In this document: positions 1 through 64,000 of the stretch, one piece after another
Layout of the letters: every line of letters begins with the position of its first letter
Position numbering within the stretch: position 1 is the stretch's first letter
DNA from: Sulfurimonas sp. C5
Lineage (GTDB): Bacteria; Campylobacterota; Campylobacteria; Campylobacterales; Sulfurimonadaceae
NCBI RefSeq assembly: GCF_029872055.1
Contig: NZ_JARXNQ010000004.1
Location: 62,001 to 126,000 of the forward strand
DNA: 64,000 nt
Reading direction: 5' to 3'
The notes under the pieces: generated by a model
Seen by the model: only the letters and a program-made list of their open reading frames with translations
Told to the model about the DNA's origin: nothing
Databases searched by the model: none
Position numbers and translations under genes: made by a program

Positions 1-1096
1 CGTATTCTTCGTGAACAACATAATCACCCGCTTTTAGATCATCGAGTAAAATAGAGCTTTTACGGCGACGACGTTTTTTATCCGGCTTGTTCAGAGATAT
101 TACAACTTCATTAGGAGTGATAATGTTTAAAATATACGGTGCTTCAACAATATTAAGCTTTGCAGTATCATAGATTCCTGCTTGTTTGATCGTCGCTTTG
201 TTTGCCGCAATGATTGTGATCTTTTTATCTTGATGCACTTTTAGAAGTTGTGCCACATCGGCAACTACCAACTCTTTGATATCATCGTTTTCTTCTAAAA
301 TATCAAGGTTGAAACATTCTCTTGATATGATCGGATTGTTAATACCGTAGGCATCTTTTAACAGGTCATCCAGATTACGTGAGAGTTTTACGTTTTTACC
401 CTCTAAAAAGTTTTCTGCCAGTTCATCCAGATGCCATAAACCAAGAGAGGCAATATCGCGTGAGAGTGCGTCGTATTCACTATTTTCAATCTTATTGTTG
501 AGAGTATTAAATCCCTCTTCATCAAGGGCGAAAAAGGCACAGTTTATCTCAATACTGTCTAACTCTTCACCCGTAGTTCTCTGCGTCTCTAGATCAAAAG
601 TTTTAATCTGTTCAATCTCTACGTCAAAAAGAGAAATACGTACAGGTTGCGTAGAACCTGGTACAAAGATATCCAGGATATCACCGCGATGAGAGATCTC
701 ACCTTCAACCTGTACCATATCTACAAACGTGTATCCCCAGTAGAGCATCTTTTCTTTAAATGCACTAAGATCAATCTCTGAACCAAACTCAAGTTTCTGT
801 GAATCTAAATATTCTTTTTTTGGAAGTGGGAAGAGCAGACTTTTTAGTGGAGCGAGTACTAAAGGCTTCTTTACAGCTGTGTAATAGTTTTTCAATTTGT
901 ACAGAAGTTCTTGTAATTCCTCTTTATAAGAGCGCAGGTCATCGCCACGCGCTGCTCTAAAGTCCGGAAAAACTATAACTTCTTTGTTAAAAAATCTCGC
1001 TACGCTCTCTAATTCATGAGCTTCTTTGAGATCTTCACAAATTAAAACCTCTAGATCATCCTTCGAAGTTTTAAAATAATTATAAAGTTGTGTCAT
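1..1096 (-). CDS. mfd: transcription-repair coupling factor Mfd, N-terminal part (cut by window edge)
   Basis: ATP-dependent translocase that removes stalled RNA polymerase at lesions and recruits UvrA. About 365 codons from the ATG at 1096-1094 are present; the rest lies beyond position 1. The visible part reads as the UvrB-homology region, and the last residues, GDYVVHEEY, are the typical opening of the RNA-polymerase-interacting (CarD-like) domain. That motif falls near residue 357, roughly a hundred residues earlier than in E. coli Mfd (from memory), so the N-terminal module looks compact. The start overlaps the 3' end of the bactofilin gene by 17 bases, suggesting translational coupling. 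The following gene order supports the call. Confidence 0.93.
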   Translation of the reverse strand, partial: MTQLYNYFKTSKDDLEVLICEDLKEAHELESVARFFNKEVIVFPDFRAARGDDLRSYKEELQELLYKLKNYYTAVKKPLVLAPLKSLLFPLPKKEYLDSQKLEFGSEIDLSAFKEKMLYWGYTFVDMVQVEGEISHRGDILDIFVPGSTQPVRISLFDVEIEQIKTFDLETQRTTGEELDSIEINCAFFALDEEGFNTLNNKIENSEYDALSRDIASLGLWHLDELAENFLEGKNVKLSRNLDDLLKDAYGINNPIISRECFNLDILEENDDIKELVVADVAQLLKVHQDKKITIIAANKATIKQAGIYDTAKLNIVEAPYILNIITPNEVVISLNKPDKKRRRRKSSILLDDLKAGDYVVHEEY

Positions 1097-1451
1097 TTTT
1101 TATGATCGAATTTCCTTCAAAAATCCCTTTGGCTTCAATAACAAGTTCACCTGATTTAATTTCACCCGTTACACGACCCGCAGCTTTAATTTCTACTCTG
1201 TCTGCGTCAATTGTTCCTTCTACAAAACCTTGAACAATAAGTCTTTCAGTATGGATAGCACCTTTAATATGTCCGTTTTTACCGACATTCACCTCTTTTG
1301 TAGAGTGAATATTTCCTTCTAAAACACCATCAATGTAAAGATTGCAAGAGAGTTCTAACTCCCCTTTTATCTTTGCTCCAGTTGTGATAATTGTTGTGTT
1401 AGAATCGGTTGATACGTTATTCTCGATGTCGCTGTTATTAAAGATTGCCAT
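1080..1451 (-). CDS. ccmA: bactofilin (CcmA-like polymer-forming cytoskeletal protein)
   Basis: Small cytoskeletal protein of 123 residues that polymerises without nucleotide and helps position peptidoglycan-modifying enzymes. After a short disordered N-terminus beginning MAIF (shared with Helicobacter CcmA), residues about 20-115 are a right-handed beta-helix of short repeats rich in G, V, I and E. An AGGAG sequence lies about 12 bases upstream of the ATG. The first 85 bases lie inside the 3' end of the M23 peptidase gene in another frame, so the pair is probably translated together. In Helicobacter pylori CcmA works with the Csd peptidases in helical cell shape; the same role here is inferred from synteny. 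Confidence 0.93.
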   Translation of the reverse strand: MAIFNNSDIENNVSTDSNTTIITTGAKIKGELELSCNLYIDGVLEGNIHSTKEVNVGKNGHIKGAIHTERLIVQGFVEGTIDADRVEIKAAGRVTGEIKSGELVIEAKGIFEGNSIIKNDTTL

Positions 1452-2308
1452 GGAACCTTTTTCTCCTTTTCAAAAATTTCATTATAGTTTTGCTGTGTCC
1501 ATTTTACAAAATAATATGGATTTAAAACTCTGTGAATAAAACGGATCTCATAATGGAGATGCGGTCCGTTACTCATCCCTGAGTTACCGGTATATCCTAT
1601 AAGCTGCCCTTTTTTTACAAATTGCCCGGATTTTATCACAATTTTATTTAAATGTCCGAAGTAAGATTTAAATCCGTACACATGTTCTAAAATTATCAGG
1701 TTTCCATAGCCGCTGCTTTTATGAAATCCAGCCCATTCTACCAGCCCGTCAGCCGTAGCATAAATAGGTGTGTTCATTGCCGCTTTAAGATCAGTTCCAC
1801 GATGAAACTCTTCTCTGTTTAAAGTTGGATGGATTCTGTAACCGAATTTACTAGTAATACCATTATATTCAACAGGAGAACCGCTAGGAATAAGATTTAA
1901 AAGAGTTAGACGCTGTGATGAGCTTAGTTTGGCCAAACTTACACGCTCTTCTAAGGTTTCGTTATCAATAGGTTTGAGCCCTATCATTTGTTCAATCTCT
2001 GCCAAAGAATCGGAAAGTTCTTCGAGTTCCTCTTTTTTTGCGACTAAAGAAACCTGTGTTTTTTGCATACTCTCCATCAAATTACTGTTTTGTGTTTGCA
2101 GATCATTATATGCTGTTTCTATGTTATCTTTTTTCAACTGCATTCTGTCAACAGAATCGTTCAAATATAAAATAGTTCCAACTGCGATCATCGCAAGTGT
2201 AAGTAAAAATATAGCAGCATAATAAAGTGCTTTTTTTACAAACTTATGAAGATTAAACTGTCTTACACCGTTTTCGTCATGAATGGTAACAGTAAAATGT
2301 CTATCCAC
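1367..2308 (-). CDS. M23 (LytM-type) peptidoglycan endopeptidase, Csd/Pgp3-like
   Basis: Membrane-anchored zinc endopeptidase predicted to cut peptide crosslinks in peptidoglycan. It has 313 residues: one transmembrane segment at about 28-49, a coiled coil at about 55-110, and a periplasmic M23 domain at about 145-265. Zinc ligands are visible as H169 and D173 (HRGTD) and H250/H252 (PHLHYE). The start is GTG at 2308, overlapping the folC stop by 8 bases. The gene overlaps bactofilin by 85 bases. Only one such peptidase is present here, whereas Helicobacter has two (csd1 and csd2) at this place. Role in cell shape is inferred from the neighbouring bactofilin. Confidence 0.92.
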   Translation of the reverse strand: MDRHFTVTIHDENGVRQFNLHKFVKKALYYAAIFLLTLAMIAVGTILYLNDSVDRMQLKKDNIETAYNDLQTQNSNLMESMQKTQVSLVAKKEELEELSDSLAEIEQMIGLKPIDNETLEERVSLAKLSSSQRLTLLNLIPSGSPVEYNGITSKFGYRIHPTLNREEFHRGTDLKAAMNTPIYATADGLVEWAGFHKSSGYGNLIILEHVYGFKSYFGHLNKIVIKSGQFVKKGQLIGYTGNSGMSNGPHLHYEIRFIHRVLNPYYFVKWTQQNYNEIFEKEKKVPWQSLITATSRITYQPILTQQLSQLEQR

Positions 2309-3446
2309 GATACACCTTTAAAAATGCCTCCGCTACACTAAATGAACCAAATATCAGGTAATTTTTTTGACTTTCTATCTTTTCAAATTTTTTATAAGGG
2401 ATCTCTAAATCATTCAAAACAGATTCTAATTTTTCTCTTTTTTCGATCCGCTCATCTTTAACATCGATAATAAGCAACTCTTCTATAATAGGCTTTAAAA
2501 GTTTTAAAATAGCTTTATAGTCTTTATCTTTGTAACTATTATACACTAAAGTATATTTTGAATTTTTTAAACTCTTAGAAATCGATTCTGCGGCTAAAGC
2601 ATTGTGACCGACATCAATTAAAATATTTTCTGCCAGCGGGCTCAAACGTCCAAACAGCTTGCCGTTTACAAATGATTGTTCGCTATATTGTACCCCTAAT
2701 TCCTTTAAAGCAGCTATACTCAAAGAAAGATTGTCTACAAGATACTCTGCCAAATCATTCTCTTTTGCAATTAAAGCGATTTTCTCTTTGTCTTCATCGG
2801 TGATATAATCTGCAACTTTTTTAATCGTTACATTTTTCTCTTCTGCCAACTTTTCAGCAACTTCATATACTGTTTGGTGTTTTTGTTTTGCCAGGATTGC
2901 TTTGTTTTGTACTGCATTTAGCTTTGTTGTTGCTATGCTTTCAATCGTATCACCTAAAAAAGCTTCGTGATCTTTATCGATAGGTGTTACAAGCGTTAAA
3001 ACTTTTGGAAAAACAGCCGTAGCGTCATATTCACCGCCAAGTCCTGCTTCCAAAACTAGATAGTCGCTCTCTCTTGCCGCTAAAACCGCTAAAAAAGTAG
3101 TATATTCGAAGTAACTCAAACCTTTAATGAACTCCGGGTCAAGTAGTGTCTGTAACTCCTGATGTAAGATCTCCAATGTTTCATCAGAGATATTTGCACC
3201 GTTTATCCAAATACGTTCATTAAACTCTAAAATATGAGGTGAGGTGTAGTGAACAACGTTTGCCCCGCTTCTATGTAAAGCTGTTGCTAAAAAACGCCCT
3301 GTTGTTCCTTTTCCGTTAGTTCCTATGATATGGATAATTTTCGGTAAAGTAAGCTTTTCTTTTATAGACTCATAGGCTCTTGGCATACGAGTATAATCAA
3401 TCTCTGTATAATACAGAGGCTTCGAATCTAAAAACTGCTGTAACAC
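2301..3446 (-). CDS. folC: bifunctional dihydrofolate synthase / folylpolyglutamate synthase
   Basis: Cytoplasmic Mur-ligase-family enzyme that joins glutamate to dihydropteroate and then to folates. It has 381 residues, slightly short for the family. The ATP-binding P-loop GTNGKGTT is at residues 42-49, followed by a typical Mur-ligase central domain and a C-terminal domain with IDVGHN. The start is GTG at 3446, three bases after the stop of the diguanylate cyclase gene, and the stop overlaps the M23 peptidase start. Its place between the envelope gene and leuS matches the order in Helicobacter and Campylobacter. Confidence 0.95.
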   Translation of the reverse strand: MLQQFLDSKPLYYTEIDYTRMPRAYESIKEKLTLPKIIHIIGTNGKGTTGRFLATALHRSGANVVHYTSPHILEFNERIWINGANISDETLEILHQELQTLLDPEFIKGLSYFEYTTFLAVLAARESDYLVLEAGLGGEYDATAVFPKVLTLVTPIDKDHEAFLGDTIESIATTKLNAVQNKAILAKQKHQTVYEVAEKLAEEKNVTIKKVADYITDEDKEKIALIAKENDLAEYLVDNLSLSIAALKELGVQYSEQSFVNGKLFGRLSPLAENILIDVGHNALAAESISKSLKNSKYTLVYNSYKDKDYKAILKLLKPIIEELLIIDVKDERIEKREKLESVLNDLEIPYKKFEKIESQKNYLIFGSFSVAEAFLKVYRG

Positions 3447-3448
3447 TC

Positions 3449-4990
3449 TTATTTAAACTCCACTCTATCTCTACCGTTTGCTTTTGCATGATAAAGCAAT
3501 TTATCTGTTGCAGCAAGTAAATCTTTTAACGAAAGGTGCATATTTCTTTCAGCAACACCCGCACTCACAGTTACTTCGATACGGCTGCCTTTATACATAA
3601 ATTTTGCCCTTTTGATGTGTTCTCTTACTTTATTGGCAAAAACAACACCTCCATTTACATCCGTGTCTCCAAGTATTGCAATAAACTCTTCTCCACCAAA
3701 TCTTCCAACAATATCAACATTTCTACACTCTTTTCTAAGTATTTTTCCAAATGCGACTAAAACGGCATCACCAGCTTCATGCCCGTAACTGTCATTTATG
3801 TTCTTAAAGTGATCAAGGTCGAAAAGGACAATAGAAAAGTTTCTCTCATATCGCTCATATTCACCCTCTTTTAAGTCTAAAAACTGGTCTAAAGCACGTC
3901 TGTTATATATTTTTGTTAAAAAGTCTTCCTGAGCTTCTTTTCTAGCCTCTTCCAATTCTAATTCAAGACTTTTTATCTTACGTGTCATTAACATTACATC
4001 TTCGTTATGAGATTTTAAATCCTTACTAAGAACGGCAGTATTTTTCTCCAATGCTAGTGCGATTGTAAAAAGTTTATTATGTGCAAGTTTAAAATTTTTA
4101 TCTGTTCTTTCGTTATAAGATTCTAACTCATGCTTGATTTTTTGAATCTCTGTATTTGAGTTATCTGATTTTTCAATCATATCTATAAGACGTCCGGATA
4201 GTTTGTCTAATACACCGTCAAGTGCTTCAACCATATCTCTGACACTTTTTTTATCGAGTGCAATTCTTAGTGCAATAGCAGATTTTATCTCTGATTCGAT
4301 TGAACTATCATTTATTATAGAAGCATTACTACGTATTCTATCGCTTAAATCAGCTATCTGTTCATTGACACTTGAGGCTATAGAAGGGACTAAAGAAGCC
4401 ACTATATATTGAGATATTTTTTCTAAATCACAACTATTAGTTTCAATACTGTATTCAATCTCTTTTAATCCCTCTATCGTTTTTTTCAGGTCTTTGGAAT
4501 CTAAATCCCCAAAATATTTGAGTTTATGTAAAAAAGTATCATCATATGTAGTTATAAAGTTTACCCATCTCTGTCTAAAACTATCAATCTGGTCAGGTTT
4601 TGGTGCATTTTCAAGAAGGTCTATAGTCTTTCTTGCCAACTCTGATGCTTCTTTATTATGTAGTACTTCAATAACCTGTAATACTCTTTTGTTAAGTAAG
4701 GTCTGTGCTTCTAATGTATCTGAACACATCGTTGGATTTGTTCTATTGATTTTGGAGATAAGGAAACGGACAAATTCATGTGTCGTATTGATACGATAAT
4801 TTTTTAGGTCTTTTTGCAGATCTTTATTGAGCATCTCTTGATATCTATTTAGATGCTTACAGTCTTCAACGTTCATATTGGCTTTTGTAGCTTCTTTACA
4901 AAAAGCCTCTACATAAAAATCTGGGGTTAAAAGTTTCCCTTCTTCTTTTAATCGTTTGACAGCATTATTGATAATCGTTTGAATAGTCAT
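3449..4990 (-). CDS. diguanylate cyclase (GGDEF) with long helical N-terminal region
   Basis: Predicted to make cyclic-di-GMP from two GTP. It has 513 residues and no clear transmembrane segment, so it is probably cytoplasmic. Residues 1-310 are largely helical with no domain I recognise; about 310-355 is a coiled coil; the GGDEF domain fills about 355-510. The active-site motif is GGEEF at 432-436. An RxxD inhibitory I-site (RNVD) ends five residues before it, so product inhibition is likely. It sits in a conserved envelope operon between lptE-like and folC, 2 bases from folC and 9 bases after the lptE-like gene. The input signal is unknown. Confidence 0.9.
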   Translation of the reverse strand: MTIQTIINNAVKRLKEEGKLLTPDFYVEAFCKEATKANMNVEDCKHLNRYQEMLNKDLQKDLKNYRINTTHEFVRFLISKINRTNPTMCSDTLEAQTLLNKRVLQVIEVLHNKEASELARKTIDLLENAPKPDQIDSFRQRWVNFITTYDDTFLHKLKYFGDLDSKDLKKTIEGLKEIEYSIETNSCDLEKISQYIVASLVPSIASSVNEQIADLSDRIRSNASIINDSSIESEIKSAIALRIALDKKSVRDMVEALDGVLDKLSGRLIDMIEKSDNSNTEIQKIKHELESYNERTDKNFKLAHNKLFTIALALEKNTAVLSKDLKSHNEDVMLMTRKIKSLELELEEARKEAQEDFLTKIYNRRALDQFLDLKEGEYERYERNFSIVLFDLDHFKNINDSYGHEAGDAVLVAFGKILRKECRNVDIVGRFGGEEFIAILGDTDVNGGVVFANKVREHIKRAKFMYKGSRIEVTVSAGVAERNMHLSLKDLLAATDKLLYHAKANGRDRVEFK

Positions 4991-4999
4991 GTCGTATTC

Positions 5000-5515
5000 C
5001 TATTGTTTCAAAGATCCCTCTGCGGAAACTTTTGCAATGAAAGATGTAATTGCTTTTGATGCACTTGACTTAATTGCATTAAACCTTTCTTGATCTGTAA
5101 TAATAGCATTTGGTTCTACACTAAAATCATAACTACCTTGAGAAGAATATACTTTTCTTTCCCCTTTTGTGGTTCTTGTTATATAGAGTGTTACTCGTGC
5201 ACGATAACCAACAACATATCCATCACTATTATACTGAATTGGAACATATGAAGGAGCCGACATTTTAATATCCAAGTGTGTATCAGAATAGCTTCGATCT
5301 ACTAGAGATGCATGAAATATTGACACAATAGCAGCATCTACAGCATCTTTAATGATAACCGTATTTTCAGGATCTACAAGTGAGATATATACACTTGTAC
5401 TTATTTTTTCACCTGTCACATTACGGGAAAACTTTGAGCTAGGTTTGTATCCGCAACTATTTAAGCCTACAACCAAAAATGCAAATATACTCAAATAGAG
5501 TAGATACTTTTTCAT
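5000..5515 (-). CDS. lptE: LptE-like LPS-assembly outer-membrane lipoprotein
   Basis: A 171-residue protein with a lipoprotein signal peptide: hydrophobic residues 5-17, then lipobox LNSC with the modified Cys at 21. The rest, beginning CGYKPSS and containing a stretch of beta strands, fits the LptE fold, the plug of the LptD translocon that inserts lipopolysaccharide in the outer membrane. The identification rests mainly on length, the CGYxP start after the lipobox, and position directly after leuS, where Campylobacterota carry their lptE-like gene. It is 3 bases from the leuS stop. Another small outer-membrane lipoprotein is possible. Confidence 0.75.
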   Translation of the reverse strand: MKKYLLYLSIFAFLVVGLNSCGYKPSSKFSRNVTGEKISTSVYISLVDPENTVIIKDAVDAAIVSIFHASLVDRSYSDTHLDIKMSAPSYVPIQYNSDGYVVGYRARVTLYITRTTKGERKVYSSQGSYDFSVEPNAIITDQERFNAIKSSASKAITSFIAKVSAEGSLKQ

Positions 5516-5518
5516 ACC

Positions 5519-7972
5519 CTAACCTTTAACTACTATATTTACAAGCTTGTTAGGTACTACGATCTCTTTCACGATCTCTTTGCCTTCAAGCCATTTTGCA
5601 ACTACTTCTTTCGCCTGCGCTAACATATCTTCTTTGCTTGCATCTTTTGCAACTTCGATCTCTCCACGGTTTTTCCCGTTTACAGAGACACCGAGTGTAA
5701 TTGAATCTTCTATAAATACCTCTTCAAGGATTGATTGTGCATTCAAGTTGTTCAAGTTAAAGAACTTCTCACTTAATTCCCAACAAGTGTGAGGAATTAC
5801 AGGCTCTAAAATCGAAGTAAAAATCCAGTATGCTTCAGTCCAAACATCAGAATTTTCTTGAGCATTTAGTGCATTCATAGCTTCCATAACACCTGCAATC
5901 ATAGTGTTAAAAGTATATCTTTCATTATAAACTTCTTCTGAACGCTTCAGTGCTTCATATACTTTCTTACGAGCAAATTTTTCCTCTTTAGAAAGTGATG
6001 CGTGATCAATTGACGGAATTGTGTCAGTCGCTACGACGTTTGTAGATCTTTCAAAGAAACGTTTGATAAATCTAAATGCACCCTCAACACCGCTGTCATT
6101 CCACTCTAACTCTTGTGTCGGTGGCGCTGCAAAAAGAATAAATAGTCTTGCAGTATCTGCACCGTATTTTGCAATCAGTTCATCAGGATCTACAGTATTA
6201 CCTTTAGATTTTGACATCTTTGCACCGTCTTTAAGCACCATCCCTTGAGTTAGAAGTCTGTCAAACGGTTCATCAAAATCAACATAGCCGAGATCACGGA
6301 AAACTTTTGTAAAGAACCTTGCATATAGAAGATGTAAGATCGCATGTTCAATCCCACCAATATAGTGATCAACTCCCATCCAGTATTTGATCTGCTCAGC
6401 TGAGAATGCTTCGTCTTCCCAATTTAACTCAGATGCACAGAAACGTAGGAAATACCAGCTAGACTCAACGAAAGTATCCATAGTATCTGTTTCACGAACT
6501 GCATCTTTGCCACATTTTGGACATTTACAGTGTTTCCAAGTCGGATGTTTTTCAAGCGGGTTACCCTCACCCGTAATCTCAACATCTTCCGGAAGTGCTA
6601 CAGGCAAGTTTGCTTTGTCTTCCATAACAAGTCCACAATCATCACAATGGATAAATGGAATCGGAGCACCCCAGTATCTTTGACGTGAAACTCCCCAATC
6701 TTTTAACTTGTAGTTTGTTGTCTTTTTACCGATATTTTTCGCTTCGAAATGCTCTATGATTTTTGCTTGAGACTCTTTAGAGTTCATCCCGTCAAACTCG
6801 TGCGAATTAAAAAGCTCACCCACTTCAGTAAATGCTTTTTTATCAAGCTCTAACTCACCTTCAAAAGGTTTAATTACGGGATTGATTTCAAGAGAGTATT
6901 TTGTAGCAAATTCATAGTCGCGATCATCGTGAGCAGGTACTGCCATAACTGCACCTGAACCGTAATCCATTAAAACGAAGTTTGCAATCCATACAGGAAC
7001 TTTTTTGCCAGTTAGAGGATGTACTACGTTTAAATCTAATGAAAGTCCAGCCTTCTCTTTTTGGCGATCGATATTTGAAGCATTAATCATCGCTTCAATT
7101 TCAGCAATTTTTTCATCGCTTAGAAGTTTGTTTTCGATCATATATGAAACAATTTTATGCTCAGGTGCAAGTGCTGTATAGCTAACACCATAGATAGTAT
7201 CTGGACGTGTCGTGAATACATCAAAACTATCAAATTTACCGCCAAGTTTTGCTTTCGACTCATCATCAAAGAAAAGATCAAACGCTAAACCGTTCGATTT
7301 TCCTATCCAGTTTTCCTGCATAGTAAGAACTTGTTTCGGCCAACCACCTTCAAGTTTTTTCAGATCAGCTAAAAGTTCATCTGCATACGCAGTGATCTTA
7401 AAGTAGTATTGATTCATATCTTTTTTTACAATTGGAGTATCACATCTCCAACAACAACCGTCTACTACCTGCTCATTTGCTAAAACTGTTTGGTCGTGAG
7501 GACACCAGTTAAGCATCCCTTTTTCACGGTAGAGCAAACCTTTTTCATACATATCGATAATGAATGCTTGTTCAAACTTTGTATAAAGCTCGTCAGACGT
7601 TGCCAGTTCTCTTTTTTTAGAGAATGAAAAACCAAGAGAATAAAACTCGTTTTTCATATAATCGATATTGTCGTATGTCCATGTTTTTGGATTAGCATTG
7701 TTTTTGATTGCCGCATTTTCAGCAGGCATACCAAAACTGTCAAATCCGATTGGGTGAAGAACATTTTTACCTTGTTGTCTATGGTATCTTGCAAATGCAT
7801 CACTGATAGAGTAGTTTCTTACGTGCCCCATATGCAGTCTTCCACTAGGGAAAGGGAACATTGAAAGAATATATTTCTTCTCTTTCGTGAAATCTTCACT
7901 TGGTTCAAAACTATCGTTTTCTCTCCAATAATTTTGCCATTTTTGCTCAATATTTTTAGCGTTGTACTCCAA
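5519..7972 (-). CDS. leuS: leucyl-tRNA synthetase
   Basis: Class I aminoacyl-tRNA synthetase that charges tRNA-Leu with leucine. It has 817 residues, normal length. The HIGH-type motif is HMGH at 47-50, a zinc-binding C-x2-C pair follows near 155-175, the editing (CP1) domain lies in the middle with the T-rich TTRPDT segment, and KMSKS is at 585-589. The start is TTG at 7972, supported by AGGAG eight bases upstream; no ATG fits. It lies in the same operon as the upstream DUF6394 gene (11 bases) and the downstream lptE-like gene. Confidence 0.98.
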
Positions 7973-7983
7973 TTAAAATTCTC

Positions 7984-8322
7984 CTAATACTCTTCTTGTG
8001 TTTTGGAACTTTCGATATATACAAGTCCCATAGAAAATACGTTTGCTATTAATGCACCAATAGAAAGTGCGATTGCCCATGAATCGTTACCGACAATAAC
8101 TAAAAAGATAAATGCCGGAATAAGGTGCAAGTCTGCTACTAACGAAGATGCAAGAAGTTCAGCTGAAAGTAAATTTCTTACACCAATTTTTAAAATTGTT
8201 GAAACAAGATTTAAACTTGCTGCAATAAACAATGAAACTGCAGTATTTTCATATAAAAACCCTGCAATTGACGTTAAACTCATTAACGAAAAAAATACGT
8301 ATACTACTTTACCCCAATCCAT
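7984..8322 (-). CDS. small inner-membrane protein (DUF6394-type), function unknown
   Basis: A 112-residue protein with four hydrophobic segments at about 5-24, 27-46, 60-78 and 82-101, so a small polytopic membrane protein. I recognise it by position and character as the conserved Campylobacterota gene found between leuS and secF, usually listed as DUF6394. No catalytic motif is visible; polar residues within the membrane segments are few. Spacing is 11 bases to leuS and 16 bases from secF, so it is co-transcribed with the Sec genes. No function is known to me. Confidence 0.75.
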   Translation of the reverse strand: MDWGKVVYVFFSLMSLTSIAGFLYENTAVSLFIAASLNLVSTILKIGVRNLLSAELLASSLVADLHLIPAFIFLVIVGNDSWAIALSIGALIANVFSMGLVYIESSKTQEEY

Positions 8323-8338
8323 CTTCTTAGTCTCCTTT

Positions 8339-9310
8339 TTACATTACGCCAGATTCAAACTGTTGGCGCATTCTCTCTTTTTCTGCTTCACGCTTAGCTT
8401 TTTGAGCCAGTTTTTCGTGATAGTTCTGTACATTAAATCCAAACCACATCAATATCGGTGAAGCCACAAAGATTGATGAATAAGTACCTACAATTATACC
8501 TACTAATAAAGTAAATGCAAATGGATGGATAATCTCACCACCGAACAGGAACAACGTTAGTACAACAAAGAAAGTTGTCAATGACGTTAGTGTTGTACGA
8601 GCCAATGTTCTTGTAACTGATTCATCAATAATATCTCCAAGAACAGTTTTTTTACTAGTTTCAATCCCTTCACGAATACGGTCAAAAACGATAATTGTAT
8701 CGTTCAGTGAATATCCAAGAAGTGTTAAAAGTGCTGCTAATACATCAAGATTTACATCGATGCCTGAAAGACTTACAGCACCAAGTGCAATTGAAACGTC
8801 GTGAATTAACGCTACAATTGATGCAACGGCGAAACGCCACTCAAATCTAAATGCAACATAGACAAGAATCCCGGCAATCGCCAAAAGCATTGCCATGATC
8901 CCTTTTTCTCTTAATTCGCTTCCAACTTTTGGTCCAACAATGTCTACACGACGTACTTCATAGTTTCCGGTACCAGCAAGTGCTTGACGTGTCAAGTCGC
9001 CAATATCAGTCGTTACACTTCCCGTTGTAGTCTTTAAGCGGATAACAACCTCATCAGGTGAACCAAATTCAGTAATTGAAGCGTTTGCAAAGACTTCATT
9101 GCCTTCAAGTTTTTTACGCATCTCATCAATCGGTGCAGTAGTATCATATTTCACTTGAACAATCGTACCGCCGGCGAAATCAACACCGTAATTTAAACCT
9201 TTTGTAGCAAGAAGTGCATACGAGATTAAAATAAGTACTATTGAGATAATAGCGGCAAATTTAGATTTGCCCATAAAGTTAAACGGTCTTGTATATTTAA
9301 AAAATTCCAT
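8339..9310 (-). CDS. secF: protein-export membrane protein SecF
   Basis: Subunit of the SecDF complex, which uses the proton gradient to pull proteins across the inner membrane after SecYEG. It has 323 residues: a first membrane segment at about 19-37, a periplasmic domain, and a block of five membrane segments with the conserved GxDFAGG-type motif (GVDFAGGT) near 42-49 and the DTIIVFDRIRE motif in the membrane block. It starts 2 bases after secD stops. Confidence 0.97.
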   Translation of the reverse strand: MEFFKYTRPFNFMGKSKFAAIISIVLILISYALLATKGLNYGVDFAGGTIVQVKYDTTAPIDEMRKKLEGNEVFANASITEFGSPDEVVIRLKTTTGSVTTDIGDLTRQALAGTGNYEVRRVDIVGPKVGSELREKGIMAMLLAIAGILVYVAFRFEWRFAVASIVALIHDVSIALGAVSLSGIDVNLDVLAALLTLLGYSLNDTIIVFDRIREGIETSKKTVLGDIIDESVTRTLARTTLTSLTTFFVVLTLFLFGGEIIHPFAFTLLVGIIVGTYSSIFVASPILMWFGFNVQNYHEKLAQKAKREAEKERMRQQFESGVM

Positions 9311-9312
9311 TT

Positions 9313-10884
9313 TTACCCCTTAATCCCGAACCAGAACTTATAGTTTTTACTTTTTTGCATTTTGCTCTCTAACATCTGGTAAATACCGTGTGTACCTAAA
9401 ATAGCAGTAAGCATAGAAGCTAAAATACCGATACTCATAGTAATTGCAAATCCTTTGATAGCACCCGTTCCGTATGCATATAGTACAACTGAAGCAATAA
9501 GCGTCGTAATGTTTGCATCTAAAATAGCACTCATAGCATTTGAATAACCATCTTCGATCGCTTTATGCATTGACTTGCCTTCACGGATAAGCTCACGAAT
9601 ACGCTCAGAGATAATAACATTGGCATCTACTGCCATACCGACAGTTAAAACAATCCCCGCCATACCAGGAAGTGTAAGTGTAGCACCAAAAAGAGACATT
9701 ACCGCTAAAAGTAAAAACAGGTTTGCAATCAGAGCGATGTTAGCAATAACACCCGCCATTCTGTAATATGCGATCATAAAAACAATTACTAAAACAAATC
9801 CACCAATTAAAGCCACCATAGACGCTTGAATAGAATCAGCCCCTAGGCTTGGTCCTACTGAACGTTTCTCCATTAAGTAAATCGGAGCAAGTAAAGCACC
9901 GCTTCTTAAAGCAATTGCCAGGTCTTTTGCTTCTACTACAGTATAGTTTCCGGAAATTTGTCCAGAACCACCACCGATACGCTCGTTAATATTCGGAGCT
10001 GAATACACTTTACCGTCAAGTACGATAGCAAGACGCTTCCCTACATTCTTTCCTGTAAAATCTCCAAAGATCTCTGCACCTTCAGCATTAAGTTTGAAGT
10101 TAATTACAGGACGGTTGTTTTGATCAAATCCAACATTGGCATTTGTCAACATCCCACCATCAAGAATTGGAATTTCACGTACCAAATATTTAATCTCTGA
10201 AGATTTTGCATCTTCTAAGATCACATCTCCGTAAGCAGCAGCATCACCAGCACTCATATTGTACACACGAGCAGCTCTGTCTTCATCAACTGCCATAAGT
10301 TCAAGTTTTGCAGCACGGCTGATTAGTTCACGTGCACGTTGCTCCTCTTCTTGAGTTTTAATACCTGCTAGTTCTACTAAGATTTTTTCTTCACCCTGTT
10401 TTGCAACGATTGGTTCAGAAAGACCAAATTGGTCAAGTCTATTTCTAATAGTCTCAATTGCTTGATCAATTGCCAGTTTCTTAGTTTTTTCGATCTCTTG
10501 AGCTGATAAACTTACCGATACAATTGAATTGTTTACAGAAACAACAGCACCGTCAATTTGAGCAAGATATTCTTTAATCTTAGCAATTTCATCAGAATCT
10601 AAAACTTCAAACTTTACACCTGTTTCATCAAAAGTAAGTCCATCGATCAAAATGTCATTACGTTCGCTGAAATGTTTAATACTAGCTGTGATAGATTTTA
10701 TACGAGATTTTGTAGCTTCTTCTGTTTTAACGCCCAGAAGCATGTGAAGACCGCCTTGAAGATCAAGTCCTAAAGTGATTTTTTTCCCACCTTCAGTTTG
10801 AAGCAGTGAAGGGATAGAAAAGACTATCCCGAAAACTATTGCTAAAGCGAAGATTACGATACGATAATTAAGCTTCATCCTCAT
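9313..10884 (-). CDS. secD: protein translocase subunit SecD
   Basis: Partner of SecF in proton-driven protein export. The reading frame is open from a TTG at 10896, but I place the start at the ATG at 10884 (a further ATG is at 10878), because the TTG has no Shine-Dalgarno sequence and both ATGs keep the N-terminal membrane segment. All three overlap the yajC 3' end, so translation is probably coupled. The product (about 523 residues) has LGLDLQGG after the first membrane segment, a large periplasmic domain, and a C-terminal five-helix block with the VDANVIISERIRE motif. Confidence 0.96.
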   Translation of the reverse strand: MRMKLNYRIVIFALAIVFGIVFSIPSLLQTEGGKKITLGLDLQGGLHMLLGVKTEEATKSRIKSITASIKHFSERNDILIDGLTFDETGVKFEVLDSDEIAKIKEYLAQIDGAVVSVNNSIVSVSLSAQEIEKTKKLAIDQAIETIRNRLDQFGLSEPIVAKQGEEKILVELAGIKTQEEEQRARELISRAAKLELMAVDEDRAARVYNMSAGDAAAYGDVILEDAKSSEIKYLVREIPILDGGMLTNANVGFDQNNRPVINFKLNAEGAEIFGDFTGKNVGKRLAIVLDGKVYSAPNINERIGGGSGQISGNYTVVEAKDLAIALRSGALLAPIYLMEKRSVGPSLGADSIQASMVALIGGFVLVIVFMIAYYRMAGVIANIALIANLFLLLAVMSLFGATLTLPGMAGIVLTVGMAVDANVIISERIRELIREGKSMHKAIEDGYSNAMSAILDANITTLIASVVLYAYGTGAIKGFAITMSIGILASMLTAILGTHGIYQMLESKMQKSKNYKFWFGIKG

Positions 10885-11134
10885 ACTTCTTTGCAACAGA
10901 GTCTTTTGCGATTTTTACAATCGTTTCTTTATTCATCTCAACACTAAAAAAGTTCTCTTCAACTTTATTAACAACAACAATGAAACCACCGTTAGTGATA
11001 ATCTTATCACCTTTTTTAAGTGACTCGATCATTTCTTTTTTAGCTTTCGCTTCTTTTTGTTGTGGACGAATAATCACAAAATACATAATTGCGATCAGAA
11101 ATACAAAAGGTAATAACTGAGAGATTAATTCCAT
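10868..11134 (-). CDS. yajC: Sec translocase accessory protein YajC
   Basis: An 88-residue inner-membrane protein that associates with SecDF. One membrane segment at about 5-23 is followed by the family hallmark IRPQQKEAKAK and a small cytoplasmic domain with GDKIITNGG. AAGGAAG eight bases before the ATG is a strong ribosome site. It is the first gene of the minus-strand operon running through secD, secF and leuS, and a good -10 box lies 36 bases upstream. Confidence 0.96.
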   Translation of the reverse strand: MELISQLLPFVFLIAIMYFVIIRPQQKEAKAKKEMIESLKKGDKIITNGGFIVVVNKVEENFFSVEMNKETIVKIAKDSVAKKYEDEA

Positions 11135-11169
11135 ATCTATAACTTCCTTATTTAAATAAAAATTGGGAG

Positions 11170-11175
11170 ATTATA
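11170..11175 (-). promoter_or_regulatory. -10 box for the yajC-secDF-leuS operon
   Basis: Perfect TATAAT on the minus strand preceded by a T-run and TG. The predicted start, near 11163, gives a leader of about 29 bases with the Shine-Dalgarno sequence. No clear -35 is seen, which is normal for Campylobacterota sigma-70 promoters. Confidence 0.7.
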
Positions 11176-11220
11176 CAAAAACAATACTAATATCTGAGTA
11201 AAATTGTGTAAAATTTCAAT

Positions 11221-12435
11221 ATGAACGAAAAAAGAAAAGATATTTTATTTGGTTTGGCAAGTGCAGTTTTTTTCAGTCTCTTTATTTATTTAAGTAATTT
11301 CGGACTCGAAAACAAATTATTAAACACGGCTCTGGGACTGATTGCCGTAGCTTCTATATTGTATATACCCAAGCGTTCCGTCTTGGCAGCAGGTTTTTTT
11401 ATAGGAGTGTTTTGGTTTTACTGGATAGGCTTTAGTTTTCAGTATCAGGGTGTCGGTTTTATGATGCCAATAGTTACTTTGGGCTTTGGACTGCTTTATC
11501 TTCTTTTATTTTTACCTATGTATTTTACTACCAACCCTTTCATTCGTGGGGCTGTACTTTTTGCACTCAGTTTCATTGAACCGTTTGACTGGAACTGGTT
11601 TAAGCCTGAACTTCTTTTTATTGACAGTTTCATCGGTGTTTATAAATACCAGTTTGCGATCGTGATTTTTGCTTTGGCAGCTGCTATTTACGCATATAGA
11701 AATTATCCAAAATATAAATACTATCCACTCATTTTACTTGTGTTTGCAATTAATTTTGGCTATCCGATGCAAAAAGAGCTTCCATTAAACATGAAACTTG
11801 TTCAAACAGATGTCAAACAAGAAGATAAATGGAAAAGGGATAATCTTTATCCTACAGTAGATATGATTTTTCAAGAGATTACAAAAGCAAAACTTGAAGG
11901 ATATAAAGTTGTTGTCCTACCTGAGTCGGTCTTTCCTCTTTTTATGAACAAAAGTCCGAAATTAATTAAACAACTCCAAGAGATTTCACATTCTATTACT
12001 ATTATTGCCGGAGCACTTTTAGTAGAGAACGGGAAACATTATAACGTTACATACTTGTTTGACCAGGGAAAATATTCCGTAGCAAAAAAAGTTGTTCTTG
12101 TCCCTTTTGGAGAGTATATTCCACTTCCTAAATTTGCCAAAAAGTTTGTAAACGATACCTTCTTTAACGGTGCAAGCGACTTTGTTACGGCTGATCAGCC
12201 CACAGACTTTGAAATCAATAAAGTTAAAATAAGAAATGCTATCTGCTATGAGGCAACTTGTGATGCTCTTTATCAAGGTGATGTGGATTTTGTCGTAGCT
12301 ATCAGTAACAATGCTTGGTTTACCCCTTCAATCGAGCCGACACTGCAACGTCTACTTATGAAATATTATGCACGCAAATACGGAGTTACTATTTATCATG
12401 CCGCAAACTACCGTGGCAGCGGTGTAATCAAGTAG
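11221..12435 (+). CDS. lnt: apolipoprotein N-acyltransferase, C-terminally short
   Basis: Integral membrane enzyme that adds the third acyl chain to lipoproteins. About 180 residues of membrane segments precede a nitrilase-type domain. The catalytic set is visible: Glu in LPESVFP, Lys in AKKVVLVPFGEY and Cys in ICYEATC. At 404 residues it is about 100 shorter than E. coli Lnt: the protein ends at ANYRGSGVIK, right after the nitrilase core, so the usual C-terminal membrane helix is missing. It is divergent from yajC, as in Campylobacter. TAAAAT boxes lie at 11199 and 11209; the second would leave almost no leader. Confidence 0.88.
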   Translation: MNEKRKDILFGLASAVFFSLFIYLSNFGLENKLLNTALGLIAVASILYIPKRSVLAAGFFIGVFWFYWIGFSFQYQGVGFMMPIVTLGFGLLYLLLFLPMYFTTNPFIRGAVLFALSFIEPFDWNWFKPELLFIDSFIGVYKYQFAIVIFALAAAIYAYRNYPKYKYYPLILLVFAINFGYPMQKELPLNMKLVQTDVKQEDKWKRDNLYPTVDMIFQEITKAKLEGYKVVVLPESVFPLFMNKSPKLIKQLQEISHSITIIAGALLVENGKHYNVTYLFDQGKYSVAKKVVLVPFGEYIPLPKFAKKFVNDTFFNGASDFVTADQPTDFEINKVKIRNAICYEATCDALYQGDVDFVVAISNNAWFTPSIEPTLQRLLMKYYARKYGVTIYHAANYRGSGVIK

Positions 12436-12450
12436 AAACCAAATTTTTGC

Positions 12451-12456
12451 TATAAT
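12451..12456 (+). promoter_or_regulatory. extended -10 promoter for ppk1
   Basis: TATAAT preceded by TGC (extended -10), just after the lnt stop. The predicted start near 12463 leaves a short leader with AGGA eight bases before the ppk1 ATG. Confidence 0.7.
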
Positions 12457-12489
12457 GCAATAAAAATTTATGCAACAGGATCGGTTTTT

Positions 12490-14583
12490 ATGTTGAATTT
12501 CAAAAACCCAAATTTTTATATTAATCGTGAACTTTCATGGTTACAATTCAATACAAGAGTTCTCAAACAGGCACAAGATACAACTTTACCATTACTTGAG
12601 CGTTTAAAGTTTCTTGCGATCTACGGAACTAATCTTGATGAATTTTATATGATCCGTGTAGCAGGACTTAAAAAACTTTTCTCGGCAGGGATTATTGTTT
12701 CAGGTGCAGATAGACTTACACCGCTGCAACAACTTCGTGAAATCAGACACTATCTGCATCAAGAGCAACAAGTTGTAGAACATTGTAGAACAGAGATACT
12801 AAAGAAGCTTGAACATGAAGGTATTTACGTTAAAAAATACAACGATTTAAGCAACCAGGAAAAACACAAAGTAAACATATACTTTAAAGAAAACATCTAC
12901 CCTGTAATTATTCCTATTGCTGTAGATGCGACACATCCGTTTCCACACTTAAACAACTTGAGCTTCGGTCTTATCGTTAAACTTAGAGATACAGACAATG
13001 AAGCAATTGAACGTTTTGGAATTGTACGTGTCCCTCGTGTTTTAGACAGATTTGTCCAAATCGGTGAAGGTACTTATGTGCCTATAGAAACTGCTGTTGC
13101 ACAACATATAGAAGATCTTTTTCCGGGTTATACACTCATTAAGTACGCATCATTCAGAGTAACGAGAAATGCCGACATCGAGATCGAAGAGGAAGAAGCG
13201 GATGACTTTATGGAGATCCTTGAAGAGGGATTAAAACTTCGTAGAAAAGGGGAAATGGTTCGTCTTGAAATGGGAAGTAATGCAGATGATGAAATCATTA
13301 ACTTTTTCAATCGCCATGCTAATGTCTACAAAGATGATATCTATAAATTCCATACTTCTTTAAATCTTTCGAGTTTATGGCAAATAGTTGGCAATAAAGA
13401 TTTTGCACATCTATTATCTCCATCATTTAAACCAAAGAATCTGCCGCCTTTAGATAGTAATGACAATATCTTTGCTATCTTGGACAAACAAGATATCATG
13501 ATGTACCATCCGTATGAAAGTTTCGAACCTATCGTAAAAATGATACAACAGGCTGCAAAAGATCCTGATGTTGTTTCGATCAAAATGACACTATACAGAT
13601 CAGGACAAAATTCTCCAATCGTAAAAGCATTGATGGATGCGAGTGAAAGCGGAAAACAGGTAACTGTTATGGTTGAACTGAAGGCTCGTTTTGACGAAGA
13701 GAACAACCTTATCTGGGCAAAAGCACTAGAAAAATCAGGAGCACACGTTATTTACGGAATTAAAGGCTTAAAAGTACACGCAAAAGCTACACTTATCACT
13801 CGTAGAATTAACGGTAAACTCAAACAGTATGCACATTTAGGTACTGGAAACTATAACCCGTCAACTTCAAAGATCTATACAGATATGAGTTACATGACAA
13901 GTAAAGACGAGATCACAAATGACCTTACTCGTTTTTTCCACTTTTTAACAGGATTTAGTAAAAAAGGGAAACTAAATGAGCTCTATATGGCACCGTCTCA
14001 AATCAAGCCGAAGATCTTATCACTCATTCACAATGAGACAAGACAAGGAGAAAATGGACGTATCATTGCGAAAATGAACTCTTTGGTTGATGACGACGTG
14101 ATCCGTGCGCTTTACAAAGCAAGTCAAGCGGGTGTAAAAGTTGATCTTATCATCCGCGGTATCTGTTGTTTAAAACCTGGAATAGAAGGTGTAAGTGAGA
14201 ATATCCGTGTTATCTCTATTTTAGGAAAATACTTAGAACATGCTCGTGCATATTACTTTAAAAACGATGCTTCTGAAGTATATATCTCTAGTGCAGACTG
14301 GATGCCGAGAAACTTAGTCAGACGTATTGAGCTTTTAACGGCTATTAAAGATGAAGAGTCTAAGAAAAAAATTATTCAACTGTTAAACCTTCAAATTTCA
14401 GACAATGTACTTGCACACGAACTCCAAAGTGACGGTACTTATGTAAAGGTAAAAGCTGATGATCGTTTAATAAACAATCATAAACTTTTAGAAGAGTATG
14501 TGAATAAAATTTCAAAAGTGACAAGAAAAGAATCATCTACAAATATTCATCAGTTAGTAGAGAGACTGTTTATAGAGAGTTAA
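12490..14583 (+). CDS. ppk1: polyphosphate kinase 1
   Basis: Reversibly polymerises the terminal phosphate of ATP into inorganic polyphosphate. It has 697 residues, usual length. The N-terminal domain begins with the family motif NRELSWLQFN. The autophosphorylated histidine is H430 in KVHAKATL, and the second conserved histidine is H584 in YLEHARAYYF. It has its own extended -10 promoter and is followed after one base by the gamma-carbonic-anhydrase-like gene, so the two are co-transcribed. Confidence 0.97.
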   Translation: MLNFKNPNFYINRELSWLQFNTRVLKQAQDTTLPLLERLKFLAIYGTNLDEFYMIRVAGLKKLFSAGIIVSGADRLTPLQQLREIRHYLHQEQQVVEHCRTEILKKLEHEGIYVKKYNDLSNQEKHKVNIYFKENIYPVIIPIAVDATHPFPHLNNLSFGLIVKLRDTDNEAIERFGIVRVPRVLDRFVQIGEGTYVPIETAVAQHIEDLFPGYTLIKYASFRVTRNADIEIEEEEADDFMEILEEGLKLRRKGEMVRLEMGSNADDEIINFFNRHANVYKDDIYKFHTSLNLSSLWQIVGNKDFAHLLSPSFKPKNLPPLDSNDNIFAILDKQDIMMYHPYESFEPIVKMIQQAAKDPDVVSIKMTLYRSGQNSPIVKALMDASESGKQVTVMVELKARFDEENNLIWAKALEKSGAHVIYGIKGLKVHAKATLITRRINGKLKQYAHLGTGNYNPSTSKIYTDMSYMTSKDEITNDLTRFFHFLTGFSKKGKLNELYMAPSQIKPKILSLIHNETRQGENGRIIAKMNSLVDDDVIRALYKASQAGVKVDLIIRGICCLKPGIEGVSENIRVISILGKYLEHARAYYFKNDASEVYISSADWMPRNLVRRIELLTAIKDEESKKKIIQLLNLQISDNVLAHELQSDGTYVKVKADDRLINNHKLLEEYVNKISKVTRKESSTNIHQLVERLFIES

Positions 14584-14584
14584 A

Positions 14585-15118
14585 ATGATACACAAATTTA
14601 AAAATTATGAACCAAAAATAGGTAAAGATACATGGGTAGCTCCTTCAGCTGACGTGATTGGAGATGTAGAGATTGGTGAAGATTGCTCTATATGGTTTGG
14701 GACGGTAATTAGAGGTGACGTTCATTATATTAAAATCGGGGACAGAACAAGTGTTCAGGACTGTTCAATGCTGCATGTTACACACCATAAAGGTGAAGAC
14801 AGACAAAAGCAAGGTGACGGAAACCCTACAATTATTGGTAATGATGTAACTATCGGTCACCGTGTAATGCTACACGGCTGTACGATCGAAGATGCATGCT
14901 TAATCGGTATGAGTGCAACTATTCTTGATAATGCTGTCATTGGAAAAGAGAGTATAGTTGGAGCGGGAAGTTTAGTTACTAAGGGTAAAAAATTTCCACC
15001 GAGAAGCCTCATTATGGGAAGTCCGGCAAAAGTAGTAAGGGAACTTACTGACGAAGAAGTCGCCGAACTCTACGCTTCTGCAAAAAGATACGTCTCTTTT
15101 AAAAACGAATATAATTAA
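14585..15118 (+). CDS. gamma-carbonic-anhydrase-like hexapeptide-repeat protein (YrdA/PaaY type)
   Basis: A 177-residue left-handed beta-helix protein of the gamma carbonic anhydrase family, normally a trimer with metal between subunits. Hexapeptide repeats run from about 15 to 145. The expected metal-ligand histidines are present in the segments MLHVTHH and GHRVMLHG, and the R and D of the family's IRGDV motif are at about 44-46. Such proteins are active carbonic anhydrases in some species and only bind cofactors in others, so activity is not certain. The ATG follows the ppk1 stop by one base. Confidence 0.88.
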   Translation: MIHKFKNYEPKIGKDTWVAPSADVIGDVEIGEDCSIWFGTVIRGDVHYIKIGDRTSVQDCSMLHVTHHKGEDRQKQGDGNPTIIGNDVTIGHRVMLHGCTIEDACLIGMSATILDNAVIGKESIVGAGSLVTKGKKFPPRSLIMGSPAKVVRELTDEEVAELYASAKRYVSFKNEYN

Positions 15119-15191
15119 TTTTTATCCACTTTTATATCTACATAAGTTTTCTTAAACTATCATACATATATCTCACTTAAAAGGAAACAGT

Positions 15192-15335
15192 ATGATAGAT
15201 AAGAAAAAAGTAAACAAATTCCTTAGAAAAGAATTGAAAGACCTACTCAAAAAAGAGTTCAAACAAGAGGCGAAAAAAAATATCAAAAGTTACAAGAAAA
15301 AAGAAAAGTCAGAAAAAAAAGCTAAGAAAAAATAA
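15192..15335 (+). CDS. small lysine-rich protein, 47 residues, function unknown
   Basis: Open frame from ATG 15192 to TAA 15333-15335, with AAAAGGA seven bases upstream as a good ribosome site. The product has 21 lysines in 47 residues, an amphipathic helical first half (KKVNKFLRKELKDLL) and a basic tail of KKKEKSEKKAKKK. It is strongly basic and probably binds nucleic acid, ribosomes or polyphosphate; the last is only suggested by the ppk1 neighbour two genes upstream. It ends 3 bases before a strong hairpin. I recognise no family. Confidence 0.6.
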   Translation: MIDKKKVNKFLRKELKDLLKKEFKQEAKKNIKSYKKKEKSEKKAKKK

Positions 15336-15338
15336 GAG

Positions 15339-15368
15339 AAGAGATTGGGAAGTATTATCCAATCTCTT
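15339..15368 (-). terminator. terminator hairpin between convergent genes
   Basis: A perfect 10-base-pair stem (AAGAGATTGG / CCAATCTCTT) with a 10-base loop. On the minus strand it is followed by CTCTTATTTTTT, so it can end argJ transcripts; on the plus strand it follows the 47-residue gene but has no good U-run. Confidence 0.7.
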
Positions 15369-15394
15369 ATAGATGTTAATAGGTAATAAACTGA

Positions 15395-16573
15395 TTATGT
15401 TCTATAGTCCGCGTTAATTTTTACGTATTCGTAACCAAGATCACATCCAAATGCCGTGAATTCTCCTGAACCGATACCTAAATCACATGAAATTGTAAAC
15501 TCTGGTTTTCTCATAATTTTGGCAGCTTGGATCTCCATCTCTGCATCAAAGTAAAGATTTCCTTTTTCATAAACGCAAATATCATCAAATGAGATCGTTA
15601 AAGTTTCCTCTTTTGCTTCAGCTCCACTAGCTCCTACAGTTGAAGCAATACGTCCCCAGTTTGGATCTTCACCGTAGAGTGCCGTTTTTACAAGAAGTGA
15701 ATTAGAAAGAGCTTTGGCAACCACTTCTGCTTCGTGATCGTTTTTTGCACCTGTAACTTTATAAGTTACAAGTTTTGTAGCACCCTCTCCGTCTTTTACC
15801 ATCTGTTTTGCCAAAAATTCCATAATCTGATGCAGTGTATCTTCAAATGCTTCCTCATCATACGCACCGCTTTTTGAGTTAGAAAGCAGCATTACAGTAT
15901 CGTTCGTAGAAGTATCACCGTCAACCGAAGCGGCATTAAATGTTGTCACTACTACACGATCTAATACTTTTTGCATTTTAGTAGATGACACATCTGCATC
16001 CGTTGTAATGAAACAAAGCATAGTAGCCATAGCTGGGTTAATCATCCCTGCACCTTTTGCCATAGCACCTATATGAAAACTACTTCCATCACTCAATGTC
16101 ACTTGAAATGCAATCTCTTTTTTGAAACTATCTGTAGTCATAATAGCCTGAGCAGCACTTGTTGGATTTTTTTGAGTAAGGTCAAAAAGTTTAATTCCGT
16201 TGATGAGCTTCTCTTTTGGAAGTCTTACTCCGATTACACCAGTTGAACTCATAACAGGATTCATAGCCTCATCAGGAAGATGTCCAAGTACTTCATCAAT
16301 ATCGTCAATTCCAGCTTCACCCGTCATTGCATTAGCATTTTTTGAATTTATAAGTACAAAGTTTGTTTTAAAATCACCCTTTGCTTTAAAATGTTTAATT
16401 GGGGCAGCAGCCATTTTATTTGTTGTAAATGCCGAAGCAATTTCACATAATGTGTCTGCATAAATAAACGCCATATCTTTAGCATCGTTTTTCTTTAATC
16501 CAGCACTAATTCCGTCTGCATAAAAACCATTAGCGGCACAAACTCCGCCCTCAATTTTTTCTAATTTATACAA
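15395..16573 (-). CDS. argJ: glutamate N-acetyltransferase / amino-acid acetyltransferase ArgJ
   Basis: Transfers the acetyl group from N-acetylornithine to glutamate in the cyclic arginine pathway. It has 392 residues. The self-cleavage site is seen as PAMATMLCF, with Thr184 the nucleophile of the beta chain, preceded by the KGAGMI motif. The start is TTG at 16573 with AAGGAG seven bases upstream. It overlaps the channel gene stop by 8 bases, so expression is coupled. Whether it is bifunctional (also using acetyl-CoA) cannot be read from sequence. Confidence 0.96.
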   Translation of the reverse strand: MYKLEKIEGGVCAANGFYADGISAGLKKNDAKDMAFIYADTLCEIASAFTTNKMAAAPIKHFKAKGDFKTNFVLINSKNANAMTGEAGIDDIDEVLGHLPDEAMNPVMSSTGVIGVRLPKEKLINGIKLFDLTQKNPTSAAQAIMTTDSFKKEIAFQVTLSDGSSFHIGAMAKGAGMINPAMATMLCFITTDADVSSTKMQKVLDRVVVTTFNAASVDGDTSTNDTVMLLSNSKSGAYDEEAFEDTLHQIMEFLAKQMVKDGEGATKLVTYKVTGAKNDHEAEVVAKALSNSLLVKTALYGEDPNWGRIASTVGASGAEAKEETLTISFDDICVYEKGNLYFDAEMEIQAAKIMRKPEFTISCDLGIGSGEFTAFGCDLGYEYVKINADYRT

Positions 16574-17696
16574 ATTTGAGCTCCTTCGGCTTCAATCTTT
16601 TTCTTAATAAATCTCTGGTAATTTTTATACCAGCCTGTGTTCCAATTACTAAAAGCTTACATTCGCTTGTAACTAAAACATCTCCTTTAGGCATTGCAAC
16701 AAATTTTCCGTCTTTTTTTGTAATCCCAACTACAGAAGTATTTGCGATCTCTCTAATATGTGTCTCTTTTAATTTTTTTAACACCGCCCATGAATATTTA
16801 GGTACCAAAATCTCCTGCATATCGATCGGATTGTCCGTTTTGTATAAGAACTCTTCTAAAAGGTTTTCCATATCCGGACGTGCTGCCATTGCAGAAACCC
16901 TTTGAGCTGTAAGTTTCGTAGGACTTACAACCGTATCTGATCCCAGTTTTTTCAATTTTTCTACATCACTCATAGATTCAGCAGCAGAGATCACATAATA
17001 AGGTCTTGGTAGAAAGTGCTCTTTTTCAAAAAGTCTTACCGAAGCGATAAGTGCAATATTATCCGCAATTGAATCAGAAAGAGTAATCAGCCCTTTTGCA
17101 GATGCCAAATGCGCCTTTAACATTGATAATTCCGCATGAGGCTCGGCCTGTAAGAAATGGGGATATTTGTGTTCTACTGCCCATTCATGGATCTGCGGTC
17201 TTGGATCAATTACAACAAAAGGTATGTGGTTTTTACGTAATTGTTTCGTTACTTCAATCGTATAATCATTATGATAACACACAACAAAATGTTTTTTTAA
17301 TCTTGCGATTTTATACAACATTCTTCGCTCCTTGATAATAGCAACAATGTGCCCCTTGTTTAATTCTGAAACTAAAATACCGATCGCACTAGAGAAAACT
17401 GCGAAACCGGCAATGATTAGATTAATCGTAAATATTCTACCAGCATCAGATATTGGACGTATCTCTCCAAAACCTACAGTAGTAAACGTAATAGCAGTTT
17501 GATAGATGGCATCAATAATCGGAAAATTATCAATTAGAACATAACCTGTTGTTCCAATCAACATCACTATAACTGTTAAAATAAGGGGTAGACGAAATGC
17601 TTTAAGGTGGGGGTAAACTTCAGGAAGAAGCTTTGGATCGGGTTTGGGAGTAATCTCCCAATTTAGAAATGTGCGAATCCTTTCTAAAAGATTCAA
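16566..17696 (-). CDS. two-helix potassium channel with RCK/TrkA domains, altered filter
   Basis: A 376-residue Kch/MthK-like protein: membrane helix at about 36-55, pore loop with selectivity filter TVGFGE at 73-78, second helix at about 88-110, then TrkA-N and TrkA-C domains. The filter differs from the usual TVGYGD by Tyr to Phe and Asp to Glu. The first strand of the TrkA-N domain reads VVCYHNDYTI, lacking the GxGxxG nucleotide-binding glycines, so NAD binding is doubtful. The start is TTG at 17696 with AGGA eight bases upstream. It lies between rpmB and argJ in one operon. K+ flux is the likely function; gating ligand unknown. Confidence 0.85.
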   Translation of the reverse strand: MNLLERIRTFLNWEITPKPDPKLLPEVYPHLKAFRLPLILTVIVMLIGTTGYVLIDNFPIIDAIYQTAITFTTVGFGEIRPISDAGRIFTINLIIAGFAVFSSAIGILVSELNKGHIVAIIKERRMLYKIARLKKHFVVCYHNDYTIEVTKQLRKNHIPFVVIDPRPQIHEWAVEHKYPHFLQAEPHAELSMLKAHLASAKGLITLSDSIADNIALIASVRLFEKEHFLPRPYYVISAAESMSDVEKLKKLGSDTVVSPTKLTAQRVSAMAARPDMENLLEEFLYKTDNPIDMQEILVPKYSWAVLKKLKETHIREIANTSVVGITKKDGKFVAMPKGDVLVTSECKLLVIGTQAGIKITRDLLRKRLKPKELKFV

Positions 17697-17711
17697 GACC
17701 TATTCCTAAAA

Positions 17712-17900
17712 CTACGAATTTTTCTTAAGTGTGCGTAATTCTTTTGCAGAAATCTTAATTTTTTTCGTTGTACCATCCTCTAATGTGATACGCACTGTTC
17801 TGAGGTTTAGTAAAAAACGACGCTTAGTTCTGTTTTTAGCATGAGAAACATTGTTCCCACTCATCGGCCCTTTGCCGCTAATAGCACATCTTCTTGCCAT
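17712..17900 (-). CDS. rpmB: 50S ribosomal protein L28
   Basis: A 62-residue ribosomal protein beginning [12 protein letters not shown], the L28 signature. The frame is open further upstream, but the ATG at 17900 is chosen because it gives the family N-terminus and has AAGGA about ten bases before it. It is the first gene of an operon with the potassium channel and argJ. Confidence 0.97.
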
Positions 17901-17934
17901 TTTAGTATCCTTGAATGATATTTTAAAGTTGCGA

Positions 17935-17940
17935 ATTATA
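17935..17940 (-). promoter_or_regulatory. -10 box for rpmB operon
   Basis: TATAAT on the minus strand, 34 bases before the rpmB ATG. The expected start site near 17928 gives a leader of about 28 bases. Confidence 0.65.
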
Positions 17941-18072
17941 TCAGACCAAAGCAAAACTTCAACTTAAGCCAAAGAGTTCTTTAGTATTTATCGCTCTTTA
18001 TTATTATTTTATGTAATTATAGCTAGAATTAAGCCAATTACAAAATAAATTTACAATTTTGCGAGATGCCCT

Positions 18073-18873
18073 TTGATCACACAAGCTCAAATCGATAATT
18101 TTATAGAAAAAATCCCCCCTTCTCCGGATGTCTTAAAACAGACAATGTTACTTCTTAATGCAGGTGAACTTACACGTGCCGCTAAAGTTGCAGTTGAAGA
18201 CAAAGCACTTAATGCTTATCTTAAAGATTTAGTCAACAAGCCTATCTTCGGTTTTAGACAAGAAGTAAGTGATACTTCACAGATTTTCGGTATCTTAGGA
18301 CTTTCAGGTTCTCAACAAGCCGTATACAATTATATGATTAGTCTACTTAGCCCTGCTAAATGGTCACTATTTAAACTGAATAAAAAACTCTTTTACAATT
18401 TACAAGCACAACTCAGCGGTGAATGGAAGATAATCCTTAAAAAACTTCAAATTGACGATAAAGAGATTGAAAGTGCTATCTCTTTACTTCCTGCCAGTAT
18501 CATTGTTGCAGATGCCTTATTCGGCGAAAAGATAGATGATGTTAATCTTTTAAGAAGTGCCAGTAATATAGACTATAACACCATACTTGAAAGATTATGC
18601 GGCAAGGATCTTTTTGATATTTGTGAGCAAATCGCTAAAAAATGGGACATGAATCCAAAAGTCTACCAAATTGTTCAAGCAGCATCAGGAACAAAAAGTT
18701 ATAACGATAAAGAACTCATGAAACTTGGAAAATGGATGCACTTGCTTCTATTTTACACATTATCAAAACCTGAATTTATAGATGCAGAACTTAATGACTT
18801 TATCGAATTTCAAGTAGATTTTGTAAACGACATATATAACAATTTTCTTAAAGTAGTGGAAGTAGAACAATGA
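18073..18873 (+). CDS. HDOD-domain signalling protein
   Basis: A 266-residue cytoplasmic protein with one HDOD domain over most of its length: the opening IEKIPPSPDVL, then a segment (residues about 35-60) matching the family pattern around its first helix pair, but without the metal-binding His-Asp pair of true HD enzymes. HDOD proteins act as scaffolds in signalling and flagellar or chemotaxis control. The start is TTG at 18073; no better start is seen. Its stop overlaps the ATG of the STAS/CheX gene (ATGA), so the two proteins are made together and probably work together. Confidence 0.82.
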   Translation: MITQAQIDNFIEKIPPSPDVLKQTMLLLNAGELTRAAKVAVEDKALNAYLKDLVNKPIFGFRQEVSDTSQIFGILGLSGSQQAVYNYMISLLSPAKWSLFKLNKKLFYNLQAQLSGEWKIILKKLQIDDKEIESAISLLPASIIVADALFGEKIDDVNLLRSASNIDYNTILERLCGKDLFDICEQIAKKWDMNPKVYQIVQAASGTKSYNDKELMKLGKWMHLLLFYTLSKPEFIDAELNDFIEFQVDFVNDIYNNFLKVVEVEQ

Positions 18874-20264
18874 GAGCAGTAGTAAAAAATTCAATAGCGG
18901 TCTTTCATCCGCAGGGTTTCTTAGACGGTAACTCGGCTACATCATTACTAAGTGTTGAAGACATTGATGCCACGTTAAAACTGAATGTGGAAATGGTGCT
19001 TGTTTCATTAAAAAAAGTGATCTTCTTTAATAGAAACGGTCTTGATGTTTTTGCCAAACTCTTTAAAAAAGTAAGAACAGAAAACCATGTTACAGTTGGT
19101 TTTTGTGATTATGACAGTAAAAAGTATAAAGCAATCATGAATTTTTATACCGAAGCAATGAACTTTTCACTCTTTCAAACACTAGAAGCGGCAGAACTGT
19201 TTACTTCAAGCTTTCAAAATCAACAAAAAAACATTCTTCTTTATAGTGAGGACAAGTCTCAACGTGCTGCAATTGCAATTGAACTTCATGATAACGGGCA
19301 TAACCCTATTATTGCACAAACAAAAGAAGAATTTGAAGAAAAGGCTCATGTTCCAGATTCATATGATCTAATAGTGGAAGACACTTATCTTGGACAAATG
19401 GGACAAAAAGTTGCAACTCGTGTAACAGGAAATGCTATTATCTATACAGTAAGTTCATTTTTAGATGCAGAGATCTCTCAGACATTTAACATTGCATACC
19501 ATAACAATTCTTTACACGTAGGTTTCAGGCTCTTTATTTTTGATGCTTATAAAGTTGTAAGTATGAATATCCATGCTCTTAACTTCTTCTCAAAACTTGC
19601 TTCATCTGCAGCAGAATTTAATGCTACTATCTGTTTTGTAGGTATGAGCTTTGAAAAAACACCTCTTTCTTTTAAAGATACATTGGAAGATGCGGGAATT
19701 ATGTTCTTTGATCAAATGGATGATATCTTACAAAATAAAGAGTTATTAGAGGAACTCGGAGCTAGCAGTGCGGCATCTTCAAAAAACAAACGTGCCCTTA
19801 CAAAACAGGTAGTTACTGAGCTTCCTAACTTTATTGAAGCTTCTGTTGCAACAATTGAAATGATGACAAATGCAAAAGCGGTCAAAGAAAATGCAAAAGT
19901 TGATAAAATCGTCATAGATGACAAACGTGGAAAAATAGCGAGTTCAATAGGATTTTACGGAGATATTGACGGAATGGTTATTCTTGTCTTCCCAATCACT
20001 ATTGCAAAAAAAGCTTGTGAATTGCTCATTGGTGAGTCAACAGACGATCCAGATCTAATCCTTGACACCCTTGCAGAACTTGTTAATATTGTAGGGGGTA
20101 AGATCAAAACACTTCTTGCAGATGCAAATATTAGTGTAGATATAACACTTCCAAGAACATATCCGAATGTTGATTCACTCCTTGAAATTACACAGGGAAG
20201 AAGTGCAGTAGAAGTTAGTTTAAAATTTAGTAATGAACACTTCTTGTTTTTCTTAACAAGATAA
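18870..20264 (+). CDS. STAS-like / CheX-like multidomain chemotaxis-signalling protein
   Basis: A 464-residue cytoplasmic protein. Residues 1-110 resemble a STAS (anti-anti-sigma) domain; 120-220 resemble a receiver-type fold without a clear phosphorylation site; about 220-295 look like a second STAS-like segment; 310-464 are a CheX/CheC-type domain with FYGDIDGMV and the phosphatase motif ExxN in LAELVNIVGG. CheX removes phosphate from CheY-P. The 4-base overlap with the HDOD gene indicates translational coupling. The fusion suggests a link between motility control and a partner-switch pathway, which is inference. Confidence 0.75.
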   Translation: MRAVVKNSIAVFHPQGFLDGNSATSLLSVEDIDATLKLNVEMVLVSLKKVIFFNRNGLDVFAKLFKKVRTENHVTVGFCDYDSKKYKAIMNFYTEAMNFSLFQTLEAAELFTSSFQNQQKNILLYSEDKSQRAAIAIELHDNGHNPIIAQTKEEFEEKAHVPDSYDLIVEDTYLGQMGQKVATRVTGNAIIYTVSSFLDAEISQTFNIAYHNNSLHVGFRLFIFDAYKVVSMNIHALNFFSKLASSAAEFNATICFVGMSFEKTPLSFKDTLEDAGIMFFDQMDDILQNKELLEELGASSAASSKNKRALTKQVVTELPNFIEASVATIEMMTNAKAVKENAKVDKIVIDDKRGKIASSIGFYGDIDGMVILVFPITIAKKACELLIGESTDDPDLILDTLAELVNIVGGKIKTLLADANISVDITLPRTYPNVDSLLEITQGRSAVEVSLKFSNEHFLFFLTR

Positions 20265-20278
20265 AAGCAACTTTATTT

Positions 20279-20284
20279 TATAAT
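20279..20284 (+). promoter_or_regulatory. -10 box before rpe
   Basis: TATAAT 32 bases before the rpe ATG, in the 51-base gap after the STAS/CheX gene, so rpe, trpF and the exonuclease gene can be transcribed separately. Confidence 0.6.
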
Positions 20285-20315
20285 TTCACAATTTAATTTA
20301 GTATGGATTTAATTT

Positions 20316-20960
20316 ATGATGAAAGTTGCTCCAAGTATTTTATCTGCAGATTTTGGAAATCTTGCTCGTGATGTTGAAGAGATTTGTAACGGTGGTTGTG
20401 ATTTAGTTCACGTAGACGTTATGGATGGTCATTTCGTTCCAAACCTCACTATCGGCCCTGTTGTTGTAAGTTCTGTTGCAAAGGCTGCGACAAAACCTCT
20501 TGATATTCACCTTATGGTTGAAAACAACACATTTTTTGTTGAGCTTTTTGCTCCGCTAAAACCTGAATATATCTCTTTTCACATAGAAGAGGAAAAACAT
20601 CCCCACAGACTTATTCAAAAAATAAAAAGTTACGGGATCAAAGCTGCAATCGTATTAAATCCTCATACTCCGCCTGAATCTATCGAATTTTTACTTGAAG
20701 ATTTAGATATGGTTCTTTTAATGAGTGTTAATCCTGGATTTGGCGGACAAAGCTTTATAGAGAGTGTTATTCCAAAAGCAAAAAGATTAAAAGCACTTCG
20801 TGATCGTATCAATCCTAACTGTCTGATAGAAGTAGACGGCGGTGTAAGCGATCAAAATGTTCATACTCTAAAAGAAGCGGGTGTAGACGTAGTAGTAGCA
20901 GGAAGCTATGTTTTCAAACAAGAAGATCGCGCTCAAGCAATAAAAAGTTTACAAGTATAA
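20316..20960 (+). CDS. rpe: ribulose-phosphate 3-epimerase
   Basis: Interconverts ribulose 5-phosphate and xylulose 5-phosphate in the pentose-phosphate or Calvin pathways. It is a 214-residue TIM barrel with metal-site motifs HVDVMDGHFVPN and LIEVDGG, and the flexible loop NPGFGGQ. Two ATG codons stand in tandem at 20316 and 20319; either may be used. It is followed after 3 bases by trpF. Confidence 0.98.
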   Translation: MMKVAPSILSADFGNLARDVEEICNGGCDLVHVDVMDGHFVPNLTIGPVVVSSVAKAATKPLDIHLMVENNTFFVELFAPLKPEYISFHIEEEKHPHRLIQKIKSYGIKAAIVLNPHTPPESIEFLLEDLDMVLLMSVNPGFGGQSFIESVIPKAKRLKALRDRINPNCLIEVDGGVSDQNVHTLKEAGVDVVVAGSYVFKQEDRAQAIKSLQV

Positions 20961-20963
20961 ATC

Positions 20964-21557
20964 ATGACATTACGTACAAAGATATGTGGTATAACATCCT
21001 ATGAAGATGCAATGACGGCCATTCATGCAGGAGCTGATGCTCTTGGCTTTGTATTTTATGAAAAATCACCTCGTTATATTACTCCAGAACAGGCAAAAGA
21101 GATCATAAAACAACTTCCTCCCTTTGTTGAGAAAGTTGCTCTGTTTGTAAATGAAACTCCACAAAAAGTCAATCAAATTTGTAAAGAAACAGGTGCTACT
21201 CTTGCACAGCTTCATTTCGAAGTTGACGCTGAGTATTGTAATGCTTTGGAAGTTCCTCATATTAAAGTTATTCGTGCACAAACAAAAGAGGATATTCTCA
21301 AATATAATGATGAGTATCGTTTAGTAGATGCATATTGTGAAGCCTACGGCGGGGCTGGTAAAAGAATTAACATTGAATGGTTTGAAGGGGTTGATTGCTC
21401 TAAAATCATTCTCGCAGGCGGTCTCAACCGTGCAAATGTAGCTTCGGTTAAACGTTATGGCTTTTACGGTGTCGATGTTAGTAGTGGTGTAGAGATCAGC
21501 CACGGGATAAAAGATCCAATCAAAGTGCAAGAGTTTATAAATAATGCTAAAGCATAA
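20964..21557 (+). CDS. trpF: phosphoribosylanthranilate isomerase
   Basis: Third step of tryptophan synthesis from chorismate. It is a 197-residue TIM barrel beginning with TKICGIT, which holds the catalytic Cys; the catalytic Asp lies in GVDVSSGVE at the end. The gene stands between rpe and a DnaQ-like exonuclease, away from other trp genes, and overlaps the exonuclease start by 14 bases. Confidence 0.96.
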   Translation: MTLRTKICGITSYEDAMTAIHAGADALGFVFYEKSPRYITPEQAKEIIKQLPPFVEKVALFVNETPQKVNQICKETGATLAQLHFEVDAEYCNALEVPHIKVIRAQTKEDILKYNDEYRLVDAYCEAYGGAGKRINIEWFEGVDCSKIILAGGLNRANVASVKRYGFYGVDVSSGVEISHGIKDPIKVQEFINNAKA

Positions 21558-22344
21558 TCTGCCTCTTGATGACAAAAGTATCTCCCGACTATCAAAAAAA
21601 GGGCTCTCTCTTAAAACCCTCAAAGACCAGCTCAATGAAGAGTTAGATACATCTTTAGAACTCTTCAGACTACAAGGCTTAAATATTGTAAAACATGAGG
21701 GCTATTACTATTTTGACACACGTTTTATCCCTATTGAAGAAGCTGAGTTTTGTATCGTAGATATTGAAACGAATGGTTCTAAAATAGAAAAACACCAGAT
21801 TATAGAGATTGCGGCCGTGAAAGTTCATAACGGAAAGATTATAGACCGTTTCGATTCATTGGTACATACTAAACAGATAAATCCTGCTATTACGGAAATT
21901 ACAGGTATTAAAGTGGAAGATACTAAAGATGCACCTGATTTAAAAACAGTTCTTGAGAAGTTCAAAGAGTTTCTTGGTAACGCTATCTTTGTCGCTCATG
22001 ATGTAAAGTTTGACTATCTGTTTACATCTAAAAGTATGGAGAAAGTAGGTCTTCCTGCATTACTTAACCGCTCTTTATGTTCATTGGCTTTGGCTGAAAG
22101 AACAATTGTTTCTTACAGATATGCTCTTTCGTATCTCAATGATTCACTGAACCTCAATCCAAATGCACAACATCACAGAGCTATGAGCGATGTTTTGACA
22201 ACATACGGACTCTTTTTATTATCGTTAGAAAATTTAAATGAAGATATTAAAACTGTAGAAGATTTGATAAATTTTTCGAAAGAAGCTTCAAGGCTCAAAC
22301 GTCCGAAGTTTGATCCTTTAGCTAAAAAAGAAGAGACAGAGTAA
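21544..22344 (+). CDS. 3'-5' exonuclease, DnaQ-like (DEDDh)
   Basis: A 266-residue nuclease of the DnaQ family. Exo I is IVDIETNG (about residues 72-79), Exo II contains HDVKFDYLF, and Exo III has HHRAMSDVLTT with the catalytic His and Asp, so all DEDDh residues are present. An N-terminal stretch of about 65 residues precedes the domain. It could be the proofreading epsilon subunit of polymerase III or a stand-alone exonuclease; the extra N-terminal part favours the latter slightly. Start ATG at 21544 overlaps trpF by 14 bases, suggesting coupling. Confidence 0.9.
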   Translation: MLKHNLPLDDKSISRLSKKGLSLKTLKDQLNEELDTSLELFRLQGLNIVKHEGYYYFDTRFIPIEEAEFCIVDIETNGSKIEKHQIIEIAAVKVHNGKIIDRFDSLVHTKQINPAITEITGIKVEDTKDAPDLKTVLEKFKEFLGNAIFVAHDVKFDYLFTSKSMEKVGLPALLNRSLCSLALAERTIVSYRYALSYLNDSLNLNPNAQHHRAMSDVLTTYGLFLLSLENLNEDIKTVEDLINFSKEASRLKRPKFDPLAKKEETE

Positions 22345-22348
22345 AAAA

Positions 22349-23284
22349 TTACTCTGCGAAAGCACCTGGTTTTACCAGTTTTGCGTATCTAGCTTCCATT
22401 CTCTCATCATCACTCATTAATTTAAGTTCTTTAAGAGATTCTAGTACATACTCGGCAATAGCATTTGCAGATGCCTCTTTTTCACGGTGAGCACCGATTA
22501 ATGGCTCATCAATGATATCATCGATTAAGTCAAGTTCTTTTAAATCCGATGCAAGAATTTTCATTGCATTTGTAGCAGACTCAACTTTTTTAGGATCGTT
22601 CCATAAAATTGCCGAACAACCTTCAGGTGAAATAACACTAAATACAGAGTATCTCATCATTGCAAATTTATCTGCAACACCGATAGCAAGTGCACCACCA
22701 GAACCACCTTCACCGATAACGATAGAGATAGTAGGTACTTTTAACTCTGAGAATTCTAAAAGGTTTCTAGCAATAGCTTCAGACTGGTTTCTTTCTTCTG
22801 CACCGATTCCAGGATATGCACCCGGAGTGTCTACTAGCATTACGATAGGCATACCGAATTTTTCTGCTAGTTTTGCAGCACGTAGTGCTTTACGATAACC
22901 TTCTGGATGAGGCATACCAAAGTTACGCTTTAGTTTATTTTTTGTACCGCGCCCTTTTTGTTCACCGATAACCATAACTTTTTCATCACCGATATAACCC
23001 ATATAGCAAACGATTGCAGCATCGTCACGGAAATGTCTATCTCCGTGAATCTCATACTTATCTCTTACTATTAGATTGATATAGTCTAATGCATATGGAC
23101 GATCCAAGTGACGTGCTAATTGAAGCTTTTGAAAGTCACTAAGGTTTCCATAGATCTTTTCAACCTCTTTTTCAAGTTTATTTTTTAGATCTTCAACAGC
23201 TGCATAATCATGACGAACTTGTGCAGAGATGATATCCTCTTGAATGAACTTGATTCTATGTTCAAAGTCTAAGTATGTAGCCAC
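22349..23284 (-). CDS. accA: acetyl-CoA carboxylase carboxyltransferase subunit alpha
   Basis: Catalyses, with AccD, transfer of CO2 from carboxybiotin to acetyl-CoA, the first step of fatty-acid synthesis. It has 311 residues, usual length, with oxyanion-hole glycines in [12 protein letters not shown] and the motif VDTPGAYPG. The start is GTG at 23284 with AAGGAA six bases upstream; an overlapping ATG is in another frame. It is downstream of fabF in the fatty-acid gene group. Confidence 0.98.
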
Positions 23285-23303
23285 ATTATTTCCTTAATTT
23301 AGC

Positions 23304-24521
23304 TTATATCTTTTTAAAGATAACAACGCCGTTAGTTCCACCGAAACCAAAAGAGTTAGACATAACTACATTTAGTTCAGCTTTTCTTGCACCTTCAGTA
23401 ACGTAATCTAAATCACAGTTTTCATCAGGAGTTTCATAGTTGATTGTTGGAGGGATAATACCGTCTCTCATAGCCATTAAACAAGTAACAGCTTCAATAC
23501 TACCTGCCGCACCTAGACAGTGACCAAGTTGTCCTTTAATTGAACTCATTGGAGGACAATTTTCTTTTCCACCTAAAAGTTCTTTTAAAGCTGCTGTTTC
23601 ATTTTTATCATTGATTGGTGTTGAAGTACCATGTGCATTTACATAATCAAGTTTCGGACGACCAGCCATCTCATATGCAGCTTTCATAGCACGTGCCGGA
23701 CCGTCAAGACTTGGTGTAGTAATATGATTTGCATCTCCACTTTCACCAAAACCGATAACTTCACCGTAGATTTTAGCACCACGAGCTACAGCCGCTTCAT
23801 ATTCTTCAAGTACAAGTGCTGCAGCACCTTCACCCATAATAAAACCATCACGTCCAGCATCAAACGGACGAGAAGCGTGTTTTGGATCATCATTTCTTGT
23901 TGAAAGTGCTTTCATAGCAGCGAAACCACCGATACCAACACCAGTCACTGCAGATTCTGCAGAAACAACTAGCATTCTTTCAGCTCCGTTACACATAATT
24001 GTTTTACATGCTTCGTTGATAGCATGCGTTCCAGCTGCACACGCTGTTACAGAAGCTAAGTTTGGTCCTTGGATACCATGTTCAATAGAAACGAATCCAC
24101 CAAGCATATTTACTAATGCACCAGGGATAAAGAATGGAGAAATTCTTCTAGCTCCACGCGTCTCTAAAATTACAGAGTTGTTTTCAATTGAAGGTAAACC
24201 ACCAATACCACTACCAGCAGAGATACCGAATCTAGTTTTATCAATATCTTCACCGAAATTAGCATCTTCCATAGCTTCTTGAGCCGCTTTAATACCAAGA
24301 TGGATAAATCTGTCAGCTTTTTTTACCTCTTTAGGTGGCATAACAGTTGCCGGATCAAAGTTTTTTACTTCTCCTGCAATTTTTACAGGGAATTCTGTTG
24401 GGTCAAATAATGTAATAGTGTCAATTCCACACTCACCATCACAAATTGCTTTAAAAGCACTCTCTTTATCATTTCCAACAGAGTTAATCATACCTAACCC
24501 AGTTACTACCACTCTTCTCAT
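23304..24521 (-). CDS. fabF: beta-ketoacyl-ACP synthase II
   Basis: Condensing enzyme that elongates acyl-ACP with malonyl-ACP. It has 405 residues; active-site Cys161 lies in TACAAGTHA, and the two histidines in NAHGTSTP and GHCLGAAGS. It belongs to the gpmI-fabG-acpP-fabF-accA group, an order I also recall from Campylobacter jejuni. A gap of about 120 bases with two hairpins separates it from acpP. Confidence 0.98.
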   Translation of the reverse strand: MRRVVVTGLGMINSVGNDKESAFKAICDGECGIDTITLFDPTEFPVKIAGEVKNFDPATVMPPKEVKKADRFIHLGIKAAQEAMEDANFGEDIDKTRFGISAGSGIGGLPSIENNSVILETRGARRISPFFIPGALVNMLGGFVSIEHGIQGPNLASVTACAAGTHAINEACKTIMCNGAERMLVVSAESAVTGVGIGGFAAMKALSTRNDDPKHASRPFDAGRDGFIMGEGAAALVLEEYEAAVARGAKIYGEVIGFGESGDANHITTPSLDGPARAMKAAYEMAGRPKLDYVNAHGTSTPINDKNETAALKELLGGKENCPPMSSIKGQLGHCLGAAGSIEAVTCLMAMRDGIIPPTINYETPDENCDLDYVTEGARKAELNVVMSNSFGFGGTNGVVIFKKI

Positions 24522-24558
24522 TAAATATCTCCGTAATATTAAATTAAATATTTTTATA

Positions 24559-24579
24559 AATTAACTATCAAAGTTAATT
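24559..24579 (-). terminator. hairpin upstream of fabF, U-rich on minus strand
   Basis: Perfect 8-base-pair stem (AATTAACT / AGTTAATT) with a 5-base loop. On the minus strand it is followed by an A/U-rich run ending close to the fabF start. Second of two hairpins in the acpP-fabF gap; may act as partial terminator or 3'-end protector. Confidence 0.45.
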
Positions 24580-24601
24580 GGTAAAAACACTTCTTTGAAA
24601 T

Positions 24602-24629
24602 TTTATAAAAGGGATTTCCCTTTTATAAA
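24602..24629 (-). terminator. strong hairpin after acpP
   Basis: Perfect 12-base-pair stem (TTTATAAAAGGG / CCCTTTTATAAA) with a 4-base loop, 16 bases after the acpP stop. It probably defines the 3' end of an abundant short acpP transcript, by termination or by RNA processing, and lowers read-through to fabF. Confidence 0.65.
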
Positions 24630-24644
24630 TAAAACTAATTTTTC

Positions 24645-24875
24645 TTAGTTTTTGCTTTCAATGTAAGCAACTACATCAGCAACAGTTTGAATTTTCTCAG
24701 CTTCATCATCTGGAATTTCGATATCGAATTTCTCTTCAAGAGCCATTACTAGTTCAACAACGTCAAGGCTATCTGCACCTAAATCTTCAACGAATTTCGC
24801 ATCCTCTTTAACTTCATCAGCGCTAACGCTTAGTTGTTCAACTACAACCTCTTTAATATCATCTAAAAGTGCCAT
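24645..24875 (-). CDS. acpP: acyl carrier protein
   Basis: A 76-residue acidic four-helix protein that carries growing acyl chains on 4'-phosphopantetheine attached to Ser36 in [14 protein letters not shown] lies upstream of the ATG. It has its own -10 box after fabG and a strong hairpin after it, consistent with high, separately tuned expression. Confidence 0.99.
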
Positions 24876-24909
24876 TATAGCTCCTATATTTAAGTTTTAA
24901 AATCTCGTA

Positions 24910-24915
24910 ATTATA
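24910..24915 (-). promoter_or_regulatory. -10 box for acpP
   Basis: TATAAT on the minus strand in the 63-base gap between fabG and acpP, giving a start near 24903 and a leader of about 28 bases. Confidence 0.65.
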
Positions 24916-24938
24916 CCACAAATATCTTAGACAAAGAT

Positions 24939-25685
24939 TTATGCCATATTCATTCCGCCGTTAACTTTCAGCGTTTCTCCCGTAATGTATGAAGCGTGAT
25001 CAGATAGTAAAAATGCCACAGATTCCGCAATTTCTCTAGCCTCACCCATTCTTTGCATCGGAATTTTTCCATTAAGTGCCGCTTTTACTTCATCACTTAA
25101 AACTTCCGTCATTTCTGTTGAAATGAAACCAGGAGTAACAGTGTTATATCTAATTCCGCTTGTAGCAGCTTCCAGTGCGAATGATTTTGTCATTGCAATT
25201 ACACCACCTTTAGATGCAGAGTAGTTTGTTTGACCAGCATTACCAGTTTCACCTACAATAGAAGCAATATTTACAACTGAACCGAATTTTTTCTTTCTAG
25301 CCCCTTTGAAAAATTCACGACAACCTATAAAACAAGATGTTAAATTTGCATTGATTACAGACATAAAATCAGCTGTTGACATACGAAGAGCAAGTTTATC
25401 GTTTGTAATACCAGCATTGTTTACTAAGTAAGAAAGTTCACCGTCACTGTCAATAATAGTTTTGATTGCATCTGTAAATGCTGCTTCGTCACTTACGTCA
25501 AAACCGATTACTGCTGCTGAACCGCCTGCAGCTTCTATTTCTTCTTTTACTTTATCTGCCGCTTCAGCACCGCTTCTGTAGTTTACCCATACTTTTAAAC
25601 CAAAACCTGCTAAAGTTTTTGCAACCTCTGCACCGATACCGCGACTTGAACCTGTAACTAAAACATTTTTTCCACTAAATTTCAT
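24939..25685 (-). CDS. fabG: 3-oxoacyl-ACP reductase
   Basis: NADPH-dependent short-chain dehydrogenase that reduces beta-ketoacyl-ACP. It has 248 residues; cofactor motif TGSSRGIG is at about 11-18, NNAG near 90, and the catalytic Ser, Tyr and Lys are in NIASIVG and NYSASKGG. It lies 22 bases downstream of gpmI and upstream of acpP. Confidence 0.98.
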   Translation of the reverse strand: MKFSGKNVLVTGSSRGIGAEVAKTLAGFGLKVWVNYRSGAEAADKVKEEIEAAGGSAAVIGFDVSDEAAFTDAIKTIIDSDGELSYLVNNAGITNDKLALRMSTADFMSVINANLTSCFIGCREFFKGARKKKFGSVVNIASIVGETGNAGQTNYSASKGGVIAMTKSFALEAATSGIRYNTVTPGFISTEMTEVLSDEVKAALNGKIPMQRMGEAREIAESVAFLLSDHASYITGETLKVNGGMNMA

Positions 25686-25707
25686 TCTTTTTTTCCCTTT
25701 TTTTTAA

Positions 25708-27183
25708 TTATATTAAACTGTGATCCATCTCTGATGGGATCTCTATATCCATAAGTTTTAAAACTGTAGGAGCGATATTGTTTAATCCACCTGCTTCAAC
25801 TTTTGAAACATTTGGAGCATCTACAAAACACCAAACTTTTCCAACTGTATGATTTGTAAGGATATTTCCTTCATCATCTTTCATCTCTTCACAGTTTCCA
25901 TGATCAGATGTCAGAACAAATGCATACTCTTTTTCATGTGCTTTTTCCACAATTTTTCCAAGTTCTGCATCCACTGCTTCAACAGCTTTTATAGCAGCAT
26001 CAAAATCACCAGTATGTCCAACCATATCGCCATTTGCAAAATTCACAACTATAAAGTCATACTCTTCATCCATCGCTTTTAGTACAGCTTCACCAACTTC
26101 TGCTGCACTCATTTCAGGTTTCATGTCGTACGTTTTAACGTTTGGTGACGGGATTAAAACTCTTGTTTCGTTTGCATAAGGCTCGTCAATTCCACCGTTT
26201 AAGAAAAATGTCACGTGTGCATATTTTTCAGTTTCTGCAGTATGGAGTTGACGAAGGTTATTATTGCTTATCACCTCTGCCAGAGTATTTTTCGGTGATT
26301 CTTTTTTGAAAAGTACCGGATAAGTAAAACTTTTATCATATTCTGTAATCGTAGCTAGGTTAATATGATTTACTTTTCTTTCAAATTCACCAAAATCGTT
26401 TGATGCAAGTGCAGTAACCATTTCACGCATTCTGTCACTTCTGAAGTTGATTGTAAGGACCGCATCATCCTCTTGCATCCCTTCATAACCTTCAAATGCT
26501 GTCGGTTCCATAAACTCGTCAGTTTCACCTAAAGAGTAAGAGTGTCCCACATATGCATCAGGTGTCATAGAAGTTTTCGGTTCAGCACTTACAATAGCAT
26601 CATATCCGCGCTTTACTCTTTCCCATCTGTTGTCTCTATCCATAGAGTAAAAACGTCCTGAAATTGTTGCAATCGAGATATTATCGTTTAAATGTTCATC
26701 TACCATTTTAAGGTATTTGTTTGCCGAAGTGGGAGAAACATCTCTACCGTCAGTAATAAGGTGTAAAAACACTTTTTTACCTTGTGCTGCAGCAATATCT
26801 GCTATCCCCATGAAATGATCTATGTGTGAATGCACACCACCGTCACTCATAAGTCCTATAAGGTGTAGTCTCTCAGATGTTCCAAGAAGATTTACAAGTT
26901 CTTCATTTTTCTCTAAAGTTTGTTCTTCAAGCGCCAAAGAGATCTTTACCAAATCTTGGTATAAAATTCTTCCGCTTCCGATAGTCATATGCCCTACTTC
27001 AGAGTTTCCCATCTGACCTTCAGGAAGTCCTACACTTAGACCAAACGTATCGATTAAAGAGTGTGGAACCTCTTGAAAGAGTTTGTCGTATGTGGGCTTA
27101 TTTGCATGGTAAAATGCATTGTTTTCTGTCTTGGCACAATACCCAATTCCGTCCGTAATTACTAAAATTGCTTTTTTGCTCAA
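25708..27183 (-). CDS. gpmI: 2,3-bisphosphoglycerate-independent phosphoglycerate mutase
   Basis: Interconverts 3- and 2-phosphoglycerate, using two metal ions and a phosphoserine intermediate. It has 491 residues, alkaline-phosphatase superfamily. The catalytic Ser61 is in GQMGNSEVGH; metal ligands include TDG near the start and TSDHGNCE near the end. The start is TTG at 27183 with AGGA six bases upstream. It leads the minus-strand operon toward fabG and is divergent from mraY. Confidence 0.97.
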   Translation of the reverse strand: MSKKAILVITDGIGYCAKTENNAFYHANKPTYDKLFQEVPHSLIDTFGLSVGLPEGQMGNSEVGHMTIGSGRILYQDLVKISLALEEQTLEKNEELVNLLGTSERLHLIGLMSDGGVHSHIDHFMGIADIAAAQGKKVFLHLITDGRDVSPTSANKYLKMVDEHLNDNISIATISGRFYSMDRDNRWERVKRGYDAIVSAEPKTSMTPDAYVGHSYSLGETDEFMEPTAFEGYEGMQEDDAVLTINFRSDRMREMVTALASNDFGEFERKVNHINLATITEYDKSFTYPVLFKKESPKNTLAEVISNNNLRQLHTAETEKYAHVTFFLNGGIDEPYANETRVLIPSPNVKTYDMKPEMSAAEVGEAVLKAMDEEYDFIVVNFANGDMVGHTGDFDAAIKAVEAVDAELGKIVEKAHEKEYAFVLTSDHGNCEEMKDDEGNILTNHTVGKVWCFVDAPNVSKVEAGGLNNIAPTVLKLMDIEIPSEMDHSLI

Positions 27184-27213
27184 TTTTATTCCTAGCTGTA
27201 AAAATTTGATGTA

Positions 27214-27219
27214 ATTATA
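27214..27219 (-). promoter_or_regulatory. -10 box for gpmI operon
   Basis: TATAAT on the minus strand, one base away from the mraY -10 on the other strand. The predicted start near 27207 gives a leader of about 24 bases with AGGA before the TTG start. Confidence 0.6.
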
Positions 27220-27220
27220 C

Positions 27221-27226
27221 TATAAT
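27221..27226 (+). promoter_or_regulatory. -10 box for mraY operon
   Basis: TATAAT on the plus strand, separated by a single C from the divergent gpmI -10. The two form a near-perfect palindrome. The predicted start near 27233 precedes the mraY ribosome site at 27257. Confidence 0.6.
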
Positions 27227-27268
27227 ACGCTTTCACTTTTACAAATGAACTCTTATAAGGTAGATTTT

Positions 27269-28330
27269 TTGATTTATTATTTACACCAGATTTTAGATAT
27301 AAATATTTTAGGATACATCACTATACGTGCGGGTATCGCTTTCTTTATAGCACTTTTTTTAACACTTTTTTTAATGCCGAAATTCATTAGATGGGCACAA
27401 AAAACTTCAAGCGTACAACCTATCAATAACTGGGCTCCTGAACGCCATCAGGAAAAAGCAAAAACACCAACAATGGGTGGTGTAGTTTTCATTGGGTCAA
27501 CACTTTTTGCGTCACTTTTAACTATTAATTTCAGTAATCATTATGCTCTGGGTGCCCTGCTGACATTAGGTCTTTTTGTTTTAATTGGTTTTCAAGACGA
27601 TTTTGCAAAGATCAAGAAAAATGAAAACCTTGCAGGTTTAAAGGCAAGAACAAAAATGATACTGCAAATCCTTTCTGCTTTAATCGTAGCGGCATTTTTA
27701 TGCCTTTTTGCAGAATTCAATACGGAACTTTATGTCCCATTTATTAAAACACCTGTTTTAGACATGGGTATCTTTGCAATTGCTTTATGGGTCTTAGTAA
27801 TTGTTGCGACATCAAATGCGGTAAACCTTACAGATGGTCTTGACGGACTGGCTACTGTACCTTCTATCGTAGCACTTACATCTTTTAGTATTATTATCTA
27901 TGCTACAGGTAATGCAATAATTAGTGAATATCTTTTAATTCCTAATATTCCTGTCGGTGAAGTAAGTATCGTTGCCAGTGCACTTATTGGTGCTCTTGCA
28001 GGTTTTTTATGGTTTAACTGTCATCCTGCGGAAGTATTTATGGGTGACAGCGGTTCACTCACAGTAGGTGCATTTTTAGGTTATTTGGCGGTGATCTCAA
28101 AAAGTGAAATTTTACTTCTTTTAATCGGTTCTATTTTCGTAATAGAAACACTTTCTGTTATCTTACAAGTGGGTAGTTACAAACTACGTAATAAAAGAGT
28201 GTTTTTAATGGCTCCAATCCACCATCACTTTGAGATGAAAAACTGGGCTGAAAACAAGATAATTGTGCGTTTTTGGATCATTGCTATTTTGTCTAACATT
28301 CTTGCCCTAATAACACTGAAAATAAGATGA
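27269..28330 (+). CDS. mraY: phospho-N-acetylmuramoyl-pentapeptide transferase
   Basis: Integral membrane enzyme that makes lipid I from UDP-MurNAc-pentapeptide and undecaprenyl phosphate. Ten membrane segments are expected, and family motifs are clear: PTMGG near 75-80, [10 protein letters not shown], and the histidine cluster PIHHHFE. I choose the TTG at 27269: AAGG stands eight bases before it and the product then begins MIYYLHQIL, like related MraY proteins. An ATG at 27245 has no ribosome site and would add eight residues. Unlike most genomes, murD does not follow; purN overlaps the stop instead. Confidence 0.96.
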
Positions 28331-28890
28331 TAAATCTCGCAATTTTAGCTTCACACAACGGTAGTAACTTAGATGCTATCAATGAAGCTATACAAACAAA
28401 CAAACTTGATGCCAAAATCTCTGTCATTATCTCAAACAATAACGATGCAAATGTTCTGAAAAAAGCAAAAGAGCTCTCAATAGACAGCTTCGTTGTCAAT
28501 CAAAAAACTGCATCTGTACCGGATGAAAAAATAGCAGAAATTCTCGAAACGTATCAATGTGACTGTGTAGTTTTATCGGGGTATATGAAAAAACTTTCAA
28601 CACAGATCACTGAAAGTTTTAAAATTATCAACTCTCACCCTGCACTTTTACCAAAATACGGTGGTTCTGGAATGTACGGCAGATTTGTTCATGAAGCAGT
28701 TATTGCAAATAAAGAGAGCAAAAGCGGTGTAAGTATCCATTTTGTAAATGAGCACTACGATGAGGGTGAGATTATTTTACAAAAAGAACTTGTTTTATCT
28801 CAAGATGAAACGGTAGAATCTCTTGAAAGAAAAATCAAAGAACTTGAAAAACAAGCTGTAGTGGAAGCTTTAGAGATATGTTTGAAATAA
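28327..28890 (+). CDS. purN: phosphoribosylglycinamide formyltransferase
   Basis: Purine synthesis enzyme that formylates GAR with 10-formyl-tetrahydrofolate. It has 187 residues, usual length. The substrate loop GSNLDAI is near residues 12-18, and catalytic Asn, His and Asp are in INSHPALLP and HYDEGEI. ATGA overlap with mraY and a 13-base overlap with the next gene show tight coupling. There is no metabolic link to mraY; the grouping is likely chance compaction. Confidence 0.95.
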
Positions 28891-29477
28891 GCGAATATAT
28901 AGGAATTATTGCCTTTGCAATGAGTGGTTTTTTTGTCGGTGTAAAAAACAGACTCGATCTGCTCGGTGTATTAATTTCAACTTTTTTAACTGCCCTTGGA
29001 GGTGGTGTTATCCGCGATGTAATCGTTGATCGCCCTCCTTTTACTTTTACACACACTTATCCTGCACTTACTATTTTACTTGTAATGCTTGGACTCATCA
29101 TTTTTCAATTTCACAAACGTAATTCCATTGAAAACAAACCACTTTTCATCTTAAGTGATTCGATCGGACTTATTTCTTTTAGTATCTCGGGAGCGATTAT
29201 CGGGCTTGAAGCGGGATTTAATCTTACAGGTGTCATTGCAACCTCTTTTATAACTGCCGTTGGCGGAGGTATTGCCAGAGACGTGATCATAAATGAGATC
29301 CCATTTGTCCTAAAAACAGGGTTTTACGGTACTATAGCCATTCTTATAGCCCTTACGGTTTACCTGTTGAAAAGCTTCGATCAGCTCCATATTCTTTCCA
29401 TGACAATCGTCTTTGTTGTCTTTTTAACACTAAGACTTGTCGCATATTATCAAAAATGGTCTATACCTTTGAAGTAA
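28878..29477 (+). CDS. TRIC-family (UPF0126, YicG-like) membrane protein
   Basis: A 199-residue inner-membrane protein with about seven hydrophobic segments arranged as an internal repeat: two halves each contain a glycine-rich motif, ALGGGVIRDVI in the first and AVGGGIARDVI in the second. This is the hallmark of bacterial trimeric intracellular cation channel homologues, which conduct K+ or similar ions. Transported ion here is not certain. It overlaps purN by 13 bases and is followed by the tRNA pair. Confidence 0.88.
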   Translation: MFEISEYIGIIAFAMSGFFVGVKNRLDLLGVLISTFLTALGGGVIRDVIVDRPPFTFTHTYPALTILLVMLGLIIFQFHKRNSIENKPLFILSDSIGLISFSISGAIIGLEAGFNLTGVIATSFITAVGGGIARDVIINEIPFVLKTGFYGTIAILIALTVYLLKSFDQLHILSMTIVFVVFLTLRLVAYYQKWSIPLK

Positions 29478-29529
29478 TATAAGCTAACTTTCAGTACTTT
29501 ATAGATAAAATTTCGTCCTCTTTAAGAGA

Positions 29530-29605
29530 GGCCTGTTAGCTCAGTCGGTAGAGCAAGTGACTGAAAATCACTGTGTCCTTGGTTCGATTCCGAGACAGGC
29601 CACCA
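29530..29605 (+). tRNA. tRNA-Phe (GAA), first copy
   Basis: Full 76-base cloverleaf with encoded CCA. Acceptor stem GGCCTGT / ACAGGCC pairs perfectly, anticodon loop CTGAAAA gives anticodon GAA, and the T loop is TTCGATT. It lies ten bases before an almost identical copy. Confidence 0.98.
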
Positions 29606-29615
29606 CTTTTACAAT

Positions 29616-29691
29616 GGCCAATTAGCTCAGTCGGTAGAGCAAGTGACTGAAAATCACTGTGTCCTTGGTTCGATTCCGAGATTGGCCACCA
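29616..29691 (+). tRNA. tRNA-Phe (GAA), second copy
   Basis: 76 bases with encoded CCA. It is identical to the first copy outside the acceptor stem, which here is GGCCAAT / ATTGGCC: three positions changed on each side with pairing kept. Confidence 0.98.
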
Positions 29692-29727
29692 TCCTTTCAA
29701 CTTTTATTTCAATAACTTTTATTACAG

Positions 29728-30192
29728 CTAATCTTGAGTAGATTTCATTATTTCAAAAGCATCAATCGGTTCTTCAAAAGCAATAAACAACACACAAGCT
29801 TCACCTTTTTCGCAATACGCACGATGCGGATGTTTTGAGGGTCCATAAGCATATGTTCCTGTTGTCAGTACTTCTTCATTATGATTATCATATTTCACCG
29901 TCATAGTTCCAGATACAAGCACCATACGTTCTGCAGACGTGTGCCAATGATGTGGTATGTCATACTCAGCGGGCACTTTAAAGAAAACATCTGTATTCTT
30001 TTTTGCAGGGTCACCGTGTAAGACTGCAATTTTACACTCCTCTCCAAGAAATGCCGGGCAAGGTCCCCATTGGAGTTCTGAGTTATCGTATTTATATGCT
30101 AAGGCAGCAGCATTGTTCTCCTCAGCAAAACTAAATGTTGAAAATAACATTGTAATGAGAGTCATTACAATCAAGTTACTTATATTAAACAT
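29728..30192 (-). CDS. periplasmic cupin-domain protein
   Basis: A 154-residue protein with a cleavable signal peptide (hydrophobic 7-21, probable cut after SFA) and a single cupin barrel. The metal-binding motif is visible as HHWHTSAER near residues 80-88 with a later His in KHPHRAY. Substrate is unknown; similar proteins are often annotated only as cupin. Several cysteines (in PCP, EEC, YCEKGEAC) could form disulfides in the periplasm. It is a single gene between the tRNA pair and tmRNA. Confidence 0.8.
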   Translation of the reverse strand: MFNISNLIVMTLITMLFSTFSFAEENNAAALAYKYDNSELQWGPCPAFLGEECKIAVLHGDPAKKNTDVFFKVPAEYDIPHHWHTSAERMVLVSGTMTVKYDNHNEEVLTTGTYAYGPSKHPHRAYCEKGEACVLFIAFEEPIDAFEIMKSTQD

Positions 30193-30325
30193 TGTGTCTC
30201 CTTTACGTGAAGTCCATAAGAAATCATTATAGAACTCTCTATACTTAATAAAGGTTAACTACACGATATACTAAAAAAGATTAAGGTGCATGAAAATTAG
30301 TGAAATCAATTTAACAAACTTTGGA

Positions 30326-30331
30326 TATAAT
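30326..30331 (+). promoter_or_regulatory. -10 box for tmRNA
   Basis: TATAAT 32 bases before the mature tmRNA 5' end, leaving a short 5' part to be removed by RNase P. Confidence 0.65.
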
Positions 30332-30363
30332 TTCATATACTATTTAAACATAGTTCTACATTT

Positions 30364-30734
30364 GGGGCTGACCTGGTTTCGACGGGATTTGGTAGCTTCT
30401 AACTGCATGTCGGACTGAGCACTTCCGTTACGCGGCTCACTTGCGAATAAACGCAAACAATACAAATTATCGTCCTGCTTACGCTGTAGCGTAAGTTTTA
30501 ACTTAACTTAGGACTGCTTCGCTTTCTGACTCAGGATAGGAAAGATTTTGAAGTATCACCTTATGCTGATATATCTATGGGTTGTCTAGCCTTTAGAAGA
30601 ACTCAATCTAGACTCGTCTTGTGTAGCTTTGCAAGTTGTGTGAAGCAGGATTAAATCAAACAACTTCTCTAAGCATGTAGACGTTATTAGTAGCTGAGTT
30701 TCGGACTGCGGTTCGATTCCGCACAGCTCCACCA
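30364..30734 (+). ncRNA. ssrA: tmRNA (SsrA)
   Basis: Rescues stalled ribosomes by trans-translation. The 5' end GGGGCTGACCTGG and 3' end ending CAGCTCCACCA form the tRNA-like domain, with the GGTTCGATTCC T-arm. The tag frame starts at the GCA resume codon at 30453 and stops at TAA 30492-30494, coding ANNTNYRPAYAVA. Campylobacterota tags usually read ANN..PAYAKAA or similar, so this one is short and ends AVA. Length is 371 bases. Confidence 0.97.
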
Positions 30735-30753
30735 TCATTTAAATTTTTACAAT

Positions 30754-33507
30754 CTATGAAGATCTTGAAAAGATATATGCCTGAAACTCTTCTACACGAA
30801 GCGGTTTACTGAAAAAATATCCTTGTACCATATCGCACTGTTGCATTTTAATATAGTTCAATTGTTCTTCTGTTTCCACTCCCTCTGCAATGGTTTTAAG
30901 ACCCAAGCTTTTAGCTAAACTGATTGTAGCGCTGACAATAGCTCTATCATCTGGATCTGTACAGATGTCTCGAATAAACCCTTGATCGATTTTCAGCTTA
31001 GAGATCTTAAATTTTTTCAAGTAACTAAGTGAAGAATATCCTGTACCAAAGTCGTCAATTGCCATCTTAATGCCATACTCATCTAGTTTGGAGATAGTGT
31101 GTATTGCATATTCAGGATTCTGCATTGCAATACCTTCTGTAAGTTCCAGTTCCAGGTAGGATGGATCAAGACCTATCTCCTCAAGAACTTCTATAACCAT
31201 TTTTGGGAGATTCGGCAGTCTAAACTGAACAGCTGAAATATTTACTGCCATAGTGATCAGTATGTCATTTTGTTCATTCCATATTTTTGTCTGCATAATT
31301 GCCTGACGTAAAACCCATTCACCTATAGCCAGAATCATGCCGCTATCTTCAGCAAGCGGAATAAACTCTGCTGGAGAGATTTCTCCAAGCTCCGGATGTT
31401 TCCAACGCAATAATGCTTCTGCACCGATAAGAGTATTATTCTGTATGTTTATCTGCGGTTGATAAACGAGATAGAACTGTTTACGTTCAATGGCATAGTG
31501 CAGTTCATTAGTGAGTTGCAGATTACGTACACTTTGCTGCTGCATCTCTTTTGTAAAGAAAGCGTATTGATTACGTCCGAATTGTTTTGCCTTATACATA
31601 GCTGCATCAGCATTTTTAATAAGTGTTTCTTTATCCCTGCCGTCGTCTGGATAAATAGCTATACCTATAGAAGCACTAACTATTAATTCGTTGTTTCTTA
31701 TTTGTATAGGCTGTTCGATGATAGAAAGTACTTTCTGAGAGACATTCGAAGCGCCGACAGCATTAGTGTCAGGAAGTATCAACATAAATTCATCCCCGCC
31801 AAGCCGTGCAACCGTGTCTATCTCCCGCAGTACTGATATTATGCGCTCAGATATCTTGGTAAGAAGAAGATCGCCCACACTGTGTCCAAGAGTGTCATTG
31901 ATATTTTTAAACTGGTCAAGGTCCAGGAAAATAACAGCCAACTGTTCATTATTACGCTTTGCACTACTGATCATATAACCAAGGCGTTCCATTAACTGGT
32001 ATCGGTTTGCAAGTCCCGTCAAAGTATCAAAATTTGCCAGATAATAGATACGTTCTTCTGTCTGTTTCTTTTCGGTAATATCCTCTTTAACCGCCATATA
32101 ATTAGAAATACTACCGTCTGAAGCAAAAACAGGTAAGATTTTTATAAATTCGATATATTCACTGCCATCTTTACGTTTATTAATAAACTCACCTTGCCAC
32201 TCTTTTCCTGCAGTGATCGTTTTCCACATTGTTCGATAAGTTTCATCAGCAGTCTTTCCCGATTTGAGTATGGAAGGAGGCTTTCCAAAAGCCTCATCCT
32301 TGCTATATCCTGTAGTAGAGACAAAAGCATCATTCACGTACTCTATTACACCATTGATATCTGTAATAACTGTCGAATTAGGGCTCTGTTCCAAAGCCTG
32401 TGTCAGCTTGTTGAGTGTTTGAGACTGTTCAAGTATTACTATACGGTTTTTAATAAGAAATGTAATAATCATTAATAAAAGCATAATGACAAACAACACA
32501 CCTGAAGTGGTCATCAATGGTGTTACCATGCTATGTAGCTTCTCGTATTCAGGAGTACTGTAAAAGTTAATATACCATATGCGCCCATTGATCTTTAGCT
32601 TTTTATTCGAACGATAGAGAGAGGGATATGATTGAGTGTTTAATGAACTGTAAAGAAGATGTTCTGGCGTCTTCTTCTCAGTATCATAAATGTCGAAACC
32701 AACTAATGCATTATCATGGACGATATGCTCCATCAAATTATCCATTCTGTATGGACTATAAACATACCCAAGCAATGCTTTTCGGCGTTCTTCGACGGTA
32801 TCTATTTTTGCTTTCTTTTGATAAAGCGGCAGATAAATAAGCATACCGGCCTGGACATCCTCATCTATCTCCTGTACAAGTGTAACACGTCCCGACATAC
32901 TTGCTTTACCCGTATCACGTGCCTTCTCCATTGCCTCACGGCGTGTACTCTCAGAAAACATGTCATAGCCAATCGCTTCTTTATTGCGTATATCCAGCGG
33001 TTCGAGAAACAAGATCGCACTATATTGTTCTCGCTCTCCTTTGGGTTTTACGATGAAACTGCTGAAACCTTCATCTCGCATTTTACGCTCAATGATCGGC
33101 ACCTGAGCTGGTGAAAGCATCTGAGCATACCCTATTCCCTGCATGCCCGGATAGTTCTTTGCAATATCCAATACTTTTATAAATTCACGCCATTCATCTC
33201 GTGACACATTCTCGCTGCCATAAAAAAAACCTATTCCACTCTCTAAGATATTGGTGTAACTATCTATTCGGTCTTCTATATTGTGCGTGATCCCGAGAAC
33301 TTTGGAATTAAAATCTGCTTGTATTTGCTGATCATTACGCTCTTTAACTATTGACCAGACCAGTAAAGCTATGATAAAAAAAATGGGAAAGATAAAATAA
33401 ATAAGCTCACGTGAACTAGACAGTAGTATAAAGTTGAAATCTCTATATTTAGAAAAATTAAACAAATTAATTCTCACATTATTAAATTTTTCGATTGTAA
33501 CGTACAA
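30754..33507 (-). CDS. membrane CHASE-PAS-GGDEF-EAL cyclic-di-GMP enzyme
   Basis: A 917-residue protein predicted both to make and to break cyclic-di-GMP. Membrane segment at about 34-53, a periplasmic CHASE domain with GIGYAQML, a second membrane segment at about 335-357, a PAS domain at about 365-485 (ALEQSPNSTVITD), GGDEF at 570-574 with I-site REID before it, and EAL at 697-699 with TEG, DDFGTGYSSL and AEGVET motifs. Both catalytic domains look intact. The start is TTG at 33507; a GTG at 33477 is an alternative. CHASE domains sense small extracellular ligands. The gene ends 19 bases from the tmRNA 3' end, facing it. Confidence 0.9.
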   Translation of the reverse strand: MYVTIEKFNNVRINLFNFSKYRDFNFILLSSSRELIYFIFPIFFIIALLVWSIVKERNDQQIQADFNSKVLGITHNIEDRIDSYTNILESGIGFFYGSENVSRDEWREFIKVLDIAKNYPGMQGIGYAQMLSPAQVPIIERKMRDEGFSSFIVKPKGEREQYSAILFLEPLDIRNKEAIGYDMFSESTRREAMEKARDTGKASMSGRVTLVQEIDEDVQAGMLIYLPLYQKKAKIDTVEERRKALLGYVYSPYRMDNLMEHIVHDNALVGFDIYDTEKKTPEHLLYSSLNTQSYPSLYRSNKKLKINGRIWYINFYSTPEYEKLHSMVTPLMTTSGVLFVIMLLLMIITFLIKNRIVILEQSQTLNKLTQALEQSPNSTVITDINGVIEYVNDAFVSTTGYSKDEAFGKPPSILKSGKTADETYRTMWKTITAGKEWQGEFINKRKDGSEYIEFIKILPVFASDGSISNYMAVKEDITEKKQTEERIYYLANFDTLTGLANRYQLMERLGYMISSAKRNNEQLAVIFLDLDQFKNINDTLGHSVGDLLLTKISERIISVLREIDTVARLGGDEFMLILPDTNAVGASNVSQKVLSIIEQPIQIRNNELIVSASIGIAIYPDDGRDKETLIKNADAAMYKAKQFGRNQYAFFTKEMQQQSVRNLQLTNELHYAIERKQFYLVYQPQINIQNNTLIGAEALLRWKHPELGEISPAEFIPLAEDSGMILAIGEWVLRQAIMQTKIWNEQNDILITMAVNISAVQFRLPNLPKMVIEVLEEIGLDPSYLELELTEGIAMQNPEYAIHTISKLDEYGIKMAIDDFGTGYSSLSYLKKFKISKLKIDQGFIRDICTDPDDRAIVSATISLAKSLGLKTIAEGVETEEQLNYIKMQQCDMVQGYFFSKPLRVEEFQAYIFSRSS

Positions 33508-33560
33508 CCTTTATAACCTAACTTAAAAAGAACCCATCTGCTGCACTGTCAATACTTAAA

Positions 33561-33911
33561 TTATAATTTAATCCCAAATTTTCCAACTATATAGATCACA
33601 CTGTAATATGCTCCGATTGTTAATGCAGTTGAGATGAGCATACTCAAAGGAAAACCGACACCTTTTTTAATCAAAATCGGAAATACTATAAACAATGTCA
33701 TTGAGGGTGCAATGAGCCATACAATCCTTTTGGAAAACTCTACTGCACTCTCCGAAGTTCCTGTATCGACATACATCCAAGTCATAGCAAGAATCGATAC
33801 TAACGGAATTGCTGCCAGAAGTGCACCTGCTAAAGAGTATCTTTTTCCTATTTCAGATATAAGTACGATTAACACTGTTGTAATAAGTAATTTAACTACA
33901 TAATATGCCAT
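33561..33911 (-). CDS. DUF3147-type small membrane protein
   Basis: A 116-residue protein with four hydrophobic segments at about 4-21, 26-48, 65-82 and 87-110. The pattern LAGALLAAIPLVSILAM is typical of DUF3147 proteins, which have no assigned function. The ATG is at 33911; the next gene on this strand starts in the GGDEF-EAL region 54 bases away, so co-transcription is possible. No catalytic residues are evident. Confidence 0.75.
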   Translation of the reverse strand: MAYYVVKLLITTVLIVLISEIGKRYSLAGALLAAIPLVSILAMTWMYVDTGTSESAVEFSKRIVWLIAPSMTLFIVFPILIKKGVGFPLSMLISTALTIGAYYSVIYIVGKFGIKL

Positions 33912-34022
33912 TATTTTTCTCTCTTTTTTAAACTTTTTGAAATTATCTTGTCAGCATTATACACAAGCTAATTAGCATCAAAGCATTTTGTATGCATAAT
34001 GCGAAATAAAAAAGGATATATC

Positions 34023-34319
34023 ATGAAATATGTTGCATTTATTTACCAAGATAAAGAAGATAACGATTTTATAGCAGTAGTACCTGATCTTCCAGGATGT
34101 GTAGCTTACGGAGATACTATGAAAGAAGCGTGTGAAATGATGCAAGAAGCTACTGAATTATGGCTTGAAAATGAAGAACTTCCACCGGCAAACACACCTA
34201 AACATTTTACAGATAAACTTCTCAACGAGTTAAAAATACCTCTTACAGCTTCAAAATGTATTTTACATGTCACAGCAGAAGATGACAAGTCATATGCTGT
34301 AGAATTTATAGATATATAG
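34023..34319 (+). CDS. HicB-like antitoxin, no HicA beside it
   Basis: A 98-residue protein with the HicB fold (partial RNase H-like): FIYQDKEDNDFIAVVPDLPG followed by YGDTMKEACEMMQEA and a C-terminal strand pair. The ATG at 34023 is chosen: AAAGG stands before it, while the frame's earlier ATG at 33999 has none. HicB normally neutralises the mRNA-cutting HicA toxin, but no HicA frame is found in the 100 bases before or 60 bases after it. It may be an orphan antitoxin, a regulator, or a stray UPF0150 protein. Confidence 0.82.
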   Translation: MKYVAFIYQDKEDNDFIAVVPDLPGCVAYGDTMKEACEMMQEATELWLENEELPPANTPKHFTDKLLNELKIPLTASKCILHVTAEDDKSYAVEFIDI

Positions 34320-34349
34320 CAAAATTTATCAACCGTTTCTTTAAAGTGC

Positions 34350-34355
34350 TATAAT
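34350..34355 (+). promoter_or_regulatory. extended -10 promoter for the ABC exporter operon
   Basis: TATAAT preceded by TGC, 27 bases before the first ATG of the four-gene exporter operon. Confidence 0.65.
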
Positions 34356-34382
34356 AAAATTTCACAATTTAAAGGCTTTCAT

Positions 34383-35351
34383 ATGAAAAAAATTATTTTA
34401 CTTCTATTTGTTATTTTAAGTGCATGTGGTGTCTATCTTTATCAAAATTCAACACAATCTGCAAATTCTCAAAGCACCTTTTACGGGAACATTGAAAACA
34501 GAACCCAAAAACTTTCATTCACTTTTTTAGGGACGGTAAAGTGTGTTACTAAAGATGAGGGGCAAAAATTTTCAAAAGGGGATGTATTGGCTTCACTCGA
34601 TACTACGCCCCTGCATTATCAGATCGAACAACTCGAAGCTCAAATCGAAGCAGAAAGAACTATTTTACAAAAACTAAAATCGGGGTACAGAACTGAAGAG
34701 ATAGCTCAAGCAAAAGCCGCTATGCAAGAAGCAAAAGCTTCACTTGACGGTGCAAAAGATACATATGTGCGCCAGAAGCAACTCTACGAGCATAAAACAA
34801 CTGCCGAACAAAGTTATGTCCTTGCAAAAACAGCTTATGAAAAAGCACAAGCAATTTACGATAAAGCTATAAGTTCTTATGCTCTTATGAAAAAAGGGTA
34901 CCAGCAAGAGGACATCGAAGCCCAAGCAAAAAAAGTTGCAGCTTTAAAAGCACAAAAAAAGACTCTGCAATATAATTTGCAAGAGGCTACCATTACGGCA
35001 CCTACAGATGGTACAATTCTCACACGCTATGTTGAACCAAAATCTGTCGTCACTCCTGCACAAAGTATTGTAGAAGTTGCGCTTCAAGACGAATACTGGG
35101 TACGTGCATACATCGGCGAAGCAGAACTTGGAAAAATCAAACAAGGGCAAAAAATGCTTGTTTATACAGATGTTAGAGAAGAACCATACGAAGGGTATGT
35201 AGGATTTATCTCTCCTGTAGCCGAATTCACGCCGAAAAACATTGAAACACCTGAAGCACGTCCAAATCTCGTATATCGCTTTCGTGTAATTATCACCAAC
35301 CCTTCTGCAGAGTTAAAACAAGGTTTACCTGTTACGGTTAAAACATTGTAA
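34383..35351 (+). CDS. HlyD-family membrane-fusion protein of an ABC-2 exporter (YbhG-like)
   Basis: Periplasmic adaptor of 322 residues linking an inner-membrane ABC exporter to an outer-membrane channel. The N-terminal hydrophobic segment ends LSACG, a plausible lipobox with Cys at 15, so it may be lipid-anchored. A lipoyl half-motif near 60-75, a long coiled-coil hairpin at about 85-200 and the second lipoyl half with ITAPTDGTILTRYVEP follow. It starts an operon with the ATPase and two permeases, all overlapping or within 10 bases. Confidence 0.9.
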   Translation: MKKIILLLFVILSACGVYLYQNSTQSANSQSTFYGNIENRTQKLSFTFLGTVKCVTKDEGQKFSKGDVLASLDTTPLHYQIEQLEAQIEAERTILQKLKSGYRTEEIAQAKAAMQEAKASLDGAKDTYVRQKQLYEHKTTAEQSYVLAKTAYEKAQAIYDKAISSYALMKKGYQQEDIEAQAKKVAALKAQKKTLQYNLQEATITAPTDGTILTRYVEPKSVVTPAQSIVEVALQDEYWVRAYIGEAELGKIKQGQKMLVYTDVREEPYEGYVGFISPVAEFTPKNIETPEARPNLVYRFRVIITNPSAELKQGLPVTVKTL

Positions 35352-35360
35352 GAATTTTAT

Positions 35361-37034
35361 ATGAAGCTAGTCACCGCCCACGAACTTTGCAAAAAATTTT
35401 CAAACCAAGAAGTTCCCGCACTTGACACTCTGAACTTTTCGATTGAAGGTGGGAAAATCACAGGTCTTGTCGGTCCTGATGGGGCAGGAAAAACAACTTT
35501 AATAAGAATCATTGCAGGACTGTTAAAATCCTCAAGCGGCATTCTTGACATACAAAGCGACTCAATCGGTTATATGCCGCAGCAGTTCGGTCTTTATGAG
35601 GAGTTAAGCGTTGAGCAAAACCTTTCACTTTACGCTTCACTTCAAGAGATAGAGAACACAAAAAACAGGATTGAAGAACTTTTAGATTTTACGGACTTAA
35701 AACCGTTTCGTACAAGAAAAGCAGGTGATCTCTCCGGAGGAATGAAACAAAAACTCGGACTTGCCTGTGCTTTGATCAAAAAACCAAAACTGCTTCTTTT
35801 GGACGAACCAAGTGTCGGTGTTGATCCAATTTCAAGACGGGCATTGTGGGCGATGGTACAAACTCTTTTGGAAGAAGATATAGCAGTACTTTGGGGGACT
35901 TCATACCTTGATGAAGCGGATCATTGTGATGATATTATACTTCTCAATGAGGGAAAAATGCTCTACTACGGCACTCCTGAAGCTATGAAGCAACCGCTTG
36001 CAAACGAAGTGTATCTTATTGAAAATATCTCTACCGACAAAAGACTCTTACTCTCTCACCTTTTAGAATCTCCAAATATAATGGATGCAGTCCTTGTTGG
36101 AGACTCAATCCGTGTCAATCTTATGTCAAATTCGGATTTTCCTGCAAACACACTGCAAAAGATAGATCCGCAAGCGAACTTTAGAATTACAGATCCTACA
36201 TTTGAAGATGCATTTATAAAAATGTTAGGAGTAAAAACGCTTTCTCACTCTCTTTTAGCCGAGCAGATGCAGCAAAAACCTTCAAATGATAAAAAACTGA
36301 TAGAAGCAACAAGTCTGACAAAAAAGTTTGGTGATTTTACAGCAACGGACAATATAGACTTTTCAATAGGAAGCGGAGAAATTTTTGGTTTTTTAGGACC
36401 AAACGGTGCGGGAAAATCAACCACTTTTAAAATGCTGTGCGGTCTGCTTACACCAACTCAAGGCACTGCAACGGTACTTGGAGAGAATCTTTATCTGACA
36501 AACACACATGCAAGAGAAGAGATCGGCTATATGGCTCAAAAATTCTCTCTATACCAGACACTAAGCGTCAAAGACAACTTAGAATTTTTTGCAGGTATAT
36601 ACGGTTTGTCTCGAAAAGAACAAAAGAAAAAAATTGATGCCATCATTGAAACATTTAATTTTACGCCTCATCTGCATACAACGACTGAATTACTCCCGCT
36701 TGGTATCAAACAACGTCTTGCACTTTCTTGTGCTTTGATGCATGAGCCATCTGTATTGTTCTTGGATGAACCGACAAGCGGTGTTGATCCGATCACGCGT
36801 AAAGAGTTTTGGACCCACATTAACGGAATCATAAAAAAAGGAATCTCCGTGATGGTTACTACCCACTTTATGGATGAAGCACAATATTGCGATCGAGTAA
36901 TGCTTATCTATCAAGGTAAAGCGATAGCAACGGGAACTCCGGATGAACTCAAACATCAAGTCTCTCGCACTGCGACTATGGAAGAAGCATTTATAGGACT
37001 TATTGAAGAGTATGAAAAAAGGAATCATAGATGA
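35361..37034 (+). CDS. tandem ABC ATPase of the exporter (YbhF-like)
   Basis: A 557-residue protein with two nucleotide-binding domains. The first has Walker A GPDGAGKTT, signature LSGGMKQK and Walker B LLLLDEPSVGVDP; the second, from about residue 300, has GPNGAGKST, LGIKQRL and VLFLDEPTSGVDP. The second signature (PLGIKQ) departs from LSGGQ, which I recall as usual for the second half of YbhF-like proteins. It drives drug or lipid export with the two permeases downstream. ATGA overlap with the next gene. Confidence 0.94.
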   Translation: MKLVTAHELCKKFSNQEVPALDTLNFSIEGGKITGLVGPDGAGKTTLIRIIAGLLKSSSGILDIQSDSIGYMPQQFGLYEELSVEQNLSLYASLQEIENTKNRIEELLDFTDLKPFRTRKAGDLSGGMKQKLGLACALIKKPKLLLLDEPSVGVDPISRRALWAMVQTLLEEDIAVLWGTSYLDEADHCDDIILLNEGKMLYYGTPEAMKQPLANEVYLIENISTDKRLLLSHLLESPNIMDAVLVGDSIRVNLMSNSDFPANTLQKIDPQANFRITDPTFEDAFIKMLGVKTLSHSLLAEQMQQKPSNDKKLIEATSLTKKFGDFTATDNIDFSIGSGEIFGFLGPNGAGKSTTFKMLCGLLTPTQGTATVLGENLYLTNTHAREEIGYMAQKFSLYQTLSVKDNLEFFAGIYGLSRKEQKKKIDAIIETFNFTPHLHTTTELLPLGIKQRLALSCALMHEPSVLFLDEPTSGVDPITRKEFWTHINGIIKKGISVMVTTHFMDEAQYCDRVMLIYQGKAIATGTPDELKHQVSRTATMEEAFIGLIEEYEKRNHR

Positions 37035-38122
37035 GACTGCGCAGGCTTAATGCTTTTTTATACAAAGAAACATTACAGGTATTTCATGATCCTAGTGCTA
37101 TTTTAATAGCCATAGTATTACCGCTCATTTTACTTTTTTTAATGGGCTATGCAGTTTCTCTGGATGCAAATAAACTGCCGCTTGGAATCATTAACAAAAG
37201 TGCCTCTTCAGAATCGCATGCTTTAATAAATAAATTTTCCGCATCTCCTTTTTTTCAGACAACATACGGTTACAGCGAAGAGAAGCTTCTAAAAAAAATT
37301 GAGACAAATCATCTTAAAGGCTTACTTGTCATAGATGAAAATTTTGGCATCGACAATGAATTTAAACTTCAACTTTTAGTAGATGCCACAGATCCAAACA
37401 GTGCAGGTTTAGCTCAAAAGTATGCTTCAAGCATTATCAATACTTGGGCAGTTGATGAGGGGATAATTAAAAAAATTCCTATTGAAATCAGACCGAGATA
37501 CTGGTTTAATCCGGAAACTTCCAGCAGATACTTTTTACTGCCTGGCTCAATTGCCGTTATTATGACACTGATAGGGACATTGTTAACTGCATTGGTAATT
37601 GCCAGAGAATGGGAACGCGGTACAATGGAAGCTCTCATGGCTACACCGATCACAATGACAGAAGTTATTCTCGGTAAACTTATTCCCTACTTTTTTTTAG
37701 GTCTAGGCTCACTCCTTTTATGTTTTATAGTTGCATACTTTTGGTATGAAATTCCGTTTGAAGGAAATTTGTTTTTACTCTTTTTATTAGGAGCATTTTA
37801 TCTGTTCCCATCTCTTAGCATCGGTCTTTTGATCTCCACACTTTCAAAAAATCAGTTTGTCGCTGCACAGGCATCACTCATTATAGGTTTTATGCCCGCT
37901 TTTTTACTCTCTGGATTTTTATTTGAGATCGCAAATATGCCCGAGTGGCTTCAAATATTTACTTATCTCTTTCCTGCACGCTATTTTGTAGAATCGCTGC
38001 AAACTATATTTCTAGTGGGGAATATCCCCTCTTTATTTATTAAAGATATGTTTTCAATGAGTGTAATGGGACTGTTTTTCTTTACCCTTGTAGTAAGAAA
38101 CACGAAAAAGGCTTTAGAATGA
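37031..38122 (+). CDS. ABC-2 permease (YbhS-like)
   Basis: A 363-residue ABC-2 type membrane protein. One N-terminal membrane segment at about 23-43, a large periplasmic loop, then five membrane segments between about 170 and 360. The motif REWERGTMEALMATP between helices is typical of ABC-2 permeases. It overlaps the ATPase gene and the second permease gene by 4 bases each, so all are co-translated. The substrate is not readable; relatives export drugs and cations. Confidence 0.92.
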   Translation: MRLRRLNAFLYKETLQVFHDPSAILIAIVLPLILLFLMGYAVSLDANKLPLGIINKSASSESHALINKFSASPFFQTTYGYSEEKLLKKIETNHLKGLLVIDENFGIDNEFKLQLLVDATDPNSAGLAQKYASSIINTWAVDEGIIKKIPIEIRPRYWFNPETSSRYFLLPGSIAVIMTLIGTLLTALVIAREWERGTMEALMATPITMTEVILGKLIPYFFLGLGSLLLCFIVAYFWYEIPFEGNLFLLFLLGAFYLFPSLSIGLLISTLSKNQFVAAQASLIIGFMPAFLLSGFLFEIANMPEWLQIFTYLFPARYFVESLQTIFLVGNIPSLFIKDMFSMSVMGLFFFTLVVRNTKKALE

Positions 38123-39213
38123 TAAGCCGTTTATTTGCCTTGATGAAAAAAGAATTTTTAGCGATCAAAAACGATAAAAAATCTCTAGTAGTTGTTATCA
38201 TACCGCCGCTGATTCAAATATTTATCTTTGCGTTTGCAGCTACTTTGGAGGTAAAGCACATTAACCTTGCCGTGTTTGATAAAGACGGTTCCGTTCAAAG
38301 TCAACAACTTATCCAACACCTTAAAACATCTGAATATATTAACAGCCTTAGACGAGTTGAGCATCTTGACCAAATTGAAGAGCTAATAGATACAGAAAAA
38401 GTGTTGGCTACCCTTGTCATCCCCCAAGGTTTTGCAAAAAATCTAACTGCAGCCGATGCCGAAGTGGGAATTATTTTTGACGGTAGACATTCAAATACCG
38501 CCCAAATTGCAGAGGGATATCTCACAGCTATTATTACAAATTTTACAGCTCAGACTTTTAACAGAGAACTTCCAATTAGCCTTCAAAGCCACTTTTTATA
38601 CAATCAAAACCTTAACAACTTTTGGTGGATTGTTCCTAATCTTTTTGGCTCTATTACAATGATTGTCGCGATGATTCTTACATCACTTTCAATTGCCAGA
38701 GAAAGGGAGCTAGGGACTTTTGAGCAAATTCTTGTTACTCCTCTTCACCCTTTTGAAATCCTGCTTGGAAAACTGCTTCCAGCCCTTCTAATTAGTACTT
38801 TTGAATCCACACTCATACTTTTTGCTGCAGTATTTCTTTTTGATGTCCCAGTTATAGGTTCCTTACCTCTACTTTATACCGGCGTTGTGATTTTCTTGTT
38901 TTCCATGTCTGGCGTAGGACTTTTCATTTCAGCTCTTTCCAATACACAGCAACAGGCTATTTTGGGTTCATTCGTTTTTATACTCCCGTCCTTTTTACTT
39001 TCGGGATTTGCTACACCTATTGAGAATATGCCTTCATGGCTACAACCCGTTGCAGAGTTTCTTCCACTCAAATACTACTTATTATTAATCAAAGGGGTAT
39101 TTTTAAAAGATATCTCTTGGAGTGACAGTGTAGAGCTTCTATTACCAATGATAGGACTCGGTATAGTTTTTATGGGTATTGCTATGATGTTTTTTAGAAA
39201 ACATTCACGCTAA
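38119..39213 (+). CDS. ABC-2 permease (YbhR-like)
   Basis: A 364-residue paralogue of the preceding permease, with the same topology and the motif RERELGTFEQILVTP. The periplasmic loop contains SLQSHFLYNQNLN, resembling the YbhR family. It closes the operon; the two permeases probably form a heterodimer with the tandem ATPase. Its stop codon forms the first bases of the terminator stem. Confidence 0.92.
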   Translation: MISRLFALMKKEFLAIKNDKKSLVVVIIPPLIQIFIFAFAATLEVKHINLAVFDKDGSVQSQQLIQHLKTSEYINSLRRVEHLDQIEELIDTEKVLATLVIPQGFAKNLTAADAEVGIIFDGRHSNTAQIAEGYLTAIITNFTAQTFNRELPISLQSHFLYNQNLNNFWWIVPNLFGSITMIVAMILTSLSIARERELGTFEQILVTPLHPFEILLGKLLPALLISTFESTLILFAAVFLFDVPVIGSLPLLYTGVVIFLFSMSGVGLFISALSNTQQQAILGSFVFILPSFLLSGFATPIENMPSWLQPVAEFLPLKYYLLLIKGVFLKDISWSDSVELLLPMIGLGIVFMGIAMMFFRKHSR

Positions 39214-39248
39214 AGTTTTTTCTATTTTATAAACTTTAACGCTTTTTT
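39211..39248 (+). terminator. terminator of the ABC exporter operon
   Basis: Stem TAAAGTTT / AAACTTTA (39211-39218 with 39231-39238), loop of 12 bases, then ACGC and a run of six T. The stem starts at the last permease's stop codon and covers the end of mutY on the other strand. Confidence 0.6.
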
Positions 39249-40142
39249 CGTAAGTGAAGAGATCGGAGCATTTTCGATCTTATCCAGTTCATACCACTCT
39301 ACATTATCGGAAAATTCCTGAAGTTCATACAAATGTACAGATAGACGGTATTTTGTATATGAATGTTTGAAAACACCCATTAGATTTTCTTCTATTGGCT
39401 CTACGCTTGGAAGTTCTAACATGTTTTTATACATAGGACCATCTGACATCTTGAGTGCGATTTGATTCTCTTTGACAAGTAAACCGTAGAACAAATCCAT
39501 TGCTTCATACTCTTTCTTCTTTACTTGAGTGTAAAGTTCAGGTTCATTTTTCCCTGCACATATGAATGACAAAGGACACTCATTACAATTTGGATTTTTC
39601 GGCACACAAATCATAGAACCGAGATCCATCAATGCCAAATTGTGTTCTCTTGGAGCTTGTTCATTTAAAAGTATTTCTGCTTTTTCCCAGATCTGTTTTT
39701 CTTGTGGCTCTAGTAGTGCAAATACTCTCTTGATCACTCTGGCGATGTTGGTATCTACTACAGGAACATTTTGTTTATGACCGAAACTGCAAATTGCACT
39801 TGCAGTATAACGACCTATGCCCGGTAATTTTACCAACTCTTTTAGTTCACTCGGCAATTGTTCAGAGACCAGTTTGGCAGTAGCATGAAGATTACGTGCA
39901 CGAGAATAATATCCAAGCCCGCTCCAACTTGCCAACACCTCATCTAAAGGTGCTTCAGCCAAACTTTTCAGAGTTGGAAATTTTGCTAAAAATTGTGGAT
40001 AATACTCCTCTTGAACACGATTTACCTGAGTTTGTTGCAGCATAATCTCACTCAGATAGATATGATAAATATCGGATGTATTACGCCACGGCAGAGAATG
40101 TCTGCCGTACTCTTCATACCACTCTAATAACTTTTTTTGCAA
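39222..40142 (-). CDS. mutY: A/G-specific adenine glycosylase
   Basis: Removes adenine mispaired with 8-oxoguanine. It has 306 residues. The helix-hairpin-helix LVKLPGIGRYTA is followed by the catalytic Asp in VVDTNIARV; the catalytic Glu is in SEIMLQQTQV near residue 32. An iron-sulfur cluster motif C-x6-C-x2-C-x5-C is near 180-196. The C-terminal NUDIX-like domain is short. The start is TTG at 40142 with AAAAGGAT upstream. Convergent with the ABC exporter operon. Confidence 0.95.
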   Translation of the reverse strand: MQKKLLEWYEEYGRHSLPWRNTSDIYHIYLSEIMLQQTQVNRVQEEYYPQFLAKFPTLKSLAEAPLDEVLASWSGLGYYSRARNLHATAKLVSEQLPSELKELVKLPGIGRYTASAICSFGHKQNVPVVDTNIARVIKRVFALLEPQEKQIWEKAEILLNEQAPREHNLALMDLGSMICVPKNPNCNECPLSFICAGKNEPELYTQVKKKEYEAMDLFYGLLVKENQIALKMSDGPMYKNMLELPSVEPIEENLMGVFKHSYTKYRLSVHLYELQEFSDNVEWYELDKIENAPISSLTKKALKFIK

Positions 40143-40157
40143 GCTTGATAATCCTTT

Positions 40158-41018
40158 TTAGCTTTTACGATATGAAAGTTTATTGAAAATAGCTGTTCCT
40201 ATAATTAAAAGGGTAACTCCAACTACCAAATAAAATGCATTGATAAGTTTACTATAGTCATCTAACACAATTTTAAAGACTGCCATTAACGATTCAATTG
40301 AGAGTGCGATGATAATAGAAGTCAAGAATTTAGTAAGTGTTTTATTTTGTAGTTCTGTCCCATAGTTAAATGTCTTAAAGAGTACATCATTTTCTATTAT
40401 CGTTTTAGCCAGATCGTACATTGCAAGTCCGATTGTAATTGAGATAATAGAAGTAAAAATATCATGCATTATATTTTCGCCTACCAGGCTGCCAAATAAC
40501 ATAGCTATAAATATATACGCACCGTATAAAATTAAAAAGACGGAAACTACACCTAAAAGGATCCCTCCCCCAGCCATAATAACCGTATTGACTTTTTCAA
40601 ATCCACTGTTATGTTCTATAAGGCGTAACTCTCCCAACAGTTTTAAGATATCAAAATCTATAACTAAGTATCCGCCGTTAATCTGTTTTACGGCTGTAAG
40701 TGTGGGTTGTCCTGTTATATAATGTAAATAAGGGTTACTGATATGTATACTTTCATCTTTGAAACTCACCCATTTAAAATAAAACGATTTATCTGTCCCT
40801 TCCCTTTCTTCTATAAGCTCTTTTCTAGCTATACTAGGAGTTAACTGGATGAAATTTTCATCTACAAAGTAAATAATCTCAACAGCTTTTTCCGCTTCAA
40901 AAAAATTACGAAGTTCTTGTACATTTGTAGAACGAGGTTCAAAGTTTTGAATGATTCCGCGCATATAAAACTGAACACTGTTTTTATGTTCATTATAGAT
41001 ATTTACTATACGTTTCAT
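40158..41018 (-). CDS. membrane protein with N-terminal PDC-like sensor region
   Basis: A 286-residue protein. The first about 130 residues are soluble and contain strands typical of a small Cache/PDC sensor (EIIYFVDENFIQLTPSI, then GGYLVIDFD), but no membrane segment precedes them. Four hydrophobic segments follow at about 145-172, 185-205, 232-250 and 257-277. No enzymatic output domain is present. GAGGAGG stands before the ATG. It is 15 bases from mutY. I recognise only a general Campylobacterota membrane-protein type; function unknown. Confidence 0.65.
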   Translation of the reverse strand: MKRIVNIYNEHKNSVQFYMRGIIQNFEPRSTNVQELRNFFEAEKAVEIIYFVDENFIQLTPSIARKELIEEREGTDKSFYFKWVSFKDESIHISNPYLHYITGQPTLTAVKQINGGYLVIDFDILKLLGELRLIEHNSGFEKVNTVIMAGGGILLGVVSVFLILYGAYIFIAMLFGSLVGENIMHDIFTSIISITIGLAMYDLAKTIIENDVLFKTFNYGTELQNKTLTKFLTSIIIALSIESLMAVFKIVLDDYSKLINAFYLVVGVTLLIIGTAIFNKLSYRKS

Positions 41019-41245
41019 GAAAACCTCCTCATAATTATCAGAGTTCTATTTATCATTATTACACTCATAGGATTAAGTTAAAAAGGGTTAAAATAGTTAC
41101 GATCTGTTTTTAAGACTTCTTAGATTAACAAATGTTATTATTTTAAAAAGCTATATATAAACAATTAGACTTACATGATAGTTCATTCAAAAGTCTAAAT
41201 ATGCCAGATGGGAGTATTTCTGCAATTTACACAACCTATTATAGT

Positions 41246-41400
41246 TTAGTAAATCACTGAAACTTGATTTCTACCATTCTCTTTTGCATAGTAAAGTGCT
41301 TGATCTGCTCGTTTAAAAAATTCTTTAAAGGTGTCATTTTTCTCTAATTGACTGATCCCAATTGAGATTGTTATATAGTGTTCAAGATTATATTGCAGGT
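41246..41400 (-). pseudogene. remnant of a GGDEF (diguanylate cyclase) gene, C-terminal end only
   Basis: Translating the minus strand to the TAA at 41248-41246 gives about 50 residues matching the last part of a GGDEF domain: ITISIGIS, then FFKRADQALYYAKENGRNQ. No GGDEF motif or start is upstream; the frame meets a stop near 41418. This is decayed coding sequence, probably left by deletion beside tRNA-Val. The neighbouring stretch 41019-41245 has no gene I can support. Confidence 0.75.
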
Positions 41401-41499
41401 TTAGTAAGTGGAATAGTTATTTATTAAGAGTATAAATACTATAAACATTACAAGAGAAAACAAAAACATTGTAAAATATTTAGGAAAATATAAAGTAAG

Positions 41500-41574
41500 T
41501 GGTGGTCACGATTGGACTTGAACCAACGACCACTTCCATGTCAAGGAAGCACTCTACCACTGAGTTACGCGACC
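41500..41574 (-). tRNA. tRNA-Val (GAC)
   Basis: 75 bases on the minus strand with encoded CCA. Acceptor GGTCGCG pairs CGTGACC (one G-U), anticodon loop TTGACAT gives GAC, T loop TTCAAGT. Confidence 0.97.
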
Positions 41575-41714
41575 ATTTATAATAAGGGATCAGAATTTTA
41601 TCCAAAAATGCTTAAACTAATTTGGATTTTTAAAAAAAATTTTAAGCCAGCAAAAATTTTTTAAAATATTGGAATATTCTTCACATTTTACTTTTAATTT
41701 AGGTATTCACATAG

Positions 41715-41720
41715 TATAAT
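41715..41720 (+). promoter_or_regulatory. -10 box for pckA
   Basis: TATAAT with expected start near 41727 and a leader of nearly 60 bases ending in a CGAAGGTAAG ribosome site. The leader has no clear structure. Confidence 0.65.
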
Positions 41721-41784
41721 TTCACTCTTTAGATGATACTGAGATACAGGTATCAATTTTTGAAAAATACCCCGAAGGTAAGAA

Positions 41785-43365
41785 ATGACTATTAACGAAC
41801 TAGAAGATTTAGGACTAAAGAATATTGGTCAAGTCTTTCACAATTTGAGCTACGATGAGCTTCATAAGCACGAACTGGCCAATGGTGAAGTAATTAAGAC
41901 CACGCAAGGTGCCACTACGGTAGATACTGGAATTTTTACAGGTCGTAGTCCACTAGACAAATACTTTGTTGAGCGTGATCCCTCAAATAAATATATCGCA
42001 TGGGGCGATGTGAATAAACCCGTATCTGCTGAAATTTTTGACGAACTTTTTGAAGTTGCCTGTGAACAACTTTCAAACAAAGACTTATATATCACAGACG
42101 TTTTTTGTGGTTCATCTCCAGCTTCTAAGCGTTCTGTTCGCTTTGTATCTGAAATAGCTTGGCAATCTCACTTTGTAAAAAATATGTTTATCCGCCCTAC
42201 TTCTTCTGAACTAGAAGTATTTAAATCAGACTTTACTGTACTTAATGCTTGTAAAACAATCAACGACAAATGGAAAGAACATGGTCTAAACTCTGAAGTT
42301 TTCGTAATGTTCGATGTTGAAAGAAACATAGCTATTATTGGTGGAACATACTACGGTGGAGAGATGAAAAAAGGTATCTTCTCTATGATGAACTACTGGT
42401 TACCACTTGAAGGTAAACTTTCTATGCACTGTTCTGCAAACGTAGGCAAAGATGGTGATACTGCACTATTCTTTGGTCTTTCAGGGACAGGAAAAACTAC
42501 ACTTTCAACAGATCCAAACCGCGCTTTAATCGGTGATGATGAGCATGGTTGGGATGATCACGGGGTATTTAACTTTGAAGGTGGATGTTATGCAAAGGTT
42601 ATCAACCTTGATCCAAAAAGTGAACCTGAAATCTACGGAGCAATTAAACAAGATGCTCTTTTAGAAAACGTTGTTACAGATGACGACGGTGAAGTAGACT
42701 ACGACGATGGTTCAAAAACTGAGAACACTCGTGTTTCTTATCCTATTGAACACATTGCAAATCACAAAGCTGATCTTATGGCAGGTCACCCGAAAAACAT
42801 CATCTTCTTAACAGCAGATGCATTCGGTGTACTTCCTCCAGTATCTAAGCTAAGCCGTGAGCAAGCAATGTACTACTTCCTAAGTGGTTATACTGCAAAA
42901 GTAGCAGGAACTGAGCGCGGTATCACAGAACCTGTCGCAACTTTCTCAGCATGTTTTGGAGAAGCTTTCTTACCACTTCATCCAACAGTATATGCAAAAC
43001 TTCTAGGTGAAAAAATTGACAAGCACGGTGTAAATGTTTACCTTGTGAACACTGGATGGACTGGTGGAAAATACGGTACAGGTAAAAGAATGAGCATCAA
43101 AGATACTCGTGAATGTATCAACTCAATTTTAGACGGTTCTATCAATAACTGTGAATTTGAAACTACTGACATCTTTAGATTAAACATTCCAAAAACTTTA
43201 GGTGAAATCAATCCTAATGTACTTAATCCTAAAAATGCTTGGAAAGATAAAGAAGAGTTTGAAAAAACAAGAAACGAACTTGCAAATATGTTCGTAAATA
43301 ACTTCCAAAAATACCAAACTGCTGACAGTGAGTTTGACTACTCTACAGCTGGTCCGAAAATATAA
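41785..43365 (+). CDS. pckA: phosphoenolpyruvate carboxykinase (ATP)
   Basis: Converts oxaloacetate and ATP to phosphoenolpyruvate and CO2. It has 526 residues, usual length. The P-loop [11 protein letters not shown] is near residues 232-242, the metal-site motif GDDEHGWDD follows, and [11 protein letters not shown] plus NTGWTGG are conserved. In an organism that may fix CO2 through the reverse TCA cycle it could supply PEP; that pathway link is inference. Single-gene unit with its own promoter. Confidence 0.97.
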
Positions 43366-43375
43366 TAATCTTCTA

Positions 43376-43403
43376 ACAAAGGTTACTTTTTAGTAGCCTT
43401 TGT
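43376..43403. terminator. hairpin between convergent pckA and DedA genes
   Basis: Twelve-base-pair stem with one G-U pair and a TTTT loop. It includes the stop and last codons of the DedA gene. Neither side has a strong U-run, so termination strength is uncertain. Confidence 0.45.
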
Positions 43404-43940
43404 CAAATACAACCAAATCAATCCCCCAATCGTAAAAACAATTACAGGTGCAAGCCATTTATTATCAGAGATGTAAAGAGCAAAAGCTTTTAGCGGTGCT
43501 CCGAAAAAGTAACTAGCAAGACCAAATACAAGTGCCCACATAGCTGCTGCAAAAAAATTCAGAACTGCAAACTTTTTGAAATCATACTTTGTCAATGCGA
43601 TTGCGATCGGGATAATAGTTTTAAGCCCGTAAATATATTTTTGAATAAAGATAACCCAGTCACCGTGTTTTTTCATCATCATGTGAGAGAGTGCCAGTTT
43701 ACGTCTGTGTTTTCTCAAACTCTCCATCATCATATGTTTTTGATTTCTTGTCAACCAAAAAAGGAGTACGTCACCAAGCATATTTCCCATAAAAGCTACT
43801 GCCATTGATGTTGCAAGATCCATTTTTCCCATGTAACTAAGAACCCCTGCAGCAATAATTCCGACAAAACCACCACCCAAAGAGTATAAGAAAAGTGCTA
43901 TGTATCCGTATGTAGCTAAAGAACTGAATGTTTCTTCCAT
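43383..43940 (-). CDS. DedA-family membrane protein
   Basis: A 185-residue inner-membrane protein with hydrophobic segments at about 10-33, 43-62, 105-120, 130-150 and 160-180. The DedA pattern is seen in GGGFVGIIAAGVLSYMGK and QKYIYGLKTIIPIAIAL, where the conserved FxRxxPxxR motif is altered (IYGLKTIIP). DedA proteins are thought to move undecaprenyl phosphate or phospholipid between leaflets. Weaker motif makes the substrate unsure. AAAAGGA stands upstream of the ATG; it is 15 bases after the uvrB stop. Confidence 0.82.
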   Translation of the reverse strand: MEETFSSLATYGYIALFLYSLGGGFVGIIAAGVLSYMGKMDLATSMAVAFMGNMLGDVLLFWLTRNQKHMMMESLRKHRRKLALSHMMMKKHGDWVIFIQKYIYGLKTIIPIAIALTKYDFKKFAVLNFFAAAMWALVFGLASYFFGAPLKAFALYISDNKWLAPVIVFTIGGLIWLYLTKATKK

Positions 43941-43955
43941 TAAAATTTTTTCCTT

Positions 43956-45938
43956 TTATAGTTGTTTTATTTTTGCGATCTCATCACGTAAGCGAGCTGC
44001 TTCTTCGAAGTTGAGTTCTTTTGCCGCCTGCTTCATCTTAAGCGACAACTCTTTAATAAGAGCTTTTTTCTCGCTTGCCGGCATTTTATCGAGCTTTTTA
44101 TGTTTTTGGTATAAGCCCCCTGCATCTTCTAGTTTGAGATTCTCATCTAAAGCTCTTTTTGTCGTTTTTGGAGTGATTCCGTGTTCTTTATTGAACTTCT
44201 CTTGCAGTTCGCGTCTGTACGTAGTCGTATCCATAGCTCTTTGCATCGAACCGGTAATTTTGTTTGCATAAAGAATAACTCTTCCGTTTTCATTTCTTGC
44301 CGCACGACCAATAGTTTGAATAAGTGCCGTTTCGCTTCTTAAAAAACCTTCTTTATCTGCGTCTAAAATAGCGACCAGACTTACTTCAGGAAGATCCAGC
44401 CCCTCACGAAGCAGGTTGATCCCGATAAGGACATCAAACTCTCCTAGACGTAAGGAACGGATAATCTGATTTCTCTCAATAGTATCGATATCAGAGTGCA
44501 TATACTGCACTTTAATCCCTAAGTCCGCAAGATATTTTGTAAGAGCCTCTGCCATTTTTTTAGTAAGAACGGTAATAAGTACACGCTCATCTTTTGCGAT
44601 TATTTTTTTGATCTCATCGTGAATATCTTCAACCTGATTGTCAGATGGTTTTACCTCAACGATAGGATCTAAAAGTCCCGTCGGACGGATAATTTGCTCA
44701 GCTTTAACAGCAGAAAGTTCTAACTCATACTCATTCGGTGTTGCAGAAACAAAAAGGTAATGAGGTGCTTTATTTATATATTCATCCAGTTTTAAAGGAC
44801 GGTTATCAAGTGCTGAAGGAAGACGAAAACCATATTCAACTAAAACTTCTTTTCTAGCACGATCCCCTGCATACATCCCTCTGTACTGTGGTAGAGAGAC
44901 ATGGGATTCATCCACGATTACAAGATATTCTTTATGATTAGCTTCAAAATAATCAAGCAGTGTAAACGGTGCTTCGCCCGGCTTTTTATTTGTAAGCAGT
45001 CTTGAATAGTTCTCAATTCCTTTACACATCCCCGTAGTTTCAAGCATCTCTAAATCAAACTCAACTCTTTGTTTTAAACGTTGATACTCAACCAGCTTAT
45101 TCTCTTTTTGAAAGTAATCTAACCTTTCATCCAGCTCCTCTTCAATTCTCTTGATCGCTACTGCCATCTTATCTTGGGAAACGCTGAACTGACTCGTTGC
45201 ATAGATAGTAAAACTTTTATGCTCTTCAAGTTTTTTATTGTCAATTACGTCTATTATATAGATAGCTTCTATTTCGTCTCCAAAAAACTCTATGCGGATC
45301 GCTTCTTGTTCAAAATACGGCGGATATACATCAATTGATTCACCGTTTACACGAATATGTCCGCTGTCAAAATAGGAATCATTTCTCGTATATCCCATTT
45401 CAACTAAACGAAGCAGTAGTTGTTTTTGATTGATCTCATCCCCCACTTCAATAGCCTGAACCATAGTCATATATTCTTCCGGGTCTCCCAAACCGTAGTT
45501 TGCCGAAACAGAGGCAATGACTATTACATCGTCATAAGAGAGAAGATTTGCCGTAGAGCTTAAACGCAGACGCTCCAGCTCATCATTGATCGCACTATCT
45601 TTTTCAATAAAAAGGTCCTGACGAGGAATGTAGGCTTCAGGTTGATAGTAATCGTAATAAGAAACAAAATATTCCACATGGTTATTTGGAAAAAATTGAC
45701 GAAATTCAGAATATAACTGTGCAGCAAGCGTTTTATTATGGGTCATAATAATAGTAGGCATTTTTACTTTTTCGATGATGCGGGCCATCGTATGTGTTTT
45801 TCCGCTTCCCGTTACACCTTCTAGTGTCTGATAGCGATTCCCTTTTATAATGGAATCTGATAATTTTTCGATCGCCTGCGGCTGATCACCTGCGGGCTGA
45901 TACTCTGATGCTACTTTAAATTCTGCTTCTTTTTTCAT
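43956..45938 (-). CDS. uvrB: excinuclease ABC subunit UvrB
   Basis: Damage-verifying helicase of nucleotide excision repair; binds UvrA then UvrC. It has 660 residues from the chosen start. Walker [11 protein letters not shown] is near residue 30, the beta-hairpin [12 protein letters not shown] follows, helicase motifs QTIGRAARN and [14 protein letters not shown] are present, and a C-terminal UVR coiled coil ([11 protein letters not shown]) closes the protein. The frame is open to an ATG at 45983, but the ATG at 45938 is chosen because it gives the family N-terminus and lies 7 bases after a TATAAT. Confidence 0.96.
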
Positions 45939-45945
45939 AGGTGAA

Positions 45946-45951
45946 ATTATA
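45946..45951 (-). promoter_or_regulatory. -10 box at uvrB, possible leaderless mRNA
   Basis: TATAAT on the minus strand ends 7 bases before the uvrB ATG, with no Shine-Dalgarno sequence between. Transcription would start at or next to the ATG. Confidence 0.5.
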
Positions 45952-46027
45952 ACTAAATGGGGATAATGAACTTGTTCATTCATAGAAAAATAGATATTTT
46001 AAGAGTATTTATATATAATAGACATCA

Positions 46028-46033
46028 TATAAT
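46028..46033 (+). promoter_or_regulatory. -10 box for the dual solute-binding / GGDEF-EAL operon
   Basis: TATAAT 17 bases before the ATG; a second TATAAT lies at 46014-46019. The second fits a normal leader better; the first leaves about 10 bases including GTAGGTG. Confidence 0.55.
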
Positions 46034-46050
46034 TTTGTAGGTGAATTTAC

Positions 46051-48207
46051 ATGAAAGCTATTGCTACCATTATTGTAATACTTCTAACTGCTTTGTTTAT
46101 AATATTGAGTTCATCTATTTTTAACAATGAAGAAACGCTTCTTCCCACCGTACAAGAAACCCTTACAGATAATACTATACATTTAAAACTTGGGCATAAT
46201 ACCCCTGTGGACAGTGCTTTGCATGAAGCTTCAGTAAAATTTGCAAATGAAGTTAAGAGAAAAACAAAAGGTGAAGTAATCATCGATATTTTTCCTGCAC
46301 AACAACTGGGTAATGACCATCAAATGGTTGAGATGGCAAGAAACGGTGATATTGACATCATTCTAACACCAACTGCAAAAATGAGTGTAGCAGTACCATC
46401 TGTCCAATATGCCGATCTCCCGTTTTATTTCCCTTCACGTGAAGATGTTTATGCAATGCTTGACGGTGAACCTGGAGAGATGATTCTTCATAACCTTAAA
46501 TCGATCGGTCTTATCGGTGTGACATTTTGGGAAAATGGGTTTAAACATTTCACTGCAAATGAGCCTTTGCTCTCTCCAAAAGATTTTCAAGACAAAAAAT
46601 TCCGCGTTATGAAAAGCCGTATAATTATGGAACAGTTCAGAGCATTCGGAGCAGAACCTGTTGCGATCGATTTTTATTCTACAAAACAAGCGCTTCACGA
46701 CAAGGTTGTAGATGGTCAGGAGAACCCTTTAGTTGCCATTGTAAGTATGGGCTTTTATAAAGAACAATCTGATCTTACTCTAAGTGAGCATGCTTACTTG
46801 GGATATGTATTATCTTTTAGTGAAAAAACATTTTCTAAGTTACCCCAGAACATACAAATGACCCTTATAGAAACAGCTAAAGAGATCACTCCTTGGGAAA
46901 GAGACGAGACACATAAACGTGAAGAAAAACTCTTGGAAACGATTAAACATTCCGGTGTGCAAATACATACTATCAGTGAAAAAGATCGTCAAGAATTTGC
47001 AAAAAGAACTGCCTATATTCCTCAAAAATATGAAGCGGTAATCGGTTCTAATATTATTTCAAAAACCAAGGAACTCCTCTATAACAAATATGGTGCAAAC
47101 TTTAAAAATGACGATCATATTTTAATCGGTATAGATACAGACATCTCTTCCGACACAAAAGTTGCCGGCTTAGCTATAAAAAGAGGTGCAGAGATTGCGG
47201 TTTCTGAGATAAATGCCAAAGGCGGTGTTCTTGGAAAACCTTTGGAAATCATTGTAAAAGATCACAGAGCTCTTGCAAGCAAAGGGATTCAAAATATTGA
47301 AGAGTTTTCACACAATAAACATCTTGTAGCGATTATCGGTGGTGTGCACGGTGCTGTTATCTCAGCAGAGCTTGACACAATTGAGCAACTCAAAATACCT
47401 TTTTTCATTCCTTGGGCTGCAACAGCTGGACTTGTAAACAACGGCTATAAAGATAACTATATTTTTCGTGTATCTGCAAATGATAATATAGCTGCAAATT
47501 TTATTGCCGGTTATACTCTAAAAAAATATAAAAAACCTGCAATAATTGTTGAAAACTCTGTCTGGGGTAGAAATAATTTAAAACTTATGACACAATATTG
47601 TCAAGAGCACAATATCAAAAATATTACAGAAATTGTATTTAACCGCGGACAAAATAACTTTAAAAAAGAGATCTCTCAGATCCTAGATTCACAAGCCGAC
47701 GCTTTAATAATGGTAGCGAATCCTTTTGAAGCCTCAAAAATTCTTCAAGAACTAAAAGCGCGTAAAAAAAGTTTGCCTGTTATTTCCCATTGGGGTATTA
47801 CAAGCGGAAACTTTTTCAAAGAGAATGAAAATCTTTTAAAAGGGTTAAACTTAAATGTTTTTCAAACATTCTCTTTCAATAACCAGTTAAACACAAAAGC
47901 CAAACATCTTCTTGATAGCTACAAAAACAAATATCTGCTGAGTAAAAAATCTCCCGTTCAGGCATCTGTCGGCATTGCTCAAGCTTATGACATAGTATAT
48001 TTATTAAAATTAGCAATCGAAAAAGCAGGTACTACAGACAAAACAAAGGTGAAACAAGCACTTGAAAACTTACCAAAATATGAAGGTGCAGTGAAAACAT
48101 ATGCACCTGCCTTTACCGAAGCAAATCATGATGCTTTAGACGGTAGGGATTATTACATGGCAAAATACAATTCAAATGGTATTTTAGTACCGGTAAAAAA
48201 CAAGTAA
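46051..48207 (+). CDS. membrane-anchored fusion of TRAP-type (DctP) and ABC-type (LivJ-like) solute-binding domains
   Basis: A 718-residue protein with an N-terminal hydrophobic segment at about 3-21 and no clear cleavage site, so probably an anchored periplasmic protein. Residues about 43-340 are a complete DctP domain: the ligand-contacting Arg is R185 in KFRVMKSR and DGQENPL is at 221-227. Residues about 357-710 are a type I periplasmic-binding domain of the branched-chain amino-acid class (AEIAVSEINAKGGVLGKPLE). No TRAP or ABC permease gene is near. The next gene, 15 bases on, is a membrane GGDEF-EAL protein. Likely a two-ligand sensor rather than a transporter part; ligands unknown. Confidence 0.85.
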   Translation: MKAIATIIVILLTALFIILSSSIFNNEETLLPTVQETLTDNTIHLKLGHNTPVDSALHEASVKFANEVKRKTKGEVIIDIFPAQQLGNDHQMVEMARNGDIDIILTPTAKMSVAVPSVQYADLPFYFPSREDVYAMLDGEPGEMILHNLKSIGLIGVTFWENGFKHFTANEPLLSPKDFQDKKFRVMKSRIIMEQFRAFGAEPVAIDFYSTKQALHDKVVDGQENPLVAIVSMGFYKEQSDLTLSEHAYLGYVLSFSEKTFSKLPQNIQMTLIETAKEITPWERDETHKREEKLLETIKHSGVQIHTISEKDRQEFAKRTAYIPQKYEAVIGSNIISKTKELLYNKYGANFKNDDHILIGIDTDISSDTKVAGLAIKRGAEIAVSEINAKGGVLGKPLEIIVKDHRALASKGIQNIEEFSHNKHLVAIIGGVHGAVISAELDTIEQLKIPFFIPWAATAGLVNNGYKDNYIFRVSANDNIAANFIAGYTLKKYKKPAIIVENSVWGRNNLKLMTQYCQEHNIKNITEIVFNRGQNNFKKEISQILDSQADALIMVANPFEASKILQELKARKKSLPVISHWGITSGNFFKENENLLKGLNLNVFQTFSFNNQLNTKAKHLLDSYKNKYLLSKKSPVQASVGIAQAYDIVYLLKLAIEKAGTTDKTKVKQALENLPKYEGAVKTYAPAFTEANHDALDGRDYYMAKYNSNGILVPVKNK

Positions 48208-48222
48208 AAAGAGTTTATTAAT

Positions 48223-50484
48223 ATGGGATTTTTGCAAAAATTAGCTTTTAAAAGTATCCGGGAAAGAGTCATCATCTTAATCTCTACTCTGATTGCTCTT
48301 GCTATTTTTCTCATTACACTTATTGTTTTATTTATTGTAAATAACAACATGAGTAACCAGATGGATACTCTTTTAAAAACAAGAGCACACTCTATTTATG
48401 AAAAAATTGATCAAAGGATCGGTTATCTAATAGACAACTCTGTTCTTTTAACTAAAAATGAGTTAATTATAAACTCCCTTATAGACAAAAACGGTAGAAA
48501 AACTTACCTGCCTCCTTTGGTAGAAAATTTTATGAAAGGAAAAGATGTTCTATATTTAAATATTGTTGACTTTGACGGCAGAGCTATTTTCCAAACACAA
48601 GAGAACATCCCTCTCTATAATGAATCTTCCAGACTCAGAGCTGCACTTGCTCTTGGAAAAGTATCGTACTTTATTGAAGATAACGACGATAAACTAGTCA
48701 TTATAGCACCTATTGAATACTACAATACTACTCAAGGTGCAGCTATTGTCGTTTTTAAAATAGATGAGATAGCTAACCGGGTTTTGACAAACAATACAGA
48801 CATATATATCAAACTCTTCCATAATGAGCAAAATATCTTTTCACGCAATTTTGATGAAGATATAACATATCACTCCTCTGTACAGGATACCCATCAAGAC
48901 TCACTATTAAAACAACTTGGAGTCGTTTTACAAATCGGGGTACCTACAAATATTTATTTGGCTCCGCTTAAAGAGATATTATTAAAACTCATATTAGTCG
49001 GTTTGGTGTTTACGGTTGTAGGTATCATCTTATCCAATCTCTTGGCAGACACTATTACACAACCAATACTTACACTTGTAAACAGAGTTAAAAATGTTGA
49101 AAATAAAAGTGAAGTTTTCTGTAGCCCTCTTGGAACAAACGATGAACTTGAAGAACTTGCAAAAGCTTTTGACGAACGTTCACTCTTACTGCAACACCAA
49201 GCTCAATATGATTCTTTAACCGACTTACCAAACAGACTTTTGTTTCTTGACAGACTTGAACAAAGTATTAAAAACTCTGTAAGAACTAAAGAAAAATTCG
49301 CAGTTTTATTTATAGATTTGGATCACTTTAAAGAGATAAATGACTCTTTCGGGCACCACTTTGGAGACAAACTTTTAATGATCGTAGGGGAGTATCTTCA
49401 ACGTGCTGTAAGAGTAAGCGATTCTGTTGCCCGTATGGGAGGGGATGAATTTACTATTTTATTAAGTAACTTAGATAACCAGCATGATATTCTCAGTATA
49501 CTACAAAAAATAATGAATATATTCAAAGAGCCTTTTATTATTTCCCACCATCAATTCTATATAACATGTAGTATCGGTATTACACTTTTTCCTCTTCACG
49601 GAAAAACATCAGAAGAACTACTGAAAAACTCCGATGCAGCTATGTATAAAGCTAAAGAAAAAGGGAGAAATACTTATCAGTTTTATACAAATGATATGAC
49701 TGAAAAGGCTTTTGAACGTATTACACTGGAGACACAACTTAGACAAGCCCTGGTAAATCAAGAGTTTGAAGTGTACTACCAGCCACAGGTAGATATCCCT
49801 AGCAGTAAAATTATCGGTATGGAAGCACTTGTTAGATGGAATCATCCAAAGATGGGACTGGTTCCTCCGTTTAAATTCATACCGCTGGCTGAAGATACAG
49901 GACTAATTGTAGAAATAGACAGACAAGTGATGTTAGACTCCATGAAGCAGTTTCAGCAATGGATTAATGACTGTTTTGATGTAGGTACTCTCTCAATTAA
50001 TCTCTCTATTGTTCAATTGAATCAGGAAGATTTTATAGAGTTTGTAAAAAAAGCTATTAACGTTTCGAAAATATCTACTGACAATCTTATGTTTGAAGTA
50101 ACAGAGACACAGGTCATGAAAAATCCTGAACATGCAATTATTATGTTACAGAAACTAAAGGATCTTGGCATTAGACTTGCAATTGATGATTTTGGGACTG
50201 GACACTCATCTCTTGCATATATCAAGAGGCTCCCTATAGATAAGCTCAAAATTGATCAGTCTTTTATTATGGATGCTTTAGTCGATAAAGATGATCAAGA
50301 GCTTACAAAAGCAATTATTTCAATTGGTAAAAACTTAAATCTTGAAGTTATTGCAGAGGGGGTTGAGACCCAACAAATTGCAGAGTTTTTAGTTAGTAAC
50401 GGATGTACTGAAGCACAAGGTTATTTTTACTACAAACCTATAAACAGTGAGACTTTAACAGAGATATTAAAGTCTCAACACTAA
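48223..50484 (+). CDS. membrane GGDEF-EAL cyclic-di-GMP enzyme, partner of the binding-protein fusion
   Basis: A 753-residue protein. Membrane segments at about 16-40 and 252-276 enclose a periplasmic region of about 210 residues that resembles a double-Cache-like sensor only loosely. A HAMP linker at about 277-330 leads to GGDEF at 406-410 with I-site RVSD just before it, and EAL at 534-536 with EVTETQ, DDFGTGHSS and AEGVET. Both activities look intact. Spacing of 15 bases from the binding-protein fusion implies one transcript and, by inference, periplasmic contact between the two proteins. Confidence 0.88.
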   Translation: MGFLQKLAFKSIRERVIILISTLIALAIFLITLIVLFIVNNNMSNQMDTLLKTRAHSIYEKIDQRIGYLIDNSVLLTKNELIINSLIDKNGRKTYLPPLVENFMKGKDVLYLNIVDFDGRAIFQTQENIPLYNESSRLRAALALGKVSYFIEDNDDKLVIIAPIEYYNTTQGAAIVVFKIDEIANRVLTNNTDIYIKLFHNEQNIFSRNFDEDITYHSSVQDTHQDSLLKQLGVVLQIGVPTNIYLAPLKEILLKLILVGLVFTVVGIILSNLLADTITQPILTLVNRVKNVENKSEVFCSPLGTNDELEELAKAFDERSLLLQHQAQYDSLTDLPNRLLFLDRLEQSIKNSVRTKEKFAVLFIDLDHFKEINDSFGHHFGDKLLMIVGEYLQRAVRVSDSVARMGGDEFTILLSNLDNQHDILSILQKIMNIFKEPFIISHHQFYITCSIGITLFPLHGKTSEELLKNSDAAMYKAKEKGRNTYQFYTNDMTEKAFERITLETQLRQALVNQEFEVYYQPQVDIPSSKIIGMEALVRWNHPKMGLVPPFKFIPLAEDTGLIVEIDRQVMLDSMKQFQQWINDCFDVGTLSINLSIVQLNQEDFIEFVKKAINVSKISTDNLMFEVTETQVMKNPEHAIIMLQKLKDLGIRLAIDDFGTGHSSLAYIKRLPIDKLKIDQSFIMDALVDKDDQELTKAIISIGKNLNLEVIAEGVETQQIAEFLVSNGCTEAQGYFYYKPINSETLTEILKSQH

Positions 50485-50499
50485 AAAGTCATTACACTC

Positions 50500-51714
50500 T
50501 TACGCTATATAGATACCAAAAACCTTATCTATATCTTTTGTAATAATTTTGTCTATCTTATTATTTGCCACCATCTCTGTCATAATCTTCATCGTTGTCG
50601 TATGAGAAACACTTTCTCTATATGGTCTATGCTCTGTTAAAGCTTGATAGATATCTAAACATCCCATCAATCGTGATTCAAAACAGAGTTCATCAGCACT
50701 GAGACCATAGGGATATCCACTCCCATCAAGTTTTTCATGATGTTGATATGCCCACTCTTCTATCTCTTCAAAAGCATCCAACTTATGTAGAATTCTATGG
50801 GTAAAATAAGTGTGTGATTGTATAGTATTTATCTCTTCCGGATCTAAAAAAGTTTCTTTTTCAAGTATTTTATTTGAAACTGCAAGCTTTCCAAGATCAT
50901 GTAATGATGCAGCAATTTTCAGCTTAGTAACTTTTTCTTGGTCAAACTTATAATATATAGCCATTGTTTCTATTTTTTCAATTAAACCTGCCGTATGTCT
51001 GGCTGTAAACTTTGATTTTGTATCAATGATTTTTGAAAAGACTTTAGAAACTTGAAAGATACCATTCCAGCCTATATCTACAGTAAACTCTTCTACATAA
51101 TTACATATAGCTTCTACTATCATAAAATCCGTTACATCAAGCCAAAAAGCTGTTGTTCTGGCAAGCTGAAAAAAGGCTTCTGCTATTATAGGATCAAAAA
51201 GTATCCCTTTATTTTCTTCAACATATTTGTATATGTCATGTTTATTTTTTAAACTACTGTCTGTTAATGTGTATGCCGAATCTAAAAGATCTGCAAACGC
51301 AATTATTTGTGACATTAAAGGAATTTCATCACCTTTTTTGCCAAAAAAACCACTACCGTCATAATGTTCGTGATGATATAAAATTATATTTTTTGGATTT
51401 GTTAAAAAAGGAAAATCACGAACATTCTTTTCACCGATCACACAATGCTCTTTGAGTTGTTCTAATTTATAAAACTCTTCTTCAACAAGGTTTGTCTTCA
51501 GTGCTGCTTCTGTTAACCCGTTATCATGCATTACAGCCAACGAAACCAAGTCAAAAGATTCTTTTGAATCCAAACCTAATAACCTTGCCAAACGCAGCGA
51601 TATATATGCAACTCGTTTAGAATGAAAGTTATGGACACCCAATAACTCTTTTTCAACAAGGTCCAAAGCAAAACTTATGCTGATTAAAAATGTATTTAAA
51701 TTAAAATTTTTCAT
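50500..51714 (-). CDS. tandem HD-GYP protein, predicted cyclic-di-GMP phosphodiesterase
   Basis: A 404-residue soluble protein made of two HD-GYP-type domains. The first (about 20-160) has H31, HD at 63-64 but HDNGL instead of HDxGK, and HHEHYDGSGFF at 114-124, with GYP lost. The second (about 235-400) is canonical: HDLGK at 272-276 and HHEKLDGSGYP at 325-335. The second is likely the enzyme, hydrolysing cyclic-di-GMP, and the first regulatory. It faces the GGDEF-EAL gene, ends 16 bases apart, and has no membrane segment or receiver domain. Confidence 0.87.
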   Translation of the reverse strand: MKNFNLNTFLISISFALDLVEKELLGVHNFHSKRVAYISLRLARLLGLDSKESFDLVSLAVMHDNGLTEAALKTNLVEEEFYKLEQLKEHCVIGEKNVRDFPFLTNPKNIILYHHEHYDGSGFFGKKGDEIPLMSQIIAFADLLDSAYTLTDSSLKNKHDIYKYVEENKGILFDPIIAEAFFQLARTTAFWLDVTDFMIVEAICNYVEEFTVDIGWNGIFQVSKVFSKIIDTKSKFTARHTAGLIEKIETMAIYYKFDQEKVTKLKIAASLHDLGKLAVSNKILEKETFLDPEEINTIQSHTYFTHRILHKLDAFEEIEEWAYQHHEKLDGSGYPYGLSADELCFESRLMGCLDIYQALTEHRPYRESVSHTTTMKIMTEMVANNKIDKIITKDIDKVFGIYIA

Positions 51715-51819
51715 CTAAATAATATATCATACAAAGTCTTAAGAATCTACTAGATGAAAAATTACATTTTTGTGAGAGAAGTTTATTGCTTTATTTTGAG
51801 ATATATTTGTGATGTGTTT

Positions 51820-52908
51820 TTATTTGTAACGAACTCTGTTACGACCCGTTTGTTTTGCTTCATATAAAGCTTCATCTGCTCTTCTAATAATAGAACCGAC
51901 CGTATCATTACGATGATTTATTGTAGCGCCTATACTAAGTGTTTTATATCCCACAATTGGGAATTCGTATTGTGATATTCTCAAGCGTATTTTTTCAGCG
52001 AGTTCAAAAATCTCTGCTTCATCAGCTTCCAAACAGATTATTAAAAATTCTTCACCACCGAATCTAAAAATATAATCACTTGCTCTGATATTTTCACTTA
52101 ATATTTTAGATACCCCTATCAGTATCTCATCACCAACCAAATGTCCGTATGTATCATTAACATTTTTAAAGTGGTCGATATCTAAAAGCAGTACACCGAT
52201 ATTTGACTTATATCTTTCTGCTCTCCTTAATTCCTGTACTAAAATTGAATCCAGCTCTACACGGTTGTGTACACCTGTTAATTTATCCATTGTAGCTAGC
52301 TGGTGGAGTTCTAACTCTTTTTCAAAGCTATTCTTTTTAGAAAGATGTAGTAGGATTCCTCCCACTATTCCAAGTAGTAAGCTTGCCAACATCCACATAG
52401 TGTTAAGCAGAAAACCTGTGTTTTGATCTTCAAAAGCTATTAAAGGATATATTTCCCCTACAGCAAAAACGAAAAGCGAAGCTACGATTGCTTGATTTAA
52501 ACGTAATCCTGAAATCGTTAGATTCCAAAAAATCATCAGATATAACTCTGTTTGATAGCTGCTGTAAGATTCCATATGTGAAAAAATATAAGCATGAATG
52601 GAAGATGTAAGAACAGGTGCTAAAAACAATAAAGTTTCTAAAATTTTCTGATCTACTTTTTTGTATGCTAAATATGAAAGCATAAATGCATAACTAGGTA
52701 CAACAATAAGTTGAATAATAATGAGAAAGTTATGTATATCAGAAGTAAAAATAAAGAAGTTTATACTTCCCATCATTACATAAATTAAACCTGTAATTGC
52801 CAAGACATATTTTATCTGATTTAACAAATGTGCATATTGCCAAACACTAAACTTATAATTAAGTTCTTTTTCTTTATATCCGAGGAATAACTTTTTTACT
52901 TCTTTCAT
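51820..52908 (-). CDS. membrane diguanylate cyclase (GGDEF)
   Basis: A 362-residue protein with about six N-terminal membrane segments (about 25-195) and a C-terminal GGDEF domain at about 205-362. The catalytic motif is GGEEF, with I-site RASD ending five residues before it. The membrane block may sense a ligand in the bilayer. The ATG at 52908 is chosen over an in-frame TTG three bases earlier. There is no Shine-Dalgarno sequence, and a TATAAT ends six bases upstream. Confidence 0.9.
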   Translation of the reverse strand: MKEVKKLFLGYKEKELNYKFSVWQYAHLLNQIKYVLAITGLIYVMMGSINFFIFTSDIHNFLIIIQLIVVPSYAFMLSYLAYKKVDQKILETLLFLAPVLTSSIHAYIFSHMESYSSYQTELYLMIFWNLTISGLRLNQAIVASLFVFAVGEIYPLIAFEDQNTGFLLNTMWMLASLLLGIVGGILLHLSKKNSFEKELELHQLATMDKLTGVHNRVELDSILVQELRRAERYKSNIGVLLLDIDHFKNVNDTYGHLVGDEILIGVSKILSENIRASDYIFRFGGEEFLIICLEADEAEIFELAEKIRLRISQYEFPIVGYKTLSIGATINHRNDTVGSIIRRADEALYEAKQTGRNRVRYK

Positions 52909-52914
52909 CAAAGT

Positions 52915-52920
52915 ATTATA
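52915..52920 (-). promoter_or_regulatory. -10 box at membrane GGDEF gene, possible leaderless mRNA
   Basis: TATAAT on the minus strand ends six bases before the ATG. Transcription would begin on the start codon. Confidence 0.5.
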
Positions 52921-52980
52921 TCTTGTTAAATACTCAACTATAGCTATTTTAGAAGCACAAAGTTATTTAAAGTTAATTTT

Positions 52981-53011
52981 TCTTATCTAGATTTGTAAAA
53001 TCCAGATAAGA
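52981..53011. terminator. hairpin after the beta-barrel gene
   Basis: Thirteen-position stem with one A-C mismatch (TCTTATCT... / ...AGATAAGA) and a 5-base loop, 15 bases after the beta-barrel gene's stop. Neither side has a long U-run, so it may mark an RNA 3' end rather than a simple terminator. Confidence 0.5.
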
Positions 53012-53025
53012 TCGTTTAATAAAAA

Positions 53026-53574
53026 TTAAAAAATATATTTTATCCCAGCATATACACTTGATCCACGGGCAGAATCAATTGTACTGTCTTCATACTCTAC
53101 TATACCCTCATAATGTTCATTGATATGGTACTCAACACCTGCACCATACACCATACCGTTATCTTTCTTTGTTCTTCCATCCAGTTTTTCGTGTTCAAAC
53201 TCATAACCTGCTTTCCCCATAAGGGCTAAAGAGTGTGTTACAGGTAATGTGTATGTTACATCTACTGCATATGTCCAATATTTTGCAGTTAATGCTCTAA
53301 CTTCGCCATCACTGTACTCAGTTATATCATTTTTACTGTATGATGTATCAAGTTCTAGCGCAAAATTATAAGGAAGAGTATAACCTATATCAATTCCCAT
53401 TCCTTTACCGCTTTTCCCTTTAAGTATGCTAACACCTTCTGGTATAGTTTTCCCTATAGTATATAATGCTTTAGCAACCACATAGAATTCATTTGAATTT
53501 TTATGTTCCTCTGCTTGAAGTACAGATGAACCTGTTGACAATAATAAAGTTGCTAATGCTATGTTTTTAATCAT
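53026..53574 (-). CDS. outer-membrane beta-barrel protein, OmpA-barrel/porin-like, small
   Basis: A 182-residue protein with a signal peptide (hydrophobic 4-18, likely cut after LQA). The mature part is a series of amphipathic strands and ends in aromatic Phe (GIKYIF), the signal for barrel insertion by Bam. Eight strands fit the length. AAGGAG precedes the ATG. It is a lone gene next to the cyclic-di-GMP island; function unknown. Structural, adhesive or stress roles are all possible. Confidence 0.8.
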   Translation of the reverse strand: MIKNIALATLLLSTGSSVLQAEEHKNSNEFYVVAKALYTIGKTIPEGVSILKGKSGKGMGIDIGYTLPYNFALELDTSYSKNDITEYSDGEVRALTAKYWTYAVDVTYTLPVTHSLALMGKAGYEFEHEKLDGRTKKDNGMVYGAGVEYHINEHYEGIVEYEDSTIDSARGSSVYAGIKYIF

Positions 53575-53711
53575 TTTTTCTCCTTAAATATTAAAAAAGG
53601 ATTATATTAAAAAAGGGCATCTCAATCTTTACATATTTTGTTATTAAAGTTATCTATATTTGCTATCTTTATATGCATTTTATGTTCAAAAAATTAACAT
53701 ATTTTTCTTCT

Positions 53712-54485
53712 TTATAGGACATATACTTTTAAATTTTTTACTTCAACTTTCCCTTGAAGTTCGTATGCGAAAAGTTTTTGTGCATCATATCTGATCACAT
53801 CCTCATAATTGGGATTTTTTCTGCAAAATAGTAAAAACTCATCTGCTTCAATTCTATTTTGACTCTCTTCTTCAAACATCGAAACAAAACTATCTATATC
53901 GTAGATAGCTTTCGCTATTCCATCTTGTAAAAGTTTATTTGTACCTTCACTTTCCCCTATTCTATGAGGAAAAACATATATCTCTTTTCCCATTTTTTGT
54001 GCATATTCTACACTTCTTGAAGTTCCGCTATTAAGATCACCGTAAGCAACCACTAATATTTCACCAAGGGCTACAATAAGTTCATTTCTAAGTGGAAAAT
54101 TATATTTTTTTGAAGTGGTACCGGATTCAAATTGGCTGAGAACCAATCCTTTTTGTTCTATGTCAGATATGAGTGCTTTGTTGATCGCCGGATAGCGGGT
54201 ATCTAAACCTGTGCCTGCAACCATTATAGTATGTTCTGCCCCTGCACTTTTATGTGCTATCGCATCTATCCCTATTGCACCGCCACTTACGATTGTAACA
54301 CCGTGAGCAGAGAGTTTAGAGCAAAGTTCTTGTGTTAAACTACGTGCATACTGATTAGGTTTTCTGCTACCGACAACAGATATTTTTTTCGAGTTTAATA
54401 AGGCGAGATTTCCAAGATAGAAGAGCTTAGGATATTTTTTCATATCCTTCAATGCTTCTATTTGAAAATCTATTGTTTGAATCAT
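53712..54485 (-). CDS. dprA: DNA-processing protein DprA-like
   Basis: A 257-residue Rossmann-fold protein that binds incoming single-stranded DNA and loads RecA in natural transformation. The motif GSRKPNQYARSLTQEL and the run VSGGAIGIDAIAHKSA are typical; GTGLDTRYPAINKAL follows. The C-terminal winged-helix domain found in many DprA proteins is reduced. It overlaps no gene but starts 2 bases after the upstream deacetylase-like gene, and lacks its own ribosome site. Confidence 0.92.
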   Translation of the reverse strand: MIQTIDFQIEALKDMKKYPKLFYLGNLALLNSKKISVVGSRKPNQYARSLTQELCSKLSAHGVTIVSGGAIGIDAIAHKSAGAEHTIMVAGTGLDTRYPAINKALISDIEQKGLVLSQFESGTTSKKYNFPLRNELIVALGEILVVAYGDLNSGTSRSVEYAQKMGKEIYVFPHRIGESEGTNKLLQDGIAKAIYDIDSFVSMFEEESQNRIEADEFLLFCRKNPNYEDVIRYDAQKLFAYELQGKVEVKNLKVYVL

Positions 54486-54487
54486 AT

Positions 54488-55498
54488 CTAATAGATATCT
54501 TTCACCTGTACAAGTTGTACTTTTTTAAGTAGTTCTTTGGATTCAGCAAGTGCTTGCAAAGTATTTTTGTGCGGATGCCCTATCGCTATTGCCTTTCCAT
54601 GTTCTTCTGCAAATTTTACAGCTTTTTCAATCTGCTCTTTGACATACTCTTCTTCCATATGGTGATCCAAAAACACATCTCGTGCCACGTATTCAATACC
54701 ATAATTTTTAGAGACTTTCGGAGCCTGAGTTTTTGCTGTAGTCCTGCTGTCTACAAAATGTACACCCTCTTTTTTCAAGGCAAAAAAGAGTCTGTTCATT
54801 GCAATTTCATTTGATGTAAACTTGCTACCTGTATGATTGTTAATATACGCCACTTTTGGAAAAAGTGTTTTGATCTCTGCAACCCTTTGCATGATCTCTT
54901 GCTGAGTATCCCTTACATGTAAAGTATACGGCTCTTCCTTAGAAAAATGCTCAGCTTCCATAGGTAAGTGCACCATATAAAAGCCTTCTTTCGCAGCCAA
55001 TCTAGCAGAATTTGGGCGTGCAGGACTAGGCGGTAAAAAGGACATTGTAATCGGTATGTGCAAAGATTTAATCGAATGCACTTGTGCACTTGTACTTACG
55101 TCATCAATAATAATAGCCAGTTTTGGTTTGTGTGTCATCACAACTTTTGTTTTTTGTATTTGTTTTGGAGGGTTTACCAATTCTGCATCATCAATTTCAT
55201 GAGAAGCGGAGGTATAAGTTTTAGACTCTTTTTTCAAAACTTCTTGAAGTCTTTTTGCTACATCTTCTTGTTTATGTGTAGTTTTCTCCAGTTTTGATTG
55301 TAACTCTTTAGTTTTTTTCTTCTCTTGAAGAATTGTTTTCGTATTTTGATCTTTTGCATCTTTAAATCCAAAATAATACCCTGCAACCAATGAACTGAGC
55401 ATCAATGCCACTATCGCCAAAAACCATGCGACATAAGTTAAAAATTTAGAATTTTTTGTAGCACTTGGTTTTCTTTTTCTTGTTGTTTTTCTTGCCAT
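54488..55498 (-). CDS. divergent polysaccharide deacetylase family protein (YibQ-like)
   Basis: A 336-residue protein with an N-terminal membrane segment at about 22-48, a coiled coil at about 55-92, and a periplasmic C-terminal domain from about 125. That domain reads LAIIIDDVS, TMSFLPP and VHLPMEAE, then INNHTGSKF and AIAIGHPHK, the pattern of the divergent NodB-type deacetylases. The metal-ligand set is present as D (IDD) and the histidines of NNHTG and GHPH. Substrate unknown; an envelope glycan is likely. Co-transcribed with dprA. Confidence 0.86.
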   Translation of the reverse strand: MARKTTRKRKPSATKNSKFLTYVAWFLAIVALMLSSLVAGYYFGFKDAKDQNTKTILQEKKKTKELQSKLEKTTHKQEDVAKRLQEVLKKESKTYTSASHEIDDAELVNPPKQIQKTKVVMTHKPKLAIIIDDVSTSAQVHSIKSLHIPITMSFLPPSPARPNSARLAAKEGFYMVHLPMEAEHFSKEEPYTLHVRDTQQEIMQRVAEIKTLFPKVAYINNHTGSKFTSNEIAMNRLFFALKKEGVHFVDSRTTAKTQAPKVSKNYGIEYVARDVFLDHHMEEEYVKEQIEKAVKFAEEHGKAIAIGHPHKNTLQALAESKELLKKVQLVQVKDIY

Positions 55499-55564
55499 TT
55501 TATTTATAACTTTAATATCTTATTTTTGAAACTATATCCTAAAAAAATTAAATCATAAAAAACC

Positions 55565-55579
55565 ATGACAAATTGTCAT
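55565..55579. promoter_or_regulatory. operator-like palindrome
   Basis: ATGACAAATTGTCAT, a perfect 7-base inverted repeat with a single central base, lies 46 bases upstream of the rpsF -10 box and upstream of the divergent deacetylase-like gene. It could bind a dimeric regulator; no such regulator is next to it. Confidence 0.3.
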
Positions 55580-55624
55580 AAAACTAATCTAAATCATATG
55601 TGCTATCTTTAAGAAAATTTTAGA

Positions 55625-55630
55625 TATAAT
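55625..55630 (+). promoter_or_regulatory. -10 box for rpsF-ssb-rpsR
   Basis: TATAAT with predicted transcription start near 55637, at the beginning of a structured leader of about 100 bases. Confidence 0.65.
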
Positions 55631-55635
55631 TCCGA

Positions 55636-55736
55636 GTTCCTTTCTCTTTGTAATTCTGTTAAGTACAGAGTTATATTTTAGATCCGAAAGGGAAACAAAA
55701 GCCGTAACTGGCAATACCAAGAGGAGATCATACGTT
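55636..55736 (+). promoter_or_regulatory. structured 5' leader of rpsF, candidate S6:S18 binding element
   Basis: Outer stem: GTTCCTTTC (55636-55644) pairs with GAAAGG and AAC at 55686-55691 and 55694-55696 with a 2-base bulge. Inside is a 9-base-pair hairpin (55651-55659 with 55665-55673). A CCG at 55684-55686 stands at the internal-loop junction; the known S6:S18 autoregulatory motif holds a bulged CCG. AGAGGAG then precedes the rpsF ATG. Confidence 0.55.
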
Positions 55737-56129
55737 ATGAGAAAATACGAAAACTTAGTAATCGTAAAACCTACATTAACTGCTGAAGAAATTCAAGCCA
55801 ACATCGCTGCAATCGAAGAAGTAATTACTTCAAACGGTGGTGAAATCGCTGCTACAGATGCAATGGGAATGAGAAAACTTGCTTACCCAATCGCTAAAAA
55901 TGAACGTGGTTATTACCATGTAATCTATTATACAGTAGAGCCATCTGCTATCGCTGAAATTGAAAGACGTTTCCGTATCAATGAAGAAATGCTTCGTTTC
56001 GTTACTATCAAGTACGAGAAAAAAGCTGAAACAAAAGCTTGGGATGCACTTGTTGAAAAAACTAAAAATGCTCCAGCTGCAAAAGCAGAAGAAGCAGCTC
56101 CAGCTACAGAAGAAGCAGCTGCTGAATAA
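55737..56129 (+). CDS. rpsF: 30S ribosomal protein S6
   Basis: A 130-residue small-subunit protein that pairs with S18. The core reads MRKYENLVIVKPTLTAEE; residues about 100-130 form an Ala/Glu-rich tail (AAPATEEAAAE), typical of proteobacterial S6, though glutamate-tailing cannot be judged. It leads an operon with ssb and rpsR, the classic order. Confidence 0.98.
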   Translation: MRKYENLVIVKPTLTAEEIQANIAAIEEVITSNGGEIAATDAMGMRKLAYPIAKNERGYYHVIYYTVEPSAIAEIERRFRINEEMLRFVTIKYEKKAETKAWDALVEKTKNAPAAKAEEAAPATEEAAAE

Positions 56130-56142
56130 TTAAGGAAAGCTT

Positions 56143-56733
56143 ATGTTCAATAAAATAATCTTGGTAGGAAACTTAACACGCGATATCGAACTTAGATACT
56201 CTCAAGGCGGTAGTTCAATTGCAAAATCAGCAATCGCTACAACTCGCAGATTCACTAGTAATGGTGAAAGAAAAGAGGAAGTATGTTTTGTTGATATCAC
56301 TTTCTTCGGAAGAAGTGGAGAGATCGCAAACCAATACCTTCGTAAAGGAAGTAAAATCCTTGTTGAAGGAAGATTAAGCTTTGAACAATGGGTCGACCAA
56401 AATGGACAAAAAAGATCTAAACATTCTGTTATAGTTGAATCTATGCAAATGCTTGACGCAAAAGGTGGAAATCCTGCTATGGGTCAAGATATGGGACAAC
56501 CACAAGGTTATGGTGCAAATGATTACAATGCTCCTGCACAAGGACAACCGCAATCTTATCAAGCGCCACAAATGCAACAGCCAAGTTATGAGCAACAACC
56601 GATGCAACAAAATAACTACGGCCAAGCAAATCAAGGCTACTCTCATCAAGCTGCGGCTCAACAAAGTAGAGAGATGCCTAGTAGCAACTCTATACCTGAA
56701 ATAGATATAGATGAAGATGAAATTCCATTTTAG
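56143..56733 (+). CDS. ssb: single-stranded DNA-binding protein
   Basis: A 196-residue protein that coats single-stranded DNA as a tetramer. An OB fold occupies about 1-108 (FNKIILVGNLTRDIELRY), followed by a Gln/Asn/Tyr-rich disordered linker with repeated QPQ-type segments at about 115-180, and the acidic tip DEDEIPF that recruits repair and replication partners. Placed between rpsF and rpsR as in most bacteria. Confidence 0.98.
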   Translation: MFNKIILVGNLTRDIELRYSQGGSSIAKSAIATTRRFTSNGERKEEVCFVDITFFGRSGEIANQYLRKGSKILVEGRLSFEQWVDQNGQKRSKHSVIVESMQMLDAKGGNPAMGQDMGQPQGYGANDYNAPAQGQPQSYQAPQMQQPSYEQQPMQQNNYGQANQGYSHQAAAQQSREMPSSNSIPEIDIDEDEIPF

Positions 56734-56758
56734 AAAAAAATAGATAAAAGGTAATAAC

Positions 56759-57022
56759 ATGTCAGAAAAAAGAAAATACAAAAAAAGATATTGTAAATAT
56801 TGTGAAGCAAAAGTTGACTTCATCGATTATAAAGATGTAGCTAACTTACGTTTTTCTCTTTCAGAGAGATATAAAATCATGCCACGTCGTTTAACAGGTA
56901 ACTGTAAACGTCACCAAGATATGGTTTCTAACGTAATCAAACGTGCTCGTGCTGCTGCACTAGTACCATACACTGTAACTCGTAAAGCAGTTGTAACAAA
57001 CCCATTTGAAAATTTAAAATAA
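56759..57022 (+). CDS. rpsR: 30S ribosomal protein S18
   Basis: An 87-residue ribosomal protein that pairs with S6. Typical features are [15 protein letters not shown] near residues 14-29 and [11 protein letters not shown] near 43-53. It closes the rpsF-ssb-rpsR operon and is followed by a perfect hairpin. Confidence 0.98.
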
Positions 57023-57032
57023 TCAAATGAAA

Positions 57033-57054
57033 ATAGACCTCTTTTGAGGTCTAT
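57033..57054 (+). terminator. hairpin after rpsR
   Basis: Perfect 9-base-pair stem (ATAGACCTC / GAGGTCTAT) with a TTTT loop, 11 bases after the rpsR stop. No long U-run follows; still the likely 3' end. Confidence 0.6.
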
Positions 57055-57114
57055 GAGCTCCAAACTCTTAATTTAGGAATATTTTTTGCTTTATTTTTCT
57101 AAAAAAGTAGGCAA

Positions 57115-58827
57115 ATGCGAAGTATTCTTTTCATCTTTTTATTCTTTAGTTTATCACTATACGCTCAACAAAAAAACTACTCGATTATCGTTCACAAACC
57201 TTTTGACGCAGCACTCTTAGATATTACTCAAAACTACGATCGAACAATCTCTGCAATAGGTTTTTCAAACCAAAACGAGCATACTACTCATCAAGCCAGA
57301 ACATACTCCGATCCATTCGAATACCTTGCAAGTGTTTCAGGTTCTTACGGGACACAAATGCATCTCATTCAAGCAGATAATCAGGCGAATATTATTCTCT
57401 CTAAAGTTGCAAAACTTTCACGTTTCAATAAAGCTGTAGCGCTAGTAAAAACACCAGATGATGGTTACTTTGTAGGTGGCTATACACTTGATGGTGAATT
57501 AATAATCGTTCGTCTTGATGCAAAAGGTGAAATAGTTTTTAACAAAATGTTTGGAACCAAAAACTATGATCGAATGAGTAAACTTGTACTCCTTAGCGAC
57601 GGCGGTGTTTTAGCAGTCGGTTCCTCTTTTACAACTAGAGATAATAATGACAATATGTTTGAAACGGGTTTAGGTGTAAGCGATATCTTTTTAACAAGAT
57701 TTACAAAAGATGGCTATAAACTTTGGAGTAAAAAGTTCGGTACCAAATATGACGATAAAGGTATAGATGCAGCACAGGCAGCAGACGGAAGTATTGTCGT
57801 TGTGAGTACGACTTCGTATGACAACAATACAGATGCCACACTTATGAGAATTACCGAAAACGGTAATAAACTATGGCTAAAACAATACAAATCTGAAAAC
57901 CTAGTTACACCTAAGAAACTTTTACGCCTGAGAGATAATAATTTTGTTGTCTCATTAATAGAGTACAATGCCCTGCAACAGGAACATATCCGTCTGATAA
58001 AATTTGACCTTTACAAAAACATCTTACTTGATAAAAAAATATTTACAACATATCCTAGTGGTCTTAACGACATTAAAGAGTTTTCAGACGGTACTATTAT
58101 GGGTGTAGGTTATGTAAAAGATGCCTTTAATACAGATGCTTTGGCAATGCTCTTAGATTCAAACTTGGCAATGCTCAGACAAGAACATTACGGTTCTGAA
58201 AACTATGATATTTTCAATGCAGTGGTTATATTAAACAATTCAGAAGCTGCAGTAGCCGGTATACATACAGACAACAATTCACAAGAATCAAATATGTGGA
58301 TTACAAAACTTCAAAAAGACACTTCTATAGTGAAGGTGCAATATAATTCAAAATCTCTGTATCAAAAATTATGTGAACTCTTTGCTGATGAGATAAAAAA
58401 CAAACAAATAACAATTTCATCTGATCTCAATATTGAGCTACTTGGTCCTTCATTATATTTTGAAACAGGTGTCTACAAACTCTCACAAAAGCAAGAAACT
58501 TTTATCCATAATTTTGGAAAGAAACTCATCCCGTTTTTGAAGCAACACGATGAATCTGTCGCACAATTACAAATAAATGGACATACTTCAAGCGAATGGG
58601 CAAAAGAGGAATATACTAGTAGATACCTAAAGAATGAAAAACTTTCAATGCAGCGTGCATACTCGGTATTTAGCTCTTTGTTTAAAGCACAAGATCTTCA
58701 AATGCAAAAATGGTTAAGTAAAATAATTGTGGGAAGCGGTTTTAGTTCGTCAAAAAGAAAAATATATCATGAAGTGGAATATAAAAAGTTATCGAGACGG
58801 GTAAGTTTTAAAATCGTTACAAAGTAG
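57115..58827 (+). CDS. secreted or outer-membrane protein: propeller-like repeats plus OmpA-like domain
   Basis: A 570-residue protein with a signal peptide (1-18, likely cut after LYA). Residues about 60-400 hold repeats of the type DGGVLAVG and DGYFVGG with about 50-residue spacing, suggesting a beta-propeller. Residues about 445-560 form an OmpA-type peptidoglycan-binding domain (LYFETGVYKLSQKQ, then INGHTSS). Such domains tie proteins to the cell wall. It is not part of an operon. Function unknown; a surface-exposed or periplasmic interaction protein is likely. Confidence 0.75.
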   Translation: MRSILFIFLFFSLSLYAQQKNYSIIVHKPFDAALLDITQNYDRTISAIGFSNQNEHTTHQARTYSDPFEYLASVSGSYGTQMHLIQADNQANIILSKVAKLSRFNKAVALVKTPDDGYFVGGYTLDGELIIVRLDAKGEIVFNKMFGTKNYDRMSKLVLLSDGGVLAVGSSFTTRDNNDNMFETGLGVSDIFLTRFTKDGYKLWSKKFGTKYDDKGIDAAQAADGSIVVVSTTSYDNNTDATLMRITENGNKLWLKQYKSENLVTPKKLLRLRDNNFVVSLIEYNALQQEHIRLIKFDLYKNILLDKKIFTTYPSGLNDIKEFSDGTIMGVGYVKDAFNTDALAMLLDSNLAMLRQEHYGSENYDIFNAVVILNNSEAAVAGIHTDNNSQESNMWITKLQKDTSIVKVQYNSKSLYQKLCELFADEIKNKQITISSDLNIELLGPSLYFETGVYKLSQKQETFIHNFGKKLIPFLKQHDESVAQLQINGHTSSEWAKEEYTSRYLKNEKLSMQRAYSVFSSLFKAQDLQMQKWLSKIIVGSGFSSSKRKIYHEVEYKKLSRRVSFKIVTK

Positions 58828-58829
58828 AC

Positions 58830-58851
58830 TTTAGACTCGAAGGAGTCTAAA
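58830..58851. terminator. bidirectional terminator-like hairpin
   Basis: Perfect 9-base-pair stem (TTTAGACTC / GAGTCTAAA) with a GAAG loop, between convergent genes. Extra outer pairing (GACT at 58827-58830, AGTC at 58855-58858) may lengthen it. Confidence 0.6.
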
Positions 58852-58852
58852 A

Positions 58853-59188
58853 CTAGTCTTCAAAATCTTCTACAGAACTTTGACGAAACGGTAATCTTGT
58901 TTTGTCTTGTTTTAATTTTTTATAGAGTTTGTATTTTGCTTTTTCAAGATCAGAATCACTGTATTCAAACTCTTCTTTAATGTTTTCGTCATTGATTCCG
59001 GCAGTATCCATAGCAAAAAGTTTCAACTCTTTTTTTGTCAGTTTTGACTTTAATACCGCATAGAGTTTTTTATCATCGTCAATTAAGTCAATGATGTCTA
59101 TCTTTGTAAACTCTGCTAATTTTTCTCTAAAATTGTTATCTTTGTGGTATTGTCTCCACACTGTTTTTTCTAGTACTGAATTTGGCAC
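58853..59188 (-). CDS. conserved-type hypothetical protein, co-transcribed with serB
   Basis: A 111-residue, charged, helical protein with no membrane segment; Lys and Asp are abundant. It begins MPNSVLEKTVWRQYHKDNNFREK. The start is GTG at 59188, sharing one base with the serB stop, with GGAG nine bases before it. I recognise no family. The segment TKIDIIDLIDDDKKLYAVLKSK resembles a small helical scaffold. The end is acidic (VEDFED). Confidence 0.65.
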   Translation of the reverse strand: MPNSVLEKTVWRQYHKDNNFREKLAEFTKIDIIDLIDDDKKLYAVLKSKLTKKELKLFAMDTAGINDENIKEEFEYSDSDLEKAKYKLYKKLKQDKTRLPFRQSSVEDFED

Positions 59189-59811
59189 TATATTTTCTCC
59201 AAAATTTTTGTCAAGTCTTTTTCATCTACGATGATATTGGCTTCTTTTTTTAAGATTTCTCTACCGCAAAATGCTACACGTGTTCCTGCGTGTGCGAACA
59301 TACTCAAATCGTTTGCACCGTCACCGCATACAAGTGTTTCTTCCTCAGAAATTCCTAAAATGCTTTGCAGGCGAACCAGCATATCTCCCTTTGAGTAGTT
59401 AAACATCATGTCACCACCCACAAGTCCTGTAAGTTTTCCGTCTTTAACATGTAAAGCGTTTGAGAAGTCTGCATCGTATCCTAAGATATCTTTTGCATAC
59501 ATCGTTGCCGTTCTAAATCCACCTGAGAAACATACTACAGTCATTCCTCTGCTTTTTAGCTCGGCAATTGTTTCTTTTGCGCCTTTCATATAAGGCAGGT
59601 TATGAGAAATTTTCTCTACAATAGAAAAGTCAAGCCCTTTTAAAAGCCCTACTCTTTGTTGAAGCGATTCAAAAAAATCGAGTCTACCGCTCATCGCTTC
59701 TTCTGTAATATGTGCTACTTGTTCTCCGATTCCTAACTCTTCGGCAAAAAAATCGATCGTTTCGCCGTCCATTAAAGTAGAATCAAAGTCAAATACTGCA
59801 AGTTTTAGCAT
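59188..59811 (-). CDS. serB: phosphoserine phosphatase
   Basis: HAD-family enzyme for the last step of serine synthesis. It has 207 residues, shorter than E. coli SerB because the N-terminal regulatory part is absent. The nucleophile Asp8 and acid Asp10 are in FDFDSTLMDGE, the second motif is VCFSGGF, and GDGANDLSM holds the Mg-binding residues. It has a divergent partner, the metF-like gene, and is followed by the small hypothetical gene in the same operon. Confidence 0.95.
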   Translation of the reverse strand: MLKLAVFDFDSTLMDGETIDFFAEELGIGEQVAHITEEAMSGRLDFFESLQQRVGLLKGLDFSIVEKISHNLPYMKGAKETIAELKSRGMTVVCFSGGFRTATMYAKDILGYDADFSNALHVKDGKLTGLVGGDMMFNYSKGDMLVRLQSILGISEEETLVCGDGANDLSMFAHAGTRVAFCGREILKKEANIIVDEKDLTKILEKI

Positions 59812-59830
59812 AAATTTCCTCTGTTTATTA

Positions 59831-59836
59831 TATAAT
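59831..59836 (+). promoter_or_regulatory. -10 box for the metF-like gene
   Basis: TATAAT on the plus strand, 6 bases from the opposing serB -10; predicted start near 59843. Confidence 0.6.
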
Positions 59837-59842
59837 TTCGCA

Positions 59843-59848
59843 ATTATA
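59843..59848 (-). promoter_or_regulatory. -10 box for serB
   Basis: TATAAT on the minus strand, preceded by GC; predicted start near 59836. Confidence 0.6.
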
Positions 59849-59865
59849 GCGAAATAGGACTTTTT

Positions 59866-60777
59866 TTGTTTGAAAAACTAAAAGATAAACTCAAAAACGG
59901 TAAATATATAACACTCGAAACTACTCCGGGGCATAGTGCTACATTCACTCCGATGATAGACAAGATTGAAGCACTTGGTCTGCACGAGCTTGTTGACGGG
60001 TTTTCAACGACTGATAATCCACTTGCAAAACTGAAGTTCAATGCCCTTTTTGGTGCAAAACTTCTGCAAGAGAGATTTAATAAACCTGTAATTGCTACTA
60101 TGAGTATGCGTGATCGCAATAAGATTGCCCTGCAATCTGATCTTCTCGGTGCAAATGAATTCGACATTAGAGCTGTTTTAGCCCTAACTGGAGATCCTGC
60201 AACTATTTCTGATCAACCAAATACAAAAGGTGTATTTGAAGGAGATAGTACTCTGCTTCTTGACATCATTTCTGCCTTTAATTCAGGAATGGACTATGCG
60301 GGAAAACCTTTTACAGTTGCTCCACAACCTATTTATCCGTTTTCGGTTGTGAACTCTTATGCAAAAAATCCTAAAACACTGCAAAAGAAAATGCAAAAAA
60401 AGATCAAACACGGTGCACTTGGAATTATCACACAGCCTGTTTATGATGTTGAAAATGCAAAACTTCTTTTAGAACTTAAAGAAAATGCTAACAAAGAGTG
60501 TTGTGCAGAAAATAAAAGTGCTGAACTTGTTCTGGGAATTTTTCCGATCACAAAACTTCGTACAGCACAATTTCTTTCAGCTCATGTTCCTGGAATCAAC
60601 GTACCTGATTGTTGGATCGAAAAACTTCGTAAAGCTAGCAAAGGCGGTTTAGAAGAAGAGTATAAAGTAGGTTTCGATCTTAGTAAACAACTGTTTGAAG
60701 ACCTCAAAGAACTGCATCCAAAAATTCATTTAATGACGGCTAACCAATTTCAAATTGCAAAAGACTTGCTCTCATAA
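59866..60777 (+). CDS. methylenetetrahydrofolate reductase-family protein
   Basis: A 303-residue TIM-barrel protein resembling MetF, which reduces methylene-THF to methyl-THF for methionine synthesis. ITLETTPGHSATFTPM is the start of the barrel; ALTGDPATI is the typical loop after the fourth strand, and GIITQPVYD and GIFPITK follow. It lacks the exact EFFPP motif of E. coli MetF, so it may be an MTHFR-like enzyme of another branch. The start is TTG at 59866 with AGGA upstream. It lies 24 bases before serS, probably one transcript. Confidence 0.75.
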   Translation: MFEKLKDKLKNGKYITLETTPGHSATFTPMIDKIEALGLHELVDGFSTTDNPLAKLKFNALFGAKLLQERFNKPVIATMSMRDRNKIALQSDLLGANEFDIRAVLALTGDPATISDQPNTKGVFEGDSTLLLDIISAFNSGMDYAGKPFTVAPQPIYPFSVVNSYAKNPKTLQKKMQKKIKHGALGIITQPVYDVENAKLLLELKENANKECCAENKSAELVLGIFPITKLRTAQFLSAHVPGINVPDCWIEKLRKASKGGLEEEYKVGFDLSKQLFEDLKELHPKIHLMTANQFQIAKDLLS

Positions 60778-60801
60778 CAAATAAAAAAACGAAGGGATAT
60801 A

Positions 60802-62052
60802 ATGATTGATTTAAAACTATTACAAAAAGATTTTGAAGAAGTAAAAAGAAAACTATTAAGAAAAGGGGTAGATGAAGCACTCCTTGAAACTTTACGCACA
60901 AAAAATGAAGAGTTAAAAGAAGCAAAGAAAAATTTTGAAGCTCTTCAAGCGGCACAAAACGCCATGAGTAAAGAGTTCGGTGTTTATAAACGTGAAGGTA
61001 AAGACATCTCTGAACTCAAAGCACGTGTAGATGAAAACAAAGTGAAAGTTGCAGAAGCTATCGAAGTACAAAGAATTAAGCAAGAGGAACTTGAAGCTAT
61101 CGCTATGGCTATTCCTAATATGCCAGATGACAATGTTCCAGATGGTGCTGATGAAGAGGATAACATTGAGCTTAAAAAAGTTCTTACTCCTCGTGAGTTT
61201 ACTTTTACACCTAAAGAGCACTGGGAGCTCGCAGAACAAAACGGCTGGATCGATTTTGAGCGTGGTGTAAAACTAGCGACTAGTCGTTTTAGTGTTCAGT
61301 TCGGTATGGGTGCAAGACTGGAGCGTGCACTTATAAATTTTATGCTTGACTTTAACCGTGGACGCGGCTTTGATGAAGTAAGTGTTCCTGCACTTGTTAA
61401 TAGAGAAGCCTTAGAGGGAACTGGTCAACTTCCTAAATTTGAAGATGATCTTTACAAAGTGCAAGACCCGGAACTTTTCCTTATCCCTACTGCAGAAGTA
61501 CCGGTTACTAACTTGTACCAAGATGAGATCTTAGCAGAAAATGAGCTTCCTAAAAAAATGACGGCTTACACATCTTGTTTTAGAAAAGAAGCTGGTGCTG
61601 CAGGACGTGATACTCGCGGTATGATTCGCCAACACCAATTCCATAAAGTTGAACTGGTGGCAATTACACACCCTGATGAGAGTGAAAAAGTTTTTGATGA
61701 GATGGTAGCGTGTGCATCTGATCTTTTAACGGCATTAGAGTTACCGCATCGTCTAGTAAACCTATGTACAGGCGATCTTGGTTTCGGTGCTGCTCATACT
61801 ACGGATATTGAGGTATGGTTACCGGGACAAAATACTTACCGTGAAATCTCTTCTATCTCAAATACAAGAGAATTCCAGGCAAGACGTGCAAAAATCCGTT
61901 TTAAAAACGGTAAGAAAAATGATATGGTTCATACGCTTAACGGTTCATCTTTAGCAGTTGGACGTACACTTGTAGCTATTATGGAAAATTTCCAACAAGA
62001 AGACGGCAGCATAACTATCCCTCAAGCTTTACACCCTTACCTAGGGATGTAA
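60802..62052 (+). CDS. serS: seryl-tRNA synthetase
   Basis: Class II synthetase charging tRNA-Ser (and tRNA-Sec). It has 416 residues: a long coiled-coil arm at about 30-100, motif 2 with [16 protein letters not shown], and motif 3 with [21 protein letters not shown] stands before the ATG. It follows the metF-like gene by 24 bases and is closed by a hairpin. serB and serS being close is notable but they are on opposite strands. Confidence 0.98.
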
Positions 62053-62062
62053 TTTCTTTATT

Positions 62063-62084
62063 ATAGACAGTATTCGCTGTCTAT
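62063..62084 (+). terminator. terminator after serS
   Basis: Perfect 8-base-pair stem (ATAGACAG / CTGTCTAT) with loop TATTCG, followed by TGTCTTCTCC and then a T-rich run. Confidence 0.6.
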
Positions 62085-62160
62085 TGTCTTCTCCATATTT
62101 TATTTTTATTTTATATTATCAAACTATACTTTCTATCAATCAAAATAGAAAGGAATTCAT

Positions 62161-62811
62161 ATGAAATTTTTTTTAACTATTGCCATGCTTTCTTTGCAGT
62201 TACTTGCCATAGATATGCCAAAGCATTCTCTATATCTGCAAGGGAATAATGAAAACGGAATTATTCTGGCTCACGGTAAAGGTAAGAATCCTGATTTTAA
62301 AGTAGTAAAACCTCTAAGAATAGCTTTGAATGAAGATATGGGTTTTCATACCCTTTCTCTACAGATGCCGATAAACCATAAAGAGTATAGAGAGTTTGAA
62401 GTAGAACAGCCAGCTGTAAATGCCATGATCAATCAAGCAATACAATTTTTACATTCAAAAGGTGTAAAAAACATCTACCTTATAGGGCACTCTTTAGGTG
62501 CAGGAATGACAAGTAGTTTCTTGGTCTCCTATCCAAAAAGTGGAGTAAAAGGCTATATTGCTGTCGGATGTAGAGGTAATGAGAGTAAACTGATCTCTTG
62601 CAACGATAATATGAAAAAAATCAACATCCCTGTTTTTGATATATGGGGAGATGCCAATGAAGAAGATAAGAGATATGCTGCAACACGTACTCATCTTCAA
62701 AACGAAAACTATACACAGTACCCTTTTCCCAATGCAAACCATGTTTTAGACGGTGTAGACGGTTTTTTGATTGAGGAAGTTGAAAACTGGATAGAGCAGC
62801 AACAAGAGTAG
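62161..62811 (+). CDS. alpha/beta-hydrolase, DUF3530-like, secreted
   Basis: A 216-residue protein with a signal peptide (hydrophobic 3-16, likely cut after LLA). The fold is alpha/beta hydrolase: nucleophile in GHSLGAG, oxyanion region near LAHGKG, final His in NANHVLDG. It resembles DUF3530 proteins, periplasmic esterase-like with unknown substrate. Aspartate of the triad is likely in DIWGDAN. AAAGGA precedes the ATG. A TATACT at 62125-62130 may be its -10. Confidence 0.8.
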   Translation: MKFFLTIAMLSLQLLAIDMPKHSLYLQGNNENGIILAHGKGKNPDFKVVKPLRIALNEDMGFHTLSLQMPINHKEYREFEVEQPAVNAMINQAIQFLHSKGVKNIYLIGHSLGAGMTSSFLVSYPKSGVKGYIAVGCRGNESKLISCNDNMKKINIPVFDIWGDANEEDKRYAATRTHLQNENYTQYPFPNANHVLDGVDGFLIEEVENWIEQQQE

Positions 62812-62836
62812 GTTTTTCAACCTTCTCTAAAAGTAT

Positions 62837-64000
62837 TTAACGTAGCTTCTCTTGCACCTCATCAAATATCTCTTTACTTCTCTGAGATGCGCCACCACTT
62901 ATTTTACTCACTACAACTATCGCAATCCAAGCAAAAACAAATCCGGGAAGCAGTTCATACAGATCAAAAATCCCCCCTTCTAATTGCTTGTAGACAATAA
63001 CAGTAATAGATCCGACAACCATTCCTGCTATCGCTCCCGTCTTCGTTATCTCACGACTAAATAAAGATAAAATAATAAGAGGACCAAATGCCGCTCCAAA
63101 TCCTGCCCAAGCATAAGAAACAAGTTTTAATACACTAGAGTTGCTATCGGTAGAGATATACCATGCAATAACTGCAATAATCATTACAGTCGCACGACCA
63201 ACCCATACCAACTCTTTATCGCTTGCATCTTTATGTAATATCGCATGATATATGTCCCGCGTCAATACTGAGGATGATACCAATAACTGTGAATCGATAG
63301 TACTCATAATCGCAGCTAAAATCGCAGCAAGTAAAAAACCTGCTATCCAAGGATTGAAAAGCAGTTGAGAGAGTGATATAAAAATCTTTTCACTGTCTTG
63401 CAGATCAACTCCGTTTGCAACAACGTATGCAAATCCGAAGAAACCGACACTCAGTGAACCCAAGATGGAGATTCCCATCCAGCTCATTCCTATAGCTTTT
63501 GCTCGCTCCATTTCACTTTCATCTCTAATCGACATAAAGCGAACAAGGATATGGGGCTGCCCAAAATATCCAAGACCCCATGCCAATAAAGATAAAATAC
63601 CTATTAAAGAGCTTCCGCTTACAATATCGAGTTTCGTTATATCGTTTACCTCTATGATATCTATAACCTTCTCTATTCCGCCTATCTCGGACAATACAGC
63701 TAAAGGTGTTACGACCAGGGCCAACATCATAAGTATCCCCTGGATAAAATCTGTCCAGCTTACGGCATTGTATCCGCCTAAAAATGTATACGATACGATG
63801 ATAAAACTTCCGATTAACAGTGCCGTAGAATAGTCTAAGTTAAATGTAGCCTCAAAAAGTTTTGCTCCGCCGACAAGTCCCGAAGATGTATAAAGCGTAT
63901 AAAACAGAAGAATCACTATAGCAGTTACTACACGCAAACCATTTTTGTTGTCTTCAAATCTGTTAGAAAAATAATCAGGTATTGTAATGGCATCGTTTAA
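62837..64000 (-). CDS. putP: sodium/proline symporter PutP (5' end cut by window edge)
   Basis: Na+-coupled solute symporter of the SSS family. About 387 residues are in view; roughly the first 100 are missing beyond position 64000. Family motifs are clear: AITIPDYFSNRF at the visible start, SSGLVGGAKLFEATF, GGYNAVSWTDFIQG (proline-site helix), LAWGLGYFGQPH and AAILAAIMSTIDSQLLVSSS. These fit PutP, and the substrate is most likely proline, but a related substrate cannot be excluded. Its 3' end faces the hydrolase gene. Confidence 0.92.
   Translation of the reverse strand, partial: LNDAITIPDYFSNRFEDNKNGLRVVTAIVILLFYTLYTSSGLVGGAKLFEATFNLDYSTALLIGSFIIVSYTFLGGYNAVSWTDFIQGILMMLALVVTPLAVLSEIGGIEKVIDIIEVNDITKLDIVSGSSLIGILSLLAWGLGYFGQPHILVRFMSIRDESEMERAKAIGMSWMGISILGSLSVGFFGFAYVVANGVDLQDSEKIFISLSQLLFNPWIAGFLLAAILAAIMSTIDSQLLVSSSVLTRDIYHAILHKDASDKELVWVGRATVMIIAVIAWYISTDSNSSVLKLVSYAWAGFGAAFGPLIILSLFSREITKTGAIAGMVVGSITVIVYKQLEGGIFDLYELLPGFVFAWIAIVVVSKISGGASQRSKEIFDEVQEKLR

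Follow-up and report, generated by a model that had tools for sequence, protein, structure and literature searches.

Does a solute-binding protein (SBP) with two different binding domains, encoded directly upstream of a gene for cyclic-di-GMP (c-di-GMP) turnover, serve transport, or is it the sensory part of a receptor? The question is raised by a locus of Sulfurimonas sp. C5 located in a stretch of 64,000 nucleotides, hereafter the window, in which a protein combining a DctP (TRAP solute-binding) domain and a Peripla_BP_6 domain (type I, LivJ-like; PBP6 below) is followed by a membrane protein with GGDEF and EAL domains. Since the fusion lies beside the same type of receptor in about 70 loci from several bacterial groups, it looks like a widespread sensor of outside molecules that signals to c-di-GMP.

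The fusion protein and the receptor encoded next to it

The fusion gene (positions 46,051–48,207, forward strand) possesses an ATG start and is open throughout, with zero internal stops. The window's genome is 2.06 Mb long and 99.97% complete, with the nearest homologues in Sulfurimonas-type Campylobacterota. The product of 718 aa consists of an N-terminal part (aa 1–44, 46,051–46,182) with a signal-anchor transmembrane (TM) helix at aa 2–23 and a flexible, disordered linker of about 20 aa, the DctP domain (aa 47–326, 46,189–47,028, Pfam E-value 1e-76) and the PBP6 domain (aa 358–710, 47,122–48,180, E-value 7e-42). Both domains are far over their Pfam cut-offs, and PF03480/TIGR00787 and PF13458 are all matched above cut-off. 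In the model of the protein (mean pLDDT 93, pTM 0.89), helix 2–23 is followed by disorder at 22–39 and by two complete binding-protein folds, with Z scores against solved SBPs of 39.5 for the DctP half and 43.9 for the PBP6 half, so that both folds look intact as modelled. The sequence-only reading, which had described a membrane-anchored DctP/LivJ-like fusion of 718 residues with R185 and the motif DGQENPL at 221–227 in its DctP domain, is thus borne out in all these points.

Assembly artefact as the origin of the fusion is rejected, because both Pfam families are matched by every one of the 59 full-length sequences tested. A hydrophobic N-terminal helix without a lipobox is common to the homologues (no lipobox in 57/59), and lipoprotein anchoring is rejected as well, a lipobox-like motif being present in just two of the 59 main-clade sequences. 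Two divergent fusions (L169 and L170) are lipoprotein-like.

Invariant residues are present in both halves of the fusion across the 59 sequences, those of the DctP half including R185, N225, W160, N162 and K165. We take R185 and N225 to be the carboxylate-binding Arg and Asn of TRAP proteins, as known from SiaP, and because both are kept without exception the ligand of this half is likely to be an organic acid. Structurally, the PBP6 half is closest to 4q6w, a protein from Bordetella whose solved structure contains 3-hydroxybenzoate (Z 43.9); 4mpt, the same Bordetella protein, scores equally, and leucine-binding proteins come next. In one alignment W581 takes the place of the Asp of the LivJ-type protein 4gnr, an acidic residue contacting the amino group of the ligand, and Trp is found there in 49/59 fusions. 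The amino acid or urea-type ligand once suggested for this half is tentatively weakened by this, since the acidic residue of LivJ is not kept. The fusion may read two different solutes, as the sequence-only reading proposed.

The receptor gene (48,223–50,484, forward strand, 753 aa) starts 15 bases past the fusion stop codon on the same strand. Its conserved module (aa 1–326, 48,223–49,200), found in 72/72 loci, comprises TM1, a periplasmic double-Cache domain (aa ~40–246), TM2 and a HAMP-like linker, and is followed by the GGDEF domain (aa 327–483, 49,201–49,671) and the EAL domain (aa 505–739, 49,735–50,439). Of the HAMP-GGDEF-EAL gene expected 15 bases on, the spacing, GGDEF and EAL hold; the HAMP is reduced to a HAMP-like segment with no Pfam call in the window receptor and a weak call in 12 of 64 receptor homologues. 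Pfam dCache_1 likewise stays below its curated cut-off in the window receptor (31.5 bits vs 45) and matches weakly in 59 of 64 receptor sequences. In the AlphaFold2 model (pLDDT 87), a long helix and two PAS-like subdomains, typical of a double Cache, lie between two TM helices. The model matches solved double-Cache domains with Z scores of 15–17 (about 17 to KinD and DctB) and LuxQ from the LuxP complex (2hj9) with a Z score of 14.0 and an rmsd of 3.3 over 178 residues, although a fold match alone gives no function and similar Z scores are common to many Cache domains. The C-terminal part of 5ERE, a 540-residue solved "extracellular ligand binding receptor", also matches the Cache domain (Z 14.3); as a candidate solved PBP6-Cache fusion, 5ERE was absent from the best 60 PDB matches of a PBP6 profile.

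The motifs GGDEF and RVSD (inhibitory site, I-site) as well as the EAL catalytic motifs (EAL, INLS, DDFGTG, AEGVE) are all intact in the window receptor, and both cyclase and phosphodiesterase activities are therefore possible as far as motifs can tell. Catalytic motifs are altered in some of the GGDEF-EAL homologues.

Conservation of the pair and exchange of the output

About 85,000 species genomes were scanned with four orthologues as queries and two peptide patterns taken from the DctP half only, the best 80 matches being considered. Among the matches listed there are about 70 full-length fusions, from Campylobacterota, Gamma- and Betaproteobacteria, Magnetococcales, SAR324 and delta-type MAGs; the families include Oceanospirillaceae, Piscirickettsiaceae, Methylococcaceae, Zoogloeaceae/Azonexaceae and Comamonadaceae, and also Desulfobulbaceae or delta-type MAGs. 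Amphritea atlantica, a cultured environmental strain, is one carrier of the pair. At least 72 fusion loci have readable downstream DNA (the window included, one duplicate contig removed), and a further four fusions sit at contig ends. In all 72 loci the first ~320 residues encoded by the next gene are homologous to the window receptor, with the two genes overlapping by 4 bases in 25 of them. Since the pairing is kept in 72/72 loci across phyla, chance neighbourhood is rejected, and the pair is not a local oddity.

The same picture was obtained from the receptor side, in searches where the fusion plays no part in selection. All five strong matches in 298 Campylobacterial genomes adjoin a fusion, and so do all seven strong matches read by neighbourhood in 274 genomes of the class of Dechloromonas (Dechloromonas itself was already known), giving 12 out of 12. 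The system is rare, being present in four of the 298 Campylobacterial genomes sampled, and the plasmid collection contained neither a homologue covering 80% of the fusion nor a homologue of the receptor domain.

The sequence-only reading expected a conserved GGDEF-EAL neighbour. A receptor does adjoin the fusion in every locus, but its conserved part is the periplasmic double Cache rather than GGDEF-EAL, since most homologues use a histidine kinase instead: the output is GGDEF-EAL in 27 loci, a histidine kinase in 44 and truncated in one. Most of the kinase-type receptors are hybrids that carry REC and Hpt domains, some having PAS/GAF and some lacking it. On a quick tree of the fusion the output label changes at least twice, and gammaproteobacterial GGDEF-EAL loci cluster with Campylobacterota, which suggests that the whole pair was transferred between lineages.

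A GGDEF, EAL or HD-GYP gene lies within 2.5 kb of 23 of the 44 kinase-type loci, the density of c-di-GMP genes being 1.32 per 10 kb within that distance and 0.11–0.12 beyond it (a difference of about 11 times); several of the neighbours checked are REC-HD-GYP or REC-GAF-GGDEF response regulators. Taken together, the GGDEF-EAL outputs and the genes near kinase loci make c-di-GMP a recurrent predicted end point by either route.

Among 42 kinase-type loci, pairwise distances of the receptor Cache domain correlate with those of the DctP half (r 0.94) and the PBP6 half (r 0.91) and with those of the receptor's own kinase domain at 0.58, all these values being inflated by shared descent. A contrast of this kind would be expected if the input pair is fixed and the output exchanged.

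A probable single receptor system and its alternatives

The two genes probably form one receptor system, namely a ligand-driven, binding-protein-dependent receptor with two fused SBP modules of different families. The SBP domains, the anchor, the pairing, the lack of permeases, the double Cache, the motifs and the correlated divergence make up its basis in sequences and models, and beyond that we infer the contact between fusion and receptor, the binding of ligand by both halves and the direction of the response. The N-terminal helix would tether the fusion to the inner membrane, presenting two Venus-flytrap modules, TRAP-type (DctP) and LivJ-type (PBP6), in the periplasm. Closure of one or both modules on ligand would make the fusion dock differently on the double Cache of the receptor, and the movement would be passed through TM2 to the HAMP-like linker, tipping the receptor towards diguanylate cyclase (GGDEF) or phosphodiesterase (EAL) activity. 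Where the input module is joined to a histidine kinase, as it is in other lineages, the signal would pass to that kinase, and roughly every second such kinase has a gene for a c-di-GMP enzyme next to it.

The arrangement could also be an ordinary one-ligand receptor in which only one half, DctP or PBP6, senses, leaving the other a structural role as spacer or as platform for docking. Four divergent receptors (E-values 1e-22 to 6e-14, matches mostly in the periplasmic part) adjoin a PBP6-only protein of about 390 aa (L171–L174), and the outputs of the three that are readable are HK-REC, PAS-GGDEF-EAL and HK-REC-Hpt; no divergent receptor was found beside DctP alone. As such relatives with a homologous receptor exist, a fusion of two halves is not required. 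Conservation is moreover far higher in the DctP half than in the PBP6 half (mean distance 0.48 vs 0.91), which could mean that only one half keeps a fixed ligand, and the missing acidic residue of the PBP6 pocket points the same way. Despite that, both halves have complete two-lobed folds modelled with high confidence, both contain invariant residues, and the divergence of the receptor is tracked by both, so that a single sensing half seems unlikely, though well worth keeping in mind. Most simply read, the relatives suggest that the PBP6 protein came first and that DctP was joined to its N-terminus later, a direction that we infer with the tree being unrooted. The clues to the docking half conflict: the single-domain relatives keep PBP6 only, but the divergence of the receptor follows DctP a little more closely than PBP6 (partial r 0.69 vs 0.50).

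It is less probable still that the signal is bound by the receptor Cache itself, with the fusion having just a modulating part, for instance by delivering or sequestering a ligand. The Cache fold does match domains that bind ligands directly, such as those of KinD and DctB; however, LuxQ, with the same fold, acts through LuxP, and no receptor without an SBP partner was found among the matches whose neighbourhood was read.

As for transport, phmmer detected no match to DctQ, DctM or LivH/M queries among the window ORFs, in agreement with the TRAP and ABC permeases having been reported missing from the window. Neither DctQ nor DctM was detected near the fusion in any of the 72 loci (on average about 7–8 kb were covered on each flank), and a single one (L072) has a LivHM pair, about 8 kb away, while DctM was found in all nine DctP-only control loci. 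Homologues are thus not found beside TRAP or ABC permeases, and together with the receptor kept in 72/72 loci this strongly supports the sensor pairing proposed earlier. No match to the LivHM-type permease family PF02653 was obtained in the whole genome of the window, 12 of 14 control genomes being positive; its only DctM is on another contig, together with DctQ and not linked to the fusion, and a second, free-standing DctP is encoded elsewhere on the contig holding DctQM. That the fusion is a transport SBP for remote TRAP and/or ABC permeases, beside a c-di-GMP gene by chance, is highly improbable in view of these searches, for even though both domains come from transport SBP families and one unlinked DctQM exists in the genome, the latter could be served by the free second DctP, PF02653 is absent from an almost complete genome, and the receptor is adjacent across phyla.

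If the binding-protein-dependent receptor is taken one step further, the pair may be a conserved and mobile two-input receptor, in which one tethered protein senses two unrelated solutes by means of two SBP families and both inputs are combined on a single double Cache (by AND, OR or ratio logic), and the output is swapped between GGDEF-EAL and a phosphorelay to HD-GYP/GGDEF, with c-di-GMP a frequent end point. This extension is offered tentatively, at somewhat less than an even chance.

Comparison with known systems

The signals driving most c-di-GMP enzymes are a long-standing question, and according to a 2022 review the periplasmic-binding-protein clan is prevalent in c-di-GMP enzymes, yet only one family has been studied in c-di-GMP networks (PMC8846402). 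In the conserved pair the sensor is a protein of its own, amenable to purification and screening; its pockets are of two classes, and the outputs are swapped in nature. Should both pockets signal, bacteria would have in it a receptor that integrates two solutes ahead of the membrane.

NspS is a polyamine-binding protein with a single SBP domain, ArtI is a separate, single binding protein, and the flytraps of BvgS/EvgS are both of one family and located within the kinase chain. In the NspS-MbaA system of Vibrio cholerae, a periplasmic binding protein controls the adjacent membrane GGDEF-EAL enzyme, the genes overlapping, and the ligand state decides between cyclase and phosphodiesterase activity (PMC8967002). 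Here an SBP gene likewise adjoins a membrane GGDEF-EAL gene in 27 loci among the 72, but the fusion is membrane-tethered and brings together one domain each from two SBP families other than that of NspS, and the receptor module also serves with histidine kinases. LuxP similarly docks on the double PAS/Cache domain that the hybrid kinase LuxQ extends into the periplasm; LuxP is, however, a single domain of another SBP family, the output of LuxQ is a kinase, and the similarity to the LuxQ fold, common to many Cache domains, does not imply kinship. L-arginine sensing in Salmonella requires a periplasmic binding protein, ArtI, and a dCache_1 c-di-GMP enzyme, STM1987 (reviewed in PMC8846402), a combination like the present one except that ArtI is not a fusion. 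The BvgS/EvgS-type kinases, with tandem Venus-flytrap domains (PMC5829827), also feed two such domains into one receptor, whereas here the flytraps come from two families and are placed on a separate protein.

SBPs are already known to activate kinases, chemoreceptors and c-di-GMP enzymes (PMC9602780, where a review on SBPs in signal transduction, PMC8050422, is cited). None of the papers searched names DctP, Peripla_BP_6 and GGDEF together, and an earlier mention is possible. On the best reading of these comparisons, the locus would encode a binding-protein-dependent receptor of a known kind, like NspS-MbaA and LuxP-LuxQ, and what appears to be new is the fusion of two SBP domains from different families.

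Genes downstream of the pair and the host TRAP permease

Immediately 3' of the fusion-receptor pair, the window carries on the reverse strand (50500-52911) a convergent HD-GYP-type gene, in which HD occurs in two stretches, together with a GGDEF gene; these are absent from the equivalent place in the two sister genomes compared (L016, L017). These sister genomes possess, a short way downstream of their fusion-receptor pair, a further pair coding for a solute-binding protein (SBP) and a cyclase (L016 14225-17370 and L017 13926-17071), the place of which is taken in the window by the HD-GYP and GGDEF genes. The SBP is a Phosphonate-bd (PhnD-like) protein, and its gene overlaps the dCache_3-PAS-GGDEF gene.

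The sole DctQM pair of the host genome (L184 5743-7508, G000 contig 1) is distant from both of its DctP genes.

Unusual and interrupted fusions and receptors

The divergent DctP-PBP6 fusions of L169 (5909-8053) and L170 (5071-7164) have lipoprotein-like, not TM-anchor-like, N-termini. A single Sulfuricurvum genome harbors two fusion-receptor pairs (L182, L183), one receptor having a length of 743 aa and the other of 1021 aa with additional sequence ahead of the GGDEF domain. The receptor in L047 and L083 and the fusion in L085 are apparently split, by either mutation or sequencing error.

Other Peripla_BP_6 proteins

An anchored Peripla_BP_6 protein is also encoded in Sulfurimonas-type genomes (L010, L012, L013, L015). 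In L010 and L012, the two whose neighbors were read, its gene overlaps one with a different N-terminal sensor and, in L012, with a weak HisKA match. In L171-L174, Peripla_BP_6-only proteins adjoin a divergent homologue of the receptor domain that is paired with the fusion, with HK-REC or PAS-GGDEF-EAL as the output.
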